Part shown: positions 1 through 64,000 of the stretch, one piece after another
How positions within the stretch are numbered: position 1 is the first letter of the stretch
Layout: the number at the start of each line of letters is the position of its first letter
Source: Gemmatimonadaceae bacterium
GTDB taxonomy: Bacteria; Gemmatimonadota; Gemmatimonadetes; Gemmatimonadales; Gemmatimonadaceae
Reading direction: 5' to 3'
Length of the DNA stretch: 64,000 bases
Assembly: GCA_016742275.1 (NCBI GenBank)
Contig: JACVCD010000007.1
Coordinates: 1 to 64,000 of the forward strand
Program-made: the position numbers and the translations under genes
The notes under the pieces: generated by a model
The model's input: the letters and a program-made list of their open reading frames with translations, nothing else
Databases searched by the model: none
What the model was told of the DNA's origin: nothing

Positions 1-121
1 CCGCGCCATCCTCGCCTTGCCCCCCCATGCCCACACCGCTGTGCTGGCCGAACATAGACCCCACTTCCCCCGCTCGTAAGCCGTGCGCGTTGTGGTGACG
101 CGTTGTTCACCTGCGTTGTTG

Positions 122-2713
122 TCAGGGGTTGAACCAGAACGACGCTTTCACCAATAGCGTGTTCATGGGATGCGCTTCAAACACCTGCGTCACGTCCTGT
201 GGGAAGCGGAATTGTGATGCGGTCGGTTCGCTGAGATTGCGACCTTGTTGCCACACGAGAAACAGCACCGACGCGGGACGATACTCCCACCGGACAACGG
301 TGTTGCTGCGAAACTCGCGCACACGGAATCCACCTGGGTCGCCACCTGCGTGCGGACGGAATCGATCGCCGTAGACATCCGCGCGTGGTGACGCGAGCTC
401 GCGCCACTGGCTGTAGCTGCCTGTGGTTACGAATGGCTGGCCATACACCTGCAGAGACAGCGTCGGTGTCATCGTGTAGTTCACACGAACCGTCGTGCGA
501 AGCGTCTGCTGGTCGAGACGCGCGAACGTGTATCGCATTGTGCCATCGACAGTGCGATTCGAATGCCACTGGGCGTCGGTCACACGGGAGTCGTAGTTGA
601 ACGCCAGTGATCCCGAAAAGCGCGACGACGAGCGAACCTGGACACTGGGCTCGAACCACCGGCTGCTGGAGCGTCCATCATCCCCTCGCGAGGCTCCAGC
701 AAACAAGACCGGCGTGTACCACCGCCTGCGATCGCCTTCAATGCCGAGGAAGAAGTTCCCGTTTTGGCTCTGACGAACAGCCGGGCCACCGCGAGCGGCC
801 CGATCATCGTAGAACGACATCAGATAGCCGTTGGCATTCATGCCACCATGCAGCCACCACGTGTTTGGCAGCTCCATGTGCGCATTCGTGTTGAGCCCCT
901 GCGCTGTCGCAAGTCCTGCTGCACTCCACGTGTTGAACGTGTTGAAGTTGACCTGCGCCCGGCGATACAGCCGCGTGGGCCTGGTATACTGCAACGCGAA
1001 CCAGTTGCGGAACATCATCTGGTCGGCGCGCGACAGAAAACCCAGATCGTTGCTCTCGAATCCCGGTGAGAAACGCTGCAGCACCGTCTGAAAGCGGGTG
1101 ATGCCGCCGCCGAATTTGCTCACCGACACACGCTGCATGTCACCGGCCAGTGATGTGCGCGTAGTATCCAGCACCAGATTGTCGTCGGGCCGATCGTATT
1201 GATGCACACTGCTGCGCTGCGTCGCAGTGATGGCCGTAGCGCTGCCGGTTACCACACTGCCGGCAAATGACGCCGCCAGTTCATAGTTGTTGCGCAGGAA
1301 GCGATGCCGGAGGTCCAGGCCGCCGGTATACGCACCATCGCGAATGAAGGGACGACTCCAGTCATCGAGCGATCGTGTGACACCAGTGAACATCACGCCA
1401 ATGCCACTCTGCCCATTGCGCAGATCTTGCTGCAGTCGCAGCACACCGTACGACGACTGTGGTTCTATCGTTCGACTCTGCGTGCCCACTTCGCGCTCGG
1501 TCACTGCAGTCAGCGCTCCGATAGACAAACCATTCGCCAGACGTCCACTCAACTTGCCAGCGCCGAGGATGCGTGAAGCGGTGGGACTCGCGGCGTCACC
1601 GTAACGACCGAGCAGTTGCGGTGAACGACCAATGCGCCGGGAGTAGAACAGTCCCGTGCATCCCGTATCGATGTCCCCGCAGGCCGTGCGGAATTGAAAG
1701 ATGCCCGCGCCTTCGAGAAAGAATGGACGTCGTTCCTCAAAGAATTGCTCGAACGCGGTCAGGTTAAGCACCGACGGATCGGCTTCAACCTGTCCGAAGT
1801 CGGGATTGATGGTCGCATCGACCGTGAGGTTGCTGCCAATGCCGACTTTGACGTCTGCTCCAAATGCTTGCGACAACGGCTGTTCGAATCGCCCATTAGC
1901 CATCTGACGCGTCTGCGTCTTCTCCACGACGTACGGCGTGATTTCGATTCGCCGCGGTTGACGAAGCTGTGCAATGCCTGCGAGTTCGCCGGCCTGCGAG
2001 ACATATCCCTGCGCATCGCGACGGTACAGCGGCCACGAAATGCGTTGGCGTGTGCGCGCCACATCGCGCACCACCAGCAGTCCGAACGTATTGTCGCCAG
2101 CCATCTGCGCATTGAATCGCATCTGACTGAACGGAATGCGGAACTCGGCCACCCACCCCAAGGAATCGATACTGGCGCTCGCATCCCATACCGCGTCCCA
2201 CGTCACGTCTTCCACGTTGTCGTTGTACACGTAGAAATCGCGCTTCACGCCGGCCGGATTGACGATGAACTGGTAGGCCGTGCGGCGATCATGATATGAA
2301 TCGATCACCAGCTTGAGCTGCTCACTTTCCGTGCGGATGTCGCGGCGTGAGAGCAGTGAGATGATGCTATCGGGCGCCGGATCGTACATGCGCCCCAGCA
2401 CGTACAGATAGCGATCATCGTACAGCACGCGGAGCTCCGTACGGAAACGCGGCACGGCACCGGGCGTGGGCTCGTACTCGAGAAACTCATCGATCACGCG
2501 CGCCGACTGCCACGCTACGTCGTCCGCTCGACCATCGATGGTGGGAGCCTGAGTGGCCCGGGAGGCAAAACCTCGACGAGCCAGCGCCGAAGGATCGGCC
2601 GTGCCACGCGCCGGACTGCCGGCATTGGACGACGGTTGAGCAGATGTCTCGATCGGTGCGAATAGGAGGGCACCGGATGTCAGGAGACCGAACAGGGAAA
2701 GCGAAACGTGCAT
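122..2713 (-). CDS. DUF5916 outer-membrane protein with CBM9-like domain
   Basis: Exported protein of the DUF5916 family; its substrate is unknown. From the ATG at 2713 there is a signal peptide (LSLFGLLTSGALLFAP, cut near ETSAQ). A CBM9-like beta-sandwich follows at about residues 45-230 (APTIDGRADDVAW, LYVLGRMYDPAPDS, WVAEFRIPFSQMRF). The remaining ~600 residues alternate polar and hydrophobic strands and end in aromatic FWFNP, as outer-membrane barrels do. An upstream in-frame start at 2764 would add 17 residues ahead of the signal peptide, so I prefer 2713. It lies 116 bp downstream of the deacylase gene, but a terminator hairpin separates them, so it probably has its own promoter. In Bacteroidota and Gemmatimonadota this family is common near TonB systems; a role in binding or importing polymers is only an inference. 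Confidence 0.85.
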   Translation of the reverse strand: MHVSLSLFGLLTSGALLFAPIETSAQPSSNAGSPARGTADPSALARRGFASRATQAPTIDGRADDVAWQSARVIDEFLEYEPTPGAVPRFRTELRVLYDDRYLYVLGRMYDPAPDSIISLLSRRDIRTESEQLKLVIDSYHDRRTAYQFIVNPAGVKRDFYVYNDNVEDVTWDAVWDASASIDSLGWVAEFRIPFSQMRFNAQMAGDNTFGLLVVRDVARTRQRISWPLYRRDAQGYVSQAGELAGIAQLRQPRRIEITPYVVEKTQTRQMANGRFEQPLSQAFGADVKVGIGSNLTVDATINPDFGQVEADPSVLNLTAFEQFFEERRPFFLEGAGIFQFRTACGDIDTGCTGLFYSRRIGRSPQLLGRYGDAASPTASRILGAGKLSGRLANGLSIGALTAVTEREVGTQSRTIEPQSSYGVLRLQQDLRNGQSGIGVMFTGVTRSLDDWSRPFIRDGAYTGGLDLRHRFLRNNYELAASFAGSVVTGSATAITATQRSSVHQYDRPDDNLVLDTTRTSLAGDMQRVSVSKFGGGITRFQTVLQRFSPGFESNDLGFLSRADQMMFRNWFALQYTRPTRLYRRAQVNFNTFNTWSAAGLATAQGLNTNAHMELPNTWWLHGGMNANGYLMSFYDDRAARGGPAVRQSQNGNFFLGIEGDRRRWYTPVLFAGASRGDDGRSSSRWFEPSVQVRSSSRFSGSLAFNYDSRVTDAQWHSNRTVDGTMRYTFARLDQQTLRTTVRVNYTMTPTLSLQVYGQPFVTTGSYSQWRELASPRADVYGDRFRPHAGGDPGGFRVREFRSNTVVRWEYRPASVLFLVWQQGRNLSEPTASQFRFPQDVTQVFEAHPMNTLLVKASFWFNP

Positions 2714-2798
2714 GGGAGGGGAAAGCGAGGGAGGGGCGACCGGTGCGCCAACCCCGGCGCACATCGGTCACGTCCATTCGACAGTTCACCCCATCAAA

Positions 2799-2821
2799 AG
2801 GTTGGGAATCACCCCCAACCT
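2799..2821 (-). terminator. Rho-independent terminator after the deacylase gene
   Basis: On the minus strand an 8-bp perfect stem (AGGTTGGG / CCCAACCT, 7-nt loop) is followed by TTTTG. It starts 9 bp past the stop of the deacylase gene at 2830 and separates that operon from the DUF5916 gene. Confidence 0.7.
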
Positions 2822-2829
2822 GCTGTTCG

Positions 2830-4443
2830 TCAGCGACTCCGAAGCGCCATGCCGGAGAGCGTCCCGGTAGGAGCCCCCTCACGAACCGCCGCCGTCCCAT
2901 TCACAAATACCCAGCGCATACCGGTAGCCAGTCGCGTGGGCTCTACGTAGGTCGCCTCCTCCCGCACCGTGCGCGGGTCGAAAACAATTACGTCCGCGAA
3001 AGCACCGGGCTTGAGTTCCCCTCGATCCCGAAGACCATACACTCTGGCCACCTGCGCACTCGACGCCTGAATCATGCGCGCCATGGAGATGACGTTCCGC
3101 TCGAGCACATAGTAGCGGATCTTGCGCGGATAGGTGCCGAACAGTCGCGGGTGACCATCGGAGCCATCAGAACTGGTCATCACGTAAGGATCACGCATGA
3201 AACGTTCGATGTCGGCCTCAATCATGTTGAACGATGCCACGCTCATGTCGAGGCCTTCGCGCACCATGTCGAGTGCCGTTTCCGCCGCTGGTGTACCACG
3301 GGCCGTGGCGACATCACGCAACGTCTTGCCGATGTAGGGACGGGCCGCGGCGCCACCACCGGTCAGCAGCAGCGAACTATCACCACCACGACGCCGCAGA
3401 TTATCGCGGATTTCGTCCAGCATGCGCGCACGCTGCGGGGCATCAGCCATGCGAGCCAGCATCGAGTCGCGCCCACCGGCCTGCGCCCAACGCGGCAAGA
3501 GCGCGGCACTCACACCCGTACCACTCGCTGTCCACGGATACTGGTCGGCCACCACCGTGCAACCACGACGTCGTGCCGCCGCCATGATCGACAGCACGCT
3601 ATCGGCTTTGCCCCACACATCGACGCCAAGCGTCTTGATGTGCCCGATATTGGTCGTGAGCCCCGAGCCACATCCAATGCGAATGGCTTCTTCCACTGAC
3701 GAAAACAAACCGATCGTATACGAGCTCTCGTCGCGTTGATGCGTGTCATACACACCACCAAACGGACGCGCCGCCGACACCACCGACAACACTTCTTCGG
3801 TGGTGGCATACGACTGCGGCGCATAAAACAAACCGGACCCTACACCAAACGCGCCTTCCGTCATGGCCTGCGCAATGAGTGCGCGCATCTCTTCCACCTG
3901 CGCCGGATTGGCGGCCGCCGATGAAGCACCCATGACACGCCCGCGCACCGTACCGTAACCCGCCAGTGCGTACGTGTTGGTACCGAGGCCCAGTACGATC
4001 GAGCTGTCCAGCACGCGCTTCACATCGACGGGACCACGGCCATCGGCGCCAAGCACCACAGTGGTGACGCCCTGCATGAGGGTGCCCACATTCTTGCGGC
4101 GCTCGAGACCAAGTCGCGGCAATCCTTCATACGCGTGCGTATGCGGATCGATGAAGCCCGGAGCGACAATCAGCCCGGTTGCGTCGATCGTGGTGCGGGC
4201 CACTGTGCCACGCGGCACCGCACCAACAAACGCCACGCGAGTCCCACGCAGACCCACCGCCACCGAGCGCGCGGTATTGCCCGATCCGTCATAGACCTGA
4301 CCACCGGTGATCAGCACGTCGAGCGAATCACCATTACCAATGGCGACACCATCGCTGCGGGTGCTGCATGCGGACAGCGCCAACACGGCCGCGGCACAAA
4401 TACCGAATCGCTGACGTAATGTGGAACTTGCAGACATGAACAT
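2830..4443 (-). CDS. N-acyl-D-amino-acid deacylase-type amidohydrolase lipoprotein
   Basis: Member of the D-aminoacylase / dihydroorotase-like amidohydrolase superfamily, which hydrolyses N-acyl-D-amino acids at a metal centre. The N-terminus is a lipoprotein signal (AAVLALSAC), so the enzyme is probably periplasmic and lipid-anchored. The amidohydrolase beta-strand and metal motif GFIDPHTHAYEG lies at about residue 97. Further family-like segments are THQRDESSY, NIGHIKTLG and VMTSSDGSDGHPR; the C-terminus has ELKPGAFADVIVFDP, typical of the amidohydrolase end. It follows the ornithine-cyclodeaminase-like gene after 3 bp, so the two are co-transcribed. Specificity (D-amino-acid acylase versus another N-acyl or cyclic amide substrate) cannot be read from sequence alone. 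Confidence 0.85.
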   Translation of the reverse strand: MFMSASSTLRQRFGICAAAVLALSACSTRSDGVAIGNGDSLDVLITGGQVYDGSGNTARSVAVGLRGTRVAFVGAVPRGTVARTTIDATGLIVAPGFIDPHTHAYEGLPRLGLERRKNVGTLMQGVTTVVLGADGRGPVDVKRVLDSSIVLGLGTNTYALAGYGTVRGRVMGASSAAANPAQVEEMRALIAQAMTEGAFGVGSGLFYAPQSYATTEEVLSVVSAARPFGGVYDTHQRDESSYTIGLFSSVEEAIRIGCGSGLTTNIGHIKTLGVDVWGKADSVLSIMAAARRRGCTVVADQYPWTASGTGVSAALLPRWAQAGGRDSMLARMADAPQRARMLDEIRDNLRRRGGDSSLLLTGGGAAARPYIGKTLRDVATARGTPAAETALDMVREGLDMSVASFNMIEADIERFMRDPYVMTSSDGSDGHPRLFGTYPRKIRYYVLERNVISMARMIQASSAQVARVYGLRDRGELKPGAFADVIVFDPRTVREEATYVEPTRLATGMRWVFVNGTAAVREGAPTGTLSGMALRSR

Positions 4444-4446
4444 CGA

Positions 4447-5391
4447 TCAGGATTGAAAGTGCGATTTCGCCACAGCCAGACGCGCCGCCGCCAGATCTTC
4501 CAGCGCGAGCCCAACCGATTTGAAACAGGTCACCTGTGTATCGTGCTCCCGACCAGCTACATCACCACGCAACAGTGATCCCAAATCACCGGCAACATGT
4601 GATGCGCTGATCGCACCGGAACGATACGGCTGCACAATATCACCCGCTTCACGTTCGGCGCTCGCCACATCGTCCACGAACACCCGCGCGCGGGCAATTG
4701 CTTCGTCATCTGTTTCGCGCATCTGTGGTGTGTACGCGCCGACCAGGTCGAGATGCGCACCCGCACGCAGCCACTGACCCAACACCACCGGTACGCTGGA
4801 CGTCGTGGCGCAACTCACCAGATCGGCCTCCCGCACTCCATCGGCAAGGTCACGACACACCGACACGACCAGCCCCTCGGCCTCCAGTTCGCGAGCCACT
4901 GCTGCGGCCTTGAGAACCTCACGCCCCCAAACGTGCACCCGCACAATCGATGGGTTGAGTGCGCAATGCGCCCGCGCCAACCACGGTGCCAATCGACCGG
5001 TGCCAACAATCAACAGAGACTCGGCATCCGGTCGCAACAGATGCCGGGCCGCCAGCGCCGACACCGCCGCCGTTCGCCGCACGGTCAGTGCATCGCCATC
5101 GAGAAGCGCGAGCGGCTTTCCGGTCTGCCGTGCACTCAACAGGTAGGTGGCCTCCACCGTGTGTCCGCCAAATTGCGGCGCTCCCGGAATAACGGTCACC
5201 ATTTTGAGGCCGATATGTGCCGCATCCCATGCCGGCATCAACAACAGGTGCTCAGTCCCTGCCCCGTCGAGCGTGTGCGCATGCCGCACCGGTGACTGCG
5301 GCGGAGACAGAAAGGCGTCACGCAGCGCTTCCGCCAACGCGTCCCACGGGAGTGCCGCGTGGACCTGTTCCGCATCGAGTGTCGTGAGCAT
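4447..5391 (-). CDS. Ornithine cyclodeaminase / mu-crystallin family protein
   Basis: NAD(P)-dependent enzyme of the OCD/mu-crystallin family. Members deaminate ornithine to proline or reduce cyclic imino acids such as pyrroline-2-carboxylate. Family segments are IGLKMVTVIPGAP with the conserved Lys near residue 63, DGDALTVRRTAA, the Rossmann motif LIVGTGRLA near residue 129, and DLVSCATTSSVPVV. I use the ATG at 5391; a TTG three codons upstream is possible. It is the first gene of an operon with the deacylase and is divergent from an FAD oxidase at 5485. With those neighbours, reduction of an imino acid made by the oxidase is a reasonable but untested role. Confidence 0.85.
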   Translation of the reverse strand: MLTTLDAEQVHAALPWDALAEALRDAFLSPPQSPVRHAHTLDGAGTEHLLLMPAWDAAHIGLKMVTVIPGAPQFGGHTVEATYLLSARQTGKPLALLDGDALTVRRTAAVSALAARHLLRPDAESLLIVGTGRLAPWLARAHCALNPSIVRVHVWGREVLKAAAVARELEAEGLVVSVCRDLADGVREADLVSCATTSSVPVVLGQWLRAGAHLDLVGAYTPQMRETDDEAIARARVFVDDVASAEREAGDIVQPYRSGAISASHVAGDLGSLLRGDVAGREHDTQVTCFKSVGLALEDLAAARLAVAKSHFQS

Positions 5392-5484
5392 GTTCCCCAA
5401 GCTACGCAGAAATCATGGTATGCGTTTACGGTAGGCATTCCCGCCAGCCGTCCTGGTCGGGCAACACGACAAGCGAGTGACGAT

Positions 5485-6666
5485 ATGACGGTGGTGATCA
5501 TCGGCGGTGGTGTCATGGGCGCTTCCACGGCATGGCATCTGGCGCGCGAGCACGGACAGGAGGTCGTCGTGCTCGAACGTGACAACAGCTACGCGCTGGC
5601 TTCGAGCGCGCTGTCCGCGTGCGCCATCCGTCAGCAGTTCTCCACCGAGATCAACATCCGTGTGTCGCAGGCCAGTCTGGCATTCTATCGAAACATCGGT
5701 CAGCACCTCGCGACTCCCGATGACACACCGGATATCGGACTCGTCGAACCCGGCTACCTCTATCTGGCCGCCACGTCCCAGGGCGCCGACAATCTGCGGG
5801 CACAACATGCGCTGCAGCACTCACTCGGTGTGACCACCGCCCTGCTCGATCCCGACGCACTCAGGCAGCGCTATCCCTGGATGCAGGTCGATGACGTGCA
5901 CCTCGGGTCACTCGGCGTATCCACCGCTACCAGCGGCGAAGGCTGGTTTGATGGCTACGCCGCCATGCAGGCATTCCGGCGCGCTGCAATTGAAGCCGGT
6001 GCCACCTTTGTTGAAGCCGATGCTGCGGCCATGATCACGGATGCAAATCGCGTGCGTGGTGTACGTGCAGTCGACGGCCGGGAATGGCTGGCCGATCATG
6101 TCGTCATTGCCGCCGGCGCGTGGAGTGCGCGCGTGGCCGCGATGTGCGGCGCAACACTGCCTGTCGCCGCGCGCAAACGTGACGTGTTTGCCATTGAAGC
6201 CAATGTGTCGCTGGCCGATGGGCCACTGCTCATCGACCCCTCCGGTGTGTGGTGTCGTCCGGAGAAAACCGCAGGACAATTCCTGTGTGGTGCACCACCA
6301 CGCAATGGCGATCCCGATGACGTGCCCCTCTCGCAAGTCGATCGCTCATTGTTCGATGAACATATTTGGCCAGTGCTTGCATCACGCATCCCCGACTTCG
6401 ATGCGTTGCGAGTGACATCATCGTGGGCCGGCTACTACGAGATGAACACCTTCGATCACAATGGACTCGTGGGGAGACTCACGCCGTGGACCAACGTGTA
6501 CGCCGCGTGTGGCTTTTCAGGACATGGCCTGCAGCAGGCGCCGGCCGTTGGTAAAGGACTGGCCGAACTCATTGCCACCGGTGCGTATCAGACACTCGAT
6601 CTTTCGCCATTCACCATCGACCGAATTGCCGCTGGACAGCCACTACTCGAGCGCAACGTGATCTGA
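5485..6666 (+). CDS. FAD-dependent oxidoreductase (DAO / sarcosine-oxidase-like)
   Basis: Flavoenzyme of the D-amino-acid-oxidase (DAO) superfamily. It opens with the FAD dinucleotide motif VVIIGGGVMGASTAWHLA and then VVVLERD, which binds the ribose. A central VVIAAGAWS strand and a C-terminal ACGFSGHGLQQAPAVGK motif (flavin contact) are also typical. The ATG at 5485 sits directly before the first beta strand; longer in-frame starts would add about 40 residues of no recognisable domain. It is divergent from the OCD-like gene, and the two start codons are about 93 bp apart, so they may share a control region. The best guess is oxidation of an amino or imino acid released by the adjacent deacylase. 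FOXRED1/sarcosine-oxidase-like enzymes are the alternative. Confidence 0.87.
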   Translation: MTVVIIGGGVMGASTAWHLAREHGQEVVVLERDNSYALASSALSACAIRQQFSTEINIRVSQASLAFYRNIGQHLATPDDTPDIGLVEPGYLYLAATSQGADNLRAQHALQHSLGVTTALLDPDALRQRYPWMQVDDVHLGSLGVSTATSGEGWFDGYAAMQAFRRAAIEAGATFVEADAAAMITDANRVRGVRAVDGREWLADHVVIAAGAWSARVAAMCGATLPVAARKRDVFAIEANVSLADGPLLIDPSGVWCRPEKTAGQFLCGAPPRNGDPDDVPLSQVDRSLFDEHIWPVLASRIPDFDALRVTSSWAGYYEMNTFDHNGLVGRLTPWTNVYAACGFSGHGLQQAPAVGKGLAELIATGAYQTLDLSPFTIDRIAAGQPLLERNVI

Positions 6667-6669
6667 CAC

Positions 6670-7245
6670 CTATGGTCTGAATCCAAAACGGACACCGATG
6701 TGATACGCCCCGTAGTGCTGATTCTCCGACGCACTGTTACGGAGCGATGTGCGGCGATAACCAGCAACGAATCCCACCGGATCTCCGCCAAGCGCGACCT
6801 CGGCCCCTACGGTTCCCCCAACGAAAGGACGACCCTCTCCAAATGCGACCGAGGGCCCAACGAATGCGCGCAAGTCCACACCATCATACGACGCACCGGC
6901 ACCGAGGAGCACCGAAAGCTGTGATTGACTTGGCACACGTGCACGGCATCGGGTGTCTGTTGCGCTCACGAACTCGCAGATATCGCCGCGCCCACCGCCA
7001 GTTCGCCTGGTCAATGACAAGCCAGTGTCGAGCGGACGATTAATTCGACGTGCAAGCGACACATCGATGAGACGACTACCCTCGCTGCGAATCATAGAGC
7101 CATTGGCGCTCGCGGTGCCAACGGAAACGTCCAGATGACTCTTGGACCTCGGCCCAGACTGAGAGTGGGCAAGGTTAGGTGAGAACAGCGCTCCAACGCA
7201 AATGAATGCAAGCACGAACGGCTTTGCCCTTGACTGTGTTTGCAA
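6670..7245 (-). CDS. Small exported beta-barrel-like protein
   Basis: Protein of 191 residues with a signal peptide (AKPFVLAFICVGALFSPNLAHSQ). Short amphipathic strands follow (LDVSVGTASANG, FVGGTVGAEVALGGD, VGFVAGYRRTSL), ending GVRFGFRP, which resembles a small outer-membrane barrel. I chose the TTG at 7245 because AGGAG lies six bases upstream on the minus strand; the alternative TTG at 7260 has no ribosome-binding site. It is 109 bp downstream of the serine-protease gene in the same orientation, with a hairpin between them. Its DNA is A/T-richer than the surroundings. No family recognised. Confidence 0.6.
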   Translation of the reverse strand: MQTQSRAKPFVLAFICVGALFSPNLAHSQSGPRSKSHLDVSVGTASANGSMIRSEGSRLIDVSLARRINRPLDTGLSLTRRTGGGRGDICEFVSATDTRCRARVPSQSQLSVLLGAGASYDGVDLRAFVGPSVAFGEGRPFVGGTVGAEVALGGDPVGFVAGYRRTSLRNSASENQHYGAYHIGVRFGFRP

Positions 7246-7303
7246 GATTGATCTCCTCAAGTTGTGGGTCGGCTGTCTTCGCGTTGAGCCAATTACCTAA
7301 TCA

Positions 7304-7337
7304 CGCTTCGCGGCGCGCACTCGGGCACCGCGAAGCG
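7304..7337 (-). terminator. Hairpin after the serine-protease gene
   Basis: Perfect 10-bp inverted repeat CGCTTCGCGG / CCGCGAAGCG beginning 17 bp past the protease stop. The T-run after it is poor (TGATTAGG), so it may terminate only partly before the small barrel-like gene. Confidence 0.45.
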
Positions 7338-7354
7338 ATGCCCAAGTGCGGATC

Positions 7355-8953
7355 TCAGTTGTTGCAATCCGTTCCAGAGGAACTCGCCACGACATACAAT
7401 CGGTCGGTTATCTGTGCTCCGGTGCCGTCGCTGACCGTAACTTCTACCCAGTAAGTTCCGCCGGTGGGAAACTTCACCCAATACGTGCCACCTGATGATT
7501 GTACTGGGCTACCATCGGTGCTCCAGGCATAGCTATAGGCCCCGCTTCCACCTGTACTGTTAGCCCAATATCGGAGCGTGCAGAAGGAGGAAGTATTCGC
7601 ATCGACAGGGCCTCCGACGTATGCAGAAAGCGGACCGCTGGGTGGGGTAGGAGGATGTGCTATTACGTTCCAAGTACCACCGAGATCCGACTGAATCCTC
7701 TCAAGCTTGGCAAAAATCGCCGAAGATTCCCAAGATTCAGATGAGTGAATGCCGACAAGTGTTACCTCTGTGCTGTCGCCACTGGCCAGTCGAACAAAAA
7801 CCGGGCCACCGCTATCACCATTGCCGCGAGTGTAGTTCGCCTCATACCCACAGGTCATTACCATATACAACTCAGGTGTAGCGTCCTTGCAGGTACTCAC
7901 AATGCTTCCTGAAGTCCAGCCAGTAGTGCGACCAACTTTGTGAACCGTCGCTCCTTGATAGAGACTACTGCCAGCCTGCACAACATCGAAATAGGGCTTC
8001 GATTGATCGACCGTTATCGAACCGGTGTTTACTCCGATAGTTCGTAGAATCCGACCTATTGCGAGTGGCATTGATCCGTTTGCCACAAAGTTTGCATCTG
8101 AACCTCGACAAGTACGCAAGCCGCAAGTGTATCCGTATGGATCCTGCACCTCTACGCCCGCAAACACACCTCCGACGTAGTAGGATGTATTGTCTGGAAC
8201 GTACATCATGGAACTGCAATGCGAATTGGTTACGAAACCAGTTACGCCCGAGCGTTGGCCAACGAACCCAAGAGTGCAGCCCGCATTGTTCCAGTGCACT
8301 ATTTGAATGCCGCCCGCCAGTGGATCCGTTGTTCCTGTCTGCAGAGTTGGTGGAGGGGCCATATCAAGCTGAGGACCCGCTCCACGAAGAGACTCAAACC
8401 GCACAGCATTTACCGGAATCCCCAAACGAGAGATCCGTTGCGTCAATTCTTCTCTCACCTTTTCAAAGGACTGTGCTTCGATACCAAGTTCAACGCGGTT
8501 CTCTCTCTCGTCGAGATCTAGAGTCCGGACTGAAAGGACTTGGACCAGCACACTATCAAACAGAATATCACGCCACGCGGCCAGCTGAAGAAACGTGAAT
8601 TCTGCGGAAACTACTTTCATGTCCTTTCGGTGGATGCCAGTGCCTCTGAATGATGAATTATTCGCGTCTATCTCTCTCGACAAGAAGGCTACGGCGCTTT
8701 GCTCATCCTCGCGCTTTGCGACTCTGACCACCATTCGTCCATCGCCGTCCAAATAGAATCCTGCGCTGCTCGGCGAAGATTGAGCCAATTTCAAGAAGGG
8801 TTCTTCATCCGGGCGAGCTCTCTTGGAGCTCCAGTTCGCGTCGATCTTTCGAATACGCAACTCACTGGATGATTCATCCGGGCGAGGTCCTGCAGTCGGG
8901 TCCGCACATGCTGCCAGAAGAAAGATTGAGAACAGGGCTGATCCAACCCTCAT
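7355..8953 (-). CDS. Chymotrypsin-fold serine protease lipoprotein with Ig-like C-terminal domain
   Basis: Secreted, probably lipid-anchored S1-type protease. The signal ends in a lipobox (FLLAAC, Cys16). Residues ~60-195 resemble a pro-region. The protease domain has the triad His245 (VTNSHCS), Asp286 (GSDANF) and Ser381 (GNGDSGGP), most like the streptogrisin / alpha-lytic branch. Residues ~440-530 form a PKD/Ig-like domain (YSYAWSTDGS, YWVEVTVSD). The gene has no good ribosome-binding site of its own; its ATG overlaps the stop of a 15-codon upstream frame, which suggests translational coupling. The base composition is clearly A/T-richer than the flanks, a sign of transfer. Substrate unknown. 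Confidence 0.85.
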   Translation of the reverse strand: MRVGSALFSIFLLAACADPTAGPRPDESSSELRIRKIDANWSSKRARPDEEPFLKLAQSSPSSAGFYLDGDGRMVVRVAKREDEQSAVAFLSREIDANNSSFRGTGIHRKDMKVVSAEFTFLQLAAWRDILFDSVLVQVLSVRTLDLDERENRVELGIEAQSFEKVREELTQRISRLGIPVNAVRFESLRGAGPQLDMAPPPTLQTGTTDPLAGGIQIVHWNNAGCTLGFVGQRSGVTGFVTNSHCSSMMYVPDNTSYYVGGVFAGVEVQDPYGYTCGLRTCRGSDANFVANGSMPLAIGRILRTIGVNTGSITVDQSKPYFDVVQAGSSLYQGATVHKVGRTTGWTSGSIVSTCKDATPELYMVMTCGYEANYTRGNGDSGGPVFVRLASGDSTEVTLVGIHSSESWESSAIFAKLERIQSDLGGTWNVIAHPPTPPSGPLSAYVGGPVDANTSSFCTLRYWANSTGGSGAYSYAWSTDGSPVQSSGGTYWVKFPTGGTYWVEVTVSDGTGAQITDRLYVVASSSGTDCNN

Positions 8954-8997
8954 TGCCTTGTTCTTGGGTGGTACACAACGCTCCCATACATCGACAT
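8950..8997 (-). CDS. Possible 15-codon upstream ORF coupled to the protease gene
   Basis: A minus-strand frame starts with ATG at 8997, preceded by GAGGAG nine bases upstream. It reads MSMYGSVVYHPRTRQ and stops at TGA in 8950-8952, which overlaps the protease ATG at 8953 as ATGA. The protease start itself lacks a usable Shine-Dalgarno, so reinitiation from this short frame is plausible. There is no amino-acid bias suggesting attenuation. Coding status is unproven. Confidence 0.35.
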   Translation of the reverse strand: MSMYGSVVYHPRTRQ

Positions 8998-9326
8998 GCC
9001 TCGCGTCTCCTCAAAAATTGCAAAAGGGAATTGAATAGCGGAACGCAGTAGTGCGAACAAATAAGAGATACAGAAAGATTCGAGCAAAATTCCATCGACC
9101 GCTTACCGAGTATCCGCCGCCTCAACCTATTCGCGAGCATCATGATGTCAATTGTGCGTATGATGCGTCTACTCAGATTTTTGGGACGGAATGACTGTCG
9201 GTCGCTGGAGCGCGATTGCTATCAGGTGCGATTGTCGTGTGTCCATGAAACTTGTGAAGGATCAGATGTCCCCGCCTACACGATGCGACGATAGGCGCCT
9301 TCACACCGTAAGGCCACCACAGGTCC
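8998..9326. other. Gene-free A/T-richer stretch upstream of the protease gene
   Basis: About 330 bp between the protease leader and the stop of the ECF42 sigma gene. Open frames here are short, lack ribosome-binding sites and show no recognisable protein. The base composition matches the protease islet on its left. It presumably carries the protease promoter, but I see no convincing -35/-10 pair. Confidence 0.5.
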
Positions 9327-10613
9327 TCATGTCTCCCTCGCACGCCTGAGCAACAGCTCCCGCTCTCGCACATTGCGTGTCAGACCCGCCGCCTGCTCAA
9401 ACTCCACACGCGCTTCTTCACGGCGTCCAAGCTTGAGCAGCAAATCGCCACGGACACTCTGCAACAAATGATAGCCCTTGAGCGCCGGTCCATCGTCAGG
9501 ATCGGCAGCCAGGGCATCCACCAATGACAGTCCCACCGATGCGCCATACGCCATCGACACCGCAACGGCGCGATTGAGCGCCACCACCGGTGATGGCACC
9601 AACTCATACAGCGCATCGTACAACGCGCTGATGCGCCCCCAGTCTGTATCTTCCGCAACACGCGCCCGCGCATGACACGCGGCAATGGCCGCCTGCACCG
9701 CATAAGGCCCGAGCGATTCAGCCGCGCGTTTCGCTAATTCCTCCGCGCGCCGCAGCGCCAACTGCCCGCGCCCAATGAGTAACCAGTCCCACCGCGCTCT
9801 GTCCTGATCGAGCAGCAACACCGGCGCGCCATCCTTGCCCACACGTGCGCGCAGTCGCGACGCCTGCAGCTCCATCAAGGCCTGCAACCCATGCGCCTCT
9901 GACGACGCAGGTGCCAACGCACACACCACACGTCCGAGTCGCATCGCATCCTCACACAAATCAGCGCGCGACCACTCTTCACCAGCCGTGGCCGCGTACC
10001 CTTCGTTGAACACGAGATACAGCACTTCGAGCACCATGGGCAATCGCTCGGCCAGTGCTTCTCCACGCGGCGCCTCAAACGGAACCTGCGCCGCCGTCAG
10101 CGTGCGCTTGGCGCGCACGATACGCTGCGCCACCGTGGCCTCAGGCACGAGAAACGCGCGCGCAATTTCATCGGTGCTCAGCCCGCCAAGCAATCGCAAT
10201 GTGAGCGCCACACGCGCCTCTCGCGACAGCACCGGATGGCAGGTCATGAGCATCAGCCCAAGACGCTCGTCACCAATCGGATCATCAAGCATCGTATCAA
10301 TAGCCTGCACCGCGTCGTTGGTGCGCTCGTCCTGCTCGGCGCCCAGCCGCACATGTGTACGATCCAGCATCGGTTTGCGTCGACGATCATCGATGGCCCG
10401 CCGACGCGCGGCTGTCATAAGCCACGCACCGGGATTGTCGGGCACACCGGTGGTCGGCCACTGCCGCAGCGCGACCACCATGGCATCCTGCGCCAGATCC
10501 TCGGCCTGCGCCACGTCTCCAGTGAGACGCGTGAGACCGGCAATCAACCGTCCCGATTCAATGCGCCACACCGTTTCGATGGTGCGGCGCACCGCATCGG
10601 TTGTATCGGTCAC
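9327..10613 (-). CDS. ECF42-type RNA polymerase sigma factor with C-terminal DUF6596/TPR extension
   Basis: Sigma-70 family factor of 428 residues. Region 2 lies near residues 15-80 (GDVAQAEDLAQDAMVVAL, WLMTAARRRAIDDRRR) and region 4 near 130-180 (LGGLSTDEIARAFLVPEATVAQRI). A long C-terminal TPR-like extension follows (RVVCALAPASSEAHGLQALMEL, LYELVPSPVVALNRAVAVSMAYG), diagnostic of the ECF42 group. It starts with GTG at 10613, overlapping the stop of the YCII gene by 4 bp (GTGA), so translation is coupled. ECF42 factors characteristically pair with YCII/DGPF proteins and have no anti-sigma factor, as seen here. In studied examples the C-terminal extension is needed for activity. The signal it responds to is unknown. 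Confidence 0.92.
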   Translation of the reverse strand: MTDTTDAVRRTIETVWRIESGRLIAGLTRLTGDVAQAEDLAQDAMVVALRQWPTTGVPDNPGAWLMTAARRRAIDDRRRKPMLDRTHVRLGAEQDERTNDAVQAIDTMLDDPIGDERLGLMLMTCHPVLSREARVALTLRLLGGLSTDEIARAFLVPEATVAQRIVRAKRTLTAAQVPFEAPRGEALAERLPMVLEVLYLVFNEGYAATAGEEWSRADLCEDAMRLGRVVCALAPASSEAHGLQALMELQASRLRARVGKDGAPVLLLDQDRARWDWLLIGRGQLALRRAEELAKRAAESLGPYAVQAAIAACHARARVAEDTDWGRISALYDALYELVPSPVVALNRAVAVSMAYGASVGLSLVDALAADPDDGPALKGYHLLQSVRGDLLLKLGRREEARVEFEQAAGLTRNVRERELLLRRARET

Positions 10614-11032
10614 TTCTGTTCGGTGAGACGACGCAGTTCCTCTTCCTTGGCACGCAACTCGGGCGTGGCCTCCTCACCAAAATCGTCCATCTCGAACAAC
10701 GGACGGATTTCGATCTCGCTTTCAGTAAGCATCGGATTGGGGCAGCGACGCACCCACTCCACGGCCTCGTCCATCGACTTGACCTGCCACATCCAGTAGC
10801 CGGCAATCAGTTCTTTCGTTTCGGCAAACGGTCCATCAATGACCGTACGCGACGTGCCAGAGAACCGCACGCGCTTGCCCTTCACACTGGGATGGAGCCC
10901 GTCGCCTGCCAGCATGATGCCCGACTTCACCAGTTCTTCGTTGTACTGCATCATCGCCGTCAGCATTTCGGTGCTGGGCATGATGCCGGCTTCGGAATCT
11001 GCAGTGGCCTTCACGATGACCATGACGCGCAT
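10610..11032 (-). CDS. YCII-related (DGPF) domain protein
   Basis: Small cytoplasmic protein of 140 residues in the YCII/DGPF family. The signature DGPFAETKELIAGYWMWQVKS lies near residues 67-87, followed by SMDEAVEWVRRCP. AAGGAG lies seven bases before the ATG. It is the first gene of a two-gene operon with the ECF42 sigma factor, which it overlaps by 4 bp. A promoter with the ECF42-type TGTCGA / CGAC signature is visible upstream, so the pair is probably autoregulated. YCII proteins are structurally like muconolactone isomerase, but no enzymatic activity can be assigned. Confidence 0.9.
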   Translation of the reverse strand: MRVMVIVKATADSEAGIMPSTEMLTAMMQYNEELVKSGIMLAGDGLHPSVKGKRVRFSGTSRTVIDGPFAETKELIAGYWMWQVKSMDEAVEWVRRCPNPMLTESEIEIRPLFEMDDFGEEATPELRAKEEELRRLTEQK

Positions 11033-11124
11033 GGGAGTGCTCCTTGAATTGAGATGTAGGTGGTGACTATCGACGTATCCGGAGGACGGTCTGGCGGAGT
11101 GCCATCGTGTGTCCTCTCATAGGT

Positions 11125-11153
11125 GCGTCGATCGAGACGACCGGAAATCGACA
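11125..11153 (-). promoter_or_regulatory. Predicted ECF42-dependent promoter
   Basis: On the minus strand TGTCGA (11153-11148) and CGACGC (11130-11125) are 17 nt apart, about 95 bp upstream of the YCII start. The literature on ECF42 describes TGTCGA at -35 and CGA(T)C at -10. The match and placement fit autoregulation of the YCII-ECF42 operon. Confidence 0.6.
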
Positions 11154-11162
11154 ACGTCCGCA

Positions 11163-11181
11163 AAGAATTTTCAAAATTCTT
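11163..11181. repeat. AT-rich palindrome next to the ECF42 promoter
   Basis: AAGAATTTT-C-AAAATTCTT is a perfect 9-bp inverted repeat with a one-base centre, ten bases upstream of the predicted -35 box and 11 bp from the end of the MFS gene. It could be an operator or part of a terminator for the MFS gene, though it lacks a GC-rich stem. Confidence 0.4.
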
Positions 11182-11191
11182 CTGAAAACCC

Positions 11192-12568
11192 TCAGGCGGG
11201 CCGCTGGGATTGATTGGTACGGGGCCGAACCACCGCCGCAGCCACGATCGCACCCACGAGCGCCAGAGCCGCAAGCGCGAGCAGGGCCACGGAGGCGCTG
11301 CCGGTTGAGGTCCGAACACGACCAATCAGATCGGGACCGAAGTGCCCTCCCAGATTGCCGATGCTGTTGATCCAGGCGATACCAGCAGCCGCAGCCGTTC
11401 CTCTCAGGAATTCGGTCGGCACCGACCAGAACGTGCTCATGGCCGACAACACGCCCGTCGCCACCACTGACAGCGCCACCAGCGAGGCCACCGTTTGGCC
11501 GGACACCAGTGCCAACAGCAGCAACCCCGCCGCTGTGAGGGTCAGTGCGCCAGACACATGCCATCGCCGCTCACCCGTGCGATCGGAGTGTGCGCCCCAC
11601 CACAGCATGCCAACGCCAGCAATGCCCCACGGGATCATCGTCAGCAGACCAATCTGCAAATAGGCGTCACGTGCTACACCGAGCTCCTGAATGATGGTGG
11701 GCATCCAGAAGTTCACACCGTAGAGCGACACGGCACTCGCGAAATACACCAGCGCTAGCCACCACACTGACGCATTCGTAAACGCCGCGCGCACAGATGA
11801 TGGCGCGCCCTTCGAGCCATCCGCTTTCGAGTTCTGCGCAGCAACACGCTCTGTCTCGAGTTGCTGCTCGACCAGCGCGGCTTCGTCACGCGTCAGCCAT
11901 GACGCCTTGGACGGACCATCCGGCAGCATGCGCCATACGACCAGGCCAAGCACAAGTGACGGAACGCTTTCGATCACGAACAACCATCGCCATCCACTCC
12001 ATCCGCCCGCACCATCGAAAGCTTCCATGATCCAGCCGGATAGCGGTGCTCCAACCACATTGGCCACCGCGATTGCCGTCATGAATCGCGCGTAGGTGCG
12101 CGCACGTCGCTCCGACGGATACCAGTACGTCAGATACAACACGATGCCAGGAAAGAACCCGGCTTCAGCCATGCCGAGCAGCAGGCGCAACGCATAGAAC
12201 CCAAGGACCGTGTTCTCGAGCCCGAACCATCCCGGCAGCGGTCCCCACGGAATCACATCGACATAGGCGAACGCACCCGACACCAGCGCCCATGTGATCA
12301 TGATGCGGGCAATCCAGCGACGTGCACCCACCCGTTCCAGCAGCACATTGCTCGGCACTTCAAACAGGAAGTAGCCGATAAAGAAGATGCCGGCGCCAAA
12401 ACCGTACACGGCATCGGACCATCCCATCGCCGTCGTCATCTGCAGCTTGGCAAAGCCGACATTGACGCGGTCGAGAAACGCCACGATATAGCAGAGCAGC
12501 AGGAGCGGCAGGAGTCGCCGCCCGATCTTGGCATATACGGCGTCGTTCGACGCGACTGAGGCAGGCAT
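11192..12568 (-). CDS. MFS transporter, anion:cation symporter (ACS) family
   Basis: Inner-membrane transporter of 458 residues with about 12 hydrophobic segments. The N-terminus is typical of the ACS family (LLLLCYIVAFLDRVNVGFAKLQM, then FFIGYFLFEVPSNVLLERVGARRW). The family includes uptake systems for sugar acids, phthalate and other organic anions. A central hydrophilic loop lies near residues 215-250 (WLTRDEAALVEQQLE). Its start codon overlaps that of the divergent rhomboid gene within a single CATG, and no clear Shine-Dalgarno precedes it. The substrate cannot be told from sequence, and the neighbours give no metabolic hint. Confidence 0.9.
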   Translation of the reverse strand: MPASVASNDAVYAKIGRRLLPLLLLCYIVAFLDRVNVGFAKLQMTTAMGWSDAVYGFGAGIFFIGYFLFEVPSNVLLERVGARRWIARIMITWALVSGAFAYVDVIPWGPLPGWFGLENTVLGFYALRLLLGMAEAGFFPGIVLYLTYWYPSERRARTYARFMTAIAVANVVGAPLSGWIMEAFDGAGGWSGWRWLFVIESVPSLVLGLVVWRMLPDGPSKASWLTRDEAALVEQQLETERVAAQNSKADGSKGAPSSVRAAFTNASVWWLALVYFASAVSLYGVNFWMPTIIQELGVARDAYLQIGLLTMIPWGIAGVGMLWWGAHSDRTGERRWHVSGALTLTAAGLLLLALVSGQTVASLVALSVVATGVLSAMSTFWSVPTEFLRGTAAAAGIAWINSIGNLGGHFGPDLIGRVRTSTGSASVALLALAALALVGAIVAAAVVRPRTNQSQRPA

Positions 12569-13154
12569 GGGCCGAAACTACACGCTGCGCACGATGCGCG
12601 CCCAGGTCACGCAAAGCGCGAAGCAACAGGTCACCACACTGGGCACGACCCTCGGTGTGTTCTGGGCCACGTTTGCCGCCAACACGGTACTGGGCGGTGC
12701 ACTGCTGCAGTTCGGAATCATCCCGCGCACAGTGGTCGGGCTGCGTGGCATTCTGTTTGCGCCGTTTCTGCACGGGAATCTCAATCACCTCATTGCCAAC
12801 ACCTTTCCCTTCCTGGCACTCGGCTGGATGGTGATGTGGCGTGATGCGCGTCATTTCCTGCCGGTCACGCTCTTTGCCATGCTCGGTTCAGGACTGTTTG
12901 CGTGGACACTCGGTGCGCCGAACAGTGTGCACATCGGGGCCAGCGGTGTGGTGTTCGGCTATCTCGGATTCCTGCTGCTCGCCGGTGTGTATGCGCGCAG
13001 TGTCGGCAGCATTCTGCTGAGCATTGTCACCGCTGCACTGTGGGGTGGCCTCGTCATGGGCATCGCGCCCGGTCAGGTGGGCATCAGCTGGCAGGCCCAC
13101 TTGGGTGGATTTGTGGGCGGCATTCTGGCAGCGCGGTTCTTCCGAAAGCGCTGA
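12567..13154 (+). CDS. Rhomboid-family intramembrane serine protease
   Basis: Inner-membrane protease of 195 residues that cleaves substrates within the bilayer. The catalytic dyad is Ser126 in HIGASGVVFG and His178 in WQAHLGGFVGG. The upstream HGNLNHLIAN motif in an early helix is also a family hallmark. About six hydrophobic segments are visible, matching the bacterial core. I place the start at ATG 12567, which has GAGG five bases upstream; in-frame codons further upstream lack one. The start overlaps the divergent MFS start codon (CATG shared). The target proteins are unknown. Confidence 0.92.
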   Translation: MGRNYTLRTMRAQVTQSAKQQVTTLGTTLGVFWATFAANTVLGGALLQFGIIPRTVVGLRGILFAPFLHGNLNHLIANTFPFLALGWMVMWRDARHFLPVTLFAMLGSGLFAWTLGAPNSVHIGASGVVFGYLGFLLLAGVYARSVGSILLSIVTAALWGGLVMGIAPGQVGISWQAHLGGFVGGILAARFFRKR

Positions 13155-13186
13155 GCGCGCGACTCCGACAGCCTTACTAGCAGCGC

Positions 13187-14701
13187 TTACAGATTCCGCC
13201 GCCGCCCAATCGCATCGACTACCAGATCGGCAATCGACTTCACAAACCGCACCGTCGCACGATCAGGAAGTGTCGCATCACCCGTTCGGTCGCAGTAAAT
13301 GCATCCGACCACCTTGCCGAGCACGATCAACGGAAACACGCCGAACTGCGTCAGGCCCAAACCAAAGGCCCATCGTTGTTCTGCTGTGCTCATGGCACGA
13401 TCGGCTGGCAAATACACGGCTTGTCGCTGCTGCGTGAGCGAAACAACCGCGCCGCCGCGCACCGAGACCGGAAAGTTGAACTGATCGATGAGCGCTTCGG
13501 CGCCCTCACCGAGTCCCGTGCGAGCTGCCAACTGCAAACGATCGGTGCTGTAGAAGCACGCCAGCACGCGAGTGAAAGGCCCACCGCGCATGATCACTTC
13601 GAGCCCTTGCAACAGTACCGCACCAATAGCAGCACCGGACGCGGGATCCACCAGCATTTCGAGTTCCTGTCGCAACTGGGGCCGCAGTGCGATTTCACGA
13701 TTTTGCGGATCGAGCTCACCGGGTTCGCCGGCAGTAGCCGTGACACTGTCACCCAACGCGCTGCGTGCCGCACCGGCCAACTGCCGAAAGCGCAAACGGT
13801 CAGTAGCAATGGCGGGATTCACGAACAGCTCGCGCGTTTCTTCGAGCGCGTCGGTGACCACGCCACCAATCTGCTCGCGCGTGAGCTTGACCTTCGCCCC
13901 GTGCTGCTCCACCACGATTTCCACCGCATGCGCCAGTTCGGTCGGCGACAACTCCACCCGATAGAGCGCTTGCGTGAGATCATGACTGAACGCCGTGATG
14001 GCCGCTTGCAACGACGCCGATGCTGTAGCGCGCGCACGAATACCTTGCACCACTGAATCCGGCATGCCCCAGTGGCGGGACACTTCCACACCCAGATCGT
14101 TGAACTGAAAACCGAGCACACGTTTGGCCGCGCTGGCTTCGCTCATGTCATGTTCGGTCATGAGGGTGTGAATGGCGCGATAGTCTTCGGGGAAGTGCGC
14201 AGCAACAATCACTTCGCCGAGATTGCGGAACATGCCGCACAGGTGCGCCTCTTCCGGATCTTGCAACTGCATGCGAAGTGCTGTGGCCCGTGCATGATTG
14301 GCCGTAAGCAGCGACAGCAGCATGAGCTCTTTCAGCTCCGGCGATTTGCGCGAATAGTTCTCGAACAACAGCAAACTGCTCGCCAACTGCCGCACCGTGC
14401 GCGCGCCCAGCATCATCATGGCGTGCGTGGCACTCTGAATGGGCCTCGCACCACGCCGATAGTGTACACTGTTGGCGGTGCGCACCACGCTCAACGTGAG
14501 ACTGTATTCACGCAGCACGACGTTGGCCAATCGCTGGAGCGAGGCCGCATCATCGTCCATGGCGCCAAGCGTGTCGATGATCTGACGCGACAACGCGGGA
14601 AAATCGGCGCCCTCGAGAATGCGCGAGAGGCGCGTCCGCAGGGGATCGGCATCGGCGCCGACCGCGGAGGGGGACTGGTGGGGTTGGTCTGGTACGGCCA
14701 T
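13187..14701 (-). CDS. HDOD-domain and GAF-like signalling protein
   Basis: Cytoplasmic protein of 504 residues. An HDOD domain (HD-related, without nucleotide hydrolase residues in most members) covers about residues 25-230, with FPALSRQIIDTL, LANVVLREYSLTLSVVRTANS, MMLGARTVRQLASSLLLF and a NARATALRMQ-like segment. The C-terminal third (about 360-500) looks like a GAF domain (FTRVLACFYSTDRLQLAARTGLG, FGVFPLIVLGKVVGCIYCDR). Proteins of this layout regulate chemotaxis, biofilm or c-di-GMP outputs in other bacteria; the ligand and role here are unknown. It is convergent with the rhomboid gene and divergent from ridA. Confidence 0.85.
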   Translation of the reverse strand: MAVPDQPHQSPSAVGADADPLRTRLSRILEGADFPALSRQIIDTLGAMDDDAASLQRLANVVLREYSLTLSVVRTANSVHYRRGARPIQSATHAMMMLGARTVRQLASSLLLFENYSRKSPELKELMLLSLLTANHARATALRMQLQDPEEAHLCGMFRNLGEVIVAAHFPEDYRAIHTLMTEHDMSEASAAKRVLGFQFNDLGVEVSRHWGMPDSVVQGIRARATASASLQAAITAFSHDLTQALYRVELSPTELAHAVEIVVEQHGAKVKLTREQIGGVVTDALEETRELFVNPAIATDRLRFRQLAGAARSALGDSVTATAGEPGELDPQNREIALRPQLRQELEMLVDPASGAAIGAVLLQGLEVIMRGGPFTRVLACFYSTDRLQLAARTGLGEGAEALIDQFNFPVSVRGGAVVSLTQQRQAVYLPADRAMSTAEQRWAFGLGLTQFGVFPLIVLGKVVGCIYCDRTGDATLPDRATVRFVKSIADLVVDAIGRRRNL

Positions 14702-14797
14702 CGACTGGTAATATCGGTGCTGCAGGGCGCTATCTTCGCCTCATCCCCCAATTCTTAGCGCGTTTCGACGCGAATCGTCACCCCGCTCCCCTAATCC

Positions 14798-15181
14798 ATG
14801 CCGCGCAACACGACGCACTCCGACGCCGCCCCCAAGGCCATTGGCCCATACGCCCAGGCCAATTGGGCTGGCGACCTGCTGTACTGCTCTGGTCAGACAC
14901 CCATCGATCCGGCCATTGGTGCCTTGATTGATGGCGACGTGGAAGCCCAGACCCATCGCTGCTTCGACAATCTGCAGGCCGTCGTGGAATCCGCCGGTCT
15001 CACCATGGACGATGTGGTCAAATGCAACGTGTATCTGGTCGACATGGGCGACTTCGCCGCCATGAACCGCGCCTATGCTGCGCGCTTCGTTGCGCCGTAT
15101 CCCTCGCGCACAACGGTGGCAGTGGCAGGGCTTCCACTCAACGCACGCGTGGAAATCGAGTTGATCGCGAAGCGGTCGTAA
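14798..15181 (+). CDS. ridA: RidA family enamine/imine deaminase
   Basis: Small cytoplasmic hydrolase of 127 residues that removes reactive enamine/imine intermediates made by PLP enzymes, protecting them from 2-aminoacrylate damage. The family core is complete: KAIGPYAQA, LLYCSGQTPIDP, QTHRCFDNLQAVVESAGLTMDDVVKCNVYLVDM, and the active-site arginine Arg104 in PSRTTVAVAGLP, followed by VEIELIA. Length is normal. It stands alone, divergent from the HDOD gene, and is followed by an unusual word array with a terminator hairpin. The exact Rid subgroup is not certain. Confidence 0.95.
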   Translation: MPRNTTHSDAAPKAIGPYAQANWAGDLLYCSGQTPIDPAIGALIDGDVEAQTHRCFDNLQAVVESAGLTMDDVVKCNVYLVDMGDFAAMNRAYAARFVAPYPSRTTVAVAGLPLNARVEIELIAKRS

Positions 15182-15191
15182 CGGTAGACAG

Positions 15192-15340
15192 CGGAAGCAC
15201 AAACCACCGGAAGCACCAAACGTCGGAAGCCGCAGTAACGGAAGCGATAGTCGGCTTCCGTCACTGCGGCTTCTCGTTTTTTCGCTTCTCCCCTTTCGCT
15301 TCCGACGTCAAAGCTTCCGGTTCAACGCTTCCGCAGTTTG
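15192..15340. repeat. Word array A: ten GAAGC/GCTTC words at ~15-nt period with strand flip
   Basis: GAAGC occurs at 15194, 15210, 15226 and 15241, then its complement GCTTC at 15254, 15269, 15284, 15298, 15313 and 15327. Successive spacings are 16, 16, 15, 13, 15, 15, 14, 15 and 14. Most copies extend to CGGAAGC / GCTTCCG. The orientation flips once in the middle, which creates the terminator hairpin. Connectors between words include TCCCCTTTC, GTCAAA, GTTCAAC and CGCAGTTT, which recur in arrays B-D. Confidence 0.85.
15226..15282 (+). terminator. Strong hairpin with T-run after ridA
   Basis: GAAGCCGCAGT-A-ACGGAAGC pairs with GCTTCCGT-C-ACTGCGGCTTC around an 8-nt loop; the plus strand then has TCGTTTTTTC. 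It is a good intrinsic terminator for ridA and is built from the word array itself. Confidence 0.75.
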
Positions 15341-15350
15341 CTGTTCCGTC

Positions 15351-18300
15351 TTAGGGAAGCGTGATCCCCAGCGGCGCCAACATCGCCTTCATTGCCGCCG
15401 TCCGTGCCAGGAAGGTGTTGGCTTCCGCCACGGCCGCTGTCAGTGCGGCCTGTGCTTCACGCGCCTGCGACTGCAGCGCGGCACTCGGTGCTTCCCACAC
15501 GGCCAGCATGTTGTTCTTCGTCGCGGCAACGCGGCCGAGCACGTTCGTCTGATTGGCCGCAGCCGCGGCAGCGGCAGCAGCTCCACCACCGCCTCCAGGA
15601 CCACCAGCTATCGCTACACCAACACCGAACTTCGCACGAACGGCGTCATAGTCGCGCTGGAACGCTGCGAACTGCGTCTTCACGTCTTCCGGCGCCGTGG
15701 TCAGCGAATCCAGCTTCGCCTTGGCCGTGCGCATCGGCGACATCAGCGCGTTGAGCGGCGTCACTACGGCCTGCGCCTGTTGCTGCGCCGTGTGCAGTAC
15801 CATGGCCGCCGTGTTGTACGCCATGCGCTGCTCGCCAACCAGTTGCACCTGCGGATCCATGACGATCTCGATTGGCTTCTGCTCGACCACCTGGCCATCG
15901 ACCACCAGCGCCACGGTGTACGTGCCCGGCACTACCATCGGGCCGTTATTCACGTTGCCGCCAAAACCTCCACCGCCGCCACCGGGGCCACCACCTGCGC
16001 ACGGATTGGCCGCTTCATAGCCCACCGGCGGCAACGGCACCGGATAGCCGGGAATGGCACGAGTTGCCTGTCCACCCTGACCAAAGGCACCACCGGGACC
16101 GCCACCAGGACCGCCGCCGCCCGCTGCCGCCGTGGCGCGAATGGGTTCCACACGCTGATCCCAGCACACGGTCTGAATGCCAGCGGCATTCTTCGCCGCA
16201 GGAATCGGCAGTTCACGCACCAAGCCACCCTGTGCATTGCTGATGCGCAGCAGCGGGTTCTTGGCCGGCGCCGTGAAATGCATCTGGATCACCGCGTCCG
16301 TGGGCGGATTTTCGCCGGTGAAGAACTGATGACCCCAAAACTCTTCGTTGCGATCATCCTTGCCCTTCCACTGCAGCGCCATGCCCGGCGAGAACAGCGA
16401 CGCGGCCTTCTTCTGCGCCGCCGCATACTCCTGAATGGGCTCGAGATGGTCGAGTACCCACAATGCTCGACCATGCGTAGCCACCAGCAACGCATTGTCA
16501 CGCGGATGAATGGTCAATTCATCGACACGCACCGTCGGGAAGTTGGCCTTGAGACGCTTCCACGACTTGCCACGATCGAGCGTGAGGAAGATGCCTGTTT
16601 CGGTGCCGACATAAAGCACATCGGCGTTCTTGGTGTCTTCCGTAAGCGTGCGGACCGTTTCTCCGCCCAGCGTTCCCGCGAGGCTCGTGAACGTGGCGCC
16701 GAAATCACGACTCACCCACACGTACGGCTTGTAGTCGTTGTTGCGATAGTTGCCGACCACTACGTACACCGTGCCGGCATCGAAGCGGCTCGCCACCACT
16801 TCGCTCACATACACGAAACCCGAAGGGAAGCCCGGAATGTTCTTCGTGATATTCGTCCACGTCTTGCCATCATCACGCGACACGCTCACCGTGCCATCAT
16901 CCGTACCGGTGTAGAACACGCCGGCCTGCTTCGGCGACTCGGACAACGACACGATCGTTGGCCACTGCGAAATGCCGTCGTTGCGCGCAATGCGGATATC
17001 GCTGCCCTTGAGCCCCATCGTGGTGATGGAATCGCGCGACGCATTCTGCGTGAGATCCGGGCTGATGGCTTCCCAGCTATCACCACGATCACGTGAGCGG
17101 AACACACGATTGGCGGCCGCGAGCAGAATACCGGGGTCGTTCGGCGACAGCATGAGGGGTGTATCCCAGTGGAAGCGATACGACTCGCCACGCGTCGCGT
17201 TCACCACATTCTGCGGCGTCGGACGAATCTGACGCGATTCACCCGTCACCTTGTTGCGACGGATGATATTGCCGTCCTGCGACTCGGTGTACACGATGCG
17301 CGAATCCTTGAGATCGGGAATCGCCACAAAACCGTCGCCACCAAGAATCTGGGACCAGTCGTAGTTGTAGATGCCGCGATTGTGCCGCGACGCGCTGGGG
17401 CCGCACCAGTCGTAGTTGTCCTGCATGCCGCCGCAGATGTTGTACGGCAGCTCCATATCGAAGCTCACATGGTAGAACAGGCCCACCGGCAAGTTGGGAA
17501 TGAACTGCCACGTGCGCGCGAGATCGTACGACACCGCAAGGCCACCGTCATTGCCCGTGAGCACATGATCGGGATTGCGCGGATTGATCCAGATGGCGTG
17601 CACGTCGTCATGCGTGACAAGCGCCGCGTCGGTTTCGAACGTCTTGCCGCCGTCCACCGACAGGTGGAGACCCACGCCGCCCAGGTACACGCGATCCGGA
17701 TTGACCGGATCGACGCGCAACTGGCTGAAATACATCGGGCGCGGATTGGTGCTGCTCATCTTGGTCCACGTCGCACCACCATCGGTGCTGCGATACACGC
17801 CGGTGGCCGGCGGCGCATTCGGTGCAGCCGGAGCGGCACTCATCTCCTCACTCGCCGCCGGACGGCCTGCCGCGGAAGGTCCTTCCACCATCGCGTACAC
17901 GATGTTCGACGACTGACGGAACACATCCATCGTGATGCGACCCAGCGTGCCGGTCGGGAACCCCGTGCCCGTCACCTTGGTCCACGTGAGACCACCATCG
18001 GTGCTCTTGTGCAGCGCACTGTTGGGGCCACCGCCATTCATGCAGCACGTCGTGCGACGACGCGAGTACATCGACGCGAACATCACATTCGGATTGCTCG
18101 CTGACATCACGATGTCGTTGGCGCCGGTGTCGTCGTCACCCTTGAGCACCTGCGTCCACGTCTTGCCACCGTCGGCCGTGCGATACACGCCACGATCGCC
18201 ACCGGGGCCAAACAGCGGGCCAGTCGCGGCCACAAATACAATGTTTTCGTTCGTCGGATGAATCAGCACGCGGTTGATGTGCCGCGACTCCGGCAATCCC

Positions 18301-18785
18301 ATGTGCTGATACGTCGTGCCACCGTCAGTGCTCTTGTAAATGCCACCGCCCCACGAGGTACTCTGACGATTATTGCTTTCACCAGCGCCCACCCAGACGA
18401 CATCCGCATTTGTTTGCGACACGGCCACATCACCGATCGCAATCAAACCTTCGTTCTGGAACTGCGGTGTCCATGTGGTACCGTTGTTCACGGTCTTCCA
18501 CACACCACCGTGCGCTGTACCGACGTAGTAGATGCTTGGATTGGCCTCGAATACGGCCACATCGGCAATACGCCCTGACATGGTGGCCGGACCAATGCTG
18601 CGGAAATGCAGACGGTCGAATTCGGTGGCGATCGGTACGGCAGCGGACGCAGGCGTCGATGCAGAAGCCGGTGCGGCAGGACGGGCCGCCGAGCGTTGCT
18701 GAGCCTCGGCCACATGGGACCAGCTCACAACGCCAGTCCAGGTCAGGATTGCGCCTGAGGCAATCCGGCGAGACAGTTGGGACAT
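15351..18785 (-). CDS. BNR/Asp-box (sortilin VPS10-like) repeat exported protein
   Basis: Secreted protein of 1144 residues. A signal peptide (GAILTWTGVVSWSHVAEAQQ) is followed by a beta-propeller region (about 50-800) with many Asp-box repeats: STDGGTTY, TADGGKTW, STDGGLTW, STDGGATW, SVDGGKTF, SRDRGDSW, SRDDGKTW and others. This layout matches the WD40/YVTN/BNR-like glycosyl-hydrolase-related or sortilin-type proteins abundant in Gemmatimonadota and Acidobacteriota. The C-terminal ~250 residues hold an Ig-like strand set (GTYTVALVVDGQVVEQKPIEIVMDP) and Gly/Ala-rich linkers (GGPGGGGGAAAAAAAAA). No catalytic residues could be assigned. Role unknown; polymer binding or hydrolysis is a guess. 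It is divergent from the 4Fe-4S protein gene. Confidence 0.88.
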   Translation of the reverse strand: MSQLSRRIASGAILTWTGVVSWSHVAEAQQRSAARPAAPASASTPASAAVPIATEFDRLHFRSIGPATMSGRIADVAVFEANPSIYYVGTAHGGVWKTVNNGTTWTPQFQNEGLIAIGDVAVSQTNADVVWVGAGESNNRQSTSWGGGIYKSTDGGTTYQHMGLPESRHINRVLIHPTNENIVFVAATGPLFGPGGDRGVYRTADGGKTWTQVLKGDDDTGANDIVMSASNPNVMFASMYSRRRTTCCMNGGGPNSALHKSTDGGLTWTKVTGTGFPTGTLGRITMDVFRQSSNIVYAMVEGPSAAGRPAASEEMSAAPAAPNAPPATGVYRSTDGGATWTKMSSTNPRPMYFSQLRVDPVNPDRVYLGGVGLHLSVDGGKTFETDAALVTHDDVHAIWINPRNPDHVLTGNDGGLAVSYDLARTWQFIPNLPVGLFYHVSFDMELPYNICGGMQDNYDWCGPSASRHNRGIYNYDWSQILGGDGFVAIPDLKDSRIVYTESQDGNIIRRNKVTGESRQIRPTPQNVVNATRGESYRFHWDTPLMLSPNDPGILLAAANRVFRSRDRGDSWEAISPDLTQNASRDSITTMGLKGSDIRIARNDGISQWPTIVSLSESPKQAGVFYTGTDDGTVSVSRDDGKTWTNITKNIPGFPSGFVYVSEVVASRFDAGTVYVVVGNYRNNDYKPYVWVSRDFGATFTSLAGTLGGETVRTLTEDTKNADVLYVGTETGIFLTLDRGKSWKRLKANFPTVRVDELTIHPRDNALLVATHGRALWVLDHLEPIQEYAAAQKKAASLFSPGMALQWKGKDDRNEEFWGHQFFTGENPPTDAVIQMHFTAPAKNPLLRISNAQGGLVRELPIPAAKNAAGIQTVCWDQRVEPIRATAAAGGGGPGGGPGGAFGQGGQATRAIPGYPVPLPPVGYEAANPCAGGGPGGGGGGFGGNVNNGPMVVPGTYTVALVVDGQVVEQKPIEIVMDPQVQLVGEQRMAYNTAAMVLHTAQQQAQAVVTPLNALMSPMRTAKAKLDSLTTAPEDVKTQFAAFQRDYDAVRAKFGVGVAIAGGPGGGGGAAAAAAAAANQTNVLGRVAATKNNMLAVWEAPSAALQSQAREAQAALTAAVAEANTFLARTAAMKAMLAPLGITLP

Positions 18786-18919
18786 GGAGGGTAGGGAAAG
18801 TGGGGAGAGTCTACGCCTGTTAACCTGCGCGTTATCTTCGCCCGGGGCGAGTGCCTTCGGCGAACGCCCTCACGCCACCCATTCTCTGCCCAATTTGTTT
18901 CGCCATTCACGGAGTCCAC

Positions 18920-19162
18920 ATGGCCGAAGATGCTCCCGCCGACCCAGAGACCCTTACGCGCATTTATCCGGCAAGCGAAGTCGCCATCGAATGGCGTCAG
19001 GGGCTCTGCCAGCATAGTGGTAACTGCGTGAAGGCCCATGCACGTGTTTTCAATCCGCGCCGGAAGCCCTGGATCGAAACCGAACAAGGCACGGACGACG
19101 AAATCCGCGCTGCGGTGGCACGCTGCCCTTCAGGCGCTTTGCGAATTCGCGAACTGGGCTGA
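18920..19162 (+). CDS. (4Fe-4S) mono-cluster protein, YjdI family (Fer4_19)
   Basis: Small cytoplasmic protein of 80 residues of the YjdI/Fer4_19 type. Cysteines are Cys30 and Cys36 (GLCQHSGNC) and Cys69 (RCPSGALR); only three are visible, so a histidine or external ligand would complete a cluster. The segment EVAIEWRQGLCQHSGNCVKA and the RCPSGAL end are characteristic. GGAG lies five bases before the ATG at 18920. Family members occur with GNAT-type acetyltransferases or alone; the electron-transfer partner is unknown. It sits beside methionine sulfoxide reductases, convergently, with a shared terminator. Confidence 0.88.
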   Translation: MAEDAPADPETLTRIYPASEVAIEWRQGLCQHSGNCVKAHARVFNPRRKPWIETEQGTDDEIRAAVARCPSGALRIRELG

Positions 19163-19173
19163 CCAGATACAAA

Positions 19174-19209
19174 ACGGGCCGGAAACGCACTATAGCGAAG
19201 CCGGCCCGT
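19174..19209. terminator. Bidirectional terminator between the 4Fe-4S gene and msrA
   Basis: ACGGGCCGG (19174-19182) and CCGGCCCGT (19201-19209) form a 9-bp perfect stem. There is an AAAA run on the left and TTTT at 19216-19219 on the right, so it can serve both convergent genes. Confidence 0.7.
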
Positions 19210-19224
19210 CGTATGTTTTCAGTA

Positions 19225-19740
19225 CTATCGCATGAAATGACAGCTGTACCCACCAGGATTCTTTTGCAGATAGTCCTGGTGATACCCCTCGGCCGTCCAC
19301 CACGTGGCCTCCGGCACGATTTCGGTGGTAATGGGCCGCTCCCATAAACCACTCTGCTGGGCTTCGGCCTTCACCTGTTCGGCCGTCTCCCGCTGCGCCT
19401 CGCTCGTATAGAAAATCGAGCTGCGGTACTGGGTGCCGAGGTCGTTCCCCTGCCGGTTGAGCGTGGTCGGGTCGTGCATGCGGAAGAACCAGTCCTTGAG
19501 CAGTGTGGCATAACTCAGCTGCGTCGGATCGAACACCACCCGCACACTCTCCGCATGACCACTCTTGCTGTCATGCGTGTCGTGATAGGTCGGGTTCTCC
19601 AACCAGCCGCCCGTATAGCCCACATCAGTCTCAAGCACCCCGGGAATGGCGCGCAGGATCTCTTCCATCCCCCAGAAGCAGCCGCCCGCGAGGATGGCCA
19701 CTTCCATGGGACGTGTGTTGCTGGTGTTCATATCAGCCAT
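19225..19740 (-). CDS. msrA: Peptide-methionine (S)-S-oxide reductase MsrA
   Basis: Reduces methionine-(S)-sulfoxide in proteins. The catalytic motif GGCFWGMEE places the nucleophile at Cys21. [17 protein letters not shown] and the C-terminal [16 protein letters not shown] segment are also typical; the last Cys is a likely recycling residue. I take ATG 19740, preceded by GGAG at six bases; earlier frames add non-homologous residues. The gene overlaps the end of msrB by 8 bp, so the two are translated together and repair both sulfoxide epimers. There is no signal peptide, so the enzyme is cytoplasmic. Confidence 0.97.
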
Positions 19741-20251
19741 GTGAGGCTCCGTGTGAATCCGCGCCGAACATCGCGCGATAGGCCCCATACCCTTCGGCCT
19801 CGAGCGCACTCACCGGAATGAATCGCAGCGAGGCCGAATTGATGCAGTAGCGCATGCCGCCCGCGTCGCGTGGTCCGTCCGGAAACACGTGACCGAGATG
19901 CGAGTCGCCGTGTTTGCTGCGCACTTCCACTCGACGCATGCCGTACGCGTTGTCGGCGTGCTCGGTCACGTTTGGTGCAATGGGCTGCGTGAAGCTGGGC
20001 CACCCCGTGCCGGAATCGAACTTGTGAATGCTCGCAAACAGCGGCTCGCCGCTTACGACATCCACATACAATCCCGGTTCGTGGTTGTCCCAGTACGCAT
20101 TGCGAAATGGAGGCTCGGTGCCGCACTGCTGCGTCACCGCATACTGCTCGGCCGACAATGTGGCCCGCAGCGTCTCCTCCGATGGCTTCTCGAACGACGC
20201 CGCGTCCCGCGGCGTCGTGCTATGCAGATTCTGCGGAGTGTTGGTGTTCAT
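19733..20251 (-). CDS. msrB: Peptide-methionine (R)-S-oxide reductase MsrB
   Basis: Reduces methionine-(R)-sulfoxide. Family segments are complete: [43 protein letters not shown] and [17 protein letters not shown]. The catalytic Cys136 is in [12 protein letters not shown]. The two zinc-binding CxxC pairs of the zinc-type enzymes are absent, so this is the non-zinc form; Cys43 could be the resolving cysteine. It is the first gene of an msrB-msrA operon with overlapping ends. No signal peptide is seen. Confidence 0.96.
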
Positions 20252-20306
20252 GTCAGCACTTAGTCAGACGTGTGGTCGCGCGTTCACCGCGGGTCGCAGC
20301 ACCGCC

Positions 20307-21071
20307 TCAACGACAGCCCGGATTGGCGGCGGGTCCGACGTACGACAGCACCTCGAGCACATCATGATCCCGCGGGCCTTCCATGTTTGCGGGACGCTCG
20401 ACGAACTGCGCACGCACTTCCACCTGCTGTCCGCTGCCCGGCGGCAACTTGGCCGCCGTGTACGCCCGCTCGAGCGTCTTGTACGCACCGCGCATGAGCA
20501 CCGGGTACGTCTGACCGGAGCCACACTCACGGAATGTGGCGGCATCCGCCATGTACATGAACGTCCCGATGAACACTGCGGGCTCCCGGAGACTATTCAT
20601 GGTGGCAGAACGACCCAGCGTGTAGTTGAGCGACGACGTGATGGGTTGTCCCTGCTGATCGAGCAGTGCGAGTGAATCGTCGCCTACGCGGCGGAACATG
20701 GTCGGTATGCCCGATTCCGTTTCGAGCGAAACCACCGATTCGCTGAGACGCCAACGTCCCATCGTGATCACGGGAGTCTTGGACTTGCCCTCGTACGTCT
20801 GTGACAGGCGATACACACTGTCCGGCCACAGGGCGATGATGGTCTTGAGTCCCGAGCAGTCGGCGCATGGCAGTGTGCCCTCGTACGAAGCGGGGGCAAC
20901 AGATGCGACGGTCACGATGTTGCGCGGATCCACCGTTACCACGCTATCCGACACCTGATCAGCCGTCTTGCTGCCGCAGGCGGCGCTCGAAACGATGACC
21001 GCACTGGCCACCACCAGTGAACGAACGCGGTGCACTACTCGCAGGTGCGCCAAACGCAGGTATGCTGACAA
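20307..21071 (-). CDS. NlpE-like lipoprotein
   Basis: Outer-membrane lipoprotein. The signal ends in a lipobox (VIVSSAAC). The N-terminal NlpE domain has [22 protein letters not shown] with the CxxC pair; NlpE of E. coli senses envelope and copper stress and signals through Cpx. The C-terminal part ([24 protein letters not shown]) is a domain also found after NlpE domains. I choose the TTG at 21071 because AAGGAG lies six bases upstream and because an ATG at 21104 would overlap the divergent selO start. No Cpx-like system is adjacent. The downstream neighbours, msrB and msrA, suggest an envelope or oxidative-stress context. Confidence 0.78.
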
Positions 21072-21098
21072 CGGAGACTCCTTGGGCTGGGGACTAGA

Positions 21099-22681
<1,583 letters not shown>

Positions 22682-22688
<7 letters not shown>

Positions 22689-22707
22689 CGCCTTTGGGCG
22701 TCAGGAG
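22682..22707. terminator. Hairpin overlapping the selO stop codon
   Basis: CTCCTGACGCC (22682-22692) pairs perfectly with GGCGTCAGGAG (22697-22707) around a 4-nt loop. The selO TGA at 22686-22688 is within the left arm. There is no T-run, but the stem is very stable and lies between convergent genes. Confidence 0.6.
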
Positions 22708-22728
22708 TGAGTCCAGCAAGCCATCGGA

Positions 22729-23253
22729 CTACTTGGCAGTTCGCCGTGCCTGCGCCGCATGTACGGCTTCAATGAACCGCTGCGCATCTGGCTCCGAGAA
22801 GGTGCCGCCACTTTCATTGCCCTTGGATCGACCGTCGGACCTGATGGTGAAGTGCGAACCACCGTCCACGTTGAAGCGCAGATTGCCGTCTTCGTAACGC
22901 AGGTTCTCCACCTTCTCTGCGGGCACGGTGACTGAGAAACCCATCGCGGTGCTGACCGCAGCGCTCACAGCACTACCAATCATCTTGCCGAGAGCGCCCG
23001 ACTCGCCCGTGTTCTTCTCGACATCCGCTTTCACCGATTGGCGCAGACTGTCGGACAACTGCATCACCACCGAATCACCAACTACCGCAAGAATCATCGC
23101 ACCATCGGTGCTCGTGATTTGCACATCGTCTGCCGACAGCATCGTGGGCTCGCGCCTATCGGCGGAAAACTGCACTGACGGCTTGGACTCTCCGCCGCAC
23201 GCAGCAGAGGCAATCAGAATGAACGAACCGATAATCAAACGTGATGTCCGCAT
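22729..23253 (-). CDS. Small lipoprotein, paralog of the upstream gene
   Basis: Protein of 174 residues with a lipoprotein signal (IIGSFILIASAAC). It has no recognised domain. The core pattern DDVQITSTDGAMILAVVGDSVVMQL, then VPAEKVENLRYEDGNLRFNVDG, then an F-x-E/Q-x-DA..F..AV end is shared with the gene at 23283-23711. The ATG at 23253 has GGGGAG six bases upstream, so I reject the longer start at 23280. An extra segment (about 60-105, GALGKMIGSAVSAAVSTAMGF) is absent from the paralog. It is the second gene of a two-gene operon. Function unknown. Confidence 0.72.
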   Translation of the reverse strand: MRTSRLIIGSFILIASAACGGESKPSVQFSADRREPTMLSADDVQITSTDGAMILAVVGDSVVMQLSDSLRQSVKADVEKNTGESGALGKMIGSAVSAAVSTAMGFSVTVPAEKVENLRYEDGNLRFNVDGGSHFTIRSDGRSKGNESGGTFSEPDAQRFIEAVHAAQARRTAK

Positions 23254-23282
23254 GGACGTCTCCCCTCGGGAAAGTGGCAAGT

Positions 23283-23711
23283 TCAGGGCTTTCGGCCTGC
23301 AGTTTCGATTTCGTTTTGTCTCGACAACACCACCGCCACAAACTGCAACGCATCACTCTGCGTGAAGGCAGCGCCCTCCGTACCATCACCGACTTCAAAC
23401 ATCTTCACGCCGATGCCCTTGATATCGAACCGAAGGCGACCACCGGCATACTTCACATTCTCCACATGCGTGGCAGGAACGTGAATGATGCTATTGTCGT
23501 GATAGATGTGCACGGAATCGCCGATGATCTCGAGCGCCGTACGCCCATCGGTGCTTGCGATCTGCACATCATTGGGGCCGAGCACTTGTGCGCGTTGCGC
23601 AATCTTGGCCGCCGCTTCGGCCACTTTGCTCTGATCATCCTTGCAGGCAACGATTGCCATGGACGAGACCAGCAGAGCGGCACGGGCAAGGAGTCGGCGA
23701 GACACGGGCAT
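23283..23711 (-). CDS. Small lipoprotein, paralog of the downstream gene
   Basis: Protein of 142 residues with a lipoprotein signal (LVSSMAIVAC). It shares with its neighbour the pattern NDVQIASTDGRTALEIIGDSVHIY, VPATHVENVKYAGGRLRFDIKGIG and a C-terminal FTQSDALQFVAVV. The two genes are 29 bp apart in the same orientation, so they look like an old tandem duplication. The strand pattern suggests a small beta-sandwich exposed to the periplasm. No family recognised, no role assigned. Confidence 0.7.
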   Translation of the reverse strand: MPVSRRLLARAALLVSSMAIVACKDDQSKVAEAAAKIAQRAQVLGPNDVQIASTDGRTALEIIGDSVHIYHDNSIIHVPATHVENVKYAGGRLRFDIKGIGVKMFEVGDGTEGAAFTQSDALQFVAVVLSRQNEIETAGRKP

Positions 23712-23828
23712 GGCAGGAGAGACAAAAGGGAGACGCGTGCGTGGGTGCCGGATTCTGCTCCAGCCTCCATCTTCATGACAATACGAGACGGCGGACCCTT
23801 CTGTCCACGCCCCGATCGCCTGAAGCCC

Positions 23829-24788
23829 ATGCTTAATTCGCTCAACATGTCCCGCCTACTTCGCCCTCTGACGCTCCTGCTGGCTGCAATGATGCCGCAT
23901 GTTGCGCATGCGCAGGCCAACGCCCCCATCATCGGGCGCTGGGATCTCACCGTGCAGGGGACAGACCGCACGTTTCCGTCATGGCTCGAAGTCACGCTGT
24001 CAGGCAATCGCACACTGGTAGGCCGCTTTGTGGCCAGTGGCGGCAGCGCGCGCCCCATCGCACGCGTGACCTACGAAAACAACACCATGCGATTTGCCAT
24101 TCCTCCACAGTGGGAAGCTGGCAACGACGATCTGCGCGTGGAAGCAAACTTCGAGAACGATCGTTTGCAGGGCACCATGATCATGCCCAATGGGACACGT
24201 CACACCTTCTCCGGTGCGCGCGCTCCCGTGCTGCGGCGCGCGGCCCCGCCATCATGGGACAAGGAAGTCGTCCTCTTTGACGGCAAGTCCATGGATGCCT
24301 GGGAAGCGCTGCCCGGCGGACGCAGTCAGTGGCAGGTGCTCAACGGCATTCTCACCAACGTGCGTTCAGGCGCCAATCTGGCCACGAAACAGAAGTACAA
24401 CGACTTCAAACTGCACATCGAGTTTCGCTACGCCAAAGGCGGCAACAGCGGTGTCTATCTTCGCGGCCGCCACGAAGTTCAGGTGGAGGACAATGGCAAT
24501 CTCGAACCGTCGTCCGTGCATATCGGTGGCGTGTACGGATTTCTCGTCGCCAGCGAAAACGCGTCACGCGGTCCGGGTGAGTGGCAGACATACGACATCA
24601 CGCTCATCGGTCGTCGTGTCACAGTGGTACTGAACGGCCAGACGGTCATCGCCGATCAAACAATCCCCGGCATCACCGGCGGTGCGCTCGACAGTAATGA
24701 AGGCGAACCCGGCCCCATCTACCTTCAGGGCGATCACACCGCCGTGGAGTACCGCAACATTCGCATTACTCCGGCGCGGATGCCGTAG
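23829..24788 (+). CDS. Exported 3-keto-disaccharide hydrolase (DUF1080) domain protein
   Basis: Protein of 319 residues with a signal peptide (LTLLLAAMMPHVAHAQA). A first beta-rich domain covers about residues 30-135 (IIGRWDLTVQGTDRTFPSWLEVTLSG). The second, about 150-318, is the DUF1080/3-keto-disaccharide hydrolase, a concanavalin-like fold: VVLFDGKSMDAWEAL, YNDFKLHIEFRYAKGGNSGVYLRGRHEVQV, GEWQTYDITLIGRRVTVVLNG, GPIYLQGDHTAVEYRNIRI. Some members hydrolyse 3-ketoglucosides; others are only binding domains. I use ATG 23829; ATG 23847 is also possible, and longer starts lie in the divergent gene's control region. Substrate unknown. Confidence 0.85.
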   Translation: MLNSLNMSRLLRPLTLLLAAMMPHVAHAQANAPIIGRWDLTVQGTDRTFPSWLEVTLSGNRTLVGRFVASGGSARPIARVTYENNTMRFAIPPQWEAGNDDLRVEANFENDRLQGTMIMPNGTRHTFSGARAPVLRRAAPPSWDKEVVLFDGKSMDAWEALPGGRSQWQVLNGILTNVRSGANLATKQKYNDFKLHIEFRYAKGGNSGVYLRGRHEVQVEDNGNLEPSSVHIGGVYGFLVASENASRGPGEWQTYDITLIGRRVTVVLNGQTVIADQTIPGITGGALDSNEGEPGPIYLQGDHTAVEYRNIRITPARMP

Positions 24789-24921
24789 GCATCGCCAACC
24801 GGCGCAGAGATTCAGCGGGAACTTTGTGTAGCGCGCAGGTCTAGGTGTCGCGTTGCGGACGCATCGGTCCACAGCCGTCGAGTGCAATACTCGATGTGCA
24901 GGCCCCGTCGCCCGTCCTCCT

Positions 24922-25623
24922 GTGCCACTACCTCCGCTGCCCGAATTGCTGCAGACCCATGGATTGTCGACGTACCCCGTCGTGTTTGCGGGCGGCGTGT
25001 TGACCAGTCTCACGCCCTGCATCTATCCGATGATTCCCATCACCGCGGCGGTGGTGGGTGGGGCGAGGCAGTCGAGAGGGAGAGTGGTCGCTCTCACCTT
25101 GGCGTATGTCTGCGGACTGGCGTTGGCGTATGCAGCGCTCGGTTTGATTGCCGGAATGACTGGATCGCTCTTTGGTGCAGTGAGCACCAACAAATGGGCC
25201 TTGTTGGGAGTGGCCAATCTGCTCCTCCTGTTTGCCTTGACCATGTTCGGTGTCCTGTCCGTCCCCCTGCCATCGTCGTGGTTGCAGCGAGCGGCATCAA
25301 TGGATTCGCGTGGTCGCTTGGCCGGTGCCTTCGGCATGGGCGCCGCTTCCGGATTGGTCGCTGCACCCTGCGGTGCTCCCGTGCTGGCCACGTTGCTGAC
25401 ATGGGTTGCCACCACGCAAAGTGCATGGCTCGGATTCAGCTACCTGTTCGTGTTCTCATTGGGGATGTCGTCGCTGTTGGTCGTCGTCGGGCTCACCACT
25501 GGTGGACTCATACGCCTTCCAAAGTCCGGGGTCTGGATGCTGCACGTGAAGCATGGCTTTGGTGTCGTGCTCTTGATAATGGCCGAGTACTACCTCGTGC
25601 AGACCGGCCAGGTGTGGTTCTAG
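24922..25623 (+). CDS. CcdA/DsbD-type thiol-disulfide transmembrane protein
   Basis: Inner-membrane protein of about 233 residues with six hydrophobic segments that carries reducing power from cytoplasmic thioredoxin to periplasmic thiols. The two redox cysteines are in TSLTPCIYPM and VAAPCGAPVL, each in the first helix of a three-helix repeat, as in CcdA and the DsbD core. No thioredoxin or DsbD N-terminal domain is fused. The start is uncertain: GTG 24922 puts the first helix about 13 residues in, while a TTG at 24853 would add 23 residues of proline-rich sequence. It is followed after 41 bp by the TlpA-like gene, its likely redox partner. Confidence 0.87.
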   Translation: MPLPPLPELLQTHGLSTYPVVFAGGVLTSLTPCIYPMIPITAAVVGGARQSRGRVVALTLAYVCGLALAYAALGLIAGMTGSLFGAVSTNKWALLGVANLLLLFALTMFGVLSVPLPSSWLQRAASMDSRGRLAGAFGMGAASGLVAAPCGAPVLATLLTWVATTQSAWLGFSYLFVFSLGMSSLLVVVGLTTGGLIRLPKSGVWMLHVKHGFGVVLLIMAEYYLVQTGQVWF

Positions 25624-25664
25624 GCTCTCGCCCTCCTTCACTCTCATAGCATCCGGATCGTCCC

Positions 25665-26228
25665 ATGAAAGTCTTTCGTTCAACGACCGCACGCCATGTC
25701 CTTCCCACCGCAGCCATCGCGTTGGTGGGCCTGCTTGCTTTGCCATCGTCGTCGGCAGTGGCACAGGCGGGCAGCGGTACGTCCGGAGCTGTTGCCGGCG
25801 TCGCCGTAGGCAGTATGGCGCCAGCCGATCTCACGCTGGAAACCCTCGACGGCAAGCCATATGCACTCAGCACATTGATCGGCAAACGTCCGGTCGTCAT
25901 CGAGTTCTGGGCCACCTGGTGTCCCCTGTGTCGTAAACTTGAGCCGCAACTCCAGGCAGCGCGCCAGCAACACGGTGATCGCGTGGCCTTTGTTGGTATT
26001 GGCGTTCCGGAGAATCAGTCAGCAGAGCGGCAGCAACAGTACATCACGGAGAAGCAGATGAGTGGTCTCTTTCTCTTCGACCGCACCAACAGTGCCAGCA
26101 AGGCATTTCGCGTACCGCATACGTCGTATCTCGTGGTCCTCGATGCAAAGGGGACCGTGGTTTACACAGGGGTTGGCGCTGACCAGAATGTCGAAGAAGC
26201 TGTCCGGCGTGCGCTGCCGACTCGTTGA
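25665..26228 (+). CDS. TlpA-like thioredoxin-fold protein
   Basis: Exported thiol oxidoreductase of 187 residues. A signal peptide (AAIALVGLLALPSSSAVAQA) is followed by a thioredoxin fold with APADLTLETLDGKPYALSTLIGKRPVVIEFWATW and active site Cys86-Pro-Leu-Cys89. A cis-Pro loop (VPHTSYLVVLD) is present. TlpA/ResA-type proteins reduce apocytochromes c or other periplasmic thiols using electrons from CcdA, encoded just upstream. It is followed by an ECF sigma factor and its anti-sigma factor in the same direction. Confidence 0.9.
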   Translation: MKVFRSTTARHVLPTAAIALVGLLALPSSSAVAQAGSGTSGAVAGVAVGSMAPADLTLETLDGKPYALSTLIGKRPVVIEFWATWCPLCRKLEPQLQAARQQHGDRVAFVGIGVPENQSAERQQQYITEKQMSGLFLFDRTNSASKAFRVPHTSYLVVLDAKGTVVYTGVGADQNVEEAVRRALPTR

Positions 26229-26254
26229 CATGTGAGAAGGTCCCGAATCGGTCG

Positions 26255-26878
26255 ATGACCAACACTCACCGTGACGAGCAGTTCGAGCGCGAGGCGCTGG
26301 GCTGTCTGCCAGACGTCTCGCGCTTTGCGTACTCCCTCACGCGAAATCAGGACACGGCGGATGATCTGGTGCAGGAAACCTATCTGTCGGCGTATCGCGG
26401 ATACCTGACCTTTCGGGAAGGAAACAGCGTCAAGCGCTGGCTGTTCAGTATCTGCCACCATGCGTGGTTGCGCACTGCGAAACGCGATCGTCGCGTGGTC
26501 CTCACCGAAGAGGGTGCCGAAGCTGAGTTGGAGACCTTGGCTGCCGTCATGGGCCATGTCGCCGCACAACAATCAGGAGTCGAAGCCTTTGTTGGACTCG
26601 TGGACGTCGGACCGGCCATTCATGTGGCCATCGACGCACTCGCACCTGCCTTTCGTGCGGTGGTGGAGTTGGTGGATGTGCAGGAGTTTTCGTATCACGA
26701 GGCAGCGACCGTGCTCGGCGTTCCGGTGGGTACCGTGCGCTCGCGGTTGTTCCGCGCTCGACGCCTCTTGCAGGAGCAGCTGCTGGCACACGCGTATGAT
26801 GCCGGCATGCGAATAAACAGCCCCACTGCCACCAACGACCACAACGACACAGAAACGAGCCTGAGGGGATCGCGATGA
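26255..26878 (+). CDS. ECF RNA polymerase sigma factor
   Basis: Sigma-70 family ECF factor of about 207 residues. Region 2 is LPDVSRFAYSLTRNQDTADDLVQETYLSAYRGY with KRWLFSICHHAWLRTAKRD. Region 4 is LVDVQEFSYHEAATVLGVPVGTVRSRLFRARRLLQEQL. ATG 26255 is my choice; a TTG at 26225 overlaps the upstream stop. The end overlaps the anti-sigma gene by 4 bp (ATGA). The ZAS anti-sigma plus CcdA/TlpA context suggests a thiol-redox or envelope stimulus. An insertion between regions 2 and 4 (about 100-130) is slightly long. Confidence 0.92.
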   Translation: MTNTHRDEQFEREALGCLPDVSRFAYSLTRNQDTADDLVQETYLSAYRGYLTFREGNSVKRWLFSICHHAWLRTAKRDRRVVLTEEGAEAELETLAAVMGHVAAQQSGVEAFVGLVDVGPAIHVAIDALAPAFRAVVELVDVQEFSYHEAATVLGVPVGTVRSRLFRARRLLQEQLLAHAYDAGMRINSPTATNDHNDTETSLRGSR

Positions 26879-27177
26879 TACCGCCAACAGAAGCAATGCG
26901 AATGGACGACTGTCGTGCTGTGGTGCAGCGCTTGTGGGATTTTCTGGACCAGGAACTCGACGCCCCGACCATGGCCGCCATTGAGCACCATGTGATGGCC
27001 TGCAGTGGATGTGCCGCTCACGTGGCGTTTGCGCGCACGTTTCTCGAGGCCGTCCGGAGCGTGTCGCGTTCACGAACGTCGCAAGAGGATCAACACACGC
27101 GGATGCTGCGCACGATGGTCATGAACCGTTTGGCGGACGCCGGCTTCCACCCACCGCCGTCAGAGACGAGCGCCTAA
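26875..27177 (+). CDS. Zinc-binding (ZAS) anti-sigma factor
   Basis: Soluble protein of 100 residues that presumably binds the ECF factor encoded immediately upstream. It carries the ZAS motif His39-x3-Cys43-x2-Cys46 (EHHVMACSGC) and Cys13 (DDCRAVVQRLWDFLDQELD). In the RsrA group the Cys/His site holds zinc and releases the sigma factor when the cysteines are oxidised. No transmembrane segment is present, so the complex is cytoplasmic. The start overlaps the sigma stop. Its stop (TAA) interlocks with the TAG of the convergent DUF4126 gene. Confidence 0.88.
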   Translation: MIPPTEAMRMDDCRAVVQRLWDFLDQELDAPTMAAIEHHVMACSGCAAHVAFARTFLEAVRSVSRSRTSQEDQHTRMLRTMVMNRLADAGFHPPPSETSA

Positions 27178-27809
27178 GGCCCCCGAGGCACGCGCGGTGG
27201 TCCATTCACCGTCGCCACTGCGCGTCGTCCAGCCGTTCGACCAAAAATCACGCCATGCACTCGGCGTGTGAAAATCACCAGCAGCAGTAGCACGGCGACG
27301 AGTGTCAGCAGCGGAAGAAAGATCGCCAGCGCGCTGGTCACCACCGCACTCACCAGCTCGAACATCGAGACCACCGGATTCCCCACACCACCGGTGAGCG
27401 TCGTGCTCTTGAATCGTGTGAATACCGTCGCGCCCTGCGTCATTCCCGCCGCGCCACCTGCCAATACCACGGCACTCCACTTGAGTACGGGCGGCAAATC
27501 CACCACAACCGACGCCGCCGCCAGCATTCCGGCGGCCACCGCAGTCGGGGTGGCGATCACATCGAGCAATTGATCGAGCCACGGGACGGAGTACGCACCC
27601 ACTTCAAGCACCGTGGCCGTGCCCAATGCTGCCAATGCCGGCGTACTGGCCAGCCAGGTGAACCCCGGCGACAGCTCCAGTACACCAGCCTTCGCGGCAA
27701 CCGCCGCTGCCAATAGCGGCACGAACATGCGAAAACCGGCCGCCGCCGCGAGACCGAATCCCACGGCAATGCCAACAATCGCGTCCCACGGAATTGCGGT
27801 GAAGTCCAT
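27174..27809 (-). CDS. DUF4126 membrane protein
   Basis: Integral membrane protein of 211 residues with about six hydrophobic segments. The family segments are GIAVGFGLAAAAGFRMFVPLLAAAVAA near the start, then LASTPALAALGTATVLEVGAYSVPWLDQLLD, and GNPVVSMFELVSAVVTSALAIFLPLL. Function of DUF4126 is unknown. The stop overlaps the convergent anti-sigma gene by 4 bp (27174-27177). It is divergent from the membrane protein gene at 27870. Confidence 0.85.
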   Translation of the reverse strand: MDFTAIPWDAIVGIAVGFGLAAAAGFRMFVPLLAAAVAAKAGVLELSPGFTWLASTPALAALGTATVLEVGAYSVPWLDQLLDVIATPTAVAAGMLAAASVVVDLPPVLKWSAVVLAGGAAGMTQGATVFTRFKSTTLTGGVGNPVVSMFELVSAVVTSALAIFLPLLTLVAVLLLLVIFTRRVHGVIFGRTAGRRAVATVNGPPRVPRGP

Positions 27810-27869
27810 GATTCAAAGGAATAGCACCTTCCTGTTCCGCACGCGAATCTCGGATGCTACCCTGCTCAC

Positions 27870-28394
27870 ATGCGATTCCTTGGCTGGCTGTTCTGGGCAA
27901 CACTATCCCCCATTCTCCTGCTGCAATTGCGGGGGATCGGCGGCCCACTCGAGATCCCGGGCGTCGAGTGGGGGATCGTCAGCTACGAACTGGCGTTCAC
28001 CGCCGAACGGGCGCGTGAGATTCTCACACTCTGGCAGACGGCTGGTGTAACCGAGAGTGCGCGAGTCAGCCTCGGCGTCGACGGAGCGTTCCTGGTCGCC
28101 TATCCCATGCTGTTCTTCACCAGCATTCGTCTGCTTCGCGATTACATCATGCTCAAGACCGATCCACTCGGCGCTATCGCCCGCGTGCTGTCGTGGAGCA
28201 TGCTGGCTTGCATCCCGCTTGATGCCCTCGAGAATGTCCTGCTCTGGCGCATGATCGCGACCGGACCGACTGCGGCCGGGGCCCTGCTTGCCGGATTGGC
28301 CGCAAGCATCAAGTTCCTGTTGGTGCTATTGGGGATTGCGTGGTGTCTGGCCGTGATCGGTCGACGCCTGACGACTCGAACCCCGGCGCACTAA
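27870..28394 (+). CDS. Hypothetical membrane protein
   Basis: Protein of 174 residues with four predicted transmembrane segments (FLGWLFWATLSPILLLQL; FLVAYPMLFFTSIRLL; VLSWSMLACIPLDALENVLLW; FLLVLLGIAWCLAVIG). No family recognised. The alternation suggests a small inner-membrane protein without catalytic motifs. It is divergent from DUF4126 and 55 bp upstream of a DUF6524 gene in the same direction, so the two may be co-expressed. Confidence 0.75.
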   Translation: MRFLGWLFWATLSPILLLQLRGIGGPLEIPGVEWGIVSYELAFTAERAREILTLWQTAGVTESARVSLGVDGAFLVAYPMLFFTSIRLLRDYIMLKTDPLGAIARVLSWSMLACIPLDALENVLLWRMIATGPTAAGALLAGLAASIKFLLVLLGIAWCLAVIGRRLTTRTPAH

Positions 28395-28449
28395 GCACGC
28401 AGCTGCGCACCCACACGGCGTTTCTCCCGACACCCCTCATCGTACTTCC

Positions 28450-28881
28450 ATGGCTACTGGCCCCAGCTTCGGCGGCATTGCAGCTCGCGCATTTGCCGCA
28501 CTCGTGCTCGTATTTGCCACGTACAATCCCGAGGGGGTGTCCTTCTATCATTGGGCGATCGCACCGATGCGCACCGGTGTGGCCACTTCGGGCCCCACGT
28601 CGCTCAAGTTTCTCGCCGGTCTCGCACTGCTCGGCGGATGGGCTGTGTTCCTCAACGCCACACGACGTTCCATCGGCCTTGGCGGTGCGCTGCTCGTACT
28701 GGCCATCTCCGGTGGATTGGTGTGGCTGTTGATCGACGTCGGCATTGTGAGCGCGAGTTCGTCACGCGGTATCACGCACGTCGTTCTCATCTGCACAGCG
28801 CTGCTGCTGGCCGTCGGCATGAACTGGTCTCACCTGTCGCGCCGATTGAGCGGTCAGGTGGATATGGACGCTACCGACTAA
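28450..28881 (+). CDS. DUF6524 family membrane protein
   Basis: Integral membrane protein of 143 residues with four hydrophobic segments. The N-terminal FAALVLVFATYNPEGVSFYHW is the family signature; FLAGLALLGGWAVFLNATRRSIG, LLVLAISGGLVWLLIDVGIV and ITHVVLICTALLLAVGMNWSHL follow. Function unknown. It is convergent with the TIGR02999-type sigma gene 19 bp away. Confidence 0.82.
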   Translation: MATGPSFGGIAARAFAALVLVFATYNPEGVSFYHWAIAPMRTGVATSGPTSLKFLAGLALLGGWAVFLNATRRSIGLGGALLVLAISGGLVWLLIDVGIVSASSSRGITHVVLICTALLLAVGMNWSHLSRRLSGQVDMDATD

Positions 28882-28900
28882 AACCCTCTGAATCCCGTCG

Positions 28901-29476
28901 TCAGGACGCGTGCAAATCCAGCGCGCGATGCAGGAACGCCTTCGCAAACGTCCAGTCACGCTTCACGGTAGCCGGCGAGATACTCAGTACCTCTGCTGTC
29001 TCGTCGATATCGAGACCACTGAAGTAGCGGAGTTCAACCACGCGTGCCTGTCGCGGCAGCGCCACTGCGAGCTTTTCCAGAGCGTCGTCGAGTGCGATCA
29101 GATCAACGGACTGATCGCTTCCACCGGATACGGATTCGTCCAACGTAACACGCGTGCCGCCTTCTCGTTTTGCGGCACGCACGCGTCGGGCATGATCCAC
29201 AAGAATCCGGCGCATGGCCTGCGCAGCAATGCCGTAGAAGTGCGCCCGATTCTGCCAGGACACCTGATGCTGCCCCATGAGACGCAGATACGCGTCGTGC
29301 ACCAGCACCGTGGGTTGCAGCGTGTGATCATCCCGTTCCCCGCGCATGAAGTGCACGGCCAGCGCATGCAGTTCCGCGTAGACCAGCGGAACGAGCGCTT
29401 CCGCAGCACCCTCCTTTCCCGATTGCAGCTCCGCCAGCAGGCGGGTGACATCGTGGGATGGATCCGGCGAACTCAC
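28901..29476 (-). CDS. TIGR02999-type ECF-like sigma factor
   Basis: Sigma-70 family factor of about 191 residues. Region 2 is EALVPLVYAELHALAVHFMRGERDDHTLQPTVLVHDAYLRL with the typical WQNRAHFYGIAAQAMRRILVDHARRV. Region 4 is ARVVELRYFSGLDIDETAEVLSISPATVKRDWTFAKAFLHRAL. These are the hallmarks of the TIGR02999 group, widespread in Planctomycetes, Acidobacteria and Gemmatimonadota and often linked to kinases. I take GTG 29476; the frame is open far upstream to 30160, but that part lies over the nuclease gene and is not conserved sigma sequence. No anti-sigma gene or kinase is adjacent. Confidence 0.88.
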   Translation of the reverse strand: MSSPDPSHDVTRLLAELQSGKEGAAEALVPLVYAELHALAVHFMRGERDDHTLQPTVLVHDAYLRLMGQHQVSWQNRAHFYGIAAQAMRRILVDHARRVRAAKREGGTRVTLDESVSGGSDQSVDLIALDDALEKLAVALPRQARVVELRYFSGLDIDETAEVLSISPATVKRDWTFAKAFLHRALDLHAS

Positions 29477-29590
29477 GAGGGATCGGATGAGGAGGGAGGG
29501 GACGGTCGGTGCAGCACAGACAGATGACGGAATACTAATGTCCGACGGAAAACCGTTCACGTCTTCCGTCCCAGTTGTGTAGTTTGCGCC

Positions 29591-30766
29591 ATGGCCGAGC
29601 CCACGGTCCGCCTCCATGTGCGCCCCCCGCAGACCACACCGGCGCATCGCAAGCAGCTGCGCACTCTGGTGCGCGAAGGCGTCGAAAATCGCCCCGGCGT
29701 GTATCGCATGATCGGCCCCACGGGCACCGTGATCTATGTGGGCCAGTCGCGCGTGCTGCGCACCCGTCTGCTGTCCTACTTTCGGGCCAAGGGCCGACGA
29801 AACAAGGCCGCCCGCATTCTGCGCCATGCCTTCCACATCGAGTGGGAGTACACAAATACGGAATTCGGTGCCCTCCTGCGGGAATTGCGGCTTATCAAGC
29901 AGCATCGCCCGCACTTCAACAGCATGATGGTCGCCGACGACTGGCCACGTGCCTACGTGGCAATCACCGGCGGCCCCGTTCCCGGAGTGCGGGTGGTCCC
30001 CCGCTCCGACGATCCGCAGGCCACCGCGCTGTTCGGTCCCTTCCGACGCGTGGCCCAGGTGCGTGAAGCCGTGCGCGCGCTCGCCGAAGCCACCGGATTG
30101 CGCGACTGTCTTATAGACGACGTTCCACCTGCGAGAACGCCCGCCCGTCCTCGTACACAACCTCGCGCGTTGCCTCTGTGGTTCGCCTCCGAATCGCCGG
30201 AACGCGCCGGTAGTCGCTCACGGGCGCCTGGATGCCTGCGCCATGATCTCGGCACCTGCGCCGGTCCGTGTGTGGGAGCGGGTGATGCCACGGCTTATCG
30301 CGATATGGCTCGCACCCTGCGCGAGTTTCTTGAAGGACGAAGTGACGCACCTGTGCGTACACTCGAAGGGGCCATGCAAGCGGCCTCCGACGCTCTGGCC
30401 TTTGAACAGGCTCGGGTCCTGCGGGATCGGCTCGCTCTCGTGGCTTGGCTGCACGAGCGTGTGCAGCACTTTCATGCGAATGTCGACCGTCTGACATTTG
30501 CGTATCAGGCGACGGGCCCGGGCGACACCGAATGGGTCTATCTCGTCAGACGCGGGACCGTGCGGGCGGAAGTCCGTGCTCCACGCACCGCACAACAACA
30601 GCAATCGCTCGAAGAGCTGCAGCAACGCATCTTCGAAGGTCCGGATCCGCAGGGAGCTGACATTCCCACGCACGATCTTGACGAGTTCTACCTGGTGGCT
30701 AGCTGGTTTCGGCGTCGGCCACTCGAAAAAAAGCGCACTCGTGCGCCATTCACATCCAGGAGTTGA
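29591..30766 (+). CDS. GIY-YIG nuclease, UvrC N-terminal-half (Cho-like)
   Basis: Protein of 391 residues matching the N-terminal half of UvrC. The GIY-YIG domain covers about 33-110 (RPGVYRMIGPTGTVIYVGQSRVLRTRLLSYF, NTEFGALLRELRLIKQHRPHFN). A four-Cys set follows, Cys173, Cys215, Cys223 and Cys227 (CLRHDLGTCAGPC), as in the UvrC cluster, with an unusual ~40-residue Arg/Pro-rich insertion between the first two. A UvrB-interaction-like helix is at about 255-285 (GAMQAASDALAFEQARVLRDRLALV). The C-terminal endonuclease and HhH domains of UvrC are missing. E. coli Cho has the same limited layout and makes the 3' incision at bulky lesions; a similar role is likely. It precedes a two-component pair by 3 bp. 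Confidence 0.85.
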   Translation: MAEPTVRLHVRPPQTTPAHRKQLRTLVREGVENRPGVYRMIGPTGTVIYVGQSRVLRTRLLSYFRAKGRRNKAARILRHAFHIEWEYTNTEFGALLRELRLIKQHRPHFNSMMVADDWPRAYVAITGGPVPGVRVVPRSDDPQATALFGPFRRVAQVREAVRALAEATGLRDCLIDDVPPARTPARPRTQPRALPLWFASESPERAGSRSRAPGCLRHDLGTCAGPCVGAGDATAYRDMARTLREFLEGRSDAPVRTLEGAMQAASDALAFEQARVLRDRLALVAWLHERVQHFHANVDRLTFAYQATGPGDTEWVYLVRRGTVRAEVRAPRTAQQQQSLEELQQRIFEGPDPQGADIPTHDLDEFYLVASWFRRRPLEKKRTRAPFTSRS

Positions 30767-30769
30767 GCC

Positions 30770-31450
30770 GTGCGCCTGCTCGTCGTGGAAGACGATCCGA
30801 ATCTCTCCCGCCTCATCACCCGAGGCCTTCGCGAAGAGTCGTACGCGGTGGATCAATGCGAGTCCGGTGATCAGGCCATCTCGCAGGCTGCCATCAATAG
30901 CTACGACGCCATCGTGCTCGACGTGATGCTGCCCGGTGCCGATGGCTTCGAGGTTGTGCGCACATTGCGTTCACGCAGCATTCGCACACCGGTCCTGATG
31001 CTGACCGCGCGCGATGCCGTTGTCGATCGCATCACCGGTCTCGACAGCGGCGCCGACGACTATCTCGTCAAGCCATTCGATTTCGGCGAACTGCTGGCGC
31101 GTTTGCGTGCACTCCTGCGTCGCCCCGACGCGTTGCAACCCATGCGCGTCGAAGTCGCGGACCTCATCATCGACATGCAGGCACACACTGCGCATCGCGC
31201 TGGCGTGCCCATCTCGCTCACGGCCAAGGAATACGCGCTGCTCGAACTGTTTGCACGCAATGTCGACCGAGTACTGTCACGTACAGCCATCGTCGCGCAT
31301 GTCTGGGACGACAATCACGATCCGTTCACCAACGCTGTCGAAGTCTACGTGAACCGGCTGCGTTCCAAGATTGATCGCGCTCCATGGTCACCACTCATTC
31401 ACACCCGACGCGGACTGGGCTACCTGCTCTCGGCCACACCACCGGCCTGA
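30770..31450 (+). CDS. OmpR/PhoB-family response regulator
   Basis: DNA-binding response regulator of 226 residues. The receiver domain (about 1-115) has VVEDD, the phospho-acceptor Asp51 (DAIVLDVMLPGADGFE), the conserved Thr/Lys region (MLTARD, LVKPFDFGELLARLRALLRR). The winged-helix domain (about 130-222) has ISLTAKEYALLELFARNVDRVLSRTAIVAHVWDD and VEVYVNRLRSKID. GTG start at 30770 is 3 bp after the nuclease stop. The sensor kinase follows 4 bp downstream, so all three are probably one transcript. The stimulus is unknown. Confidence 0.94.
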   Translation: MRLLVVEDDPNLSRLITRGLREESYAVDQCESGDQAISQAAINSYDAIVLDVMLPGADGFEVVRTLRSRSIRTPVLMLTARDAVVDRITGLDSGADDYLVKPFDFGELLARLRALLRRPDALQPMRVEVADLIIDMQAHTAHRAGVPISLTAKEYALLELFARNVDRVLSRTAIVAHVWDDNHDPFTNAVEVYVNRLRSKIDRAPWSPLIHTRRGLGYLLSATPPA

Positions 31451-31454
31451 GTTC

Positions 31455-33020
31455 ATGCGCACGTCCATTCTGTTTCGGCTGACCCTGTGGAATGCCAGCG
31501 TGCTCGCATGCATGCTGGTCCTGTTTGCCGCCGCCGGATGGATCACGCTTGATCGCGCCGTCGCCCAGCGCACAGCATCCACCGTGCGCGAGTCGGCACG
31601 GGCCGTGGCCGGCGCCATCCTGGCGGAACGACGCGCAGCCGCCGCGCGCGGTGAAGTGGAAGAAGAGCGTGGCGCATACGAAAAGGCTGTGCTTCGCGAA
31701 TTGCGGGTTGGTGATCTCGACATCTTCATCACCGACGACGCCGTGCAACTCATGGCGGTCAAGCAACCGCGTGTTGCCGACGACCTGACACCAGAGCCGC
31801 GGGAAGCCGATCAGCGCTCCGACGAGCGGCCGATTGAAATTCCCATGGCGGTGCGTGCCGAAATGAACCACGTGCGCCAGGAACGACTTGATGGCACACT
31901 GTCGGATTCTGCAGTAGCCGTACGGCGGGTCGTGCAAAGCGATTCGTCGTTCCGCGTTGCCATGTTGCGTGTCGAGCCAGACGCCGACGATCACGACGAG
32001 CCGCCGCTGCTCATTACGGTCGTCATGTCGGAAGCCGAAGATCGCGCATTGTTGCGCCAGGTGCGCACCACCCTGTTCTTTGCCATTCCGCTCGCGTTGC
32101 TCGTTTCCATCGCGGTGGGATTCCTGCTCGCGCGACGCAGTCTTGAGCCGCTCGAAGCCATCAACGCCCGTACGGCCACGATTTCAGCAGCAAATCTCGA
32201 CGAGCGATTGCCGGTCGTGAATCCACACGACGAACTCGGACGCCTGGCGCAGATCATCAACGGGCTGCTCGAGCGGGTGGATTCGGCATTCCGCACACAG
32301 CGACAGTTTGTCGCCGACGCATCACACGAACTGCGCACCCCGCTCGCCATCATCCGCGGTGAGGCCGATGTCACATTGCGCCGCCCGCAGCGGCCGGAAG
32401 ACGAGTACCGCGAAGCCATGACCGTGGTGCATGCGGAATCGCTGCGTCTTTCGCGTATCGTGGATGATCTCTTTCTGCTGGCCCGCACGGACGCAGGTGG
32501 TGCACTCACCGCTCCACTGCCCATCGACCCACAAGGGCTGGTTACCAGTGTGCTGCGGAGCGTCCGCACACTGGCCGACGAACGTCACGTCACGTTGCAG
32601 GCCTCACTTGAGGCATTGGACGGTGATTGCGATATCCGTGGTGAGGAATCGCTGCTGCGACGTCTGCTGCTCAATCTGCTCGACAACGCACTCAAGCACG
32701 CACCACGCGGCAGCACCATTCACGTCGCGGCACGCACCATCGTCGATACGGATGAACGGTTCATTGGCATCCGGGTGCAGGACGAAGGACCAGGCATCGC
32801 ACCCGATCTGCGCGCGCGCGTTTTTGAACGCTTCGTGCACGGTGTTGCCAGCGACATGCGATCAGCCACCAGCACACCTCCCGGTGCCGGTCTGGGTTTG
32901 GCCATCGCGCAGGCCATCGCCCATGCCCATGGGGGTCGCATCGAACTGCTCGAGGTCCCCATTGGCACGGCGTTCGAAGTTCAGCTTCCCACTGTGGCCG
33001 CCGTCGCGGAACACGCGTAG
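31455..33020 (+). CDS. Membrane sensor histidine kinase
   Basis: Sensor of 521 residues. TM1 is at about 13-31 (NASVLACMLVLFAAAGWI) and TM2 at about 206-226 (LFFAIPLALLVSIAVGFLL), enclosing a ~170-residue periplasmic domain rich in charged residues with no known fold. HAMP follows (RRSLEPLEAINARTATISAANL). The HisKA site is His291 (DASHELRTPLAIIRGE). The catalytic domain has N box LLNLLDNALKHAPRG, G1 VQDEGPGI and G2 GAGLGLAIAQAI. It is the partner of the upstream regulator, with stop and start 4 bp apart. A terminator hairpin follows the stop. Confidence 0.94.
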   Translation: MRTSILFRLTLWNASVLACMLVLFAAAGWITLDRAVAQRTASTVRESARAVAGAILAERRAAAARGEVEEERGAYEKAVLRELRVGDLDIFITDDAVQLMAVKQPRVADDLTPEPREADQRSDERPIEIPMAVRAEMNHVRQERLDGTLSDSAVAVRRVVQSDSSFRVAMLRVEPDADDHDEPPLLITVVMSEAEDRALLRQVRTTLFFAIPLALLVSIAVGFLLARRSLEPLEAINARTATISAANLDERLPVVNPHDELGRLAQIINGLLERVDSAFRTQRQFVADASHELRTPLAIIRGEADVTLRRPQRPEDEYREAMTVVHAESLRLSRIVDDLFLLARTDAGGALTAPLPIDPQGLVTSVLRSVRTLADERHVTLQASLEALDGDCDIRGEESLLRRLLLNLLDNALKHAPRGSTIHVAARTIVDTDERFIGIRVQDEGPGIAPDLRARVFERFVHGVASDMRSATSTPPGAGLGLAIAQAIAHAHGGRIELLEVPIGTAFEVQLPTVAAVAEHA

Positions 33021-33032
33021 CAAGTCGATTCC

Positions 33033-33062
33033 ACGAGGACGTGGCCCATCACACGTCCTCGT
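33033..33062. terminator. Terminator hairpin between the kinase and chorismate mutase genes
   Basis: ACGAGGACGTG (33033-33043) pairs perfectly with CACGTCCTCGT (33052-33062) around an 8-nt loop between two convergent genes. The right arm encodes the last codons of the chorismate mutase. No T-run follows. Confidence 0.6.
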
Positions 33063-33384
33063 CACGCTCGACGTCTTTTTGTACTCGCCGCGAAGCGGCC
33101 AGTAGTCGCCAGTAGAGCGCGCGAACTTCGTCTTCCGGTAGCCCCAGCACCCGCGCGCGCCGTGAGGCGCGCGACACGAGAGCCGCTTCCCGCGCCGGAT
33201 CCAGCACAGGCTGGCCGGCGCGTTGCTTCTCCTGCTGGATGGCCTGCGCCAACGCAAATCGTCGCGCCAACGCCGCCAGAATCTGATCATCGACGAGCTC
33301 AATCGCAGCTCTGAGCGAGCCGAGTGATTCGGTGGGTGCAAGACCCAATGAATCACTCGCATGAGTACTCGCCTGGATGCTCAT
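33049..33384 (-). CDS. Chorismate mutase (AroQ type)
   Basis: Small all-helical enzyme of 111 residues that converts chorismate to prephenate, the first step toward Phe and Tyr. The helical AroQ core is [32 protein letters not shown], then [44 protein letters not shown]; Arg/Lys and Glu residues of the active site are in place. It starts at 33384, overlapping the end of the DAHP synthase gene by 4 bp (ATGA), so it is translated with that enzyme. In several bacteria AroQ mutases bind DAHP synthase and are activated by it; coupled translation fits that. It is under the same leader control. Confidence 0.9.
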
Positions 33385-34439
33385 GCTGTCGCTCGCGCCG
33401 TCGCGTTGCTACGCCACTCGCAGGTACGGCCCACGGCCTCGGCAACCGCACGCACCTGCGGCATCATCGCGGCAAACGCCGAGAATTCGAGACTTTGCTC
33501 ACCGTCGCTCATGGCGTTCTTGGGATCGGGATGCACTTCCACGATCAATCCATCGGCGCCTGCCGCCACGGCGGCCAGAGCCAGCGGTGTGACCAGATGC
33601 GCGCGGCCGCCGGCATGACTCGGATCAACCAGCACCGGCAAATGCGTTTCACGCTTGAGCACGGGAATCGCTGCCACGTCCATCGTGTTGCGTGTGGCCG
33701 TTTCATACGTACGAATGCCGCGCTCGCAGAGCATCACATCACCATTGCCCTGCGCCAGAACGTACTCGGCCGCCATCAGCAATTCGGTAATGGTGCCGGA
33801 CAGTCCACGCTTGAGCAGCACCGGGCGCTGCACTTTGCCGACTTCGCTGAGCAGCGAGAAGTTCTGCATGTTGCGAGCGCCGATCTGCAACACATCGGCG
33901 TAGCGTGCCACAAGCTCCACCTGACGCGGGTCCATCACTTCGGTGACAATCGGCATTCCCGTCGTAGCGCGCGCTTCTGCAAGCAATTCAAGACCGGCCT
34001 CGCCCATTCCCTGAAACGCGTACGGACTCGAACGTGGCTTGAAGGCGCCACCGCGCAGCACTCGTGCACCGGCCGCATGAACCGCTCGCGCCGTATCGAG
34101 CAGCATGTCGCGTCCTTCCACACTGCACGGACCGGCCATGACCACCACATTGCGTCCACCAATCGTGGTGTCCGACGTATCACCCAGGCGAATGGCGGTG
34201 TTGGCTACCGAAAACTCACGCGATGCCAATTTGTACGGCTTGAGTACGGGAATCACGCGCTCCACGCCTTCAAGCTGCGTCAGTCCGTGTTCACTGAGGC
34301 GTCCTTCCTCGCCGATACATCCGACGATGGTACGCTGTTCACCGCGCGAGACATGGGTGCGCAGTCCGGCACTCTCGACGTGTTCGATGATGCGGTCGAG
34401 GGCATCGGGCGTGATACCGGCGGTGGTGACGATGATCAT
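33381..34439 (-). CDS. aroF: 3-Deoxy-7-phosphoheptulonate (DAHP) synthase, type I beta
   Basis: First enzyme of the shikimate pathway: condenses PEP and erythrose-4-phosphate. An N-terminal ferredoxin-like regulatory domain (about 1-68, [30 protein letters not shown]) is followed by the TIM-barrel core with AGPCSVE (Cys105, metal ligand), [35 protein letters not shown] and LVDPSHAGG. The N-terminal domain mediates Phe/Tyr feedback in relatives. GAGG lies five bases before the ATG and is itself base-paired in a predicted stem. A 28-codon aromatic leader peptide lies 126 bp upstream. Confidence 0.95.
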
Positions 34440-34444
34440 GCATT

Positions 34445-34486
34445 CCTCGTGGTGTTGCCTGAAATCAGGCGGTGGTGTTCACGAGG
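34445..34486 (-). promoter_or_regulatory. Stem that would cover the aroF ribosome-binding site
   Basis: On the minus strand CCTCGTG (34486-34480) can pair perfectly with CACGAGG (34451-34445), whose GAGG is the aroF Shine-Dalgarno. Inside lies a second stem, GCCTG/CAGGC (GCCTGATTTCAGGC, 34470-34457). Formation would hide the start site. Confidence 0.5.
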
Positions 34487-34515
34487 GTCCGGCGCTCACA
34501 AGCCTCGAAACGACC

Positions 34516-34597
34516 GAGGCCCGTGCAGTGCACGGGCCTCTCGGTGTCGCGGCGGTGGTGATGACTCAGCGCACGCCAAACAAGCCGGGGCCCATGC
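34516..34597 (-). promoter_or_regulatory. Attenuator arms upstream of aroF (2:3 and 3:4 pairings)
   Basis: Arms 3 and 4 form GAGGCCCGTGCA / TGCACGGGCCTC (34540-34516), a perfect 12-bp inverted repeat. Arm 2, GCATGGGCC (34597-34589, leader codons 19-22), can instead pair with GGCCCGTGC (34538-34530) of arm 3 with one G-U pair. The two pairings exclude each other, as in classical trp/phe attenuators. The T-run after arm 4 is weak (GGTCGTTTC). Confidence 0.6.
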
Positions 34598-34652
34598 GGG
34601 TCGGCGTAAAATACCAGTAGCGGCTGTAAAAACTGGTGGCGTGATGCGTCAT
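34566..34652 (-). CDS. Aromatic-amino-acid leader peptide of the aroF operon
   Basis: Short frame of 28 codons ending in TGA, 126 bp upstream of aroF on the same strand. Residues 8-15 are FYSRYWYF, six aromatic residues in eight, with Phe, Tyr and Trp all present; Phe25 is a seventh. AGGA lies eight bases before the ATG. A ribosome stalled at codons 8-15 for lack of charged tRNA would leave arm 2 (codons 19-22) free to pair with arm 3; a ribosome that reaches the stop would cover arm 2 and let 3:4 form. This is the classical transcription-attenuation layout, here sensing all three aromatic amino acids. The peptide itself needs no function. Confidence 0.72.
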   Translation of the reverse strand: MTHHATSFYSRYWYFTPTRMGPGLFGVR

Positions 34653-34700
34653 GCCTGAATTCCTACGGCATGCGGGCGTGTCTGTCAATATCTTCCGGAC

Positions 34701-35297
34701 ATGGAACGCACCACGGAACGGACAATCGGGCCCCGCGTGGCCTTCCAGGGTGCCTACGGTGCCTACAGCGAGCTGGCCATCGCACGCCAGTGGCCCGAAG
34801 GGGCAACGTCCCTGCCCTGCACATCGTTTCCCGACGCGCTGCAGGCCGTCGTTACCGGTGACGCCGACTTCGCGGTCATTCCCGTGGAAAACGCAATCGT
34901 CGGTCCAGTGCGTGTGGCACTTGATGCGCTCGCGGCTATTGATGACGCCGTGATCGTGCGCACTGAACTCCGTGTGCCCATTCACCTCTGTCTGCTCGCA
35001 CCGGCTGGTGCATCACTCGCCGAATTGCGTGAGGTCCGAAGTCATGCTGTCGCGCTCGCTCAATGTCGCATTTTCTTTGCGCGGCATCCCTGGCTCATCT
35101 CCACGCCACACGAAGACACTGCTGGCGCTGCGCGTGATGTCGCTGCGGCACGCAATCGCACGTGGGGCGCGGTAGCCGGAGAAACGGCCGCCGAGCGCTA
35201 TGGACTTGAGATCATTGCCCGCAACATCGAAGATGTGCCGGCAAACTGGACACGATTCCTTGTTGTCAGTCGCGCGGCATCACTGCGGAATTCGTAG
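34701..35297 (+). CDS. pheA: Prephenate dehydratase lacking the ACT domain
   Basis: Converts prephenate to phenylpyruvate in phenylalanine synthesis. The catalytic domain is complete in 198 residues: VAFQGAYGAYSELA (about 13-26), FAVIPVENAIVGPV, and the essential Thr184-Arg185-Phe186 (NWTRFLVVS). The gene stops right there; usual bacterial enzymes continue ~80 residues into an ACT domain that binds Phe for feedback inhibition. So this enzyme is probably not allosterically inhibited. It is divergent from the aroF leader with 48 bp between start codons, so control may be transcriptional. It is convergent with a YceI gene, 6 bp apart. Confidence 0.88.
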   Translation: MERTTERTIGPRVAFQGAYGAYSELAIARQWPEGATSLPCTSFPDALQAVVTGDADFAVIPVENAIVGPVRVALDALAAIDDAVIVRTELRVPIHLCLLAPAGASLAELREVRSHAVALAQCRIFFARHPWLISTPHEDTAGAARDVAAARNRTWGAVAGETAAERYGLEIIARNIEDVPANWTRFLVVSRAASLRNS

Positions 35298-35303
35298 CTG
35301 CGG

Positions 35304-35960
35304 CTACTGTCTGGCCTGAAGCTTCATTGCCTGACGCGTCATCACAAAGTCGTATTCGAGTGTGATAGTGTCAGCCACGCTGTGAAGTATCGGCAGTCTC
35401 GGTTGCCGGATGCCGAACTCTTTGAAGGTGAAGCGCGTGATAGCCTGGCCAGTGAGCTTGTCGCCATTCACGAAGGCTGTCACCACCCACGTCGTGGGTC
35501 GGGTGACGCCTTTCACCGTCAGATCTCCGACTAACCGGAATGTGGTATTGCCCGCATTGGGCAACGGTTGCGACAACTCTTTCACGGCAGTGGCACGAAA
35601 TGTCGTGACGGGAAAGCTGTCGACCATCAGGATATGACTTCGGACAAATTTGTCGCGCCGCATTTCGCTGCTCTTGAGCTTCGATACATCGGCGCTGAAG
35701 CCCGACTCATCGGCTACCACCATGTTCAGCCGGTCAAGCGCAATCGTTCCTGAAATCACCGGTGTTTCGCCAACAGCGTCATTGTCCAGCTCCTTGCCGA
35801 TCAGTCGCTCGCGAACGCGGTAGCGAGCCTTGTTGCCTTCACCTGAGGTGCGATATCGCACGTCGACTTTGTTCTGCGGACCCGGCGCTTGAACAGCCGC
35901 CGCTTCTGACGACGCACCTACAATTCCTGCCAATAGCGCAAGCAACAGCACCTTCAGCAT
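35304..35960 (-). CDS. YceI-family periplasmic protein
   Basis: Exported lipocalin-like protein of 218 residues. From ATG 35960 (GAGG six bases upstream) a signal peptide runs MLKVLLLALLAGIVGASSEAAA. The YceI fold follows with VISGTIALDRLNMV, RRDKFVRSHILMVDSFPVTTFRAT, TFRLVGDLTVKGVTRPTTWVV and GQAITRFTFKEFGIRQP. Family members bind isoprenoid lipids such as polyprenyl pyrophosphate or quinone relatives in the periplasm. No partner cytochrome b561 gene is adjacent. Longer in-frame starts to 36116 lie in the intergenic region and are rejected. Confidence 0.9.
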   Translation of the reverse strand: MLKVLLLALLAGIVGASSEAAAVQAPGPQNKVDVRYRTSGEGNKARYRVRERLIGKELDNDAVGETPVISGTIALDRLNMVVADESGFSADVSKLKSSEMRRDKFVRSHILMVDSFPVTTFRATAVKELSQPLPNAGNTTFRLVGDLTVKGVTRPTTWVVTAFVNGDKLTGQAITRFTFKEFGIRQPRLPILHSVADTITLEYDFVMTRQAMKLQARQ

Positions 35961-36139
35961 CACAAACCTCGGGGGAGGGACCGTGCAACAATACAGGGCG
36001 TCAGGCGGGATCCTTCGGGGACGGGACGCACTGCGGGCGGGGGCATGGGAAGTACGCGCGGGACCGAATGCGCGTTGATGAGACCGGACGATCTCCCCTG
36101 CCACTCGACAGTTCACCCGGCGCTCGGCAAACTGTCGGC

Positions 36140-37885
36140 ATGTCCAAACCTTTCATGACCTCTGCGGCGCGCGTAGTTGCCGCTCTTGCGGTCTGCGCCA
36201 TCGTGGCTCCACAGCAGGTCAACGCTCAGCGACCTGCCGCTCAGCCAGCCGCCTTCGCCCCTATTTCGCGCAGTGTACATGACGCCATTGATGGCGAACG
36301 TGCCAAGCGCACCGTGGCCTTTGTTCAGCAGTACTTCCGTTTGCCCGGCAATGAGGGATTCGACGCCGCCATCGATACCGTAGCCGCGTTGCTGCGCGCA
36401 GCAGGCTATGTCGAGGAGTCCAGCGCGCCGGCATCCGCACGATTGGTTTACCGTGTTGAATCCCGCCCCATGCGCGATCCTGCGTGGACTCCAGTCGCCG
36501 CGTCCATTACGCTGGCCGGTCGTTCCAGGCCCCTGCAAGAGTTCGCGAGCAATCTCAACATGATTGCCATCAACTCCATTTCCACACCCACCGGTGGGGT
36601 TACAGCGGAGCTGGTGAATGTTGGCGTCGGTGCCGACAGCAACTTTGCTCGTGTATCAGTGCAGGGTCGCATTGCGTTTACCACGGGCAATGCACGCGTC
36701 GTTCTTCCGCGCGCCCTCAAGGCTGGAGCACTCGGCGTTATCGCCGCTCAGACGCTGCCGGCCTACAATCAGCAGGACAAGAATCGTACCTCCATTCAAT
36801 TCACGGGCATTGCCCGTGACACCATTCAGCCGGGCTGGCTGCTCTTTGCATCGCGCGCCACGCGTGATTCACTCGAGGCCGCATGGGCTCGTGGACCGGT
36901 ACAGGTGCACGTGAATGTGCAGGTACGCAGTGAACGACGCCCCGAGCGTACGCTGGTTGCCGAGATTCGCGGCCGCACCAAGCCGAGCGAGCGCTTCATG
37001 TATTCGGCGCACGTGCAGGAGCCGGGAGCCAATGACAACGCATCCGGTGTGGGAGCCCTCGCGGAGATGGCTCGCGTGGCCGCGTCGCTCGTGCAACGCA
37101 ACGTGGCTGTACCGCAGCGCACCGTGACATTTCTCTGGGGCGACGAAATCCGCTCCACGGATCGGTTCATCAAGGAAGACACCGCACGACGCGCCGGCAT
37201 CAAATGGGGCATGTCGCTCGACATGGTGGGCGAGAATACCGCCACAACGGGCGGCACCTTCCTCATCGAGAAGATGCCCGATCCGTCGGCCGTATGGGTG
37301 CGCGGCGAAGACAAGCACAGCGAGTGGGGCGGACGGCCTCTCGAGGAAAAGGACATCAAGGCGCACTGGTTCAATGACTTCGTACGCTCACGTTGCCTGG
37401 ATCGTGCGCGTCAGACCAACTGGGTGGTGAAGGCTAATCCGTTCGAAGGTGGCAGTGACCACACGCCATTCTTGAATGCCAACATCCCTGCAGTACTGCT
37501 GTGGCACTTCACCGATCAGTTCTATCACACCGATCGCGATCGTATCGACCAGGTGAGCAGCGCCACGCTGGGCAATGTCGGCGCCTGCGCACTCACTACA
37601 GGATTGTTGCTGTCACAGGGCACGCGCGAAGTCACCCTGGCCGCACTGGACGAACTCGTTGGTACAGCGGCTCGCGCCATGGAGACGCAAGCGGCACTCA
37701 GTCGCGACACGCTCTCGCGTGGCGGCACGTTGGCCTACGAACAGCATATTCTCGAGGTGTGGCGTGATTACTATCTCGGTGCCATTGATCGCATCCCCGA
37801 GATTGCCATTGGACCAGTGGATCTCGCAGCACCGCTGACCGCCGCGCGAGAGCGTGTGCGTAAGGCCATGCCGATCCTCAAGTAG
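36140..37885 (+). CDS. M28-family metallopeptidase, exported
   Basis: Secreted Zn-dependent aminopeptidase-type enzyme of 581 residues. Signal peptide AARVVAALAVCAIVAPQQVNAQ. A protease-associated-like insert is at about 120-250 (VTAELVNVGVGADSNFARVSVQGRIAFTTG). The M28 core has YSAHVQEPGANDNASGVGALAEMARV (first His and bridging Asp), FLWGDEIRSTDRF (Glu), GMSLDMVGENT and GGSDHTPFLNANIPAVLLWHF (last His). The usual H-x-D reads HVQ, but the bridging Asp in NDNASG is present. Probably degrades peptides in the periplasm or outside. ATG 36140 is used; a longer frame extends upstream without homology. Confidence 0.88.
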   Translation: MSKPFMTSAARVVAALAVCAIVAPQQVNAQRPAAQPAAFAPISRSVHDAIDGERAKRTVAFVQQYFRLPGNEGFDAAIDTVAALLRAAGYVEESSAPASARLVYRVESRPMRDPAWTPVAASITLAGRSRPLQEFASNLNMIAINSISTPTGGVTAELVNVGVGADSNFARVSVQGRIAFTTGNARVVLPRALKAGALGVIAAQTLPAYNQQDKNRTSIQFTGIARDTIQPGWLLFASRATRDSLEAAWARGPVQVHVNVQVRSERRPERTLVAEIRGRTKPSERFMYSAHVQEPGANDNASGVGALAEMARVAASLVQRNVAVPQRTVTFLWGDEIRSTDRFIKEDTARRAGIKWGMSLDMVGENTATTGGTFLIEKMPDPSAVWVRGEDKHSEWGGRPLEEKDIKAHWFNDFVRSRCLDRARQTNWVVKANPFEGGSDHTPFLNANIPAVLLWHFTDQFYHTDRDRIDQVSSATLGNVGACALTTGLLLSQGTREVTLAALDELVGTAARAMETQAALSRDTLSRGGTLAYEQHILEVWRDYYLGAIDRIPEIAIGPVDLAAPLTAARERVRKAMPILK

Positions 37886-37912
37886 CGGGGGCGGGAGCGG
37901 GGCGGGCTCTTC

Positions 37913-37943
37913 GCCCAATGTGTGTTGGTTGCATACATTGGGC
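37913..37943. repeat. Inverted repeat abutting the hemJ start codon
   Basis: GCCCAATGT (37913-37921) and ACATTGGGC (37935-37943) form a 9-bp perfect stem, two bases before the hemJ ATG. It could be an operator, a terminator for the peptidase gene without a T-run, or a structure that blocks initiation. Confidence 0.55.
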
Positions 37944-37945
37944 AC

Positions 37946-38377
37946 ATGCCCACGTCGTATCTCTGGATTAAGGCCTTCCACGTCATCGCTGTCGTGGCGT
38001 GGTTTGCGGGACTGTTCTACATCTTCCGCCTGTTCGTGTATCACGTGCAGCGTCGGGATGAACCTGCCGTTGTCGCCACGCTCGAGATCATGGAGCGTCG
38101 TTTGATGCGCGCCATCATGGCCCCGGCCATGGTGGCCGCTATCAGCCTCGGTGCGTGGATGCTGACATTGCAGCCGGCTTTGCTTCGCATGCCATGGATG
38201 CACATGAAGTTGGGCGCGATTGTGCTGCTCCTTGGCTACCACGGCTTCGCGTCCATCACGCGCAAGCGATTCGCGCGCGGAGACTATTTCCTGAGCGAGA
38301 AGGCGTGCCGCACCATCAATGAAGTACCCACCATTCTGCTCATCGTGATCGTCGTGGCGGTAATCGTTCGACCGTAG
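37946..38377 (+). CDS. hemJ: HemJ-type protoporphyrinogen IX oxidase
   Basis: Inner-membrane enzyme of 143 residues that oxidises protoporphyrinogen IX in heme synthesis where HemG/HemY are absent. The family signature starts YLWIKAFHVIAVVAWFAGLFYIFRLFVYHV, with the conserved His12, and continues with LEIMERRLMRAIMAPAMVAAISLGAW, MHMKLGAIVLLLGYHG and the C-terminal NEVPTILLIVIVVAVIVRP helix. Four hydrophobic segments match. ATG 37946 is chosen over a GTG at 37922, which lies in the hairpin loop region. It is convergent with the secreted protein gene at 38399. Confidence 0.92.
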   Translation: MPTSYLWIKAFHVIAVVAWFAGLFYIFRLFVYHVQRRDEPAVVATLEIMERRLMRAIMAPAMVAAISLGAWMLTLQPALLRMPWMHMKLGAIVLLLGYHGFASITRKRFARGDYFLSEKACRTINEVPTILLIVIVVAVIVRP

Positions 38378-38398
38378 ACGTGTACTACCGACGTTCTA

Positions 38399-39232
38399 TC
38401 AGTTTTGAACCGATAGCACCTGACGCAACATCGTCGATTCGCTGATCGTGGTTTCGAGTTGCAGCAGACGACCGGTGTTCTGTCCAATCCATGCGATGGA
38501 TTCGCGCCCACGTCCCAAGGTGAGTTTCACCACCCATGTGGGCTCACCATACAGTGTGGTGGTGCCGGTCACGGCAACGAGATATCGACGCAACCCTACA
38601 TCGATATCGAACACCACGAACTGTGCCTGATATCCTGCCGCAAGCGGCATGGCGCGTAACACCAGATCCCAGTTGCCGGCGTCGAATGCGGCAAAGGGCA
38701 GCGTGGTATCAACGGGAACGGATGGCACGTCCTGTGGCGCAAGCGATCCCTTCACTCTTCGGCCAGTGAAGTCGAGCAGCACCCGTCGCTCCTGCTGCTG
38801 CGTACGGCGCCGACGCGGTGAAAGTGTTCGTGCATCGGTGTCCGTGGAATCGATCAATCGCAGCGTACCGCGCTGCGTGGTCAACACACGACGATACACA
38901 GCGTTGCCGTCCACCGTGTCCACACGCACCGTATCGAGCAGACGACCAACCGGCACTTCATCACCATCGCGGAACAGTGTCAGCGCATAGGTGGTGGCAC
39001 CTGTTGCAGTGAGAGGCCGCAAACTGCTGTCGCCCGGTTGCACGACCCGTGGTTGTACCGCGGCCGGAGCGGGCTGTCCCGCAGCGGATGACTGGGTCTG
39101 TGCTCCCGCACGGTTGCATGGCAACACCCAGAACACGCCGACAATAGCCACGTGCGCAAGACGCATGGAAGAGTGTGTAGCGCGGCGCAGGCCGAAAGAC
39201 ATGCGGAAGAGCATGTCGAATGCTGCGCACAT
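38399..39232 (-). CDS. Hypothetical exported protein, DUF3108-like pattern
   Basis: Protein of 277 residues. From ATG 39232 (GGGAG five bases upstream) a long signal region ends in HVAIVGVFWVLPCNRAGAQ; ATG 39166 would give a shorter one. The mature part has paired strands (YALTLFRDGDEVPVGRLLDTVRVDT, YRRVLTTQRGTLRLIDSTDTDARTLSPRR, FDAGNWDLVLRAMPLAAGYQAQFVVFD, GEPTWVVKLTLGRGRESIAWIGQNTGRLLQLET). The pattern of sample-specific strands ending in a conversion-like I-W-I-x-x-x-T-G-R-L resembles DUF3108-type lipid/outer-membrane proteins, but identity is not certain. It is divergent from the receptor gene. Confidence 0.65.
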   Translation of the reverse strand: MCAAFDMLFRMSFGLRRATHSSMRLAHVAIVGVFWVLPCNRAGAQTQSSAAGQPAPAAVQPRVVQPGDSSLRPLTATGATTYALTLFRDGDEVPVGRLLDTVRVDTVDGNAVYRRVLTTQRGTLRLIDSTDTDARTLSPRRRRTQQQERRVLLDFTGRRVKGSLAPQDVPSVPVDTTLPFAAFDAGNWDLVLRAMPLAAGYQAQFVVFDIDVGLRRYLVAVTGTTTLYGEPTWVVKLTLGRGRESIAWIGQNTGRLLQLETTISESTMLRQVLSVQN

Positions 39233-39280
39233 CAGGGTCTCCCGGTCAATGCAGGTCCATCTCACGTACGGGAAAGACAG

Positions 39281-39309
39281 TTGACAGTGTTCACACGAGC
39301 ACCCACAAT
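39281..39309 (+). promoter_or_regulatory. Sigma-70-type promoter for the receptor gene
   Basis: TTGACA (39281-39286) and CACAAT (39304-39309) are 17 nt apart, about 105 bp upstream of the receptor ATG. A small inverted repeat TACTG/CAGTA follows at 39311-39327 and may be an operator. Confidence 0.5.
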
Positions 39310-39413
39310 TACTGATAAACCAGTAGTAAACCCGTTCACGCCCCACGCTGTCTCTCAGGCGTTATGTCGGACGACTGCAACTTTCCAGAACGCCTCCGCG
39401 TCATGTGCTCATT

Positions 39414-42400
39414 ATGTATACCTTTCTGACCCCTGCACGCCTTGTCGGCGGCCTCGCGGCCCTGATGCTCCTCGTCAGCCCCGCTGCCGCACAATCCGTG
39501 GACGTCGTGCGTGGACGTGTCCTCGATGACTCGTCTCGCGGACTGGCCGGCGCCGTCGTCAGCATTACGCGTGGCCCTGACCGCCTCGTACAAACGGCCA
39601 CCACCGACTCGAGCGGCCGTTACAGCAGCCGATTCGATCCCGGAACCGGTGACTACCTCGTGCACGTTTCGGCCCTTGGGTTTCGCAGCGCGCGGCGTCG
39701 CGTCGAACGCGCGGGCAGTGAACGCGAACTGGTCGCGGATTTCACGATGGCCCGCGATATGGCGGCCGTGCTTGCCGCAGTGAATGTCCGCGCCAATCGT
39801 GCCGTGCGCGCCACGGCGCAGGTCTCCAATGCCACCTCGCCGGAAGTCGGTGCGTCCGAAAGCTGGGCGCAGGGCGTCGTCGGTCAGGTAAGTCCAAATG
39901 CCGCCGGCAATCTCAACACCATCGCCGGTACCATGCCGGGTGTTGTCATGACAGCGAGTGGACCGAGCATGCTGGGCGCGGATGTATCGTCCAATCTCAC
40001 GACGCTGAATGGTATGGCGTTGCCTGGCGGACAATTGCCACGCGCCGCCCGTGCTGATGTTCGTATGACCGGTGCGACATTCGACGCCACACGTGGCGGA
40101 TTTGCCGGCGCCAATATCGATGTGCGACTCGCCGCCGGTGATCGAAACTTCCAGAATCGCAATGCCTTTCTCACACTGAATGCGCCGCAGTTGCAGGTCA
40201 CGGACGCTGTGGGACGTTCACTTGGTCTCACCAACGGTGGTTTCCGCGCAAGCCTCGGTGCCGATGGTGAAGCCATACGTCGTGCGCTCACCTACAATGT
40301 GTCACTCGATATCGGACGCACGGTCAGTGATCCATCCACACTGCTGGCCGGAGATGCGGGTGCCTTGCTGCGCGCTGGTCTCTCTCCTGACTCGGCACAG
40401 CGACTGCAGAATGTCGCCAGCAACATCGGCGTTCCACTCGTGGGATCTGGCATTCCCGGATCGCGAGTGCAAAACAGCTTCACCTGGCTCGGTCGACTCG
40501 ATGATGTGCGCGACACACTCCGCACACTGACGTTGACATCGTATCTCGGCCGCACGAGCGAAGGTGCACTGGCGTTTGGTCCACTCGCCGCGCCAGCCGC
40601 CGGTGGCAAGCAGTCACAGCTCACCATGGGTGCGCAGTTCGTGCACGCGCAGTACGTAGGAAATGGTTTCAACACGCTGATGCAGAATCGCGCGGCCATC
40701 AGCCGCGTACAGGACCGCACCACACCGTATGTGTCATTACCCGGCGCCACGGTGCTGGCACGCTCCGCATCCGATGCGGCGGCCAGCGACATCGTACCAG
40801 TGCAGTTGGGTGGCAATCCGTTTCTCGCCACGGACGACACACGATGGACCGCTGAAGCGGCCAACGAAATGACATGGAACGCGATTGGCCGTCGTCATCG
40901 TTTCAAGACGGCCGTATGGGGTCGCGCTGACGGATTGCAGCAAGCGGGCGTAGCCAATGCGCTTGGCCAGTACACCTACAATTCAGTAGCCGACCTGGCC
41001 GCCAATCGGCCCGCGTCCTACATGCGCACATTGGCGCAACCTGAACGCAATGCGACGACCTATAACACGGCCATCGCCTTCGCACATCAGTGGAATCCGT
41101 CGCGGTTCTTCAACACCATTTACGGCGCACGCCTCGAAGGCAGTGCCTTTGGTGATGCACCGCCGGAGAATGCAGCGCTCGAGCAGGCCCTTGGAGTGCG
41201 CACGGGCCTGGCACCGGCGCGCATCCGTCTGTCGCCTCGTGTTGGGTTTACGTACACGTACAACCGTGACCGCACCAATGGTCAGGGTATGATGAACACC
41301 AACACAGGCAGCTTCTATCGCACCATGCAGGGCACATTCCGCGGTGGTATCGGTGAGTTCCGCGATCTCTATCGCCCGAACATGCTCACCGATGCCATGG
41401 TGGGTGCCGGACTGCCTGGCAGCACACTCGCGCTGTCATGTGTTGGCGCATCGGTACCGGTTCCTGACTGGCAGGCACTCACCAGTGGCAGCAGCACGTC
41501 ACCCACGTCCTGCCTCGACGGTTCCGGTGCGCTCGCTGAACGCGCGCCCAGTGTGACACTGGTCGATCCCAATTTTGATGCGCCACGCAGCTGGCGTGCA
41601 TCGCTGGGCTGGGCCAGCAATCTCAAGAATTTCCTTGTGCGACTGGACGGTTTGGCATCATACGATCTGTCGCAGCCCGGTACGGTGGACGCGAACTTCA
41701 GTGGCGTTTCGCGTTTCACGCTCGCGGGCGAAGACAATCGCCCCATGTACGTGTCGTCTACCGGTATCGATGCTGGCACCGGTGCCGTGTCGGCACGCGA
41801 ATCACGTCGCAGCAACAACTACGGTCGTGTGGCGATGCGCACGAGCGATTTGCGTGGCTACGGTGGTCAGATCACGGCTACGGTGCAACCGGAAATTTTC
41901 CGTGGTCCGTCTGGCCCGCCACCGGTGATGTTCTCGGTAGGCTACACGCTGCAGGAAGTGCGTCGTCAGTTCCGCGGTTTTGATGGCGCCAGCTTCGGCG
42001 ACCCGACCGTGAAGGAGTGGGCGGCAGGTGTGAACGATGCGCGACATGCGTTCGTCGTGCAGTCCGGTGTCAATATCCCGCGCGTCGGCACACTCACGCT
42101 GTTCACGCGTCTCCAATCCGGTCTGCCATTCACACCGATTGTGCGCAGTGATATCGATGGCGACGGACGTGCCGGTGACCGGTCGTATATCCCGAACCCG
42201 ACAACCGAAACGGATGCGGGAACGGCCGCTCAGATGCGTGCGCTGCTCGAGTCGGCCCCCGGGAATGTGCGCAGCTGTCTCGAAGCACAGATGGGTCAGG
42301 TCGCCGGCCGCATGAGCTGCCGTGGTCCGTGGACGCAGACCATGAATCTCATGCTGCAGCCCAACATCGGTCGCATCCGTGGACGTACGGCCAGCGTGAA

Positions 42401-43184
42401 CATCGTGTTCGAGAATCCGCTGGCCGGACTCGATCAGGCGCTGCATGGTGCTGATGGTCTGCGCGGCTGGGGTTCGCAGGCCATGCCGGATGCCACGCTG
42501 CTCATTCCGCGTGGCTTCGACGCCAGCGCACAGCGCTTCCGTTACGACGTGAATCCGCGCTTCGGTGATACACGCGCCTTCCGCACACTGTCACGCACGC
42601 CCTTCCGCGTCGTGGTAGACGTGACGATGGATCTGTCCGTACCCTACGAGCTGCAGCAACTCCGTCGTGCGATCGAGCCTGTACGCACGCCCGATCGCAA
42701 GAGCTGGACGCGCCGTGGCGTGGACTCCATCGCCGCACTGTACTTGCAGCAAACGTCCAATCTGCACCGCTTGCTGCTGGCCGAAAGCGACTCGCTGTTC
42801 CTCACCAAGGAGCAGATCAATCAGTTCCTGCGCACGGACTCGCTGTTCAGTGCACAGGTGCGCGACCTCTACTATCCGCTTGCGCGCTTCCTCGCTGAGC
42901 AGCCGGATGGTGTCGCCGGCAAAGCCGCCATCGACAGTGTGCAGGCCACCCAGCGTGCCTACTGGGACATCTTCTGGGCCCAGGTAGATACCGCTGTCCC
43001 GATGCTCACGCCACAGCAGCGCGATCTGTTGCCGATGGTGCAGAACATTGCGTCGGTACCAAAAGAGCGGCGCCGGAATGCGCAGTGGCGATTCGGGTAT
43101 CCAATCCCCATTCGCCACAACCGCCCGCGTGTAGGTGGTGAGCCGCCGGGCAGCAACGTATCGATCTCGCGAAATGGTCCGTGA
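39414..43184 (+). CDS. TonB-dependent-receptor-like protein with carboxypeptidase-regulatory domain
   Basis: Outer-membrane protein of 1256 residues. Signal peptide LVGGLAALMLLVSPAAAQS; then a carboxypeptidase-regulatory-like beta-sandwich (about 27-125: VRGRVLDDSSRGLAGAVVSITRG, GRYSSRFDPGTGDYLVHVSALGFRS). A plug-like region spans about 135-240 (NLNTIAGTMPGVVMTA, NLTTLNGMALPGG, TFDATRGGFAGANIDVRLA). The rest is barrel strands (FLTLNAPQLQVT, SFTWLGRLDDVRDTLRTLTLTSYLG, PTGVNIPRVGTLTLFTRLQSG-like). No clear TonB box was found. Around residue 1070-1225 it gains a helical C-terminal tail (IAALYLQQTSNLHRLLLAESDSLFL) not typical of receptors. Substrate unknown. A strong terminator follows. Confidence 0.82.
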   Translation: MYTFLTPARLVGGLAALMLLVSPAAAQSVDVVRGRVLDDSSRGLAGAVVSITRGPDRLVQTATTDSSGRYSSRFDPGTGDYLVHVSALGFRSARRRVERAGSERELVADFTMARDMAAVLAAVNVRANRAVRATAQVSNATSPEVGASESWAQGVVGQVSPNAAGNLNTIAGTMPGVVMTASGPSMLGADVSSNLTTLNGMALPGGQLPRAARADVRMTGATFDATRGGFAGANIDVRLAAGDRNFQNRNAFLTLNAPQLQVTDAVGRSLGLTNGGFRASLGADGEAIRRALTYNVSLDIGRTVSDPSTLLAGDAGALLRAGLSPDSAQRLQNVASNIGVPLVGSGIPGSRVQNSFTWLGRLDDVRDTLRTLTLTSYLGRTSEGALAFGPLAAPAAGGKQSQLTMGAQFVHAQYVGNGFNTLMQNRAAISRVQDRTTPYVSLPGATVLARSASDAAASDIVPVQLGGNPFLATDDTRWTAEAANEMTWNAIGRRHRFKTAVWGRADGLQQAGVANALGQYTYNSVADLAANRPASYMRTLAQPERNATTYNTAIAFAHQWNPSRFFNTIYGARLEGSAFGDAPPENAALEQALGVRTGLAPARIRLSPRVGFTYTYNRDRTNGQGMMNTNTGSFYRTMQGTFRGGIGEFRDLYRPNMLTDAMVGAGLPGSTLALSCVGASVPVPDWQALTSGSSTSPTSCLDGSGALAERAPSVTLVDPNFDAPRSWRASLGWASNLKNFLVRLDGLASYDLSQPGTVDANFSGVSRFTLAGEDNRPMYVSSTGIDAGTGAVSARESRRSNNYGRVAMRTSDLRGYGGQITATVQPEIFRGPSGPPPVMFSVGYTLQEVRRQFRGFDGASFGDPTVKEWAAGVNDARHAFVVQSGVNIPRVGTLTLFTRLQSGLPFTPIVRSDIDGDGRAGDRSYIPNPTTETDAGTAAQMRALLESAPGNVRSCLEAQMGQVAGRMSCRGPWTQTMNLMLQPNIGRIRGRTASVNIVFENPLAGLDQALHGADGLRGWGSQAMPDATLLIPRGFDASAQRFRYDVNPRFGDTRAFRTLSRTPFRVVVDVTMDLSVPYELQQLRRAIEPVRTPDRKSWTRRGVDSIAALYLQQTSNLHRLLLAESDSLFLTKEQINQFLRTDSLFSAQVRDLYYPLARFLAEQPDGVAGKAAIDSVQATQRAYWDIFWAQVDTAVPMLTPQQRDLLPMVQNIASVPKERRRNAQWRFGYPIPIRHNRPRVGGEPPGSNVSISRNGP

Positions 43185-43201
43185 TCGCGGGTGACACAAG
43201 A

Positions 43202-43241
43202 CAGAACGGGGCGATGCCGGTATCGGCATCGCCCCGTTCTG
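43202..43241. terminator. Very strong terminator hairpin between convergent genes
   Basis: An 18-bp perfect stem (arms 43202-43219 and 43224-43241, beginning CAGAACGGGGCG) with a 4-nt loop GTAT. It lies between the receptor stop and the stop of the plug-only paralog and can serve both. Confidence 0.75.
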
Positions 43242-43252
43242 CTTCTCACACC

Positions 43253-44710
43253 TCACCTTCCTCGCGCTGTCCATATCACGATGACCCCGCATTCATTGAA
43301 CACACTGGCGAATTCCGCCGGAGGACCCGTCACTCCGGAGTAGACCTCCACCGCGCGAATCGCACGTGCGAACACCCAGTCATCAATGACACCTTCGCTC
43401 ATGCTCGGTGTGATGCGCATCTGGTCGAGATAGATATCTGGCGTGCAGGGTATACCGGCTTTTCCTCGAAGCTTGATGGCCGTGTTGTATCGACCATACT
43501 CGACACGTACAGAAGGCATGCTGCGGAAGATGTCCGCCGCATCGAACGGTTGCATCTGATCGAGTTCTGCCGGCCCACGAAAATAGCCGGGATACTGACG
43601 ACGTCTCTGCTCGAACGCGCGCAGTTCGGGAACAAACATCGTCTCCCGCATCGCCCGAGTGCGAACCGTGTCGAGCGCAACAACACGCTCGAGCGATGTC
43701 TGCAATGCCTCCACCGATGGATCACCGATATCGATGAGCATCTGTTCGGCCCGATAGCCGAGCGCGCGCGCTTCGATGGTGTGCGTTCCTTGCGGCAGGT
43801 CTCGCAGCTGCCAACGACCACTGGAATCCGTACGCGCGGTGAGATCCACACCGCGAATCACCACGGACGCATTGGGAATTGGCGCGCCATCCGAACTGGC
43901 AATGCGCCCCTGCAGCATGCCACTGCCGCGACGCTGCCATTGCTCGGTCGCTGGCATCGAGTCAGATGAGACCGAATCCGTGGCAGCAGTCGTAGAAGTC
44001 ACCGCGATATGCCGAACAGGTCCGACTGCGAGATCACGTCGCGCAATGCCATGATCCGGTATCACCGTCTCAACGATACCAGTGGTGTCAGTCCCGCGAA
44101 TTCCGCGTACACGTACAGTGCCGCCGGGTGGTACGCCGCACGCCACGAAACTGCCGTCATCACGTGTAGCAACCAGCAGTCGTCGCGGAATGCGCCTCGT
44201 TCCAACCGTGTTGGCTACTTCAAGAGAAAGATCCACCCATTGCAATTCCACCTGCCCGGCACCCGGGCCGGATTCGCCACCAATCGAACGGAGTCGTCCA
44301 TGCAGATAGCCGGACGTATCCGATGTAGGGGCGGCGTCGCACACACGCTCTACCAGTGTGCGTACGGACGGAATTGCGAGCGAGAGAGGTTGTTCCCAGC
44401 CCCCGTGCGTACTGACCGTTCGCATCAGCTGTTCGATTCCCAGCGAATCGAGTCGCGGATGCATCACAGCCACCACCCAGGTGCCATTGGGCAGACTGTC
44501 CAATCGAAAGCGTCCCGAAGCATCCGTTCGCACGGATCGACTGACACTCGGATCGCTGACCAGCGCGAGCTGCACCAGTGCCGAGGCCAGCGGTTTCGCC
44601 GCCACACTGTCGTGCACGGAGCCAATGATTCTGCCCTGCGCTGCGACTCGCACTGGCAGCGCGATCGCCAACGCAACGAGCAGTCCACATGCCTTCATCA
44701 GATACACCAT
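43253..44710 (-). CDS. Two-domain carboxypeptidase-regulatory / TonB-plug protein without a barrel, copy 2
   Basis: Exported protein of 485 residues. Signal peptide LLVALAIALPVRVAAQ. First carboxypeptidase-regulatory domain about 25-110 (GRIIGSVHDSVAAKPLASALVQLALVSDP), a linker domain, a second about 265-345 (GMLQGRIASSDGAPIPNASVVIRG, IEARALGYRAEQM). The end resembles a TonB plug (DAADIFRSMPSVRVEYGRYNTAIKLRGKAGIPCTPDIYLDQMRI, AVEVYSGVTGPPAEFASVFNECGVIVIWT). The barrel that normally follows a plug is absent. It lies 7 bp downstream of a close paralog in the same operon. Possibly a periplasmic or surface binding protein; role unknown. Confidence 0.8.
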   Translation of the reverse strand: MVYLMKACGLLVALAIALPVRVAAQGRIIGSVHDSVAAKPLASALVQLALVSDPSVSRSVRTDASGRFRLDSLPNGTWVVAVMHPRLDSLGIEQLMRTVSTHGGWEQPLSLAIPSVRTLVERVCDAAPTSDTSGYLHGRLRSIGGESGPGAGQVELQWVDLSLEVANTVGTRRIPRRLLVATRDDGSFVACGVPPGGTVRVRGIRGTDTTGIVETVIPDHGIARRDLAVGPVRHIAVTSTTAATDSVSSDSMPATEQWQRRGSGMLQGRIASSDGAPIPNASVVIRGVDLTARTDSSGRWQLRDLPQGTHTIEARALGYRAEQMLIDIGDPSVEALQTSLERVVALDTVRTRAMRETMFVPELRAFEQRRRQYPGYFRGPAELDQMQPFDAADIFRSMPSVRVEYGRYNTAIKLRGKAGIPCTPDIYLDQMRITPSMSEGVIDDWVFARAIRAVEVYSGVTGPPAEFASVFNECGVIVIWTARGR

Positions 44711-44717
44711 GGCGTTC

Positions 44718-46163
44718 TCAACGCCGTCCCGTCCAGATCACGATGGTGCCACACTGGTTCCCAGCTCGCATGAACTCTGGTGGCGTGCCGGTAATGGCCT
44801 GGTACACCTCGACGGCCCGAACTTGGGAGAAAAGCACCCAATCGTCGATCAAGCCTTCGTGTAGATCATTGGCGATGCGCACGCGATCGATGATGAGATC
44901 CGGCACACAACTCGCTCCAGCGGCACCTCCGCGCATCAGGATGCGATAGCCCAACATGAGACTGCTTCGCATATCCGGTATCACCCTGACACCCGGTACC
45001 GTGCGAAAGAGATGCGCCGCTTCACTCGGCATGATCTGATCGACTTCCGCCGGCCCCCGAAAACTCCCGTGTCCCGTTCGCCGCCGTTGTTCGAACGCGC
45101 GGATCTCCGGCACAAATAGCTGCTCACGTAGCGCGCGTGTACGTACCGTATCCAATGTCACCATACGTTCCAGCGTGCTGTGCAACTCGTGGTCAGCCAG
45201 ATCACCGATGTCGACGATGTGCTGTTCCGCCTGAAACCCAATGGCTCGTATATCAACGGTGTGTGTGCCCATTGGCAGTTGGCGCAATTGCCAATATCCG
45301 GATGAATCGGTCCGTGCCGTCAGACCCGTCCCCCACACGCCAGCGGAGGCATTGGGCAGTGGCTGGCCCAGCGGCCCCAGTATGCGACCGCGCAACACGC
45401 CCTGACCGCGGCGCATCGGCACTGAGTCCACATCCACGTGTGATACCGTGCCAACCGTAAGGTCCAATCGGGCGATGCCGTGCTCTGGCACCACCATCTC
45501 GATCATGCCTGTCGTGTCCGTGCCATGCGCTCCACGAACGCGCACCGTGCCGCCGGCGGGCACACCACACACGGTGAATGCACCATCAGCTTGCGCCACT
45601 GTCGCCGTACGCCGGGGCACACGCGTTACGCCCACACCCTTGGTCACCGATACCATCATGTCCACCCACTGCACTTCCACCTGTCCTCGTGCAGCGCTTT
45701 CGCTGGTGCCACTGCTCACACCGCTGCCCGCGACGCGACGCAATCGCCCATGCACATAGCCGGAACCATCAGCGATCACCGTATCTCCACACACCTCGCG
45801 CATCAGCGATCGCGCCGAGGGGATGGAGAGATTCATGCGCTGCTCTCCCGCCCCACGCGTCGTTACGGGTCGGGCCAATTGCTCGATACCGAGTGAGTCA
45901 ATGCGAGGGTGCATCACCGCCATGACCCATGTGCCCGCTGCCATGCTGTCCACACGAAATCGTCCGCGATCATCCGCGCGCACCGACCGACTGACACTAG
46001 GATCGGACACCAGCGCCAATTGCACAAATGCCGCACTCAGCGGTTTCGCCGCGACACTGTCGTACACGGTCCCGACGAGACGTCCCTGCGCTTCAATACG
46101 CGCCGCCCCGCCCGCGCTTGCCAGAGTCATCACCCCGCTCAACACCCACACACGGCCTTTCAT
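44718..46163 (-). CDS. Two-domain carboxypeptidase-regulatory / TonB-plug protein without a barrel, copy 1
   Basis: Paralog of the next gene, 481 residues, with the same order: signal peptide (VWVLSGVMTLASAGGAARIEAQ), first regulatory domain (GRLVGTVYDSVAAKPLSAAFVQLALVSDPSVSRSV, nearly the same as copy 2), second regulatory domain (GVLRGRILGPLGQPLPNASAGVWG, RTDSSGYWQLRQLPMGTHTVDIRAIGFQAEQ) and a plug-like end (EAAHLFRTVPGVRVIPDMRSSLMLGYRILMRGG, AVEVYQAITGTPPEFMRAGNQCGTIVIWT). ATG 46163 has GGAG at five bases; longer starts read into the intergenic array. First gene of the tandem operon, downstream of the ahcY terminator. Confidence 0.8.
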   Translation of the reverse strand: MKGRVWVLSGVMTLASAGGAARIEAQGRLVGTVYDSVAAKPLSAAFVQLALVSDPSVSRSVRADDRGRFRVDSMAAGTWVMAVMHPRIDSLGIEQLARPVTTRGAGEQRMNLSIPSARSLMREVCGDTVIADGSGYVHGRLRRVAGSGVSSGTSESAARGQVEVQWVDMMVSVTKGVGVTRVPRRTATVAQADGAFTVCGVPAGGTVRVRGAHGTDTTGMIEMVVPEHGIARLDLTVGTVSHVDVDSVPMRRGQGVLRGRILGPLGQPLPNASAGVWGTGLTARTDSSGYWQLRQLPMGTHTVDIRAIGFQAEQHIVDIGDLADHELHSTLERMVTLDTVRTRALREQLFVPEIRAFEQRRRTGHGSFRGPAEVDQIMPSEAAHLFRTVPGVRVIPDMRSSLMLGYRILMRGGAAGASCVPDLIIDRVRIANDLHEGLIDDWVLFSQVRAVEVYQAITGTPPEFMRAGNQCGTIVIWTGRR

Positions 46164-46247
46164 CGGTACTCCGTCGCCCGGGTCATTTCCCTGCATTCGT
46201 GCGCACCCGTACCCACCTGGGACCACCCGGTTCCTGAGGAAAGGAAA

Positions 46248-46277
46248 GGGGAGCGGCGCCAACGGCGCTCGCTCCCC
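46248..46277 (-). terminator. ahcY terminator
   Basis: GGGGAGCG-A-GCGCC / GGCGC-CGCTCCCC on the minus strand forms a 13-bp stem with one bulged base and a 3-nt loop, followed by TTTCCTTTCC. It lies about 95 bp past the ahcY stop; array B lies between. Confidence 0.65.
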
Positions 46278-46285
46278 CTCTCTCT

Positions 46286-46366
46286 TTACGCTGTCAAACC
46301 GCAGTTGCGCTTGCAGTTTCTTCCCGCCGTCCAACCTTACGCCCGCAGTTTCTTTACGCTTTTTTT
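46286..46366. repeat. Word array B: TTACGC words between ahcY and its terminator
   Basis: TTACGC occurs at 46286, 46337 and 46354, with degenerate copies TTGCGC at 46305 and TTCCCGC at 46321. Spacings are 19, 16, 16 and 17. Connectors include TGTCAAACC, CGCAGTTG, CAGTTTCTTC, CGTCCAACC and CGCAGTTTC, which recur in arrays A and C. Confidence 0.7.
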
Positions 46367-46371
46367 GTTGC

Positions 46372-47862
46372 CTAGTACTTGTAGTGGGAAGCCTTATACG
46401 GCCCCTCCACCGCTACGCCGATATACGAAGCCTGATCCGCCGTCAGCGTCGTGAGCTTCACACCCAGCTTGTCGAGGTGCAACCGCGCCACCTTCTCGTC
46501 GAGATGCTTGGGCAGCGTATACACCTTCTTCTCGTACGACTCCGCGCGCGCATGCAACTCGAGCTGCGCCAGCACCTGATTGCTGAAGCTCGCGCTCATC
46601 ACGAAGCTCGGGTGACCCGTCGCGCAACCAAGATTCATGAGACGGCCTTCGGCCAGCACCAGGATGGAACGACCATTCGGCAACACGAACTCGTCGTACT
46701 GCGGCTTGATGTTGATGCGCTGCATGCCTTCGACCTTCTTGAGACCGGCCATGTCGATCTCATTGTCGAAGTGGCCGATGTTGGACACGATCGCCTTGTC
46801 CTTCATGCGACGCATGTGCTCGACCGTGATGACATTCTTGTTGCCCGTGGCCGACACGAAGATGTCCGCCTGATCGACGATGTCTTCGAGCGTCGTGACC
46901 TGATAGCCTTCGAGCGCTGCCTGCAACGCGCAGATGGGATCGATTTCGGTGACAACAACACGCGCGCCCTGACCCTTGAGTGCCTGCGCGCAGCCCTTGC
47001 CCACATCGCCGTAGCCAAGCACGACGACAATCTTGCCGGCCAGCATCACGTCGGTTGCGCGATTGAGACCGTCCACGACCGAGTGACGGCAGCCGTAGAG
47101 ATTGTCGAACTTGGACTTCGTGACCGCGTCGTTCACGTTGATGGCCGGGAACGCGAGCGTGCCCGCCTTCTCCATTTCGTACAGGCGATGCACACCCGTG
47201 GTGGTTTCTTCGGACACACCACGAATACCGGCCAGCACCTTCGTCCAGCGGCCCGGATTCTTCTGCTGTTCCGCGCGCAGCAAATCGAGAATCACGCCCC
47301 ACTCTTCCGGCTCGTTATCACTATCAAACGCCGGCACCGCACCGGCGAGTTCGAAGTCCTTGCCGCGGTGCACGAGCAGCGTGGCATCGCCACCGTCATC
47401 AAGCAGGAGATTGGGGCCCGTACCATCGGGCCACATGAGCGCCTGCTCTGTGCACCACCAGTATTCCTCGAGCGTCTCTCCCTTCCACGCAAACACCGGC
47501 GTGCCCTTGGGCGCCGCTTCGGTTCCATTGGGGCCGACGGCAACCGCCGCCGCCGCATGATCCTGCGTGGAGAAGATGTTGCACGACACCCAGCGCACAT
47601 CAGCACCAAGCGCCACCAGTGTTTCGATGAGCACCGCCGTTTGCACCGTCATGTGCAGCGAGCCCATGATCTTCGCGCCCTTGAGCGGCTGCGACGCGCC
47701 GTATTCGGAACGCAGCGCCATCAGCCCCGGCATTTCCTGTTCGGCGAGACGGATTTCCTTGCGGCCCCAGTCGGCCAGCGACAGATCGCGCACCGCAAAG
47801 GTCGGACGGTCGAGTGACGTCAGCAGCGCGACGCCGTGTTCGGTCATGACGGAGGTAGCCAT
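46372..47862 (-). CDS. ahcY: S-adenosylhomocysteine hydrolase
   Basis: Cytoplasmic enzyme of 496 residues that splits SAH to adenosine and homocysteine, removing the inhibitor left by methyltransferases and feeding the methionine cycle. Hallmarks: [64 protein letters not shown], the NAD site [18 protein letters not shown], and the C-terminal [17 protein letters not shown] ending SHYKY, where Lys/Tyr contact NAD. ATG 47862 chosen over 47898 because the family begins near [15 protein letters not shown]. No ribosome-binding site is obvious. It lies downstream of the SahR-like regulator. Confidence 0.97.
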
Positions 47863-47904
47863 GGGGGCTTGGTCTGGTTGGTTTAAGAAGTGAAGCAAGA
47901 AAAA

Positions 47905-47991
47905 CAGTGACGAGTTGTCAGTTGACAGTACCGAGTTGAAGTCACTCCAACTGACTACTCGATCACTCGAAACTGAAAACTGTTGTTGAAC
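47905..47991. repeat. Word array D: AGTTG/CAACTG words upstream of ahcY
   Basis: AGTTG occurs at 47913, 47920 and 47934; its complement is in CAACTG at 47948, with related AACTG at 47971 and 47978. Spacings are mainly 7 or 14. Orientation flips between 47938 and 47948, as in array A. GTCACTC, CAGTGAC and GTTGAAC act as connectors. It occupies the 151-bp gap between the SahR-like gene and ahcY. Confidence 0.6.
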
Positions 47992-48013
47992 GAGGTCCGA
48001 CTATGTAGGAAGT

Positions 48014-48979
48014 TCATGCCACTACCATCGCCGGCCGCGGCATCGCCACCGCCGTACAACTGAACAACGCCGGTCCATTCGCTGACGCATCCACCGGTAA
48101 TCCGGTGTATCGCACGTCCACAAATCCGGCTTCCTGCAACCACGAAGTCAAATTGCGCTCGTCAAATCCGAGCCATGCATGTCCCATGGTATCCCGGTAT
48201 CGCTCATGCGCATGAGGTCGCATGTCGGCAATCAGGACACGCCCCGCAGGGCGCAGTACACGATGCACCTCACGCAGCGCGCGCACCGGGTCGGCCACAT
48301 GGTGCAACACCAGCATCAGCACGGCAACGTCGAGCGCTGCATCATCGAGCGGAAGTGCTTCAAGCGTGCCTTCGCTCACCGACACATGATCGAATGTCGC
48401 GAGCCGCGCGGACGCCGCCGCCAACATCGCCGGTGATGCATCAATCGCATGAACATGTGCAACGTGAGGAGCCAGCGCTGCACTGAGTGCGCCTGTACCG
48501 CAGCCGAGATCGCCGATAACGGTATGGCGATCAAGCAGCGCCAGGGTGGCCGCGAGATCCGCGCGCGCACCAAACAACTCGGTCCGCATCGCATCCCACT
48601 CTGCACTCGCTGTGGCGAAAAATGTCTGCGTCACACTGCGCCGCGCCGCGATCACAGCCTCCAGGCGCACCGCATCCTGCAGCGCCACCGGTGTGGGGGC
48701 AAAAGCCGCGTGCACCAATGTCCAGAGCGCCTGCATGTCAGTCGGTAGCAACGGCGTGCGACGATACCACCGACTCGCCCCCTCCGCCCGCGACTCCACC
48801 CAGCTCTGGTCACCCAGAATCTTGAGGTGCCGGCTGACCGTGCTCTGCGGCAGCTGAAGCGCCCCCGCCAGCTCACCAACGGTCAGCTCCTGCCGCTCCA
48901 GCGCCGCCAGCAATCGGCAGCGGGTTGGATCGGCGAGCTCGACCATATGGTCGTGAATTGCCAAGCGCGGAGTGGTCAC
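48014..48979 (-). CDS. ArsR-family regulator fused to SAM-dependent methyltransferase (SahR-like)
   Basis: Protein of 321 residues. An ArsR winged helix at about 10-75 (HMVELADPTRCRLLAALERQELTVGELAGALQLPQSTVSRHLKILGDQSWVESRAEG) is followed by a class I methyltransferase domain at about 130-300 with IGDLGCGTGALSAALA (SAM/SAH site) and VLMLVLHHVADPVRALREVHRVLRPAGRVLIADM. This architecture beside ahcY is that of SahR, a regulator that senses SAH and controls SAM-cycle genes. A GTG at 48979 lies just after a TATATT -10-like box, so the mRNA may be leaderless; ATG 49000 is an alternative. A co-centred palindrome over the promoter suggests autoregulation. Confidence 0.85.
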   Translation of the reverse strand: MTTPRLAIHDHMVELADPTRCRLLAALERQELTVGELAGALQLPQSTVSRHLKILGDQSWVESRAEGASRWYRRTPLLPTDMQALWTLVHAAFAPTPVALQDAVRLEAVIAARRSVTQTFFATASAEWDAMRTELFGARADLAATLALLDRHTVIGDLGCGTGALSAALAPHVAHVHAIDASPAMLAAASARLATFDHVSVSEGTLEALPLDDAALDVAVLMLVLHHVADPVRALREVHRVLRPAGRVLIADMRPHAHERYRDTMGHAWLGFDERNLTSWLQEAGFVDVRYTGLPVDASANGPALFSCTAVAMPRPAMVVA

Positions 48980-48989
48980 GCGACCAATA

Positions 48990-49015
48990 TATCCGACCAT
49001 CCGGATAAATGGATA
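48990..49015. promoter_or_regulatory. Predicted operator for the SahR-like regulator
   Basis: TATCC-n4-ATCCGGAT-n4-GGATA: the inner 8-bp palindrome (48999-49006) and the outer arms (48990-48994, 49011-49015) share the same centre. It overlaps the presumed promoter (TATATT at 48992-48987, minus strand), a good place for repression. Confidence 0.6.
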
Positions 49016-49030
49016 GTCCCAACCATCGCT

Positions 49031-49131
49031 CTTTACGCCGTTCAACCTTACGCCATTCCATCTTACGCCCCACCGGTCGCCCGCCGTCCCTTTACGCCTA
49101 CTGTGTCTTTACGCCCCCTTTCCTTTACGCT
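49031..49131. repeat. Word array C: six TTACGC words upstream of the MgtC-family gene
   Basis: TTACGC starts at 49033, 49048, 49063, 49092, 49109 and 49125. Spacings are 15, 15, 29, 17 and 16; a degenerate copy (GTCGCCC) lies in the double gap. Most copies read CTTTACGCC or CTTACGCC. Connectors CGTTCAACC and CCCCTTTCC are nearly the same as in array A, and CGTTCAACCTTACGCC resembles CGTCCAACCTTACGCC in array B. Confidence 0.85.
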
Positions 49132-49161
49132 TTTCCCGATCCAGAGCAGTACGTTGGAAAG

Positions 49162-50448
49162 ATGCTCGACCTTGCCCTCGCCTTCGATCTATTCGTCGCC
49201 GTCCTCGTCGGACTGGCCGTCGGCATCGAGCGTGAATGGTCCGGCCACACCCAGGGCCCGGACGGCCGCTTTGGCGGGGCCCGCACCTTCGCCCTGCTCG
49301 GCGCCATCGGCGGCATCGCCGGCTGGTTCCTGAGACTGGGACATGAAGCCGCCGGCGCCGCCCTCATTGCTGGCGCCCTCGTCTTTGTCATCGTCGCCTA
49401 TCAGGCCGCGATGAAACGCCCTGGCACCACCCCCGACAGCACCACCGAAGTGGCAGCGCTGCTGGTCATCGCCATGGGTGTTACCTCGGGTCTGGCGCAC
49501 CGCTCCATTGCCAGCGCCACCGCCGCCGTCGCTGTCGTGCTACTTGCCGAAAAGTCCAAGCTGCAAGCGCTGCTCGGCAAAGTGGCGCCAAACGAAATGC
49601 GCGCCGCGTTGCAGTTCGCTGTGCTGGCATTGGTGGTGTTGCCACTCATTCCCGACGGAGCCTTCGGTCCATACGACGCCTTTCGTCCAAGGCAACTGTG
49701 GATCGTGGTTTTGGTTTTTTCCGCCATCAACTTCGCCGGGTACATCGCACGACGGGTCATTGGCGAAACGCACGGTCTCGCTGTGACCGGATTGTTGGGG
49801 GGATTGGTCTCATCGACCGCCGTCACGCTCACATTCAGTCGTCGCAGTCGCGACGATGCAGCACTCGCATTGCCGCTGGCGCTTGGTGTTGTCGCTGCAT
49901 GCACCGTGCTCATTCCGCGTGTGGTCGTGATCTCCACCATGCTGCAGCCAGCCGTTGGTGGAGCCGTTGTTCCGGTATTGGCCCCGGCCTTTGCCATGGG
50001 ACTCGCACTCATTGGATTTGTGCTTTGGCGTGAACGCAGCACTCGGCCCAGTACTGATGGCCCGCGCGATGGCGTGGAAGCATCACTCGGTCAGAATCCT
50101 CTCGGCCTCTGGTCATCATTGCAGATGGCCGTAGCATTTCAGATCGTGCTGTTTGCCATCGCGTGGGTGCAGCGAGCCGCTGGCGACGCCGGTGTACTCG
50201 CCTCTGCAACACTGCTTGGCCTTACTGATATGGATGCGCTGACGGTGTCCATGGCGCGTTATGGTGCTGATGCCGCGCGCGTTCCCATTGCGGCCGCAGC
50301 CATCGGCATTGGTGTGCTTTCCAACACGGTGCTCAAGTGCACCATGGCCCTCATACTCGGCGCGCCGGGATATCGGTGGCACGTCGCAATCGGGCTGCTC
50401 ACCATCGGCGCCGGTGTTGGACTCGGTCTCGCTCTAAGCTGGCCATGA
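49162..50448 (+). CDS. MgtC/SapB and DUF4010 membrane protein
   Basis: Integral membrane protein of 428 residues. The N-terminal third is MgtC/SapB-like (FVAVLVGLAVGIEREWSGH, GARTFALLGAIGGIAGWFL, ALVFVIVAYQAAM). The rest is DUF4010, with about eight hydrophobic segments (QFAVLALVVLPLIPDGAFGPYDAFRPRQLWIVVLVFSAINFAGYIA; ITDMDALTVSMA-like LGLTDMDALTVSMARYG). This fusion is widespread; its role is unknown, though MgtC proteins affect Mg2+ and phosphate homeostasis. GGAAAG precedes the ATG. Its stop overlaps the mlaE-like start by 4 bp (ATGA). Confidence 0.88.
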   Translation: MLDLALAFDLFVAVLVGLAVGIEREWSGHTQGPDGRFGGARTFALLGAIGGIAGWFLRLGHEAAGAALIAGALVFVIVAYQAAMKRPGTTPDSTTEVAALLVIAMGVTSGLAHRSIASATAAVAVVLLAEKSKLQALLGKVAPNEMRAALQFAVLALVVLPLIPDGAFGPYDAFRPRQLWIVVLVFSAINFAGYIARRVIGETHGLAVTGLLGGLVSSTAVTLTFSRRSRDDAALALPLALGVVAACTVLIPRVVVISTMLQPAVGGAVVPVLAPAFAMGLALIGFVLWRERSTRPSTDGPRDGVEASLGQNPLGLWSSLQMAVAFQIVLFAIAWVQRAAGDAGVLASATLLGLTDMDALTVSMARYGADAARVPIAAAAIGIGVLSNTVLKCTMALILGAPGYRWHVAIGLLTIGAGVGLGLALSWP

Positions 50449-51257
50449 CAGAGACCCTCGTCAGCAGTATCAGCAATGGCGTAAGTGCCATTGGACGCAC
50501 CACACGTCAGCTGGTGCAGCCGGTTGGCACTGGTGCCCGCTTCACCGCCGACGTTATGCGCGCGGCGCGCGAAGTCCGCGAATGGGTACCCGAATTCTCC
50601 ACGCATGCAGTGACGCTCGGTGTTGGTTCACTGCCCATCGGCATCTTCATTGCCCTGTTCACCGGTATCGTGCTGGCGCTGCTCGCCAGCTACAGTGTCG
50701 GTGATCTCGTGCCCCCGTACTTCGTTGGCACGTTAGTGCAAAAGACCGTCATCCTTGAGCTCGCACCGGTTTTGACTGGTCTCGCACTCGCCGGTCGTGT
50801 GGGTGCCAACATTGCGGCCGAGTTGGGCACGATGCGGGTGACAGAACAGATTGATGCGCTCGAGACACTCACGTTCGATCCCATGAGCTATCTCGTCGTA
50901 CCTCGAGTGGCAGCGGCCACCATCATGTTCCCGATTGTCGTGGGCATGGCGATGCTGGTGGGGCTGCTGTCGGGATGGATGGCATCATTGGCATTGCTCG
51001 ATCTTTCAACGCCACAGTTTCTCAAGGGCGTGCGCATCTTCTTTCAGACATTCGATGTGCAGTATGGACTGGTCAAATCGGCCAGCTTTGGTGCCGCCGT
51101 GGCACTCATCGGATGTCGCGCCGGTCTCACCACCATGGGTGGTGCGCAAGGTGTAGGAAAGAGTGCCACACGCGCCGTGGTCATTTCTGCCGTCATGATT
51201 CTCGTGCTCGATGCATTCTGGGCCCTTGTGTGGCTCACCAACCGCTCTCTGCGATAA
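50445..51257 (+). CDS. MlaE-family ABC lipid transporter permease
   Basis: Inner-membrane permease of 270 residues, as in the Mla/MCE systems that move phospholipids between the inner and outer membranes. MlaE signature segments: GVGSLPIGIFIALFTGIVLALLASYSVGD, VQKTVILELAPVLTGLALAGRVGANIAAELGTMRVTEQIDALETLTFDPMSYLVVPRV, YGLVKSASFGAAVALIGCRAGL. Five or six transmembrane segments. Starts within the stop of the MgtC-family gene; the MCE protein follows 10 bp downstream. The ATPase subunit (MlaF) that usually sits between permease and MCE protein is absent here. Confidence 0.93.
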   Translation: MTETLVSSISNGVSAIGRTTRQLVQPVGTGARFTADVMRAAREVREWVPEFSTHAVTLGVGSLPIGIFIALFTGIVLALLASYSVGDLVPPYFVGTLVQKTVILELAPVLTGLALAGRVGANIAAELGTMRVTEQIDALETLTFDPMSYLVVPRVAAATIMFPIVVGMAMLVGLLSGWMASLALLDLSTPQFLKGVRIFFQTFDVQYGLVKSASFGAAVALIGCRAGLTTMGGAQGVGKSATRAVVISAVMILVLDAFWALVWLTNRSLR

Positions 51258-51267
51258 TCGCCTTTCG

Positions 51268-52293
51268 ATGACGACTTCTCCACGCGCTGCAAAACGCGCC
51301 AGCGACTTCGTAGTCGGCCTCACCGTACTCGTGGTGACGGCGGTGCTCATTGGCGGGACCCTCTGGCTCAAACAAGCCGATCTCGGAGGACGCACGCGCC
51401 AACTCACCGTGCGCTCCCGCGATGTTGGTGGTGTGGCACTCGGCAATCCGGTGGTCATTCGCGGTGTGCGGGCTGGTCGCGTCGAAGCCATTGCCTTGGG
51501 TAGCGACAACTGGGTTGTGCTCAAACTCGGTATCGACCGCACGGTCGATCTCCCGGCCGATCCGGTCGTACTGCTCGCTGCATCGAGCTTGTTTGGCGAG
51601 TGGCAGGCCACCGTTACCAGTCGCGATGGTGTGCCAAACGATCGAGAGTTGCGGGCAGCCATCGCCGAAGCGCGCTCGTCGAGCGACACTCTGGCCGGTG
51701 CCGTATTGCCCGATATCGCACAGCTCACGGCGGTGGCCGGTCGCATTTCCGGCGACGTGGCCAAAGTCGCGGAGCGTGTGCAGGTGGCGTTTGATGACGA
51801 CGCCGCGCGCGAGTTGCGTCAGTCCATTCGCAATGTGGCGGAGTTGTCGACGGAGCTTGCCCGCACGATCAAGACGCAGTCGAAGAATCTTGATCGCATC
51901 AGCACCGATGTGCAGTCCGGTCTGGAAACGGTCAACACGGCCGCATTCAAACTGAACGCCTTCTCCGCTCGACTCGATTCAGCCACCAGTCGCGGCGAAG
52001 TTCAAGCCATCGTGGGAAACACGCAGCACGCCGCCAAGGAATTGGCCGCCACCACGGCCTCGCTGCGAGAGATCACACAGCGACTGGACAAGGCAGAGAC
52101 ACAGCTGTCACGCGCCGTGGCGCGCGCAGATACCGTGTTTGCCAAGGCCAACAGCCGCGACGGTACAATGGGTCTCCTGCTCAACGACCCCGCGCTCTAT
52201 CAGCAGAGCGATTCGTTGGTACGTGAACTGCGCGTGCTGATTGCGGACATCAAGAAAAACCCGCGACGGTACGTCAACCTGCGGGTGTTCTAG
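51268..52293 (+). CDS. MlaD/MCE-domain lipid-binding protein
   Basis: Periplasmic MCE protein of 341 residues anchored by one N-terminal helix (FVVGLTVLVVTAVLIGGTLWL). The MCE domain is at about 40-115 (LTVRSRDVGGVALGNPVVIRGVRAGRVEAIALG). A long helical region follows (about 130-310) that would line a hydrophobic channel in the hexamer. The C-terminal LVRELRVLIADIKKNPRRYVNLRVF is conserved in many relatives, and a decayed second copy lies 1 kb downstream. The last codons contain an inverted repeat that may also terminate transcription. It overlaps the convergent hydrolase gene by 20 bp. Confidence 0.92.
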   Translation: MTTSPRAAKRASDFVVGLTVLVVTAVLIGGTLWLKQADLGGRTRQLTVRSRDVGGVALGNPVVIRGVRAGRVEAIALGSDNWVVLKLGIDRTVDLPADPVVLLAASSLFGEWQATVTSRDGVPNDRELRAAIAEARSSSDTLAGAVLPDIAQLTAVAGRISGDVAKVAERVQVAFDDDAARELRQSIRNVAELSTELARTIKTQSKNLDRISTDVQSGLETVNTAAFKLNAFSARLDSATSRGEVQAIVGNTQHAAKELAATTASLREITQRLDKAETQLSRAVARADTVFAKANSRDGTMGLLLNDPALYQQSDSLVRELRVLIADIKKNPRRYVNLRVF

Positions 52294-53212
52294 GCCCGCT
52301 TACGTGTTTGTCCGGTCGAGTGCGAACGATGGCGGCCGCCCAATCAACGATGAGTGCTGTAACCGCAGGATCAAACTCGTTTGGATCCAGGTTGATGAAT
52401 GCATGGCCCCGTTCCGGGAGCCGGACAAGCTTGACCCTCGTATTTCCGTTCTCGCGGAGTACGGATGCAATGCGATCCGCATGCCAGGCCGGCACGCTGT
52501 AGTCCTGTTCTCCCTGCAGAAGCAGTACAGGTTGAACGACCCGGGCATATATGGGCGAGGGATCCAGGGTCAGAAACAGTCGATACCATGGATCCAAACG
52601 CAACCGTTCTCGATGTATTGATTGCTGCTCCTCGGTGGTCTCGCCACCAAGCCGCTGGAACGCAGCCCACTGATCCTGCATCACCTGACTACCAGGTGTG
52701 GCGGGAGCTGCGAGCAGCACGAGCCCGGCAATACGATTTGAGGAGACCGCCGCCATTGATGCGATCAGCCCACCCTCGCTGTGGCCGATCAGCAGGAATT
52801 CCGTTGCCTCAAATTTCTGATGCGACCTAAGCGTAGTGAGTACATCGGCGAGATCGTCTGCCAGCGTGGTACTCGTGGCATACTCTCGGTAGGAACCACC
52901 AGACAAACCGGTTCCCACTTCATCATATCGAAAACTGGCGATCCCGATGCGCAACAAGCCGTTCTCGATTTTTTCAAAGGCACGGTTATTGACCCCGTCC
53001 ACAGTCGAGTAGTTGCGAGTCTGCGGACCAGCGCCGCTTACAAATACCGCGACTGGCCCACGACGCAACCCAGTGGGGATAGAAAATGTACCCGCCAGAA
53101 CGTGGCCCGCTCGAGTAGGTGCGCGTACCTCAATTCGCTCAACGTTCTCATGTGAAATGGGATCGCCGCTTTGAAGGGAAAGCGACAGAGCCATGACGGC
53201 GGATATGAACAT
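52274..53212 (-). CDS. Alpha/beta hydrolase (esterase/acylhydrolase type)
   Basis: Protein of 312 residues with a short hydrophobic N-terminus (MFISAVMALSLSL) that may be a weak signal. Hydrolase triad: Ser145 (LLIGHSEGGLIAS), Asp237 (LLQGEQDYSVP) and His270 (ERGHAFINLD); the oxyanion region is VAVFVSGAGPQTRN. The A/T content is higher than in the neighbours. Its 3' end reads through the mlaD tail on the opposite strand (20-bp overlap). It is the only gene between mlaD and a decayed mlaD 3' end, so it looks like an acquired islet. Substrate unknown. Confidence 0.85.
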   Translation of the reverse strand: MFISAVMALSLSLQSGDPISHENVERIEVRAPTRAGHVLAGTFSIPTGLRRGPVAVFVSGAGPQTRNYSTVDGVNNRAFEKIENGLLRIGIASFRYDEVGTGLSGGSYREYATSTTLADDLADVLTTLRSHQKFEATEFLLIGHSEGGLIASMAAVSSNRIAGLVLLAAPATPGSQVMQDQWAAFQRLGGETTEEQQSIHRERLRLDPWYRLFLTLDPSPIYARVVQPVLLLQGEQDYSVPAWHADRIASVLRENGNTRVKLVRLPERGHAFINLDPNEFDPAVTALIVDWAAAIVRTRPDKHVSGPRTPAG

Positions 53213-53236
53213 TTGCTGAAATGTGAAGTTGATTTC

Positions 53237-53306
53237 GAGTTACATGTACTGATTCTGGCCATCAAAAAGGAACCCGCGACGTTATATCAACGTGCGGGTC
53301 TTTTGA
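53237..53306 (+). pseudogene. Decayed second mlaD 3' end
   Basis: Codons 53237-53269 read ELHVLILAIKK, aligned with ELRVLIADIKK of the intact mlaD; after one extra base at 53270, 53271-53306 read NPRRYINVRVF followed by TGA, against NPRRYVNLRVF and TAG. Most differences are at third positions and the copy is A/T-richer, so it derives from a diverged mlaD rather than a recent duplication. Upstream sequence cannot be aligned with confidence. Confidence 0.7.
53272..53304 (+). terminator. Terminator within the mlaD remnant
   Basis: ACCCGC (53272-53277) pairs with GCGGGT (53294-53299); inner ACGTT/AACGT extends the stem. TTTT follows at 53301-53304. The intact mlaD end has a comparable stem with different inner pairs (GACG/CGTC), i.e. 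the hairpin is kept by compensating changes. Confidence 0.6.
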
Positions 53307-53308
53307 TC

Positions 53309-53338
53309 CAACTCAGAACTCGAAGCTCACAACTCAGA
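53309..53338. repeat. Word array E: AACTC words
   Basis: AACTC at 53310, 53317 and 53331 (spacing 7 and 14), the first and last within AACTCAGAA and the middle as AACTCGAA. Short, but it matches the spacing of array D. Confidence 0.4.
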
Positions 53339-54260
53339 ATCGCTTTTCCGGCACCGCCAGCACACTCACCCGCGCCGTGCGCATCACCTTGGTCGCTACC
53401 GACCCTACCATCAGGCGTTCGTAGAACGAGTGCCGCTGGGTGCCCACCGCAATGAGCTCCGCATTCACCTGCTGCGCATAGGCCAAGAGCGCCGGCGCCG
53501 GATCGCCACGCAGCGTGACGGTCTCCACGAGCACATGCTCCGGCACATCGAGCTGTGCACGCACCTGCTCAAATAGTGGCGGCAGCGTGCGACCATAATC
53601 CGCATCCCACGCCTGCCAATCGCTCGATGGATGTTCGAAGCGTGGCCGCACGTGCACCAGCGTGAGTTGTCCGCCCGACGGCAGCATCTGCAGCGCCATG
53701 TGCGCCGCCTGCACACTGGCCGTACTGAAGTCGAGACCAACAACCGCTCGCACGGGTTGCGACGGGAACGTTGGTCCAACGGCAAACACCGGCACACGCG
53801 ATTCACGCAGCGTAGCCAATGTGGTTTCGGTACCGAACAGACGATCCAGCGGATTGTGTCGCCCGATGCCCATGATCAGCATCGCCGCACCTCGACGCGA
53901 GGCCTCTTCTGCCAACGTCCGCGCCGGTGAACCCACCACCACCTCAATGGGCCATGCAGGATCGCCCGACGCCGAAACCGAAACCTCGCGGCGCAAATCA
54001 TCCAGCAGATGCACGCGTCGCACTTCGTCCAGTTCTGGCGGAACCGGCAACACGTCCATGCCCGCCGCCACACCCGGTACCGGTTCGCTCACCCCGAGCA
54101 GCGAAATGCTGCCTCCATACGCGCGCGCGGCCAATCGAGCAGCGTTGAACAACGCATCGCTCGACACAGATGTGCCGTCGCTGGCGACGATGACGGATCC
54201 CCCGATCAAGGCCGGCAGGAGGGAGGAAGGACTCACGGTGGCGGACTGGAAAACAGGCAT
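53334..54260 (-). CDS. Universal stress protein with two USP domains
   Basis: Cytoplasmic protein of 308 residues with tandem UspA folds. Domain 1, about 20-160, has SVIVASDGTSVSSDALFNAARLAA and MLIMGIGRHNPLDRLFGTETTLATLRESRVPVFAV. Domain 2, about 168-305, has RAVVGLDFSTASVQAAHMAL and ELIAVGTQRHSFYERLMVGSVATKVMRTARVSVLAV. The second carries the G-x-x-x-x-x-x-x-x-x-G-S nucleotide-binding pattern most clearly, so it may bind ATP. Tandem USPs often respond to growth arrest or oxygen and nutrient stress. It is convergent with the mlaD remnant. Confidence 0.92.
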   Translation of the reverse strand: MPVFQSATVSPSSLLPALIGGSVIVASDGTSVSSDALFNAARLAARAYGGSISLLGVSEPVPGVAAGMDVLPVPPELDEVRRVHLLDDLRREVSVSASGDPAWPIEVVVGSPARTLAEEASRRGAAMLIMGIGRHNPLDRLFGTETTLATLRESRVPVFAVGPTFPSQPVRAVVGLDFSTASVQAAHMALQMLPSGGQLTLVHVRPRFEHPSSDWQAWDADYGRTLPPLFEQVRAQLDVPEHVLVETVTLRGDPAPALLAYAQQVNAELIAVGTQRHSFYERLMVGSVATKVMRTARVSVLAVPEKRF

Positions 54261-54385
54261 GAAGACACTCCGAGCGAGATAGAGGAGAGAGTCGCACGAA
54301 GCGGCTGTGTACTCTATCGGGGAGAGTGGCCCGCACCGTCAGGGAATCCCGCACATCACCATGCGGCAATGCGCGAGATGGTGAT

Positions 54386-55837
54386 TTAGAGCGCCCAGCG
54401 CATGGCGCGCGCACCGGTATCGAGCAATCGGTGCATCAGTCCGCGCTTGTTCCAGGTGGCGGCATCGATCTCGTTGCTCGATGCCACATCTTCCAGAAAA
54501 TCGTCGTGCAGTGCCTGCGCAAAGTCACGATCGAAAATCAGCACATTGCACTCCGCATTGAGCCAGAACGAACGAAAATCGAGATTCGACGAGCCCACGA
54601 GACCCACCTGATCATCCACCAGCAGGGTCTTGGCGTGCAGCGTGGCCTGCGTGTACTCGAAAATGCGCACGCCGCGAGCCATCAGCGCGCGATACGCGCC
54701 GTGCGCCGCATGTCGCACGATCGGCACATCCGTACGCTCGCTGGGCAACAGCAGCCGCACATCCACACCACGTGCGGCTGCGGCACCAAGCAACCACAAA
54801 CCACGCGACGGTGGAGCAAAGTACGGCGTCGTGATCCACAACCGCTTGCGTGCACCGCCAACCAATGCCGCTAGCACGGTGAGCATTTCGCGCTGTCCGC
54901 GACCTGGCCGCGGATCGAGCACCATCACCGCAGATTCTTCGCAAGACATTTGCGATGAACGACCATCTGTCCGGCGCACGAGACGACCACGTGTGCGATC
55001 GCGCCTGCGCCCCATGCGCATCTGAAACTGTCGCTGCAATTGCCACTGCACGCGCGCCGATAGCGCGCGCGGCGAGTACCGGCGCGGCGCGGCGACCGGC
55101 GGCAAGACCACGCCGTCCGCCCAACTCACATACTCGAGGCCGGGAAGCGGCGGCCCCTTGGCACGATCCCATCCCTCGGCGAAAACCGCCGCCAGTTCAT
55201 GCGCCACCGGGCCATGCAGCTCCGCGAACGAATCGCGCCACGCATCCTCATGACGACGAACGCTCGATCCATACTCCTCTGCGATATTCATGCCGCCGGT
55301 AAATGCAACGGAACGATCCACCACCAGCAGTTTGCGGTGATCGCGTCGTAACGCATCGAGCGGATGATGCCAGAATCGATGAAACTGACGCACCTGCACG
55401 CCACCGGCCTCGAGCTCTTCCCAATAGCGCTCACGTGTCGTGAATGAGCCGACGGCATCGGCCAGTACACACACACGCACACCACGCTTGGCGCTGGCAA
55501 TGAGTGCCGCTTTCACTGCTTCACCCAATCGATCGTCGCGCAGGATGTAGGTCTCCACCAGCACTTCATCACGCGCCGATGCAATGACTTCACCCATACG
55601 GGCAAAGGTGGCTTCGCCGTCCGCATACAGCGTCACTGGTGGGCACGGGTGCAACGGACCGCCATCGATGCGCTGCACCAACGCGCGGAATGCCGGGTCC
55701 GCAACACCATCCGCGAAATGGCGAGCTGCACTGAACGCGCGCCACGCCCGCAATTCGCGCGGCACACGATTGGCTTTGACCAACGGCGTCTCGTTTGCTT
55801 TCGCAGCTGACGTGCCGCGTGTCGACACCTCGCTCAC
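54386..55837 (-). CDS. Phospholipase-D-family cardiolipin synthase-like protein
   Basis: Protein of 483 residues with two HKD motifs: His167-x-Lys169-x4-Asp174 (DHRKLLVVDRSVAFTGGMNIAEEY) and His401-x-Lys403-x4-Asp408 (LHAKTLLVDDQVGLVGSSNLDFRSF). Spacing and context fit bacterial cardiolipin synthases of the ClsB type, which join phospholipids at the inner membrane; no N-terminal transmembrane helices are present. Between the motifs lies an unusual basic segment at about 250-300 (RMGRRRDRTRGRLVRRTDGR). Its start overlaps the stop of the upstream gene by 4 bp (ATGA). Confidence 0.9.
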   Translation of the reverse strand: MSEVSTRGTSAAKANETPLVKANRVPRELRAWRAFSAARHFADGVADPAFRALVQRIDGGPLHPCPPVTLYADGEATFARMGEVIASARDEVLVETYILRDDRLGEAVKAALIASAKRGVRVCVLADAVGSFTTRERYWEELEAGGVQVRQFHRFWHHPLDALRRDHRKLLVVDRSVAFTGGMNIAEEYGSSVRRHEDAWRDSFAELHGPVAHELAAVFAEGWDRAKGPPLPGLEYVSWADGVVLPPVAAPRRYSPRALSARVQWQLQRQFQMRMGRRRDRTRGRLVRRTDGRSSQMSCEESAVMVLDPRPGRGQREMLTVLAALVGGARKRLWITTPYFAPPSRGLWLLGAAAARGVDVRLLLPSERTDVPIVRHAAHGAYRALMARGVRIFEYTQATLHAKTLLVDDQVGLVGSSNLDFRSFWLNAECNVLIFDRDFAQALHDDFLEDVASSNEIDAATWNKRGLMHRLLDTGARAMRWAL

Positions 55838-56328
55838 GACACGCCGAGTTCCTGTACGAGAGCTTTTACGCCAGCGAGACTGAGCCCGTCCTCTTCGAAC
55901 ACCAGGACACCGACCAGCGCACGGCTCACATCATCGGGCAATCGATCCGATCGAAACACCTGAATGACCGGCCCCGCGCGCATGGCGTCTCCCAAACGCT
56001 CTACAGCCCACCCGGCCTCGAGGGTGGGTTCCGAGTCAAACCCATGCATCAAGGCGCGTGGTAGAGTCGTTGAGCCACCGCCGCGGTAAACCACCGCCGG
56101 ATGATTCGGCCCAAGACTGCGCTCATACAGCACCTGCCACGCCATCGGCCGCGCACCCTGTGCCCGAGTGCCGCTCGCCACCACAACCCGGGGTGCCTTC
56201 GCCAGGACATGCAGGCGCTGCACCGCATCCTGCAGATCATCGAGGATACGCGCCTGGCGTGCGGCGGCGTCGACTTCTGAAGGTCCGGAAGATCCGGATG
56301 TTTCGGGACTGCCGGGAGGTTGAGTCAT
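55834..56328 (-). CDS. Hypothetical protein upstream of the cardiolipin synthase
   Basis: Cytoplasmic protein of 164 residues without transmembrane segments. The N-terminus is Ser/Pro-rich (PGSPETSGSSGPSEVD), then a helix (AARQARILDDLQDAVQRLHVLAK) and mixed strands (MAWQVLYERSLGPNHPAVVYRG, PVIQVFRSDRLPDDVSRALVGVLVFEEDGLSL). No family recognised. Codon use is like the neighbours. The 4-bp overlap with the downstream synthase gene shows that they are translated together. Divergent from the MFS gene. Confidence 0.75.
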   Translation of the reverse strand: MTQPPGSPETSGSSGPSEVDAAARQARILDDLQDAVQRLHVLAKAPRVVVASGTRAQGARPMAWQVLYERSLGPNHPAVVYRGGGSTTLPRALMHGFDSEPTLEAGWAVERLGDAMRAGPVIQVFRSDRLPDDVSRALVGVLVFEEDGLSLAGVKALVQELGVS

Positions 56329-56374
56329 CCCCCAATCTTCGCGTACACATCAAGGCTCAGCCACCCCATAGACC

Positions 56375-57565
56375 GTGTTCACGCTCTTTCTCGTCGTCTT
56401 TCTCGATCTCGTCGGCTTTGGGATGATCATCCCCGTCTTTCCGTTCTATGCCGAACGGATCGGGGTGGCTCCGTCGTCTGTGATCTTCTTCCTTGGCCTG
56501 TACTCATTCGGCCAACTTGTTGGCGCGCCACTCTGGGGCAGCTTCTCCGATCGCGTCGGTCGTAGACCAGTCCTGCTGCTCACGCTGCTCGCCAATGCCA
56601 TCGCGTCCTGGATGTTGGCCTATGCCGACACCGGACTTACCCTCGCCATCTCGCGCATCATTTCCGGATTGGCAGCCGGCAATATCTCTGCCGCTTACGC
56701 CTACACCACCGACATCACCACCGACGCCACCCGCCCCAAGGCACTGGGTCTGCTTGGCTCGGCCTTCGGCATGGGGTTCATTCTCGGACCGGCTCTCGGT
56801 GGCATGCTGGCCGGCGGCAATGCCGATGATGCATCGGCCTTTGGCCGAGTCGCGCAGGGCGCCGCGCTGCTGTCGGTCGTGGCTTTTGTGCTGACGCTCG
56901 TCCGTCTGCCGGAATCGTTGCCCCCCGAACAGCGTCACGGGCGCACGAAGCGGCGCGAACCGTTGTCGGCATACTTTCGTCGTCCCGCGCTTCGCGACCT
57001 GCTCTTTGCCACACTCGTGGTGGTGGCCGCCGTGGCCATCTTCCAGAGCACACTCGCTCTCTTTGGCGCGGAAAAGCTGGGCATCGGCCCGCGCACGCTG
57101 GGATGGATTTACGGTTTTACCGCCATCATTTCCGTTGCCATTCAGGCCGGAGTGATCGGCCGTCTCACCAAACGCTTTGGTCCGGCCGCGCTCGCGCGCT
57201 TCGGCACCGTCATGATCGCCATCGGACTCGCACTCATTCCGCTTGCGCCATCGGTGCCGTGGTTGTGCGCCACACTCTCACTCTTTGCGGTGGGCTCGGC
57301 GTGCTTCAATCCGAGCATGAGCGGATTGGTCGCCGCCACGGCCGAACCACACGAGCGCGGCGGCGTGCTCGGCGCCTATCAGGGCGTTGCGTCGCTTGGA
57401 CGTGTGGTTGGTCCGATGGTGGCCAGTGGTGTCGCGCAGATTGCTGGACTGGCTTGGCCCTTCGCCGTCGGCGCCGCCGTGTCAGTCGGCGGCGCGTTGT
57501 TGTTGCAGGCAGCCATGTCCTCAACCAGTGCGCCTACGGCAGAGTCCCCCCAACCACCTGCTTGA
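56375..57565 (+). CDS. MFS efflux transporter, TetA-like (DHA1)
   Basis: Inner-membrane transporter of 396 residues with 12 hydrophobic segments. DHA1/TetA features are FLDLVGFGMIIPVFPFYAERIG at the start, LWGSFSDRVGRRPVLLLTLLANAI (motif A), and GFILGPALGGML (motif C). Members export tetracyclines or other drugs, but sequence alone does not show resistance. It starts with GTG at 56375. The last 32 bp overlap the convergent M48 gene. The divergent gene is the hypothetical protein at 56328. Confidence 0.9.
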   Translation: MFTLFLVVFLDLVGFGMIIPVFPFYAERIGVAPSSVIFFLGLYSFGQLVGAPLWGSFSDRVGRRPVLLLTLLANAIASWMLAYADTGLTLAISRIISGLAAGNISAAYAYTTDITTDATRPKALGLLGSAFGMGFILGPALGGMLAGGNADDASAFGRVAQGAALLSVVAFVLTLVRLPESLPPEQRHGRTKRREPLSAYFRRPALRDLLFATLVVVAAVAIFQSTLALFGAEKLGIGPRTLGWIYGFTAIISVAIQAGVIGRLTKRFGPAALARFGTVMIAIGLALIPLAPSVPWLCATLSLFAVGSACFNPSMSGLVAATAEPHERGGVLGAYQGVASLGRVVGPMVASGVAQIAGLAWPFAVGAAVSVGGALLLQAAMSSTSAPTAESPQPPA

Positions 57566-59012
57566 GAATCGTGCCGGCAGCTACTGACGTCGACGCGTCG
57601 ATGCCATTGATGATGTACACCTGCTCGGCCGGGATGCTGCTCGGATAACTCTGCACAAACTGCTGTCCGGTCATCTGCCGAGTCAGTGTGATCAGCTTTA
57701 TGCGCGCTGGCTGTACACTGAGCACCGCGTTGTCGGTGACGGGGCGGAACGAGCGCATGGCCGTTTCCATCTCAGGGCCGCGCTGTGCAGTGGCGGCCGG
57801 CGCCGAAAGACCGAGCAGCATGTAGGTGGCGTTTTGATGCGAGATCGCGATCACCAGACCGTTGATCACGCCTTGCTCGGTTTGTGCATCAAACGAGGCC
57901 TGCGCCGACGTCAGTCCGTTGATGGACGACTGTGATGACTGCTTGAGCGTGATGCCCTGCTGCTGCGTGAACTGCTGCACCACTTGAGCCGGCGTGCCCT
58001 GCGCACCCTGCAACACCAGCTGCGCACTCTGATCTGGACTCTGCGCGATCACCGCATCCGGTTGATTGGCGGTGCGCCATCCGGTGGGAAAGTCGAGCTG
58101 AAAACGCAGCTCAGGATGCAGAAAGCGCGTGCCTTTGAAATAGCCCTCACGCGGATTCTCACCGAACACCATGCCATCGAGCAGCTTGAGATAGCTGTCG
58201 CGATTGACAGTGAGACCCTGCAGCTGTGCAGGCGGTGTTTGCGCGATGCGCTGCTCTGCGCGTTGCACACGATTGCCCGGATCCGGGTGCGTGCTCTGCC
58301 ACTCGGGAATACGACCGGCCCCACCACTCAGACGTCCCAGCGTCGTGAACACCTTGGGCGATTCACGCACATCGTACTTGTCGGTGAGCGAGTACTTGAA
58401 GCCCAAAGCATCAGACTGCAGTTCGTCATCGCGACCGAACTTGAGGAACAGCAACGACGTTCCGGCCCCCAATACATCACCGTACTTCGCCACCGTCGAA
58501 GAAAAGATGCTCGCACCAACCAAGCCGATCTGCGCCAGCTGTGCCTGACTCATCTGCGCCACAGAGTGCTTGGCGGTCACATGACCAATCTCGTGACCAA
58601 TCACCTCAGCCAGTTCTGCCTCACTGTTGAGATGCGTCATCAGACCGCGCGTGACGAAAATGAATCCGCCCGGATAGGCAAAGGCATTCACCGCCGCATC
58701 GTCGAGCAGATGGAATTCCCACGGCAGATTCGGACGCTCTGATCCCGCCGCCATCTTGGTGCCAATGCGCTTCACCAGCGCCTCGGCCGGCGTCCCCGAA
58801 AGGGCACCAACGCGACGTACATCGTTCTGGGACGCTTCACGTCCCATCTGAATCTCCTGGGACTCCGAAACCAGGGACAGTTCGCGCCGACCGGTCACCG
58901 GATTCGTCGCGCAGGAAGTGACCAGGGAGGTCAACAACAACGTGATACTCGTCACGCTGGTGGCATGAACTACCACGCGTGCGCGCCGGGATTTCTCAAG
59001 GCTCTTGGACAT
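57534..59012 (-). CDS. M48-family metalloprotease lipoprotein
   Basis: Periplasmic, lipid-anchored zinc protease of 492 residues. The lipobox is LVTSC (Cys34), then ATNPVTGRRELSLVSESQEIQMG as in BepA/LoiP relatives. The zinc site is His140-Glu141-x2-His144 (EVIGHEIGHVTAKHS), with the third ligand in DDELQSDALGFKY. Residues ~310-490 form an extra C-terminal domain (LRFQLDFPTGWRTANQP, INGLTSAQASFDAQTEQGVINGLVI, YIINGIDASTSVAAGTILKQVVGG) that is not TPR-like as in BepA; the last part resembles a LysM-like fold only weakly. It likely degrades misfolded outer-membrane proteins. GGAG lies five bases before ATG 59012. Divergent from the CsgG-like gene. Confidence 0.9.
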   Translation of the reverse strand: MSKSLEKSRRARVVVHATSVTSITLLLTSLVTSCATNPVTGRRELSLVSESQEIQMGREASQNDVRRVGALSGTPAEALVKRIGTKMAAGSERPNLPWEFHLLDDAAVNAFAYPGGFIFVTRGLMTHLNSEAELAEVIGHEIGHVTAKHSVAQMSQAQLAQIGLVGASIFSSTVAKYGDVLGAGTSLLFLKFGRDDELQSDALGFKYSLTDKYDVRESPKVFTTLGRLSGGAGRIPEWQSTHPDPGNRVQRAEQRIAQTPPAQLQGLTVNRDSYLKLLDGMVFGENPREGYFKGTRFLHPELRFQLDFPTGWRTANQPDAVIAQSPDQSAQLVLQGAQGTPAQVVQQFTQQQGITLKQSSQSSINGLTSAQASFDAQTEQGVINGLVIAISHQNATYMLLGLSAPAATAQRGPEMETAMRSFRPVTDNAVLSVQPARIKLITLTRQMTGQQFVQSYPSSIPAEQVYIINGIDASTSVAAGTILKQVVGGTLP

Positions 59013-59172
59013 GACCACTCCGTTGAATGCAGAGGATACCGAAAGGTTATGCAGTTCCCTCACGTTTCGCTTGATTCTCCCCTGTCGATATCACACATTC
59101 GCACGGCTGTGCCTATCTCACAAAAGTGGCACGGCATCGTTATCGACGAGTTTGTCCCTCACCAAGCTGCCA

Positions 59173-60153
59173 ATGCGACTGCGCCTGCCGCGCATGCATC
59201 CCCGTGCCCTTCGCACGTGGTGCGCGCCCGCCCTTCCGGCACTCACTGCCCTTCTGGCCGCCTGCGGTGGCCCACGGACCAATCCCGCGCCAACTCCGGT
59301 CGCCAGCGACGCACAGGCGCTCGCCGGTGAAGCTGGTCGGTTGAGTGCCCGCGGTACGGTGGGTGTTCCGCCCTTTGCTGCGAATGGACGCGACACGTCG
59401 CTGACACCACTCGCCTACGCCCTTGCTGACCTCGTCTCCACCGACCTCTCGCGCAGCAAGTCTGTGCGCATCGTCGAACGGGCACGGTTCGGTGAAGTCC
59501 TGCGGGAACTCGATCTCGCCGCCACCGGCCGTGTGGACTCGGCAACTGCGCCGCGTGTCGGTCGCCTGGTGAGCGCCGAGAAGCTCGTGTTTGGCTCAGT
59601 GGAGGCGATGGCCGATGGCAACACGCTGCGCCTCGGTGCCCGTATCGGCGACGTCGAGCGCGCCACCGTGACCAATGCGGTCGATGCCCGTGCTCCGCTC
59701 AATGAGATTCTCGCTGCGGAAAAGGCACTCGTGCTGCGTCTGTTCGAATCGCTTGGTGTGGTGCTCACGCCAGCGGAAAAGGCCGCAGTCGAACAGCAGC
59801 CCACCAAGAGCGTCGGCGCGCTGCTGGCCTACGGCAAGGGTGTGAAGCGCTACTACGAAGGCGACTTCCGCGGCGCTGCCGCTGCCTTCCGCGATGCCCA
59901 GCGTCTCGATCCGTCCTTCCGTGAAGCCCGTACGCGCGAACTCGATGTGCGCTCGCTTGGCGCCATCGGCACGGGAACGCCGGTGCTCGTTCCCGGTGTG
60001 CGTCCGCTGGATGGTGCGATCTCGAGCACCATTGATCGCCTCAATCGTCCGCTCGATCTCGTCACCAACGTCACACGGACCGTGAGCTCGGCCCTCGATC
60101 CGTCATTCCCTGCTGCGCAGGCCACTGTCATCATCACGATCACTCGCCCATGA
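59173..60153 (+). CDS. CsgG/FlgO-like lipoprotein
   Basis: Lipoprotein of 326 residues (signal LPALTALLAAC). The CsgG-like domain at about 60-230 has GTVGVPPFAANGRDTSLTPLAYALADLVSTDLSRSKSVRIVERARFGEVLRELDL and PRVGRLVSAEKLVFGSVEAMADGNTLRLGARIGDV. A short TPR-like segment follows (SVGALLAYGKGVKRYYEGDFRGAAAAFRDAQRLDPSFREA). CsgG forms the curli export pore, and relatives are assembly factors; the transmembrane hairpins of CsgG are not obvious here. It heads an operon with a barrel protein (4-bp overlap) and a Cys-rich repeat lipoprotein. ATG 59173 or 59194 are possible starts. Confidence 0.8.
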   Translation: MRLRLPRMHPRALRTWCAPALPALTALLAACGGPRTNPAPTPVASDAQALAGEAGRLSARGTVGVPPFAANGRDTSLTPLAYALADLVSTDLSRSKSVRIVERARFGEVLRELDLAATGRVDSATAPRVGRLVSAEKLVFGSVEAMADGNTLRLGARIGDVERATVTNAVDARAPLNEILAAEKALVLRLFESLGVVLTPAEKAAVEQQPTKSVGALLAYGKGVKRYYEGDFRGAAAAFRDAQRLDPSFREARTRELDVRSLGAIGTGTPVLVPGVRPLDGAISSTIDRLNRPLDLVTNVTRTVSSALDPSFPAAQATVIITITRP

Positions 60154-61442
60154 CCTCGTTGACGCAACATCCCCGGGGCATTGGCGCGCGACGCAGCTCG
60201 TCTGCTGTGTTGCGATGCGCGGCCCGCGCTATTCTCGCCGGCATGTCCGGTTTGCTCCTCCCTGCAGCACTTGAGGCCCAGGACCGCCTGATCGGCACCG
60301 GCGTGATTGCGGCCGGTGGCACAGCCGATGTCATCTCCTTCGGCGGTATTGGCTTTCAGCAGCCCGGTGTTGGCGGACGCGATTCCATTCGCCTCAAGAA
60401 CATCGAACAGTTTTCGGTACCGGTGAGCCTGGCCCTGCCGCTCGGCACGGCGTGGACTGTGGATCTGCAGTCGGCGTTCTCCTACGCGCGCCTGACCTAC
60501 GAACCCAAGATTGGTGGCGCCGGTCAGCAGACAACATCCACGCTGTACGGTCCCACCGATGTGCGTGTTCGCGCCACAGGCCGACTGTTTAACGATGCCG
60601 TGACGCTGACGGCTGGTGGCAATATCCCCACCGGCAAGACGGAACTCACGAGCAGCAATCTCACCGTACTGCGGGCCATCGCGGCGCCAGCGCTCGGCCT
60701 TGGTACGCCGCCAGTTGGTGCGGGCCCGAGCGGCACAGTCGGTCTCGTGCTCGCTCAGCAGATTCTCGGATGGGCTGTTGCTGTCGGTGGTTCGTACGAA
60801 ATGCGCGGCACGTATCAGCCGATCGCCGCCATCACGGCCGGTTCGCCGTCAACGGACTTCCAGCCGGGCAATGTCATTCGTGGCTCGCTCGGTCTTGACC
60901 GCCTCATTGGTGGACATCGTGTGAGCCTCACGGGCGCCATCGACATCTTCTCCGATGACGAACTGCGCAATCCGGCGGCCACTGCCACCGCAGCGCCACT
61001 CGCCACGATCACGCTGGGCCCGATCTTCACCACCGATGTGCAGATCCAGTTTGCGGTACCGCGCGTGCGCGAATTCGTGCTGTGGGGCTCCAACCGTTTC
61101 CGCACGCGCTACGAGCGTGATGGACGCGAAGTAGCCGGCACGAGCGGCAACTACTTCGACGGTGGTCTGCGCACCAGCATTCCGGTCTCCCGCAACACCG
61201 ACCTGCTCTTTACTGGTGACGGACGACTGCACTCCGGTCTCGCCATCAATCAGGGACTCGCCACGTCGGGTGTCATCAGCGGTGGCGGTACGCTCGGCCT
61301 TATTCATCGCGCCGGCAGCTTCACTCTCCAGCCGTATCTGCGCGCGCAGGGTGGCACACTTCGCCCGCGCATCACTGGCACGGCGCCCCGTACCGCCTTC
61401 TTTGGCGGCACTGCGGGTCTCGTCATCGCGACCCGGTTCTAA
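60150..61442 (+). CDS. Outer-membrane beta-barrel-like protein
   Basis: Exported protein of 430 residues, signal peptide AILAGMSGLLLPAALEAQ. Most of it alternates two-residue periodicity strands (FSVPVSLALPLGTAWTVDLQSAFSY, VTLTAGGNIPTGKTELT, GWAVAVGGSYEMRGTYQPI, HRVSLTGAIDIFSDDELRN, VQIQFAVPRVREFVLWGSNRFRTRYERDG) and ends in IATRF with a terminal Phe, as barrels recognised by BamA do. No family recognised. It is co-translated with the CsgG-like lipoprotein (ATGA overlap) and is followed 6 bp later by the repeat lipoprotein, so a joint surface function is likely. Confidence 0.75.
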   Translation: MTSLTQHPRGIGARRSSSAVLRCAARAILAGMSGLLLPAALEAQDRLIGTGVIAAGGTADVISFGGIGFQQPGVGGRDSIRLKNIEQFSVPVSLALPLGTAWTVDLQSAFSYARLTYEPKIGGAGQQTTSTLYGPTDVRVRATGRLFNDAVTLTAGGNIPTGKTELTSSNLTVLRAIAAPALGLGTPPVGAGPSGTVGLVLAQQILGWAVAVGGSYEMRGTYQPIAAITAGSPSTDFQPGNVIRGSLGLDRLIGGHRVSLTGAIDIFSDDELRNPAATATAAPLATITLGPIFTTDVQIQFAVPRVREFVLWGSNRFRTRYERDGREVAGTSGNYFDGGLRTSIPVSRNTDLLFTGDGRLHSGLAINQGLATSGVISGGGTLGLIHRAGSFTLQPYLRAQGGTLRPRITGTAPRTAFFGGTAGLVIATRF

Positions 61443-61448
61443 TCGCCC

Positions 61449-64000
61449 ATGCTCACCATTCTTCGCTCCTCTCAGCTGACGCGCGCCGTCCGCCGCCGCG
61501 CGGGCGCCATGGCGCTGTCCGCGATCGCGCTCAGCACACTGCTCGGTGCCTGTTCCGGTGATTCGGACGTGGTGGCACCGGGCACCGACAGCCCAGCGCA
61601 TGTCGCCTTCAACATGTCGGTGCAGGCCAGTGCCGCGCAGACGTCTCAGGTGCGCGTCAATGCGCGGTATCTGCTCGCGCCTGGCGGCTACGCCAATCTC
61701 TCCACGCAGGTCATCACCCTGACCGGTGGTGCCAGTCAGCAGGTGCCGATCGGACTCGATCTCGCCAACTGTCTGCGCGACGCCAACCGCGGCGGTCTTT
61801 CGGGCGCTGTTGCCGCCGACGAATGTGTCGTGCAGCTCGAGCTCGAGCTGGTACTCGATGGTGTGAGTGTCGATCGCCAGTTCATCGGTCCTTTCTCCCT
61901 GCGCCCGGGTCAGACCAATACGGTCACCGATCCCATCCCGCTTACCGATATCTCGACGGTGACTATCACGGCCCCACCGGCCAATGTGGTCGCGCCGGGA
62001 CAACCGTTGCGTGTGGAAGTGGCGCGCACCATGGCGCTCACGTCAACCATCACGAACGGTGCCGGTCAGACGGTCACGGGTCGCTCACCCACGTGGTCCA
62101 GCAGTGCTCCCAGTGTAGCCACTGTCAGCGCCACGGGTGTGGTGACAGCAGTTGGACCGGGCACCACGCGAATCGTGGCCGAAGTCGGCAACCGTCTCGC
62201 GGCGGTTGATGTGCGCGTCGTGCCGCAGCCGCAGGTGCTCACCATCGTATCGTCGGGCTTCAGTGGCACGGGCACTATCACATCAGCACCTGCGGGCATC
62301 AGCTGCACGATCAACGGTCAGCAGGTCACCGGTGCGTGCAACTTCACCTTCCCTGGTGATGTCTCGGTCGTACTCACGGCCACACCGGCATCCGGCAGTG
62401 AACTCGTGGGCTGGGCGGGCGATTGCAGCGGCACGCAGGGCGCTGCGTGTCAGGTCAACATGAATGCCGCGCGCAACGTCGGCATCGCATTCCGCGCCAT
62501 GCGCAATCTCCGCATCAGCGGCGCAGGCTCGGGTCTCGGCACCATCAATGGCGATCAGGGCGGCATTCTCTGCGTCTCGCAGGGTGGCACAACAACCGGC
62601 ACCTGCTCCGCGACATTCGTCGAAGGCGCCGTGGTGACGCTGTCCGTATCCGCTGCGGGTCAAAGCATCTTCCGCGGCTGGACGGGTGATGCGTGCAGTG
62701 GCAGCACGGCCACGACGTGTCAGATCACCATGAACGGTGACCGCAACATCACGGCGCGCTTCGAAGCGCCCGTCACGGTCACGATTCGTGGCACGGGCCA
62801 GGGCAACGGACAGATCACCTCCACACCGCTCGGCATCCAGTGCAATCTCGTGGGTGCCAATGGTTCGGGTGCTTGCACGGCGCTCTTCAACGAAGGCACG
62901 AGCATCACGCTCAACGCCGCCGCCGCGTCTGGCCATTCCTTCCGCTCGTGGGGCGGTGACTGCGCCGGTCAGACGGGAACGCAGTGCATCCTGCCCATTA
63001 CTGGCAGTGCACGTAACGTGACGGTGCAGTTCGATCCACCAGCCGTCATCACGGTTGTGCCGACGGGCACGGGTGATGGACAGGTGTTTGCTGGTGGCGT
63101 CATCAACTGTCTGCGTGCGAACGGCTCGAACAGCGGACAGTGCAGTGCCACCGTGTCGAACGGCACCGTGCTCACACTGACCGCACTACCTGACGGCGAA
63201 AGCGAGTTCAGTGGCTGGACCGGCGCGTGCAGTGGTGCCACGCTGTGTCAGGTCACCATGGATCAGGCGCGCACGGTGACGGCGGTGTTCACACGTCGTC
63301 AGGTGCAGCTCACGCTCACGCTGCTGACCAGCGAATCTGGTGGCTACGGCAGTGTAAGAACGGCGAGTGGCTTCACCTGCACGCTCAACGAAGGTGAAAG
63401 CAGCAAGCAGTGCATCACCTTCGTCGACGTGAGCCGTTCACTCATACTGACCGCGACACCGGGCGCCGAACAGACCTTCTCGGCCTTCACCGGATCGTGT
63501 ATCTCGAGTTCGGCGACGTGCTCATTCATCGTTACGGCAAACGCTGCGGTAACTGCAACATTTGGTCCGCCCACGGGCCAGATCACGGTGTCACCGGAGT
63601 TCAACAGCACGGGCAACGGCGTCGTCTACCTCGACGATCCAATGGAGATGTATTCCAGCCCGATCGACTGTGCGATGACGGGCGCATCGATCAATAGCGG
63701 CAGCACCTGCTCGCAGACGGTGCCTGGCGGAACCACGGTTACGCTCATTGCATCGGCAGATGTCGGTCACATGTTCGCCACATGGGGCGGTGCATGCGCC
63801 TCATTTGGTTCAAGCCCGTCTTGCACGCTGCTGGCCAACGCCAACCTCACTGTCACGGCACGCTTCATCAGCGTGCCCACCGTGACGGTCTCAGTGACAC
63901 TGTCCGGTATGGGCGTTGGTGGACAGCTCCTGCTGAGTGGCAACTCCTTCAGTCAGAGCTGCACGCGACCCGCGAACGAAAGCAATCCCACCACGGTGTG
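61449..64000 (+). CDS. Large Cys-rich repeat lipoprotein (Ig-like plus InlB-B-type repeats), partial
   Basis: Open to the right edge with at least 850 codons. Lipobox STLLGAC (Cys35). A first domain (about 50-165) is followed by a BIG2-like Ig domain (about 170-258: WSSSAPSVATVSATGVVTAVGPGTTRIVAEV). From residue ~262 come repeats of about 85-95 residues, six complete and a seventh cut off. Each has the pattern G-x-G-x-I, x-C-x, G-x-C, G-W-x-G-x-C-S-G, C-Q-V-x-M, x-V-T-A-x-F and four Cys that could make two disulfides. They resemble divergent InlB B-repeats. Surface location is likely; function (adhesion or a scaffold) is inferred. Last gene of the CsgG-like operon in this window. Confidence 0.85.
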   Translation, partial: MLTILRSSQLTRAVRRRAGAMALSAIALSTLLGACSGDSDVVAPGTDSPAHVAFNMSVQASAAQTSQVRVNARYLLAPGGYANLSTQVITLTGGASQQVPIGLDLANCLRDANRGGLSGAVAADECVVQLELELVLDGVSVDRQFIGPFSLRPGQTNTVTDPIPLTDISTVTITAPPANVVAPGQPLRVEVARTMALTSTITNGAGQTVTGRSPTWSSSAPSVATVSATGVVTAVGPGTTRIVAEVGNRLAAVDVRVVPQPQVLTIVSSGFSGTGTITSAPAGISCTINGQQVTGACNFTFPGDVSVVLTATPASGSELVGWAGDCSGTQGAACQVNMNAARNVGIAFRAMRNLRISGAGSGLGTINGDQGGILCVSQGGTTTGTCSATFVEGAVVTLSVSAAGQSIFRGWTGDACSGSTATTCQITMNGDRNITARFEAPVTVTIRGTGQGNGQITSTPLGIQCNLVGANGSGACTALFNEGTSITLNAAAASGHSFRSWGGDCAGQTGTQCILPITGSARNVTVQFDPPAVITVVPTGTGDGQVFAGGVINCLRANGSNSGQCSATVSNGTVLTLTALPDGESEFSGWTGACSGATLCQVTMDQARTVTAVFTRRQVQLTLTLLTSESGGYGSVRTASGFTCTLNEGESSKQCITFVDVSRSLILTATPGAEQTFSAFTGSCISSSATCSFIVTANAAVTATFGPPTGQITVSPEFNSTGNGVVYLDDPMEMYSSPIDCAMTGASINSGSTCSQTVPGGTTVTLIASADVGHMFATWGGACASFGSSPSCTLLANANLTVTARFISVPTVTVSVTLSGMGVGGQLLLSGNSFSQSCTRPANESNPTTV
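62232..64000 (+). repeat. Divergent InlB-B-type repeats with four Cys each
   Basis: Protein repeats starting at about 62232, 62496, 62766, 63036, 63297, 63570 and 63873 (approximate boundaries from the recurring GW-G-C-SG and V-T-A-x-F motifs). Copies are clearly divergent at DNA level, so this is an old expansion. Confidence 0.7.

Follow-up and report, generated by a model that had tools for sequence, protein, structure and literature searches.

The pheL-pheA, pheST and trpL-trpE systems of E. coli each respond to a single amino acid, have leaders translated in a Shine-Dalgarno (SD)-dependent manner and control terminal-branch genes, and the ilv and thr leaders are multi-residue. As outlined in PMC11802643, pheL-pheA, pheST and trpL-trpE are built from a leader peptide with control codons, RNA arms that pair as 1:2, 2:3 or 3:4, and an intrinsic terminator. 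According to the same article, which cites Neshat et al. 2014, the aroR leader of C. glutamicum carries Phe-Tyr-Phe ahead of the aroF operon, ribosome stalling at low Phe raises transcription, and the response is to Phe and not to Tyr (PMC11802643). The uORFC-13-1 motif of Acholeplasma, for which attenuation was predicted bioinformatically, consists of a promoter, a short uORF with Phe codon(s) and an intrinsic terminator stem before aroF (PMC8632094). In Actinobacteria, classical trp attenuators are GC-rich leader attenuators with UGG codons, and the survey describing them reported that Phe/Tyr operons lacked conserved upstream RNA elements (PMC1262725).

We analyzed a locus of a Gemmatimonadota bacterium in which a candidate leader with aromatic codons precedes the aroF-aroQ operon. 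It shares with the E. coli systems the control-codon peptide, the alternative arms and the terminator, but sits at the entry enzyme of the pathway. As far as the description of aroR in PMC11802643 goes, in both cases a leader with Phe/Tyr codons immediately precedes a DAHP-synthase operon; the Gemmatimonadota leaders, however, belong to another phylum, are dominated by Tyr with Trp in many genera, are predicted to be leaderless class-wide, and have codons that track the genes of the operon. Unlike them, the Acholeplasma motif is Mycoplasma-related, has an RBS and was noted for Phe only (PMC8632094), and the actinobacterial attenuators serve Trp operons only (PMC1262725). The initial annotation of the locus had assumed that known leaders use one amino acid, which the Phe-Tyr-Phe of aroR contradicts (PMC11802643). 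Its other remark, that it was aware of no such leader in this phylum, agreed with our search of the open-access literature, in which no relevant paper linked Gemmatimonadetes, Gemmatimonas or Gemmatimonadota to attenuation or leader peptides. No Rfam leader family (Trp_leader, Phe or others) reached its gathering score on the right strand: at a permissive threshold the only leader hit was Trp_leader RF00513 at 14.8 bits (41 are needed) on the opposite strand, and no other leader family matched the window leader. The Rfam T-box riboswitch model gave no match even at E 5.

Organization of the aroF upstream region

The window, that is, the whole 64,000-nt stretch analyzed, is contig C17 of a 4.57-Mb genome of a soil bacterium, whose nearest relatives with names in public records are Gemmatimonadaceae. 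The gene predicted to be regulated is aroF (33381-34439, minus strand), encoding a type I DAHP synthase with an N-terminal ferredoxin-like (FXD) domain (PF00793 and PF18152). Its end is overlapped by aroQ (33049-33384, minus strand), a type-II chorismate mutase gene (PF01817) in the same operon. The leader ORF (34566-34652, minus strand) has 28 codons followed by TGA (MTHHATSFYSRYWYFTPTRMGPGLFGVR; ATG at 34652-34650, TGA at 34568-34566). As first annotated, codons 8-15 (34608-34631, minus strand) read FYSRYWYF, and the aromatic residues are thus F8, Y9, Y12, W13, Y14 and F15. A 400-kb sample of the same genome was scanned on both strands (800 kb) for ORFs of 12-45 codons in which at least 5/8 residues are aromatic and which have, no more than 90 nt away, a hairpin at least as stable as -15 kcal/mol. 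Four ORFs reached the aromatic threshold, and among them the aroF leader alone was followed by such a hairpin.

The leader promoter consists of a -35 box TTGACA (34683-34688, minus strand) and, 17 nt from it, a -10 box TAGGAA (34660-34665, minus strand) that ends 7 nt before the leader ATG. Given this distance, the leader start codon is probably also the 5' end of the mRNA, and from the promoter position we predicted a start at the AUG or within 1-2 nt of it. The Shine-Dalgarno sequence originally assigned to the leader did not hold up: since the AGG lies only 1 nt before the ATG, it is too close to act, leaving no usable SD. The leader mRNA therefore looks leaderless. Most members of the genus keep ATATTGACA at the -35 box, which lies less than 20 nt from the start codon of a divergent prephenate dehydratase gene (34701-35297, plus strand; interval 34683-34701). 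On the opposite strand the conserved ATATTGACA may act as the -10 of this divergent gene, so the two promoters probably overlap.

Four RNA arms were located on the minus strand. Arm 1 (GCCGACCC, 34598-34605), an element absent from the initial annotation, begins 2 nt beyond the final aromatic codon and pairs with the region of arm 2 in a 1:2 hairpin spanning 34605-34584. Arm 2 (GCATGGGCC, 34589-34597), the 5' arm of the antiterminator, lies inside the leader ORF at codons 19-22 and starts 10 nt after the last aromatic codon; its 9-bp pairing with arm 3 was found as initially annotated. Arm 3 (GAGGCCCGTGC or GAGGCCCGUGC, 34530-34540) is common to the antiterminator 2:3 and the terminator 3:4, and arm 4 (GCACGGGCCTC or GCACGGGCCUC, 34516-34526) is the 3' arm of the terminator. 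The layout GAGGCCCGUGC-ACU-GCACGGGCCUC (34540-34516) gives a hairpin of -22.5 kcal/mol; the proposed 3:4 pairing was thus present, with a stem of 11 bp and a 3-nt loop rather than 12 bp. It is followed by a weak U-tract (GGUCGUUUC, 34507-34515), the T-run GGTCGTTTCG holding 4 T in 10 as the weak run already recognized, and relatives mostly have longer T runs.

The arms of the window are mutually exclusive in their pairings: the antiterminator 2:3 is an alternative to the terminator 3:4, and the 1:2 hairpin excludes the antiterminator. Arms 1-4 together folded as 1:2 plus 3:4. When arms 2 and 3 were folded alone, as with arm 1 masked and arm 4 unmade, the 2:3 antiterminator was obtained (-36.1 kcal/mol, z -3.3). 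At equilibrium 3:4 beat 2:3 even with arm 1 masked once arm 4 was present. Thermodynamics alone is therefore insufficient, and the switch would have to be kinetic, acting during transcription, as classical attenuators likewise do. Farther downstream, CCTCGTG can pair with CACGAGG (34465-34446, minus strand) over the aroF Shine-Dalgarno GAGGAA (34443-34448, minus strand). Similar pairing with altered bases is seen elsewhere in the genus and, though weakly supported, might give aroF a further, translational level of control.

Conservation of the leader and its arms across the class

The aroF orthologues were collected from 61 relatives and from 394 sampled genomes of the class, and 138 aroF upstream regions were tested. 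In 96/138 upstreams, from 45 genera and 5 families, a short aromatic-rich ORF preceded a strong hairpin; as the ORFs had been picked for aromatic content, aromatic richness alone is biased as evidence here. None of the other features (promoter, U-tract, spacing, arm pairing, operon content) entered into the choice of ORF. The 96 leaders include sequences unlike that of the window, such as MTRAQSYAYYYYYTTHTTGRSWRTR, MSTHRASFFFGYFWFSYRPEGRELEDARA and MSARRYSWYWYGPAGPVESCAIGKR. A TTGACA/TATAAT-like promoter scoring at least 9 preceded 61% of the 96 leaders (0.6% of shuffles), with the end of the -10 box mostly 6-7 nt before the leader ATG, and leader mRNAs look leaderless throughout the class. 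Relatives averaged 5.9 T in the 10 nt after the hairpin versus 2.0 in the background. The median distance from the last aromatic codon to the start of arm 2 was 9-10 nt, and hairpins began most often 23-28 nt past the leader stop codon.

Pairing was compared with dinucleotide shuffles. The 2:3 pairing of arm 3 with the 3' half of the leader had a mean z of -2.2 and the 1:2 hairpin a mean z of -1.2, and in each case 0/200 shuffled sets were as low; the outcome was unchanged with one locus per genus. Arm types were shared across genera, and arm pairs co-changed between them (GCATGGGCC/GGCCCGTGC, CCACGGGCC/GGCCCGTGG, CCGAGGGCC/GGCCCTCGG and CCGGAAGCC/GGCTTCCGG). In an alignment of 18 near relatives, all cells (100%) were paired for 3:4 and for 1:2, and two-sided changes occurred at 3 and 2 pairs, respectively. 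The covariation of 2:3 in these relatives was weak (96% paired, 1 two-sided change, 25/500 shuffles as good). All three pairings were far above versions slid by 1-3 columns, a control that leans toward the structures because they were derived from one aligned sequence. Absence of both the aromatic codons and the alternative pairings from orthologous upstreams, which would have spoken against the proposal, was not what we found, and ribosome-mediated attenuation with mutually exclusive arms, as first proposed for this locus, was strongly supported by the comparison across relatives.

About 30% of the 138 upstreams were without a leader, for example in genera f7g70 and f7g76. These include close aroF relatives in f7g76 (L064, L065, L067, L068, L074, L076, L083 and L089) and, in f7g70, close relatives without an aromatic leader (L136-L138, L142-L144 and L149). 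Among about 75 aroF relatives sought in other phyla, the sole convincing leader belonged to a Gemmatimonadaceae record (L151), and ten upstreams of that set reached 4/8 aromatics. Within the genome of the window, no comparable aromatic leader preceded trpE or tyrA, and the device therefore does not extend to the pathway as a whole. A second DAHP synthase gene (L250 7291-8298; G000:C7:267291-268298), 50% identical to aroF, was also without an aromatic leader, and only one of the two entry enzymes therefore seems attenuated.

Trp codons and the content of the operon

Counted by genus, leaders contained Tyr in 45/45, Phe in 33/45 and Trp in 23/45 (about 12, 19 and 9 expected). Trp was present in the leaders of 15/18 genera of family f7 (P 2e-8). 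In f1, the family of the window, Tyr was universal and Phe conserved, whereas Trp was at background (4/13 genera). The codons were then compared with the genes behind aroF. The sampled operons of f1, f5 and f8 run aroF, aroQ and a tyrA-like dehydrogenase gene, and class-wide it is the solo aroF genes whose leaders hold Trp codons. By genus majorities, 16 genera had aroQ after aroF and no Trp in the leader, 22 had Trp in the leader and no mutase after aroF, none had both and 6 had neither. This exclusion was significant (Fisher 3.6e-7; within-family permutation P 1e-4). On the aroF tree the aroQ/Trp state changed jointly more than once, for example in G083 inside an aroQ-bearing clade, in G251/G321/G350 versus their sister G285, and in G029 in the genus of the window. 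As read from these sequences, the relation between Trp codons and aroQ across the class is new here.

Individual species carried both Trp and aroQ (the window's G000, G001, G022, G021, G186 and G273), and the three-species clade of the window breaks the rule in this way. The Trp codon of the window leader may therefore be new, tolerated or meaningful. In the relative G004 (L009 2562-2660), the aroQ after aroF is shortened by an early stop, apparently a recent loss of the mutase, and its leader is still without Trp.

The proposal that the leader would monitor all three end products of the pathway was thus partly supported: Trp was enriched in the leaders of f7 and of solo aroF genes but at background in f1, so that sensing of three amino acids would apply to part of the class and is unproven for the window strain. 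For the window leader, Tyr-tRNA is most likely the one sensed, with Phe second and Trp uncertain.

Discussion

A control-codon ORF lies ahead of a biosynthetic operon, and between them stand a hairpin and a U-tract that is weak in the window and good in relatives. Judged from this arrangement and its conservation, the element is very probably a ribosome-mediated (leader-peptide) transcription attenuator of aroF-aroQ that senses charged aromatic tRNA. Transcription would begin at the leader AUG, and the leaderless mRNA would be bound directly by a ribosome. With Tyr-tRNA (also Phe-tRNA, possibly Trp-tRNA) well charged, the ribosome would pass codons 12-15, arm 2 would be either covered or held in the 1:2 hairpin, the 3:4 stem would form, and transcription would stop near 34510. 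When charged aromatic tRNA is scarce, the ribosome would stall at codons 13-15 and mask arm 1. Arm 2 would then capture arm 3 ahead of the synthesis of arm 4, and with 2:3 formed RNA polymerase would read into aroF-aroQ.

The geometry of masking was considered with the footprint of the ribosome. The control codons are placed so that a stalled ribosome would mask arm 1 and not arm 2, both at the 10 nt of the window and at the class median of 9-10 nt. Since arm 1 begins 2 nt past Phe15, stalls at about codons 13-15 would hide it, whereas stalls at F8 or Y9 would not, and these two residues are probably poor sensors. The suggestion that a stall at codons 8-15 frees arm 2 can accordingly be kept for the last two or three aromatic codons (W13-F15), but probably not for F8 and Y9.

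Could the hairpin instead be a constitutive, protein- or Rho-controlled terminator or a processing site, with the aromatic ORF a bystander? The weak U-tract of the window would fit such a site. However, the ORF, its aromatic cluster, the distance from promoter to AUG and the position of arm 2 in the ORF are conserved as a set across 45 genera. Changes in arm 2 go with changes in arm 3, the 10-nt gap from the last aromatic codon is preserved, and the Trp codons follow operon content, all of which makes this explanation quite improbable. We give equally little credence to a sensor that is the leader peptide itself, or a TnaC-like arrest peptide binding a free aromatic amino acid, in place of codon-dependent stalling. 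The C-terminal TPTRMGPGxFGVR is indeed conserved as a peptide in the genus, but that stretch holds arms 1 and 2 and varies freely in other genera with the pairing kept, and the interchange of F, Y and W in the cluster fits codon sensing rather than a specific arrest peptide.

Masking of the aroF SD by the CCTCGTG/CACGAGG hairpin would make translational control the main switch. Although complementarity to the SD recurs in the genus (1/300 shuffled sets as low), the z scores per locus are mostly weak, and in other families the terminator often ends just 22-50 nt before aroF, leaving little room for the hairpin; as the main switch it is a shade less probable again than the two preceding explanations. 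Least credible of all is chance, a spurious short frame beside an ordinary GC-rich hairpin. DNA of high G+C content is expected to form many hairpins, but the combination of ORF and hairpin was unique in 800 kb of the same genome, and the class-wide conservation of leader and hairpin already refutes this explanation.

We regard the window device as a genuine attenuator of a familiar type. Our search turned up no previous report from its phylum, and its sensor set is a variant one. On the evolution of that set we lean, by a modest degree, toward reading the aroF leader of Gemmatimonadota as a multi-tRNA OR-gate that is carried on a leaderless mRNA and is still evolving. The aromatic codons would be set by the products of the operon: Tyr/Phe where aroF is joined by the mutase (and tyrA), and Trp added where aroF alone feeds three branches, with mutase loss and Trp gain occurring jointly several times.

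Together, these results would extend leader-peptide attenuation to a whole class without a published case that we could find, with regulation acting where aromatic synthesis begins, at its entry enzyme. The roughly hundred leaders form a natural experiment in which codon content can be read against operon content. A class-wide leaderless start would moreover offer a clean system for studying how ribosomes that load at a 5'-terminal AUG stay in step with RNA polymerase.

Follow-up and report, generated by a model that had tools for sequence, protein, structure and literature searches.

In the window, which is the whole 64-kb stretch of DNA analysed here, an intact mlaD gene is followed by a single hydrolase gene on the opposite strand, a short remnant of a second mlaD 3' end, and usp. 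The features of this locus are as follows.

51268..52293, + strand: mlaD, intact, coding for the MCE-family substrate-binding protein of an Mla-type lipid transporter (Pfam MlaD, 35.7 bits)
52225..52293, + strand: intact 3' end of mlaD, of which a second copy lies downstream; contains a hairpin
52274..53212, - strand: alpha/beta hydrolase gene, an intact open reading frame (ORF) and the only one between mlaD and usp (from ORF and Pfam evidence)
52294..53236: inserted stretch of 943 nt without counterpart in relatives (from the comparison with relatives)
53237..53306, + strand: remnant, a decayed second mlaD 3' end with its own TGA stop and a strong hairpin
53334..54260, - strand: usp (universal stress protein; Pfam Usp, 137.8 bits), in the genus the resident gene next to mlaD and convergent with it

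For mlaD, the Pfam MlaD score was above its cut-off, and the scores for TIGR04430 and TIGR00996 were below theirs. The remnant comprises about 23 codons, perhaps three more, and lies directly after the start of the hydrolase gene and 27 nt from the stop of usp.

The repetition of the mlaD end is genuine and goes beyond chance. Positions 52258-52289 and 53271-53302 are 84% identical over 32 nt at a distance of 1013 nt, no exact match being longer than 11 nt, and a longer alignment pairs the last 23 codons of mlaD (52225-52293) with 53237-53306, where 17 of the 66 aligned bases differ. The last 36 nt of mlaD showed 8 mismatches to 53271-53306, compared with 14 for the best of 100 shuffled queries, and the copy extends 33 nt further to the left of this match. 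The two ends terminate with different stop codons, TAG in the intact gene and TGA in the remnant, and an extra base at 53270 causes a frameshift in the remnant. A preceding sequence-only reading had described the mlaD end as recurring about 1 kb downstream with one frameshift, mostly synonymous changes and the same terminal hairpin shape; each of these points was confirmed, the hairpin being present in both ends. The search was extended to 224 kb of contig C17, consisting of the window and 160 kb more (about 5% of the genome). Among its 166 ORFs, mlaD was the only one whose 3' end had a same-strand repeat with fewer than 12 mismatches within 15 kb. The like arrangement at other gene ends that the reading had suggested looking for did not appear: no second displaced 3' end was found among these ORFs, and no repeated 5' gene end either.

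The differences between the two mlaD ends are concentrated at third codon positions (10 of 22, compared with 7 of 44 at the other positions, namely 4 at the first and 3 at the second; Fisher one-sided p = 0.012). This excess indicates that protein selection was acting while much of the divergence accumulated. The remnant shows decay in its extra base and in the motif LRVLIADIKK, where R, A and D have changed. The remnant agreed with the window at 5 sites and with the sister species G001 at 4, and it stood alone at 12. When 49 placements were tried by maximum likelihood, with only 66 nt available, the G000 branch, the G001 branch and their stem were nearly equal, lying 0.4 log units apart. The remnant carries YINV, as do G001 and many members of the genus, and the intact end has YVNL. 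The GC3 values of the remnant, the hydrolase gene and mlaD are 0.59, 0.57 and 0.71, respectively. The third-position divergence and the three-way split with the sister species suggest that the two ends are alleles of two species, not a fresh duplicate, and by its sequence the remnant looks like the end of a third species-level lineage of the G000/G001 clade instead of a fresh self-copy.

The last 36 nt of the remnant are closest to G021, a more distant species, with 1 mismatch (35/36 identical), followed by G001 with 6 mismatches. The left arm of the remnant is nearest to the window itself and has 16/33 mismatches to G021. This combination of a G021-like right half and a window-like left arm may reflect convergence of the hairpins. 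G021 was considered as donor of the remnant and not adopted, in view of the mismatched left arm and a placement that was 2.3 log units worse, a difference that does not reject it.

To compare the border between mlaD and usp, the 29 other genomes of the genus were used. An mlaD orthologue was found in 27 of them, the exceptions being G002 and G022, and its 3' end was on the contig in 26, with G011 cut by a contig end. In 22 of the 29 genomes (22 of the 26 with a 3' end), usp follows directly in convergent orientation with nothing in between; the gap was -4 to 297 bp in 21 loci, and G005 represents the 22nd empty site. In the other cases the contig ended before usp (G021) or usp was not present there (G007, G018 and G027). 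The 27 nt between the remnant and usp are similar to these gaps, and the remnant stands in the resident position of the mlaD end. The hydrolase gene was absent from the mlaD-usp site in all genus genomes examined. A further mlaD end at a distance of up to 1.5 kb was found at 0 of 28 loci besides the window, including the outgroups and one contig-end case with 138 bases, and at 0 of 63 testable loci of the named collection within up to 4 kb, where the best match had 14 mismatches. The named collection contains 64 mlaD loci, one of which ends inside the gene, and many of the 63 come from the same genomes as the genus set. The comparison of this interval, which had been proposed as a check, supports an insertion, and two tandem mlaD genes in relatives, the arrangement that would speak against it, occurred at none of these 28 and 63 loci.

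The insert carries one gene. Its product scored above the cut-offs of Pfam Hydrolase_4, Peptidase_S9 and Abhydrolase_6, and the translation contains GHSEGG, which we take to be the nucleophile motif of serine alpha/beta hydrolases (S9/S33-like). As judged from domain and motif, the protein is a serine alpha/beta hydrolase of this S9/S33-like type; esterase EstD, the nearest NCBIfam name, was rejected with 82.5 bits against an equivalog cut-off of 600. The gene has a GC content of 0.569 and a GC3 of 0.572; the GC3 of window genes with orthologues in relatives is 0.61-0.78. It had been described as an A/T-richer gene lying between the two mlaD ends, and it is indeed intact and A/T-richer, but it is not limited to the space between them, its ORF sharing 20 nt with the intact mlaD end. 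The complementary strand of mlaD supplies the hydrolase gene with its six terminal codons and its stop, and the last residues, DKHVSGPRTPAG, extend beyond the C-terminus of the relatives shown. The left junction therefore coincides with the mlaD stop or lies immediately beyond it, and the hydrolase has borrowed its end from mlaD.

The closest relatives of the hydrolase are 38-43% identical and are located at other places in Gemmatimonadaceae genomes; most of them have 475-585 aa and include an N-terminal region missing from the window protein. Searches for a donor of the gene returned only family-level relatives in the 199-genome relatives set (own genome included) and in the 395 genomes of the phylum set. 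The search of genome contigs with peptide patterns gave 36 stretches, of which 0 were confirmed, the 43 plasmid records were all below 60% identity, and no donor was found among viral contigs. An mlaD gene facing this hydrolase was not seen in the relatives or phylum genomes, the genome contigs, the named collection or the viral contigs.

On either strand the remnant folds better than its shuffles (z -4.1 and -4.3). When equal stretches were compared, its values of -3.9 and -4.2 were lower than in any of the 29 mlaD ends examined, including that of the window (lowest -2.0 and -2.8); by plain energy, one of the 29 ends is more stable than the remnant on the + strand. The remnant hairpin may serve as a terminator of usp. 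The region has a single terminator-like site, a minus-strand hairpin with a T run in the intact mlaD end, compared with 2.1 expected in shuffles; the scan for promoters and terminators found no more sites than in shuffles and hence gives no support for a terminator. The minus-strand terminator-like hairpin in the last codons of mlaD (52264-52276) overlaps the stop codon of the hydrolase gene. No Rfam match was obtained in 51000-55000.

Tyrosine integrases were searched for in the genome, and repeats at the ends of the insert. There are 3 matches to the tyrosine integrase family PF00589 in the genome, all on other contigs and none on contig C17, which, for tyrosine integrases on this contig, agrees with the earlier statement that no integrase is present. 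The insert ends showed no near-identical att repeats, the repeat there being 84% identical over 32 nt with an extra base in one copy, and no inverted pair of at least 20 nt. Genes for ComEC and DprA are present in the genome; they are common genes and no proof of competence. A title search of the literature returned no title on natural transformation in the phylum.

Trees were constructed for two parts of mlaD. The window and G001 were grouped weakly with codons 9-140 (support 45/75) and strongly with codons 141-341 (support 100/99). As both parts pair the window with G001, mlaD displays no recombination breakpoint, and with no switch of ancestry an import could come only from within the window/G001 clade. 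A mosaic mlaD was considered and rejected: the apparent switch of the nearest relative lies in a poorly resolved stretch, the split at codon 140 showed no such switch, and the signal is an effect of conservation and saturation, with G001 closer for most window genes and fourfold sites near 0.5. In the phylogeny of both mlaD ends, also proposed earlier, the window mlaD went with G001 in both parts and the remnant fell equally by G000, G001 or their stem. The earlier claim of a resident end displaced by an incoming one holds for the remnant, which lies at the resident place by usp, but the phylogeny does not show the intact end to be an import.

Taken as sequence, the locus is somewhat more probably than not the scar of a one-sided homologous import from a close relative, with an incoming end, a displaced resident end and no integrase. 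The mlaD-hydrolase order on the left and the remnant-usp order on the right fit a donor joined into the resident. The resident order would have been mlaD followed by convergent usp, and the presumed donor fragment, from a relative of the same clade at species-level divergence, would have carried the 3' part of mlaD and then the convergent hydrolase gene. The fragment would have paired with the resident mlaD, and of two crossovers, a homologous one inside mlaD would have given the resident gene the donor's end; at its opposite end, a little beyond the start of the hydrolase gene, the fragment would have been joined without homology to the resident mlaD near the mlaD stop. Alternatively, the fragment may have circularised and then entered by a single crossover. 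If replacement ran in this direction, the last ~23 codons of the resident gene would have been stranded next to usp, decaying with a hairpin that is still strong and that may have been retained as a usp terminator.

Homology-facilitated illegitimate recombination (HFIR), or the single crossover of a circularised fragment, is the most likely form of such an import. Typical of HFIR are a microhomology of 3-10 bp at most illegitimate joints and an insert of roughly 1 kb, for which the recipient usually loses a stretch of similar length. The insert at this locus adjoins recipient homology on one side only, where mlaD is continuous on the left, and the resident end is left on the right. Its size is ~943 nt, and how much of the resident mlaD was replaced depends on the donor sequence. 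The hydrolase running past the usual C-terminus of its family into mlaD antisense, as at an untailored junction, also counts for the import, as do the presence of ComEC and DprA genes and a geometry that matches published cases. Against it stand the length of the aligned ends, 66 nt, the donor searches without a hit, the lack of a visible breakpoint in mlaD, and the mixed affinity of the remnant to G021 and to the window.

An old tandem duplication of mlaD or of its 3' part, around the split of the window lineage and G001, is unlikely but would deserve the next consideration. The copy would have remained under selection for some time; the hydrolase gene would have been inserted between the two, and all but the last codons of the copy deleted. 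Such a history needs no donor and agrees with both ends falling in the G000/G001 clade with three nearly equal placements, but it requires a duplication, an insertion and a deletion together with a loss in G001, and the relatives showed no tandem mlaD at the 28 and 63 loci above; moreover, an unselected fresh partial copy would not show the third-position excess. It is improbable that the remnant arrived together with the hydrolase gene, on a donor fragment with a stray mlaD 3' end upstream of the hydrolase and illegitimate joints on both sides. The resident position beside usp would then be chance, and an oddly arranged donor, none of which was seen, would be needed; the low GC3 shared by remnant and hydrolase gene, lower than that of mlaD, and the right half nearly identical to G021 are consistent with a joint arrival, whereas the left arm nearest to the window's clade is not.

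Genomic islands of tyrosine integrases at gene 3' ends restore the gene end and displace the old end to the far side. The locus could accordingly be read as a relic of an integrase-borne element, the intact end being attL, the remnant attR and the integrase lost, with an intact gene, an islet, a displaced end and a hairpin-like target as in gene-end integration. We regard this as very improbable, as the genome's tyrosine-integrase matches all lie on other contigs, the repeat is too diverged in identity and exact run (84%, 11 nt), and none of the relatives compared has at this place a larger element that repeats the mlaD end. The locus differs from such islands in having neither an integrase nor an identical att repeat, so that the likeness to gene-end integration drawn earlier holds for the outcome but extends to the outcome only, with no second case in 224 kb. 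It is scarcely credible that the hairpin in the last codons of mlaD at the convergent border is a preferred exchange point, where single genes would swap ends between species without integrase and the displaced hairpin would be kept as the neighbour's terminator.

The kind of event favoured here, the one-sided import, is already known and its mechanism ordinary; this is one event in one species, unusually readable. According to PMC3240628, HFIR is documented in Streptococcus pneumoniae, Acinetobacter baylyi, Pseudomonas stutzeri and E. coli, and in the system of that paper circularisation with a single crossover, which partially duplicates the anchor gene, was commoner than true HFIR. The locus resembles the recombinants described there in having about 1 kb of foreign DNA beside a homologous anchor without integrase; those arose in the laboratory under selection, whereas here we see a natural, aged scar for which no donor was found. 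One-sided events of this type are proposed in PMC5361080 for the T6SS clusters of Vibrio cholerae, with displaced 3' ends left as orphans. As with the T6SS effector 3' ends, immunity genes and orphan rhs ends treated there, the upstream anchor is conserved and the resident 3' part is shifted behind the insert. In the T6SS clusters of that account, however, the displaced parts may be of use and the arrays expand, whereas at this locus one event affected the end of a housekeeping gene and brought one unrelated hydrolase gene. Many short variable segments of E. coli, S. aureus and S. pyogenes are ascribed to illegitimate recombination, partly homology-assisted, in the sections of PMC2884548 available; these share with the present insert its shortness and freedom from mobile-element features, but that work, as far as those sections go, is an intra-species survey in which displaced gene ends are not the subject. 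The locus gives a natural record of a single unrelated gene entering a Gemmatimonas-type chromosome without mobile-element machinery, in which the displaced gene end marks the homologous versus the non-homologous side. No literature on this locus was found by title (Gemmatimonas with mlaD).

Several minor observations were made at the mlaD border in other genomes. At L005, L007, L011 and L003 (also L029 and L030), long inverted repeats occupy the short gap between mlaD and usp; they differ between species and have, by eye, arms of tens of bases. Contig C68 of G021 (L066, last 138 bases) breaks just past mlaD in tandem units CGTATACGAACCA, after which an insertion sequence may start. An extra small membrane-protein ORF lies behind mlaD in G007 (L064:10812-11258) and is missing in its close relative G018. 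The mlaD gene of G005 (L068, C2) is split into three frames, likely by sequencing errors. At L126:6007-7560, mlaD and usp are separated by a 517-aa ORF, by eye a PAS/histidine kinase with receiver domain, which indicates that the mlaD-usp border takes inserts repeatedly.
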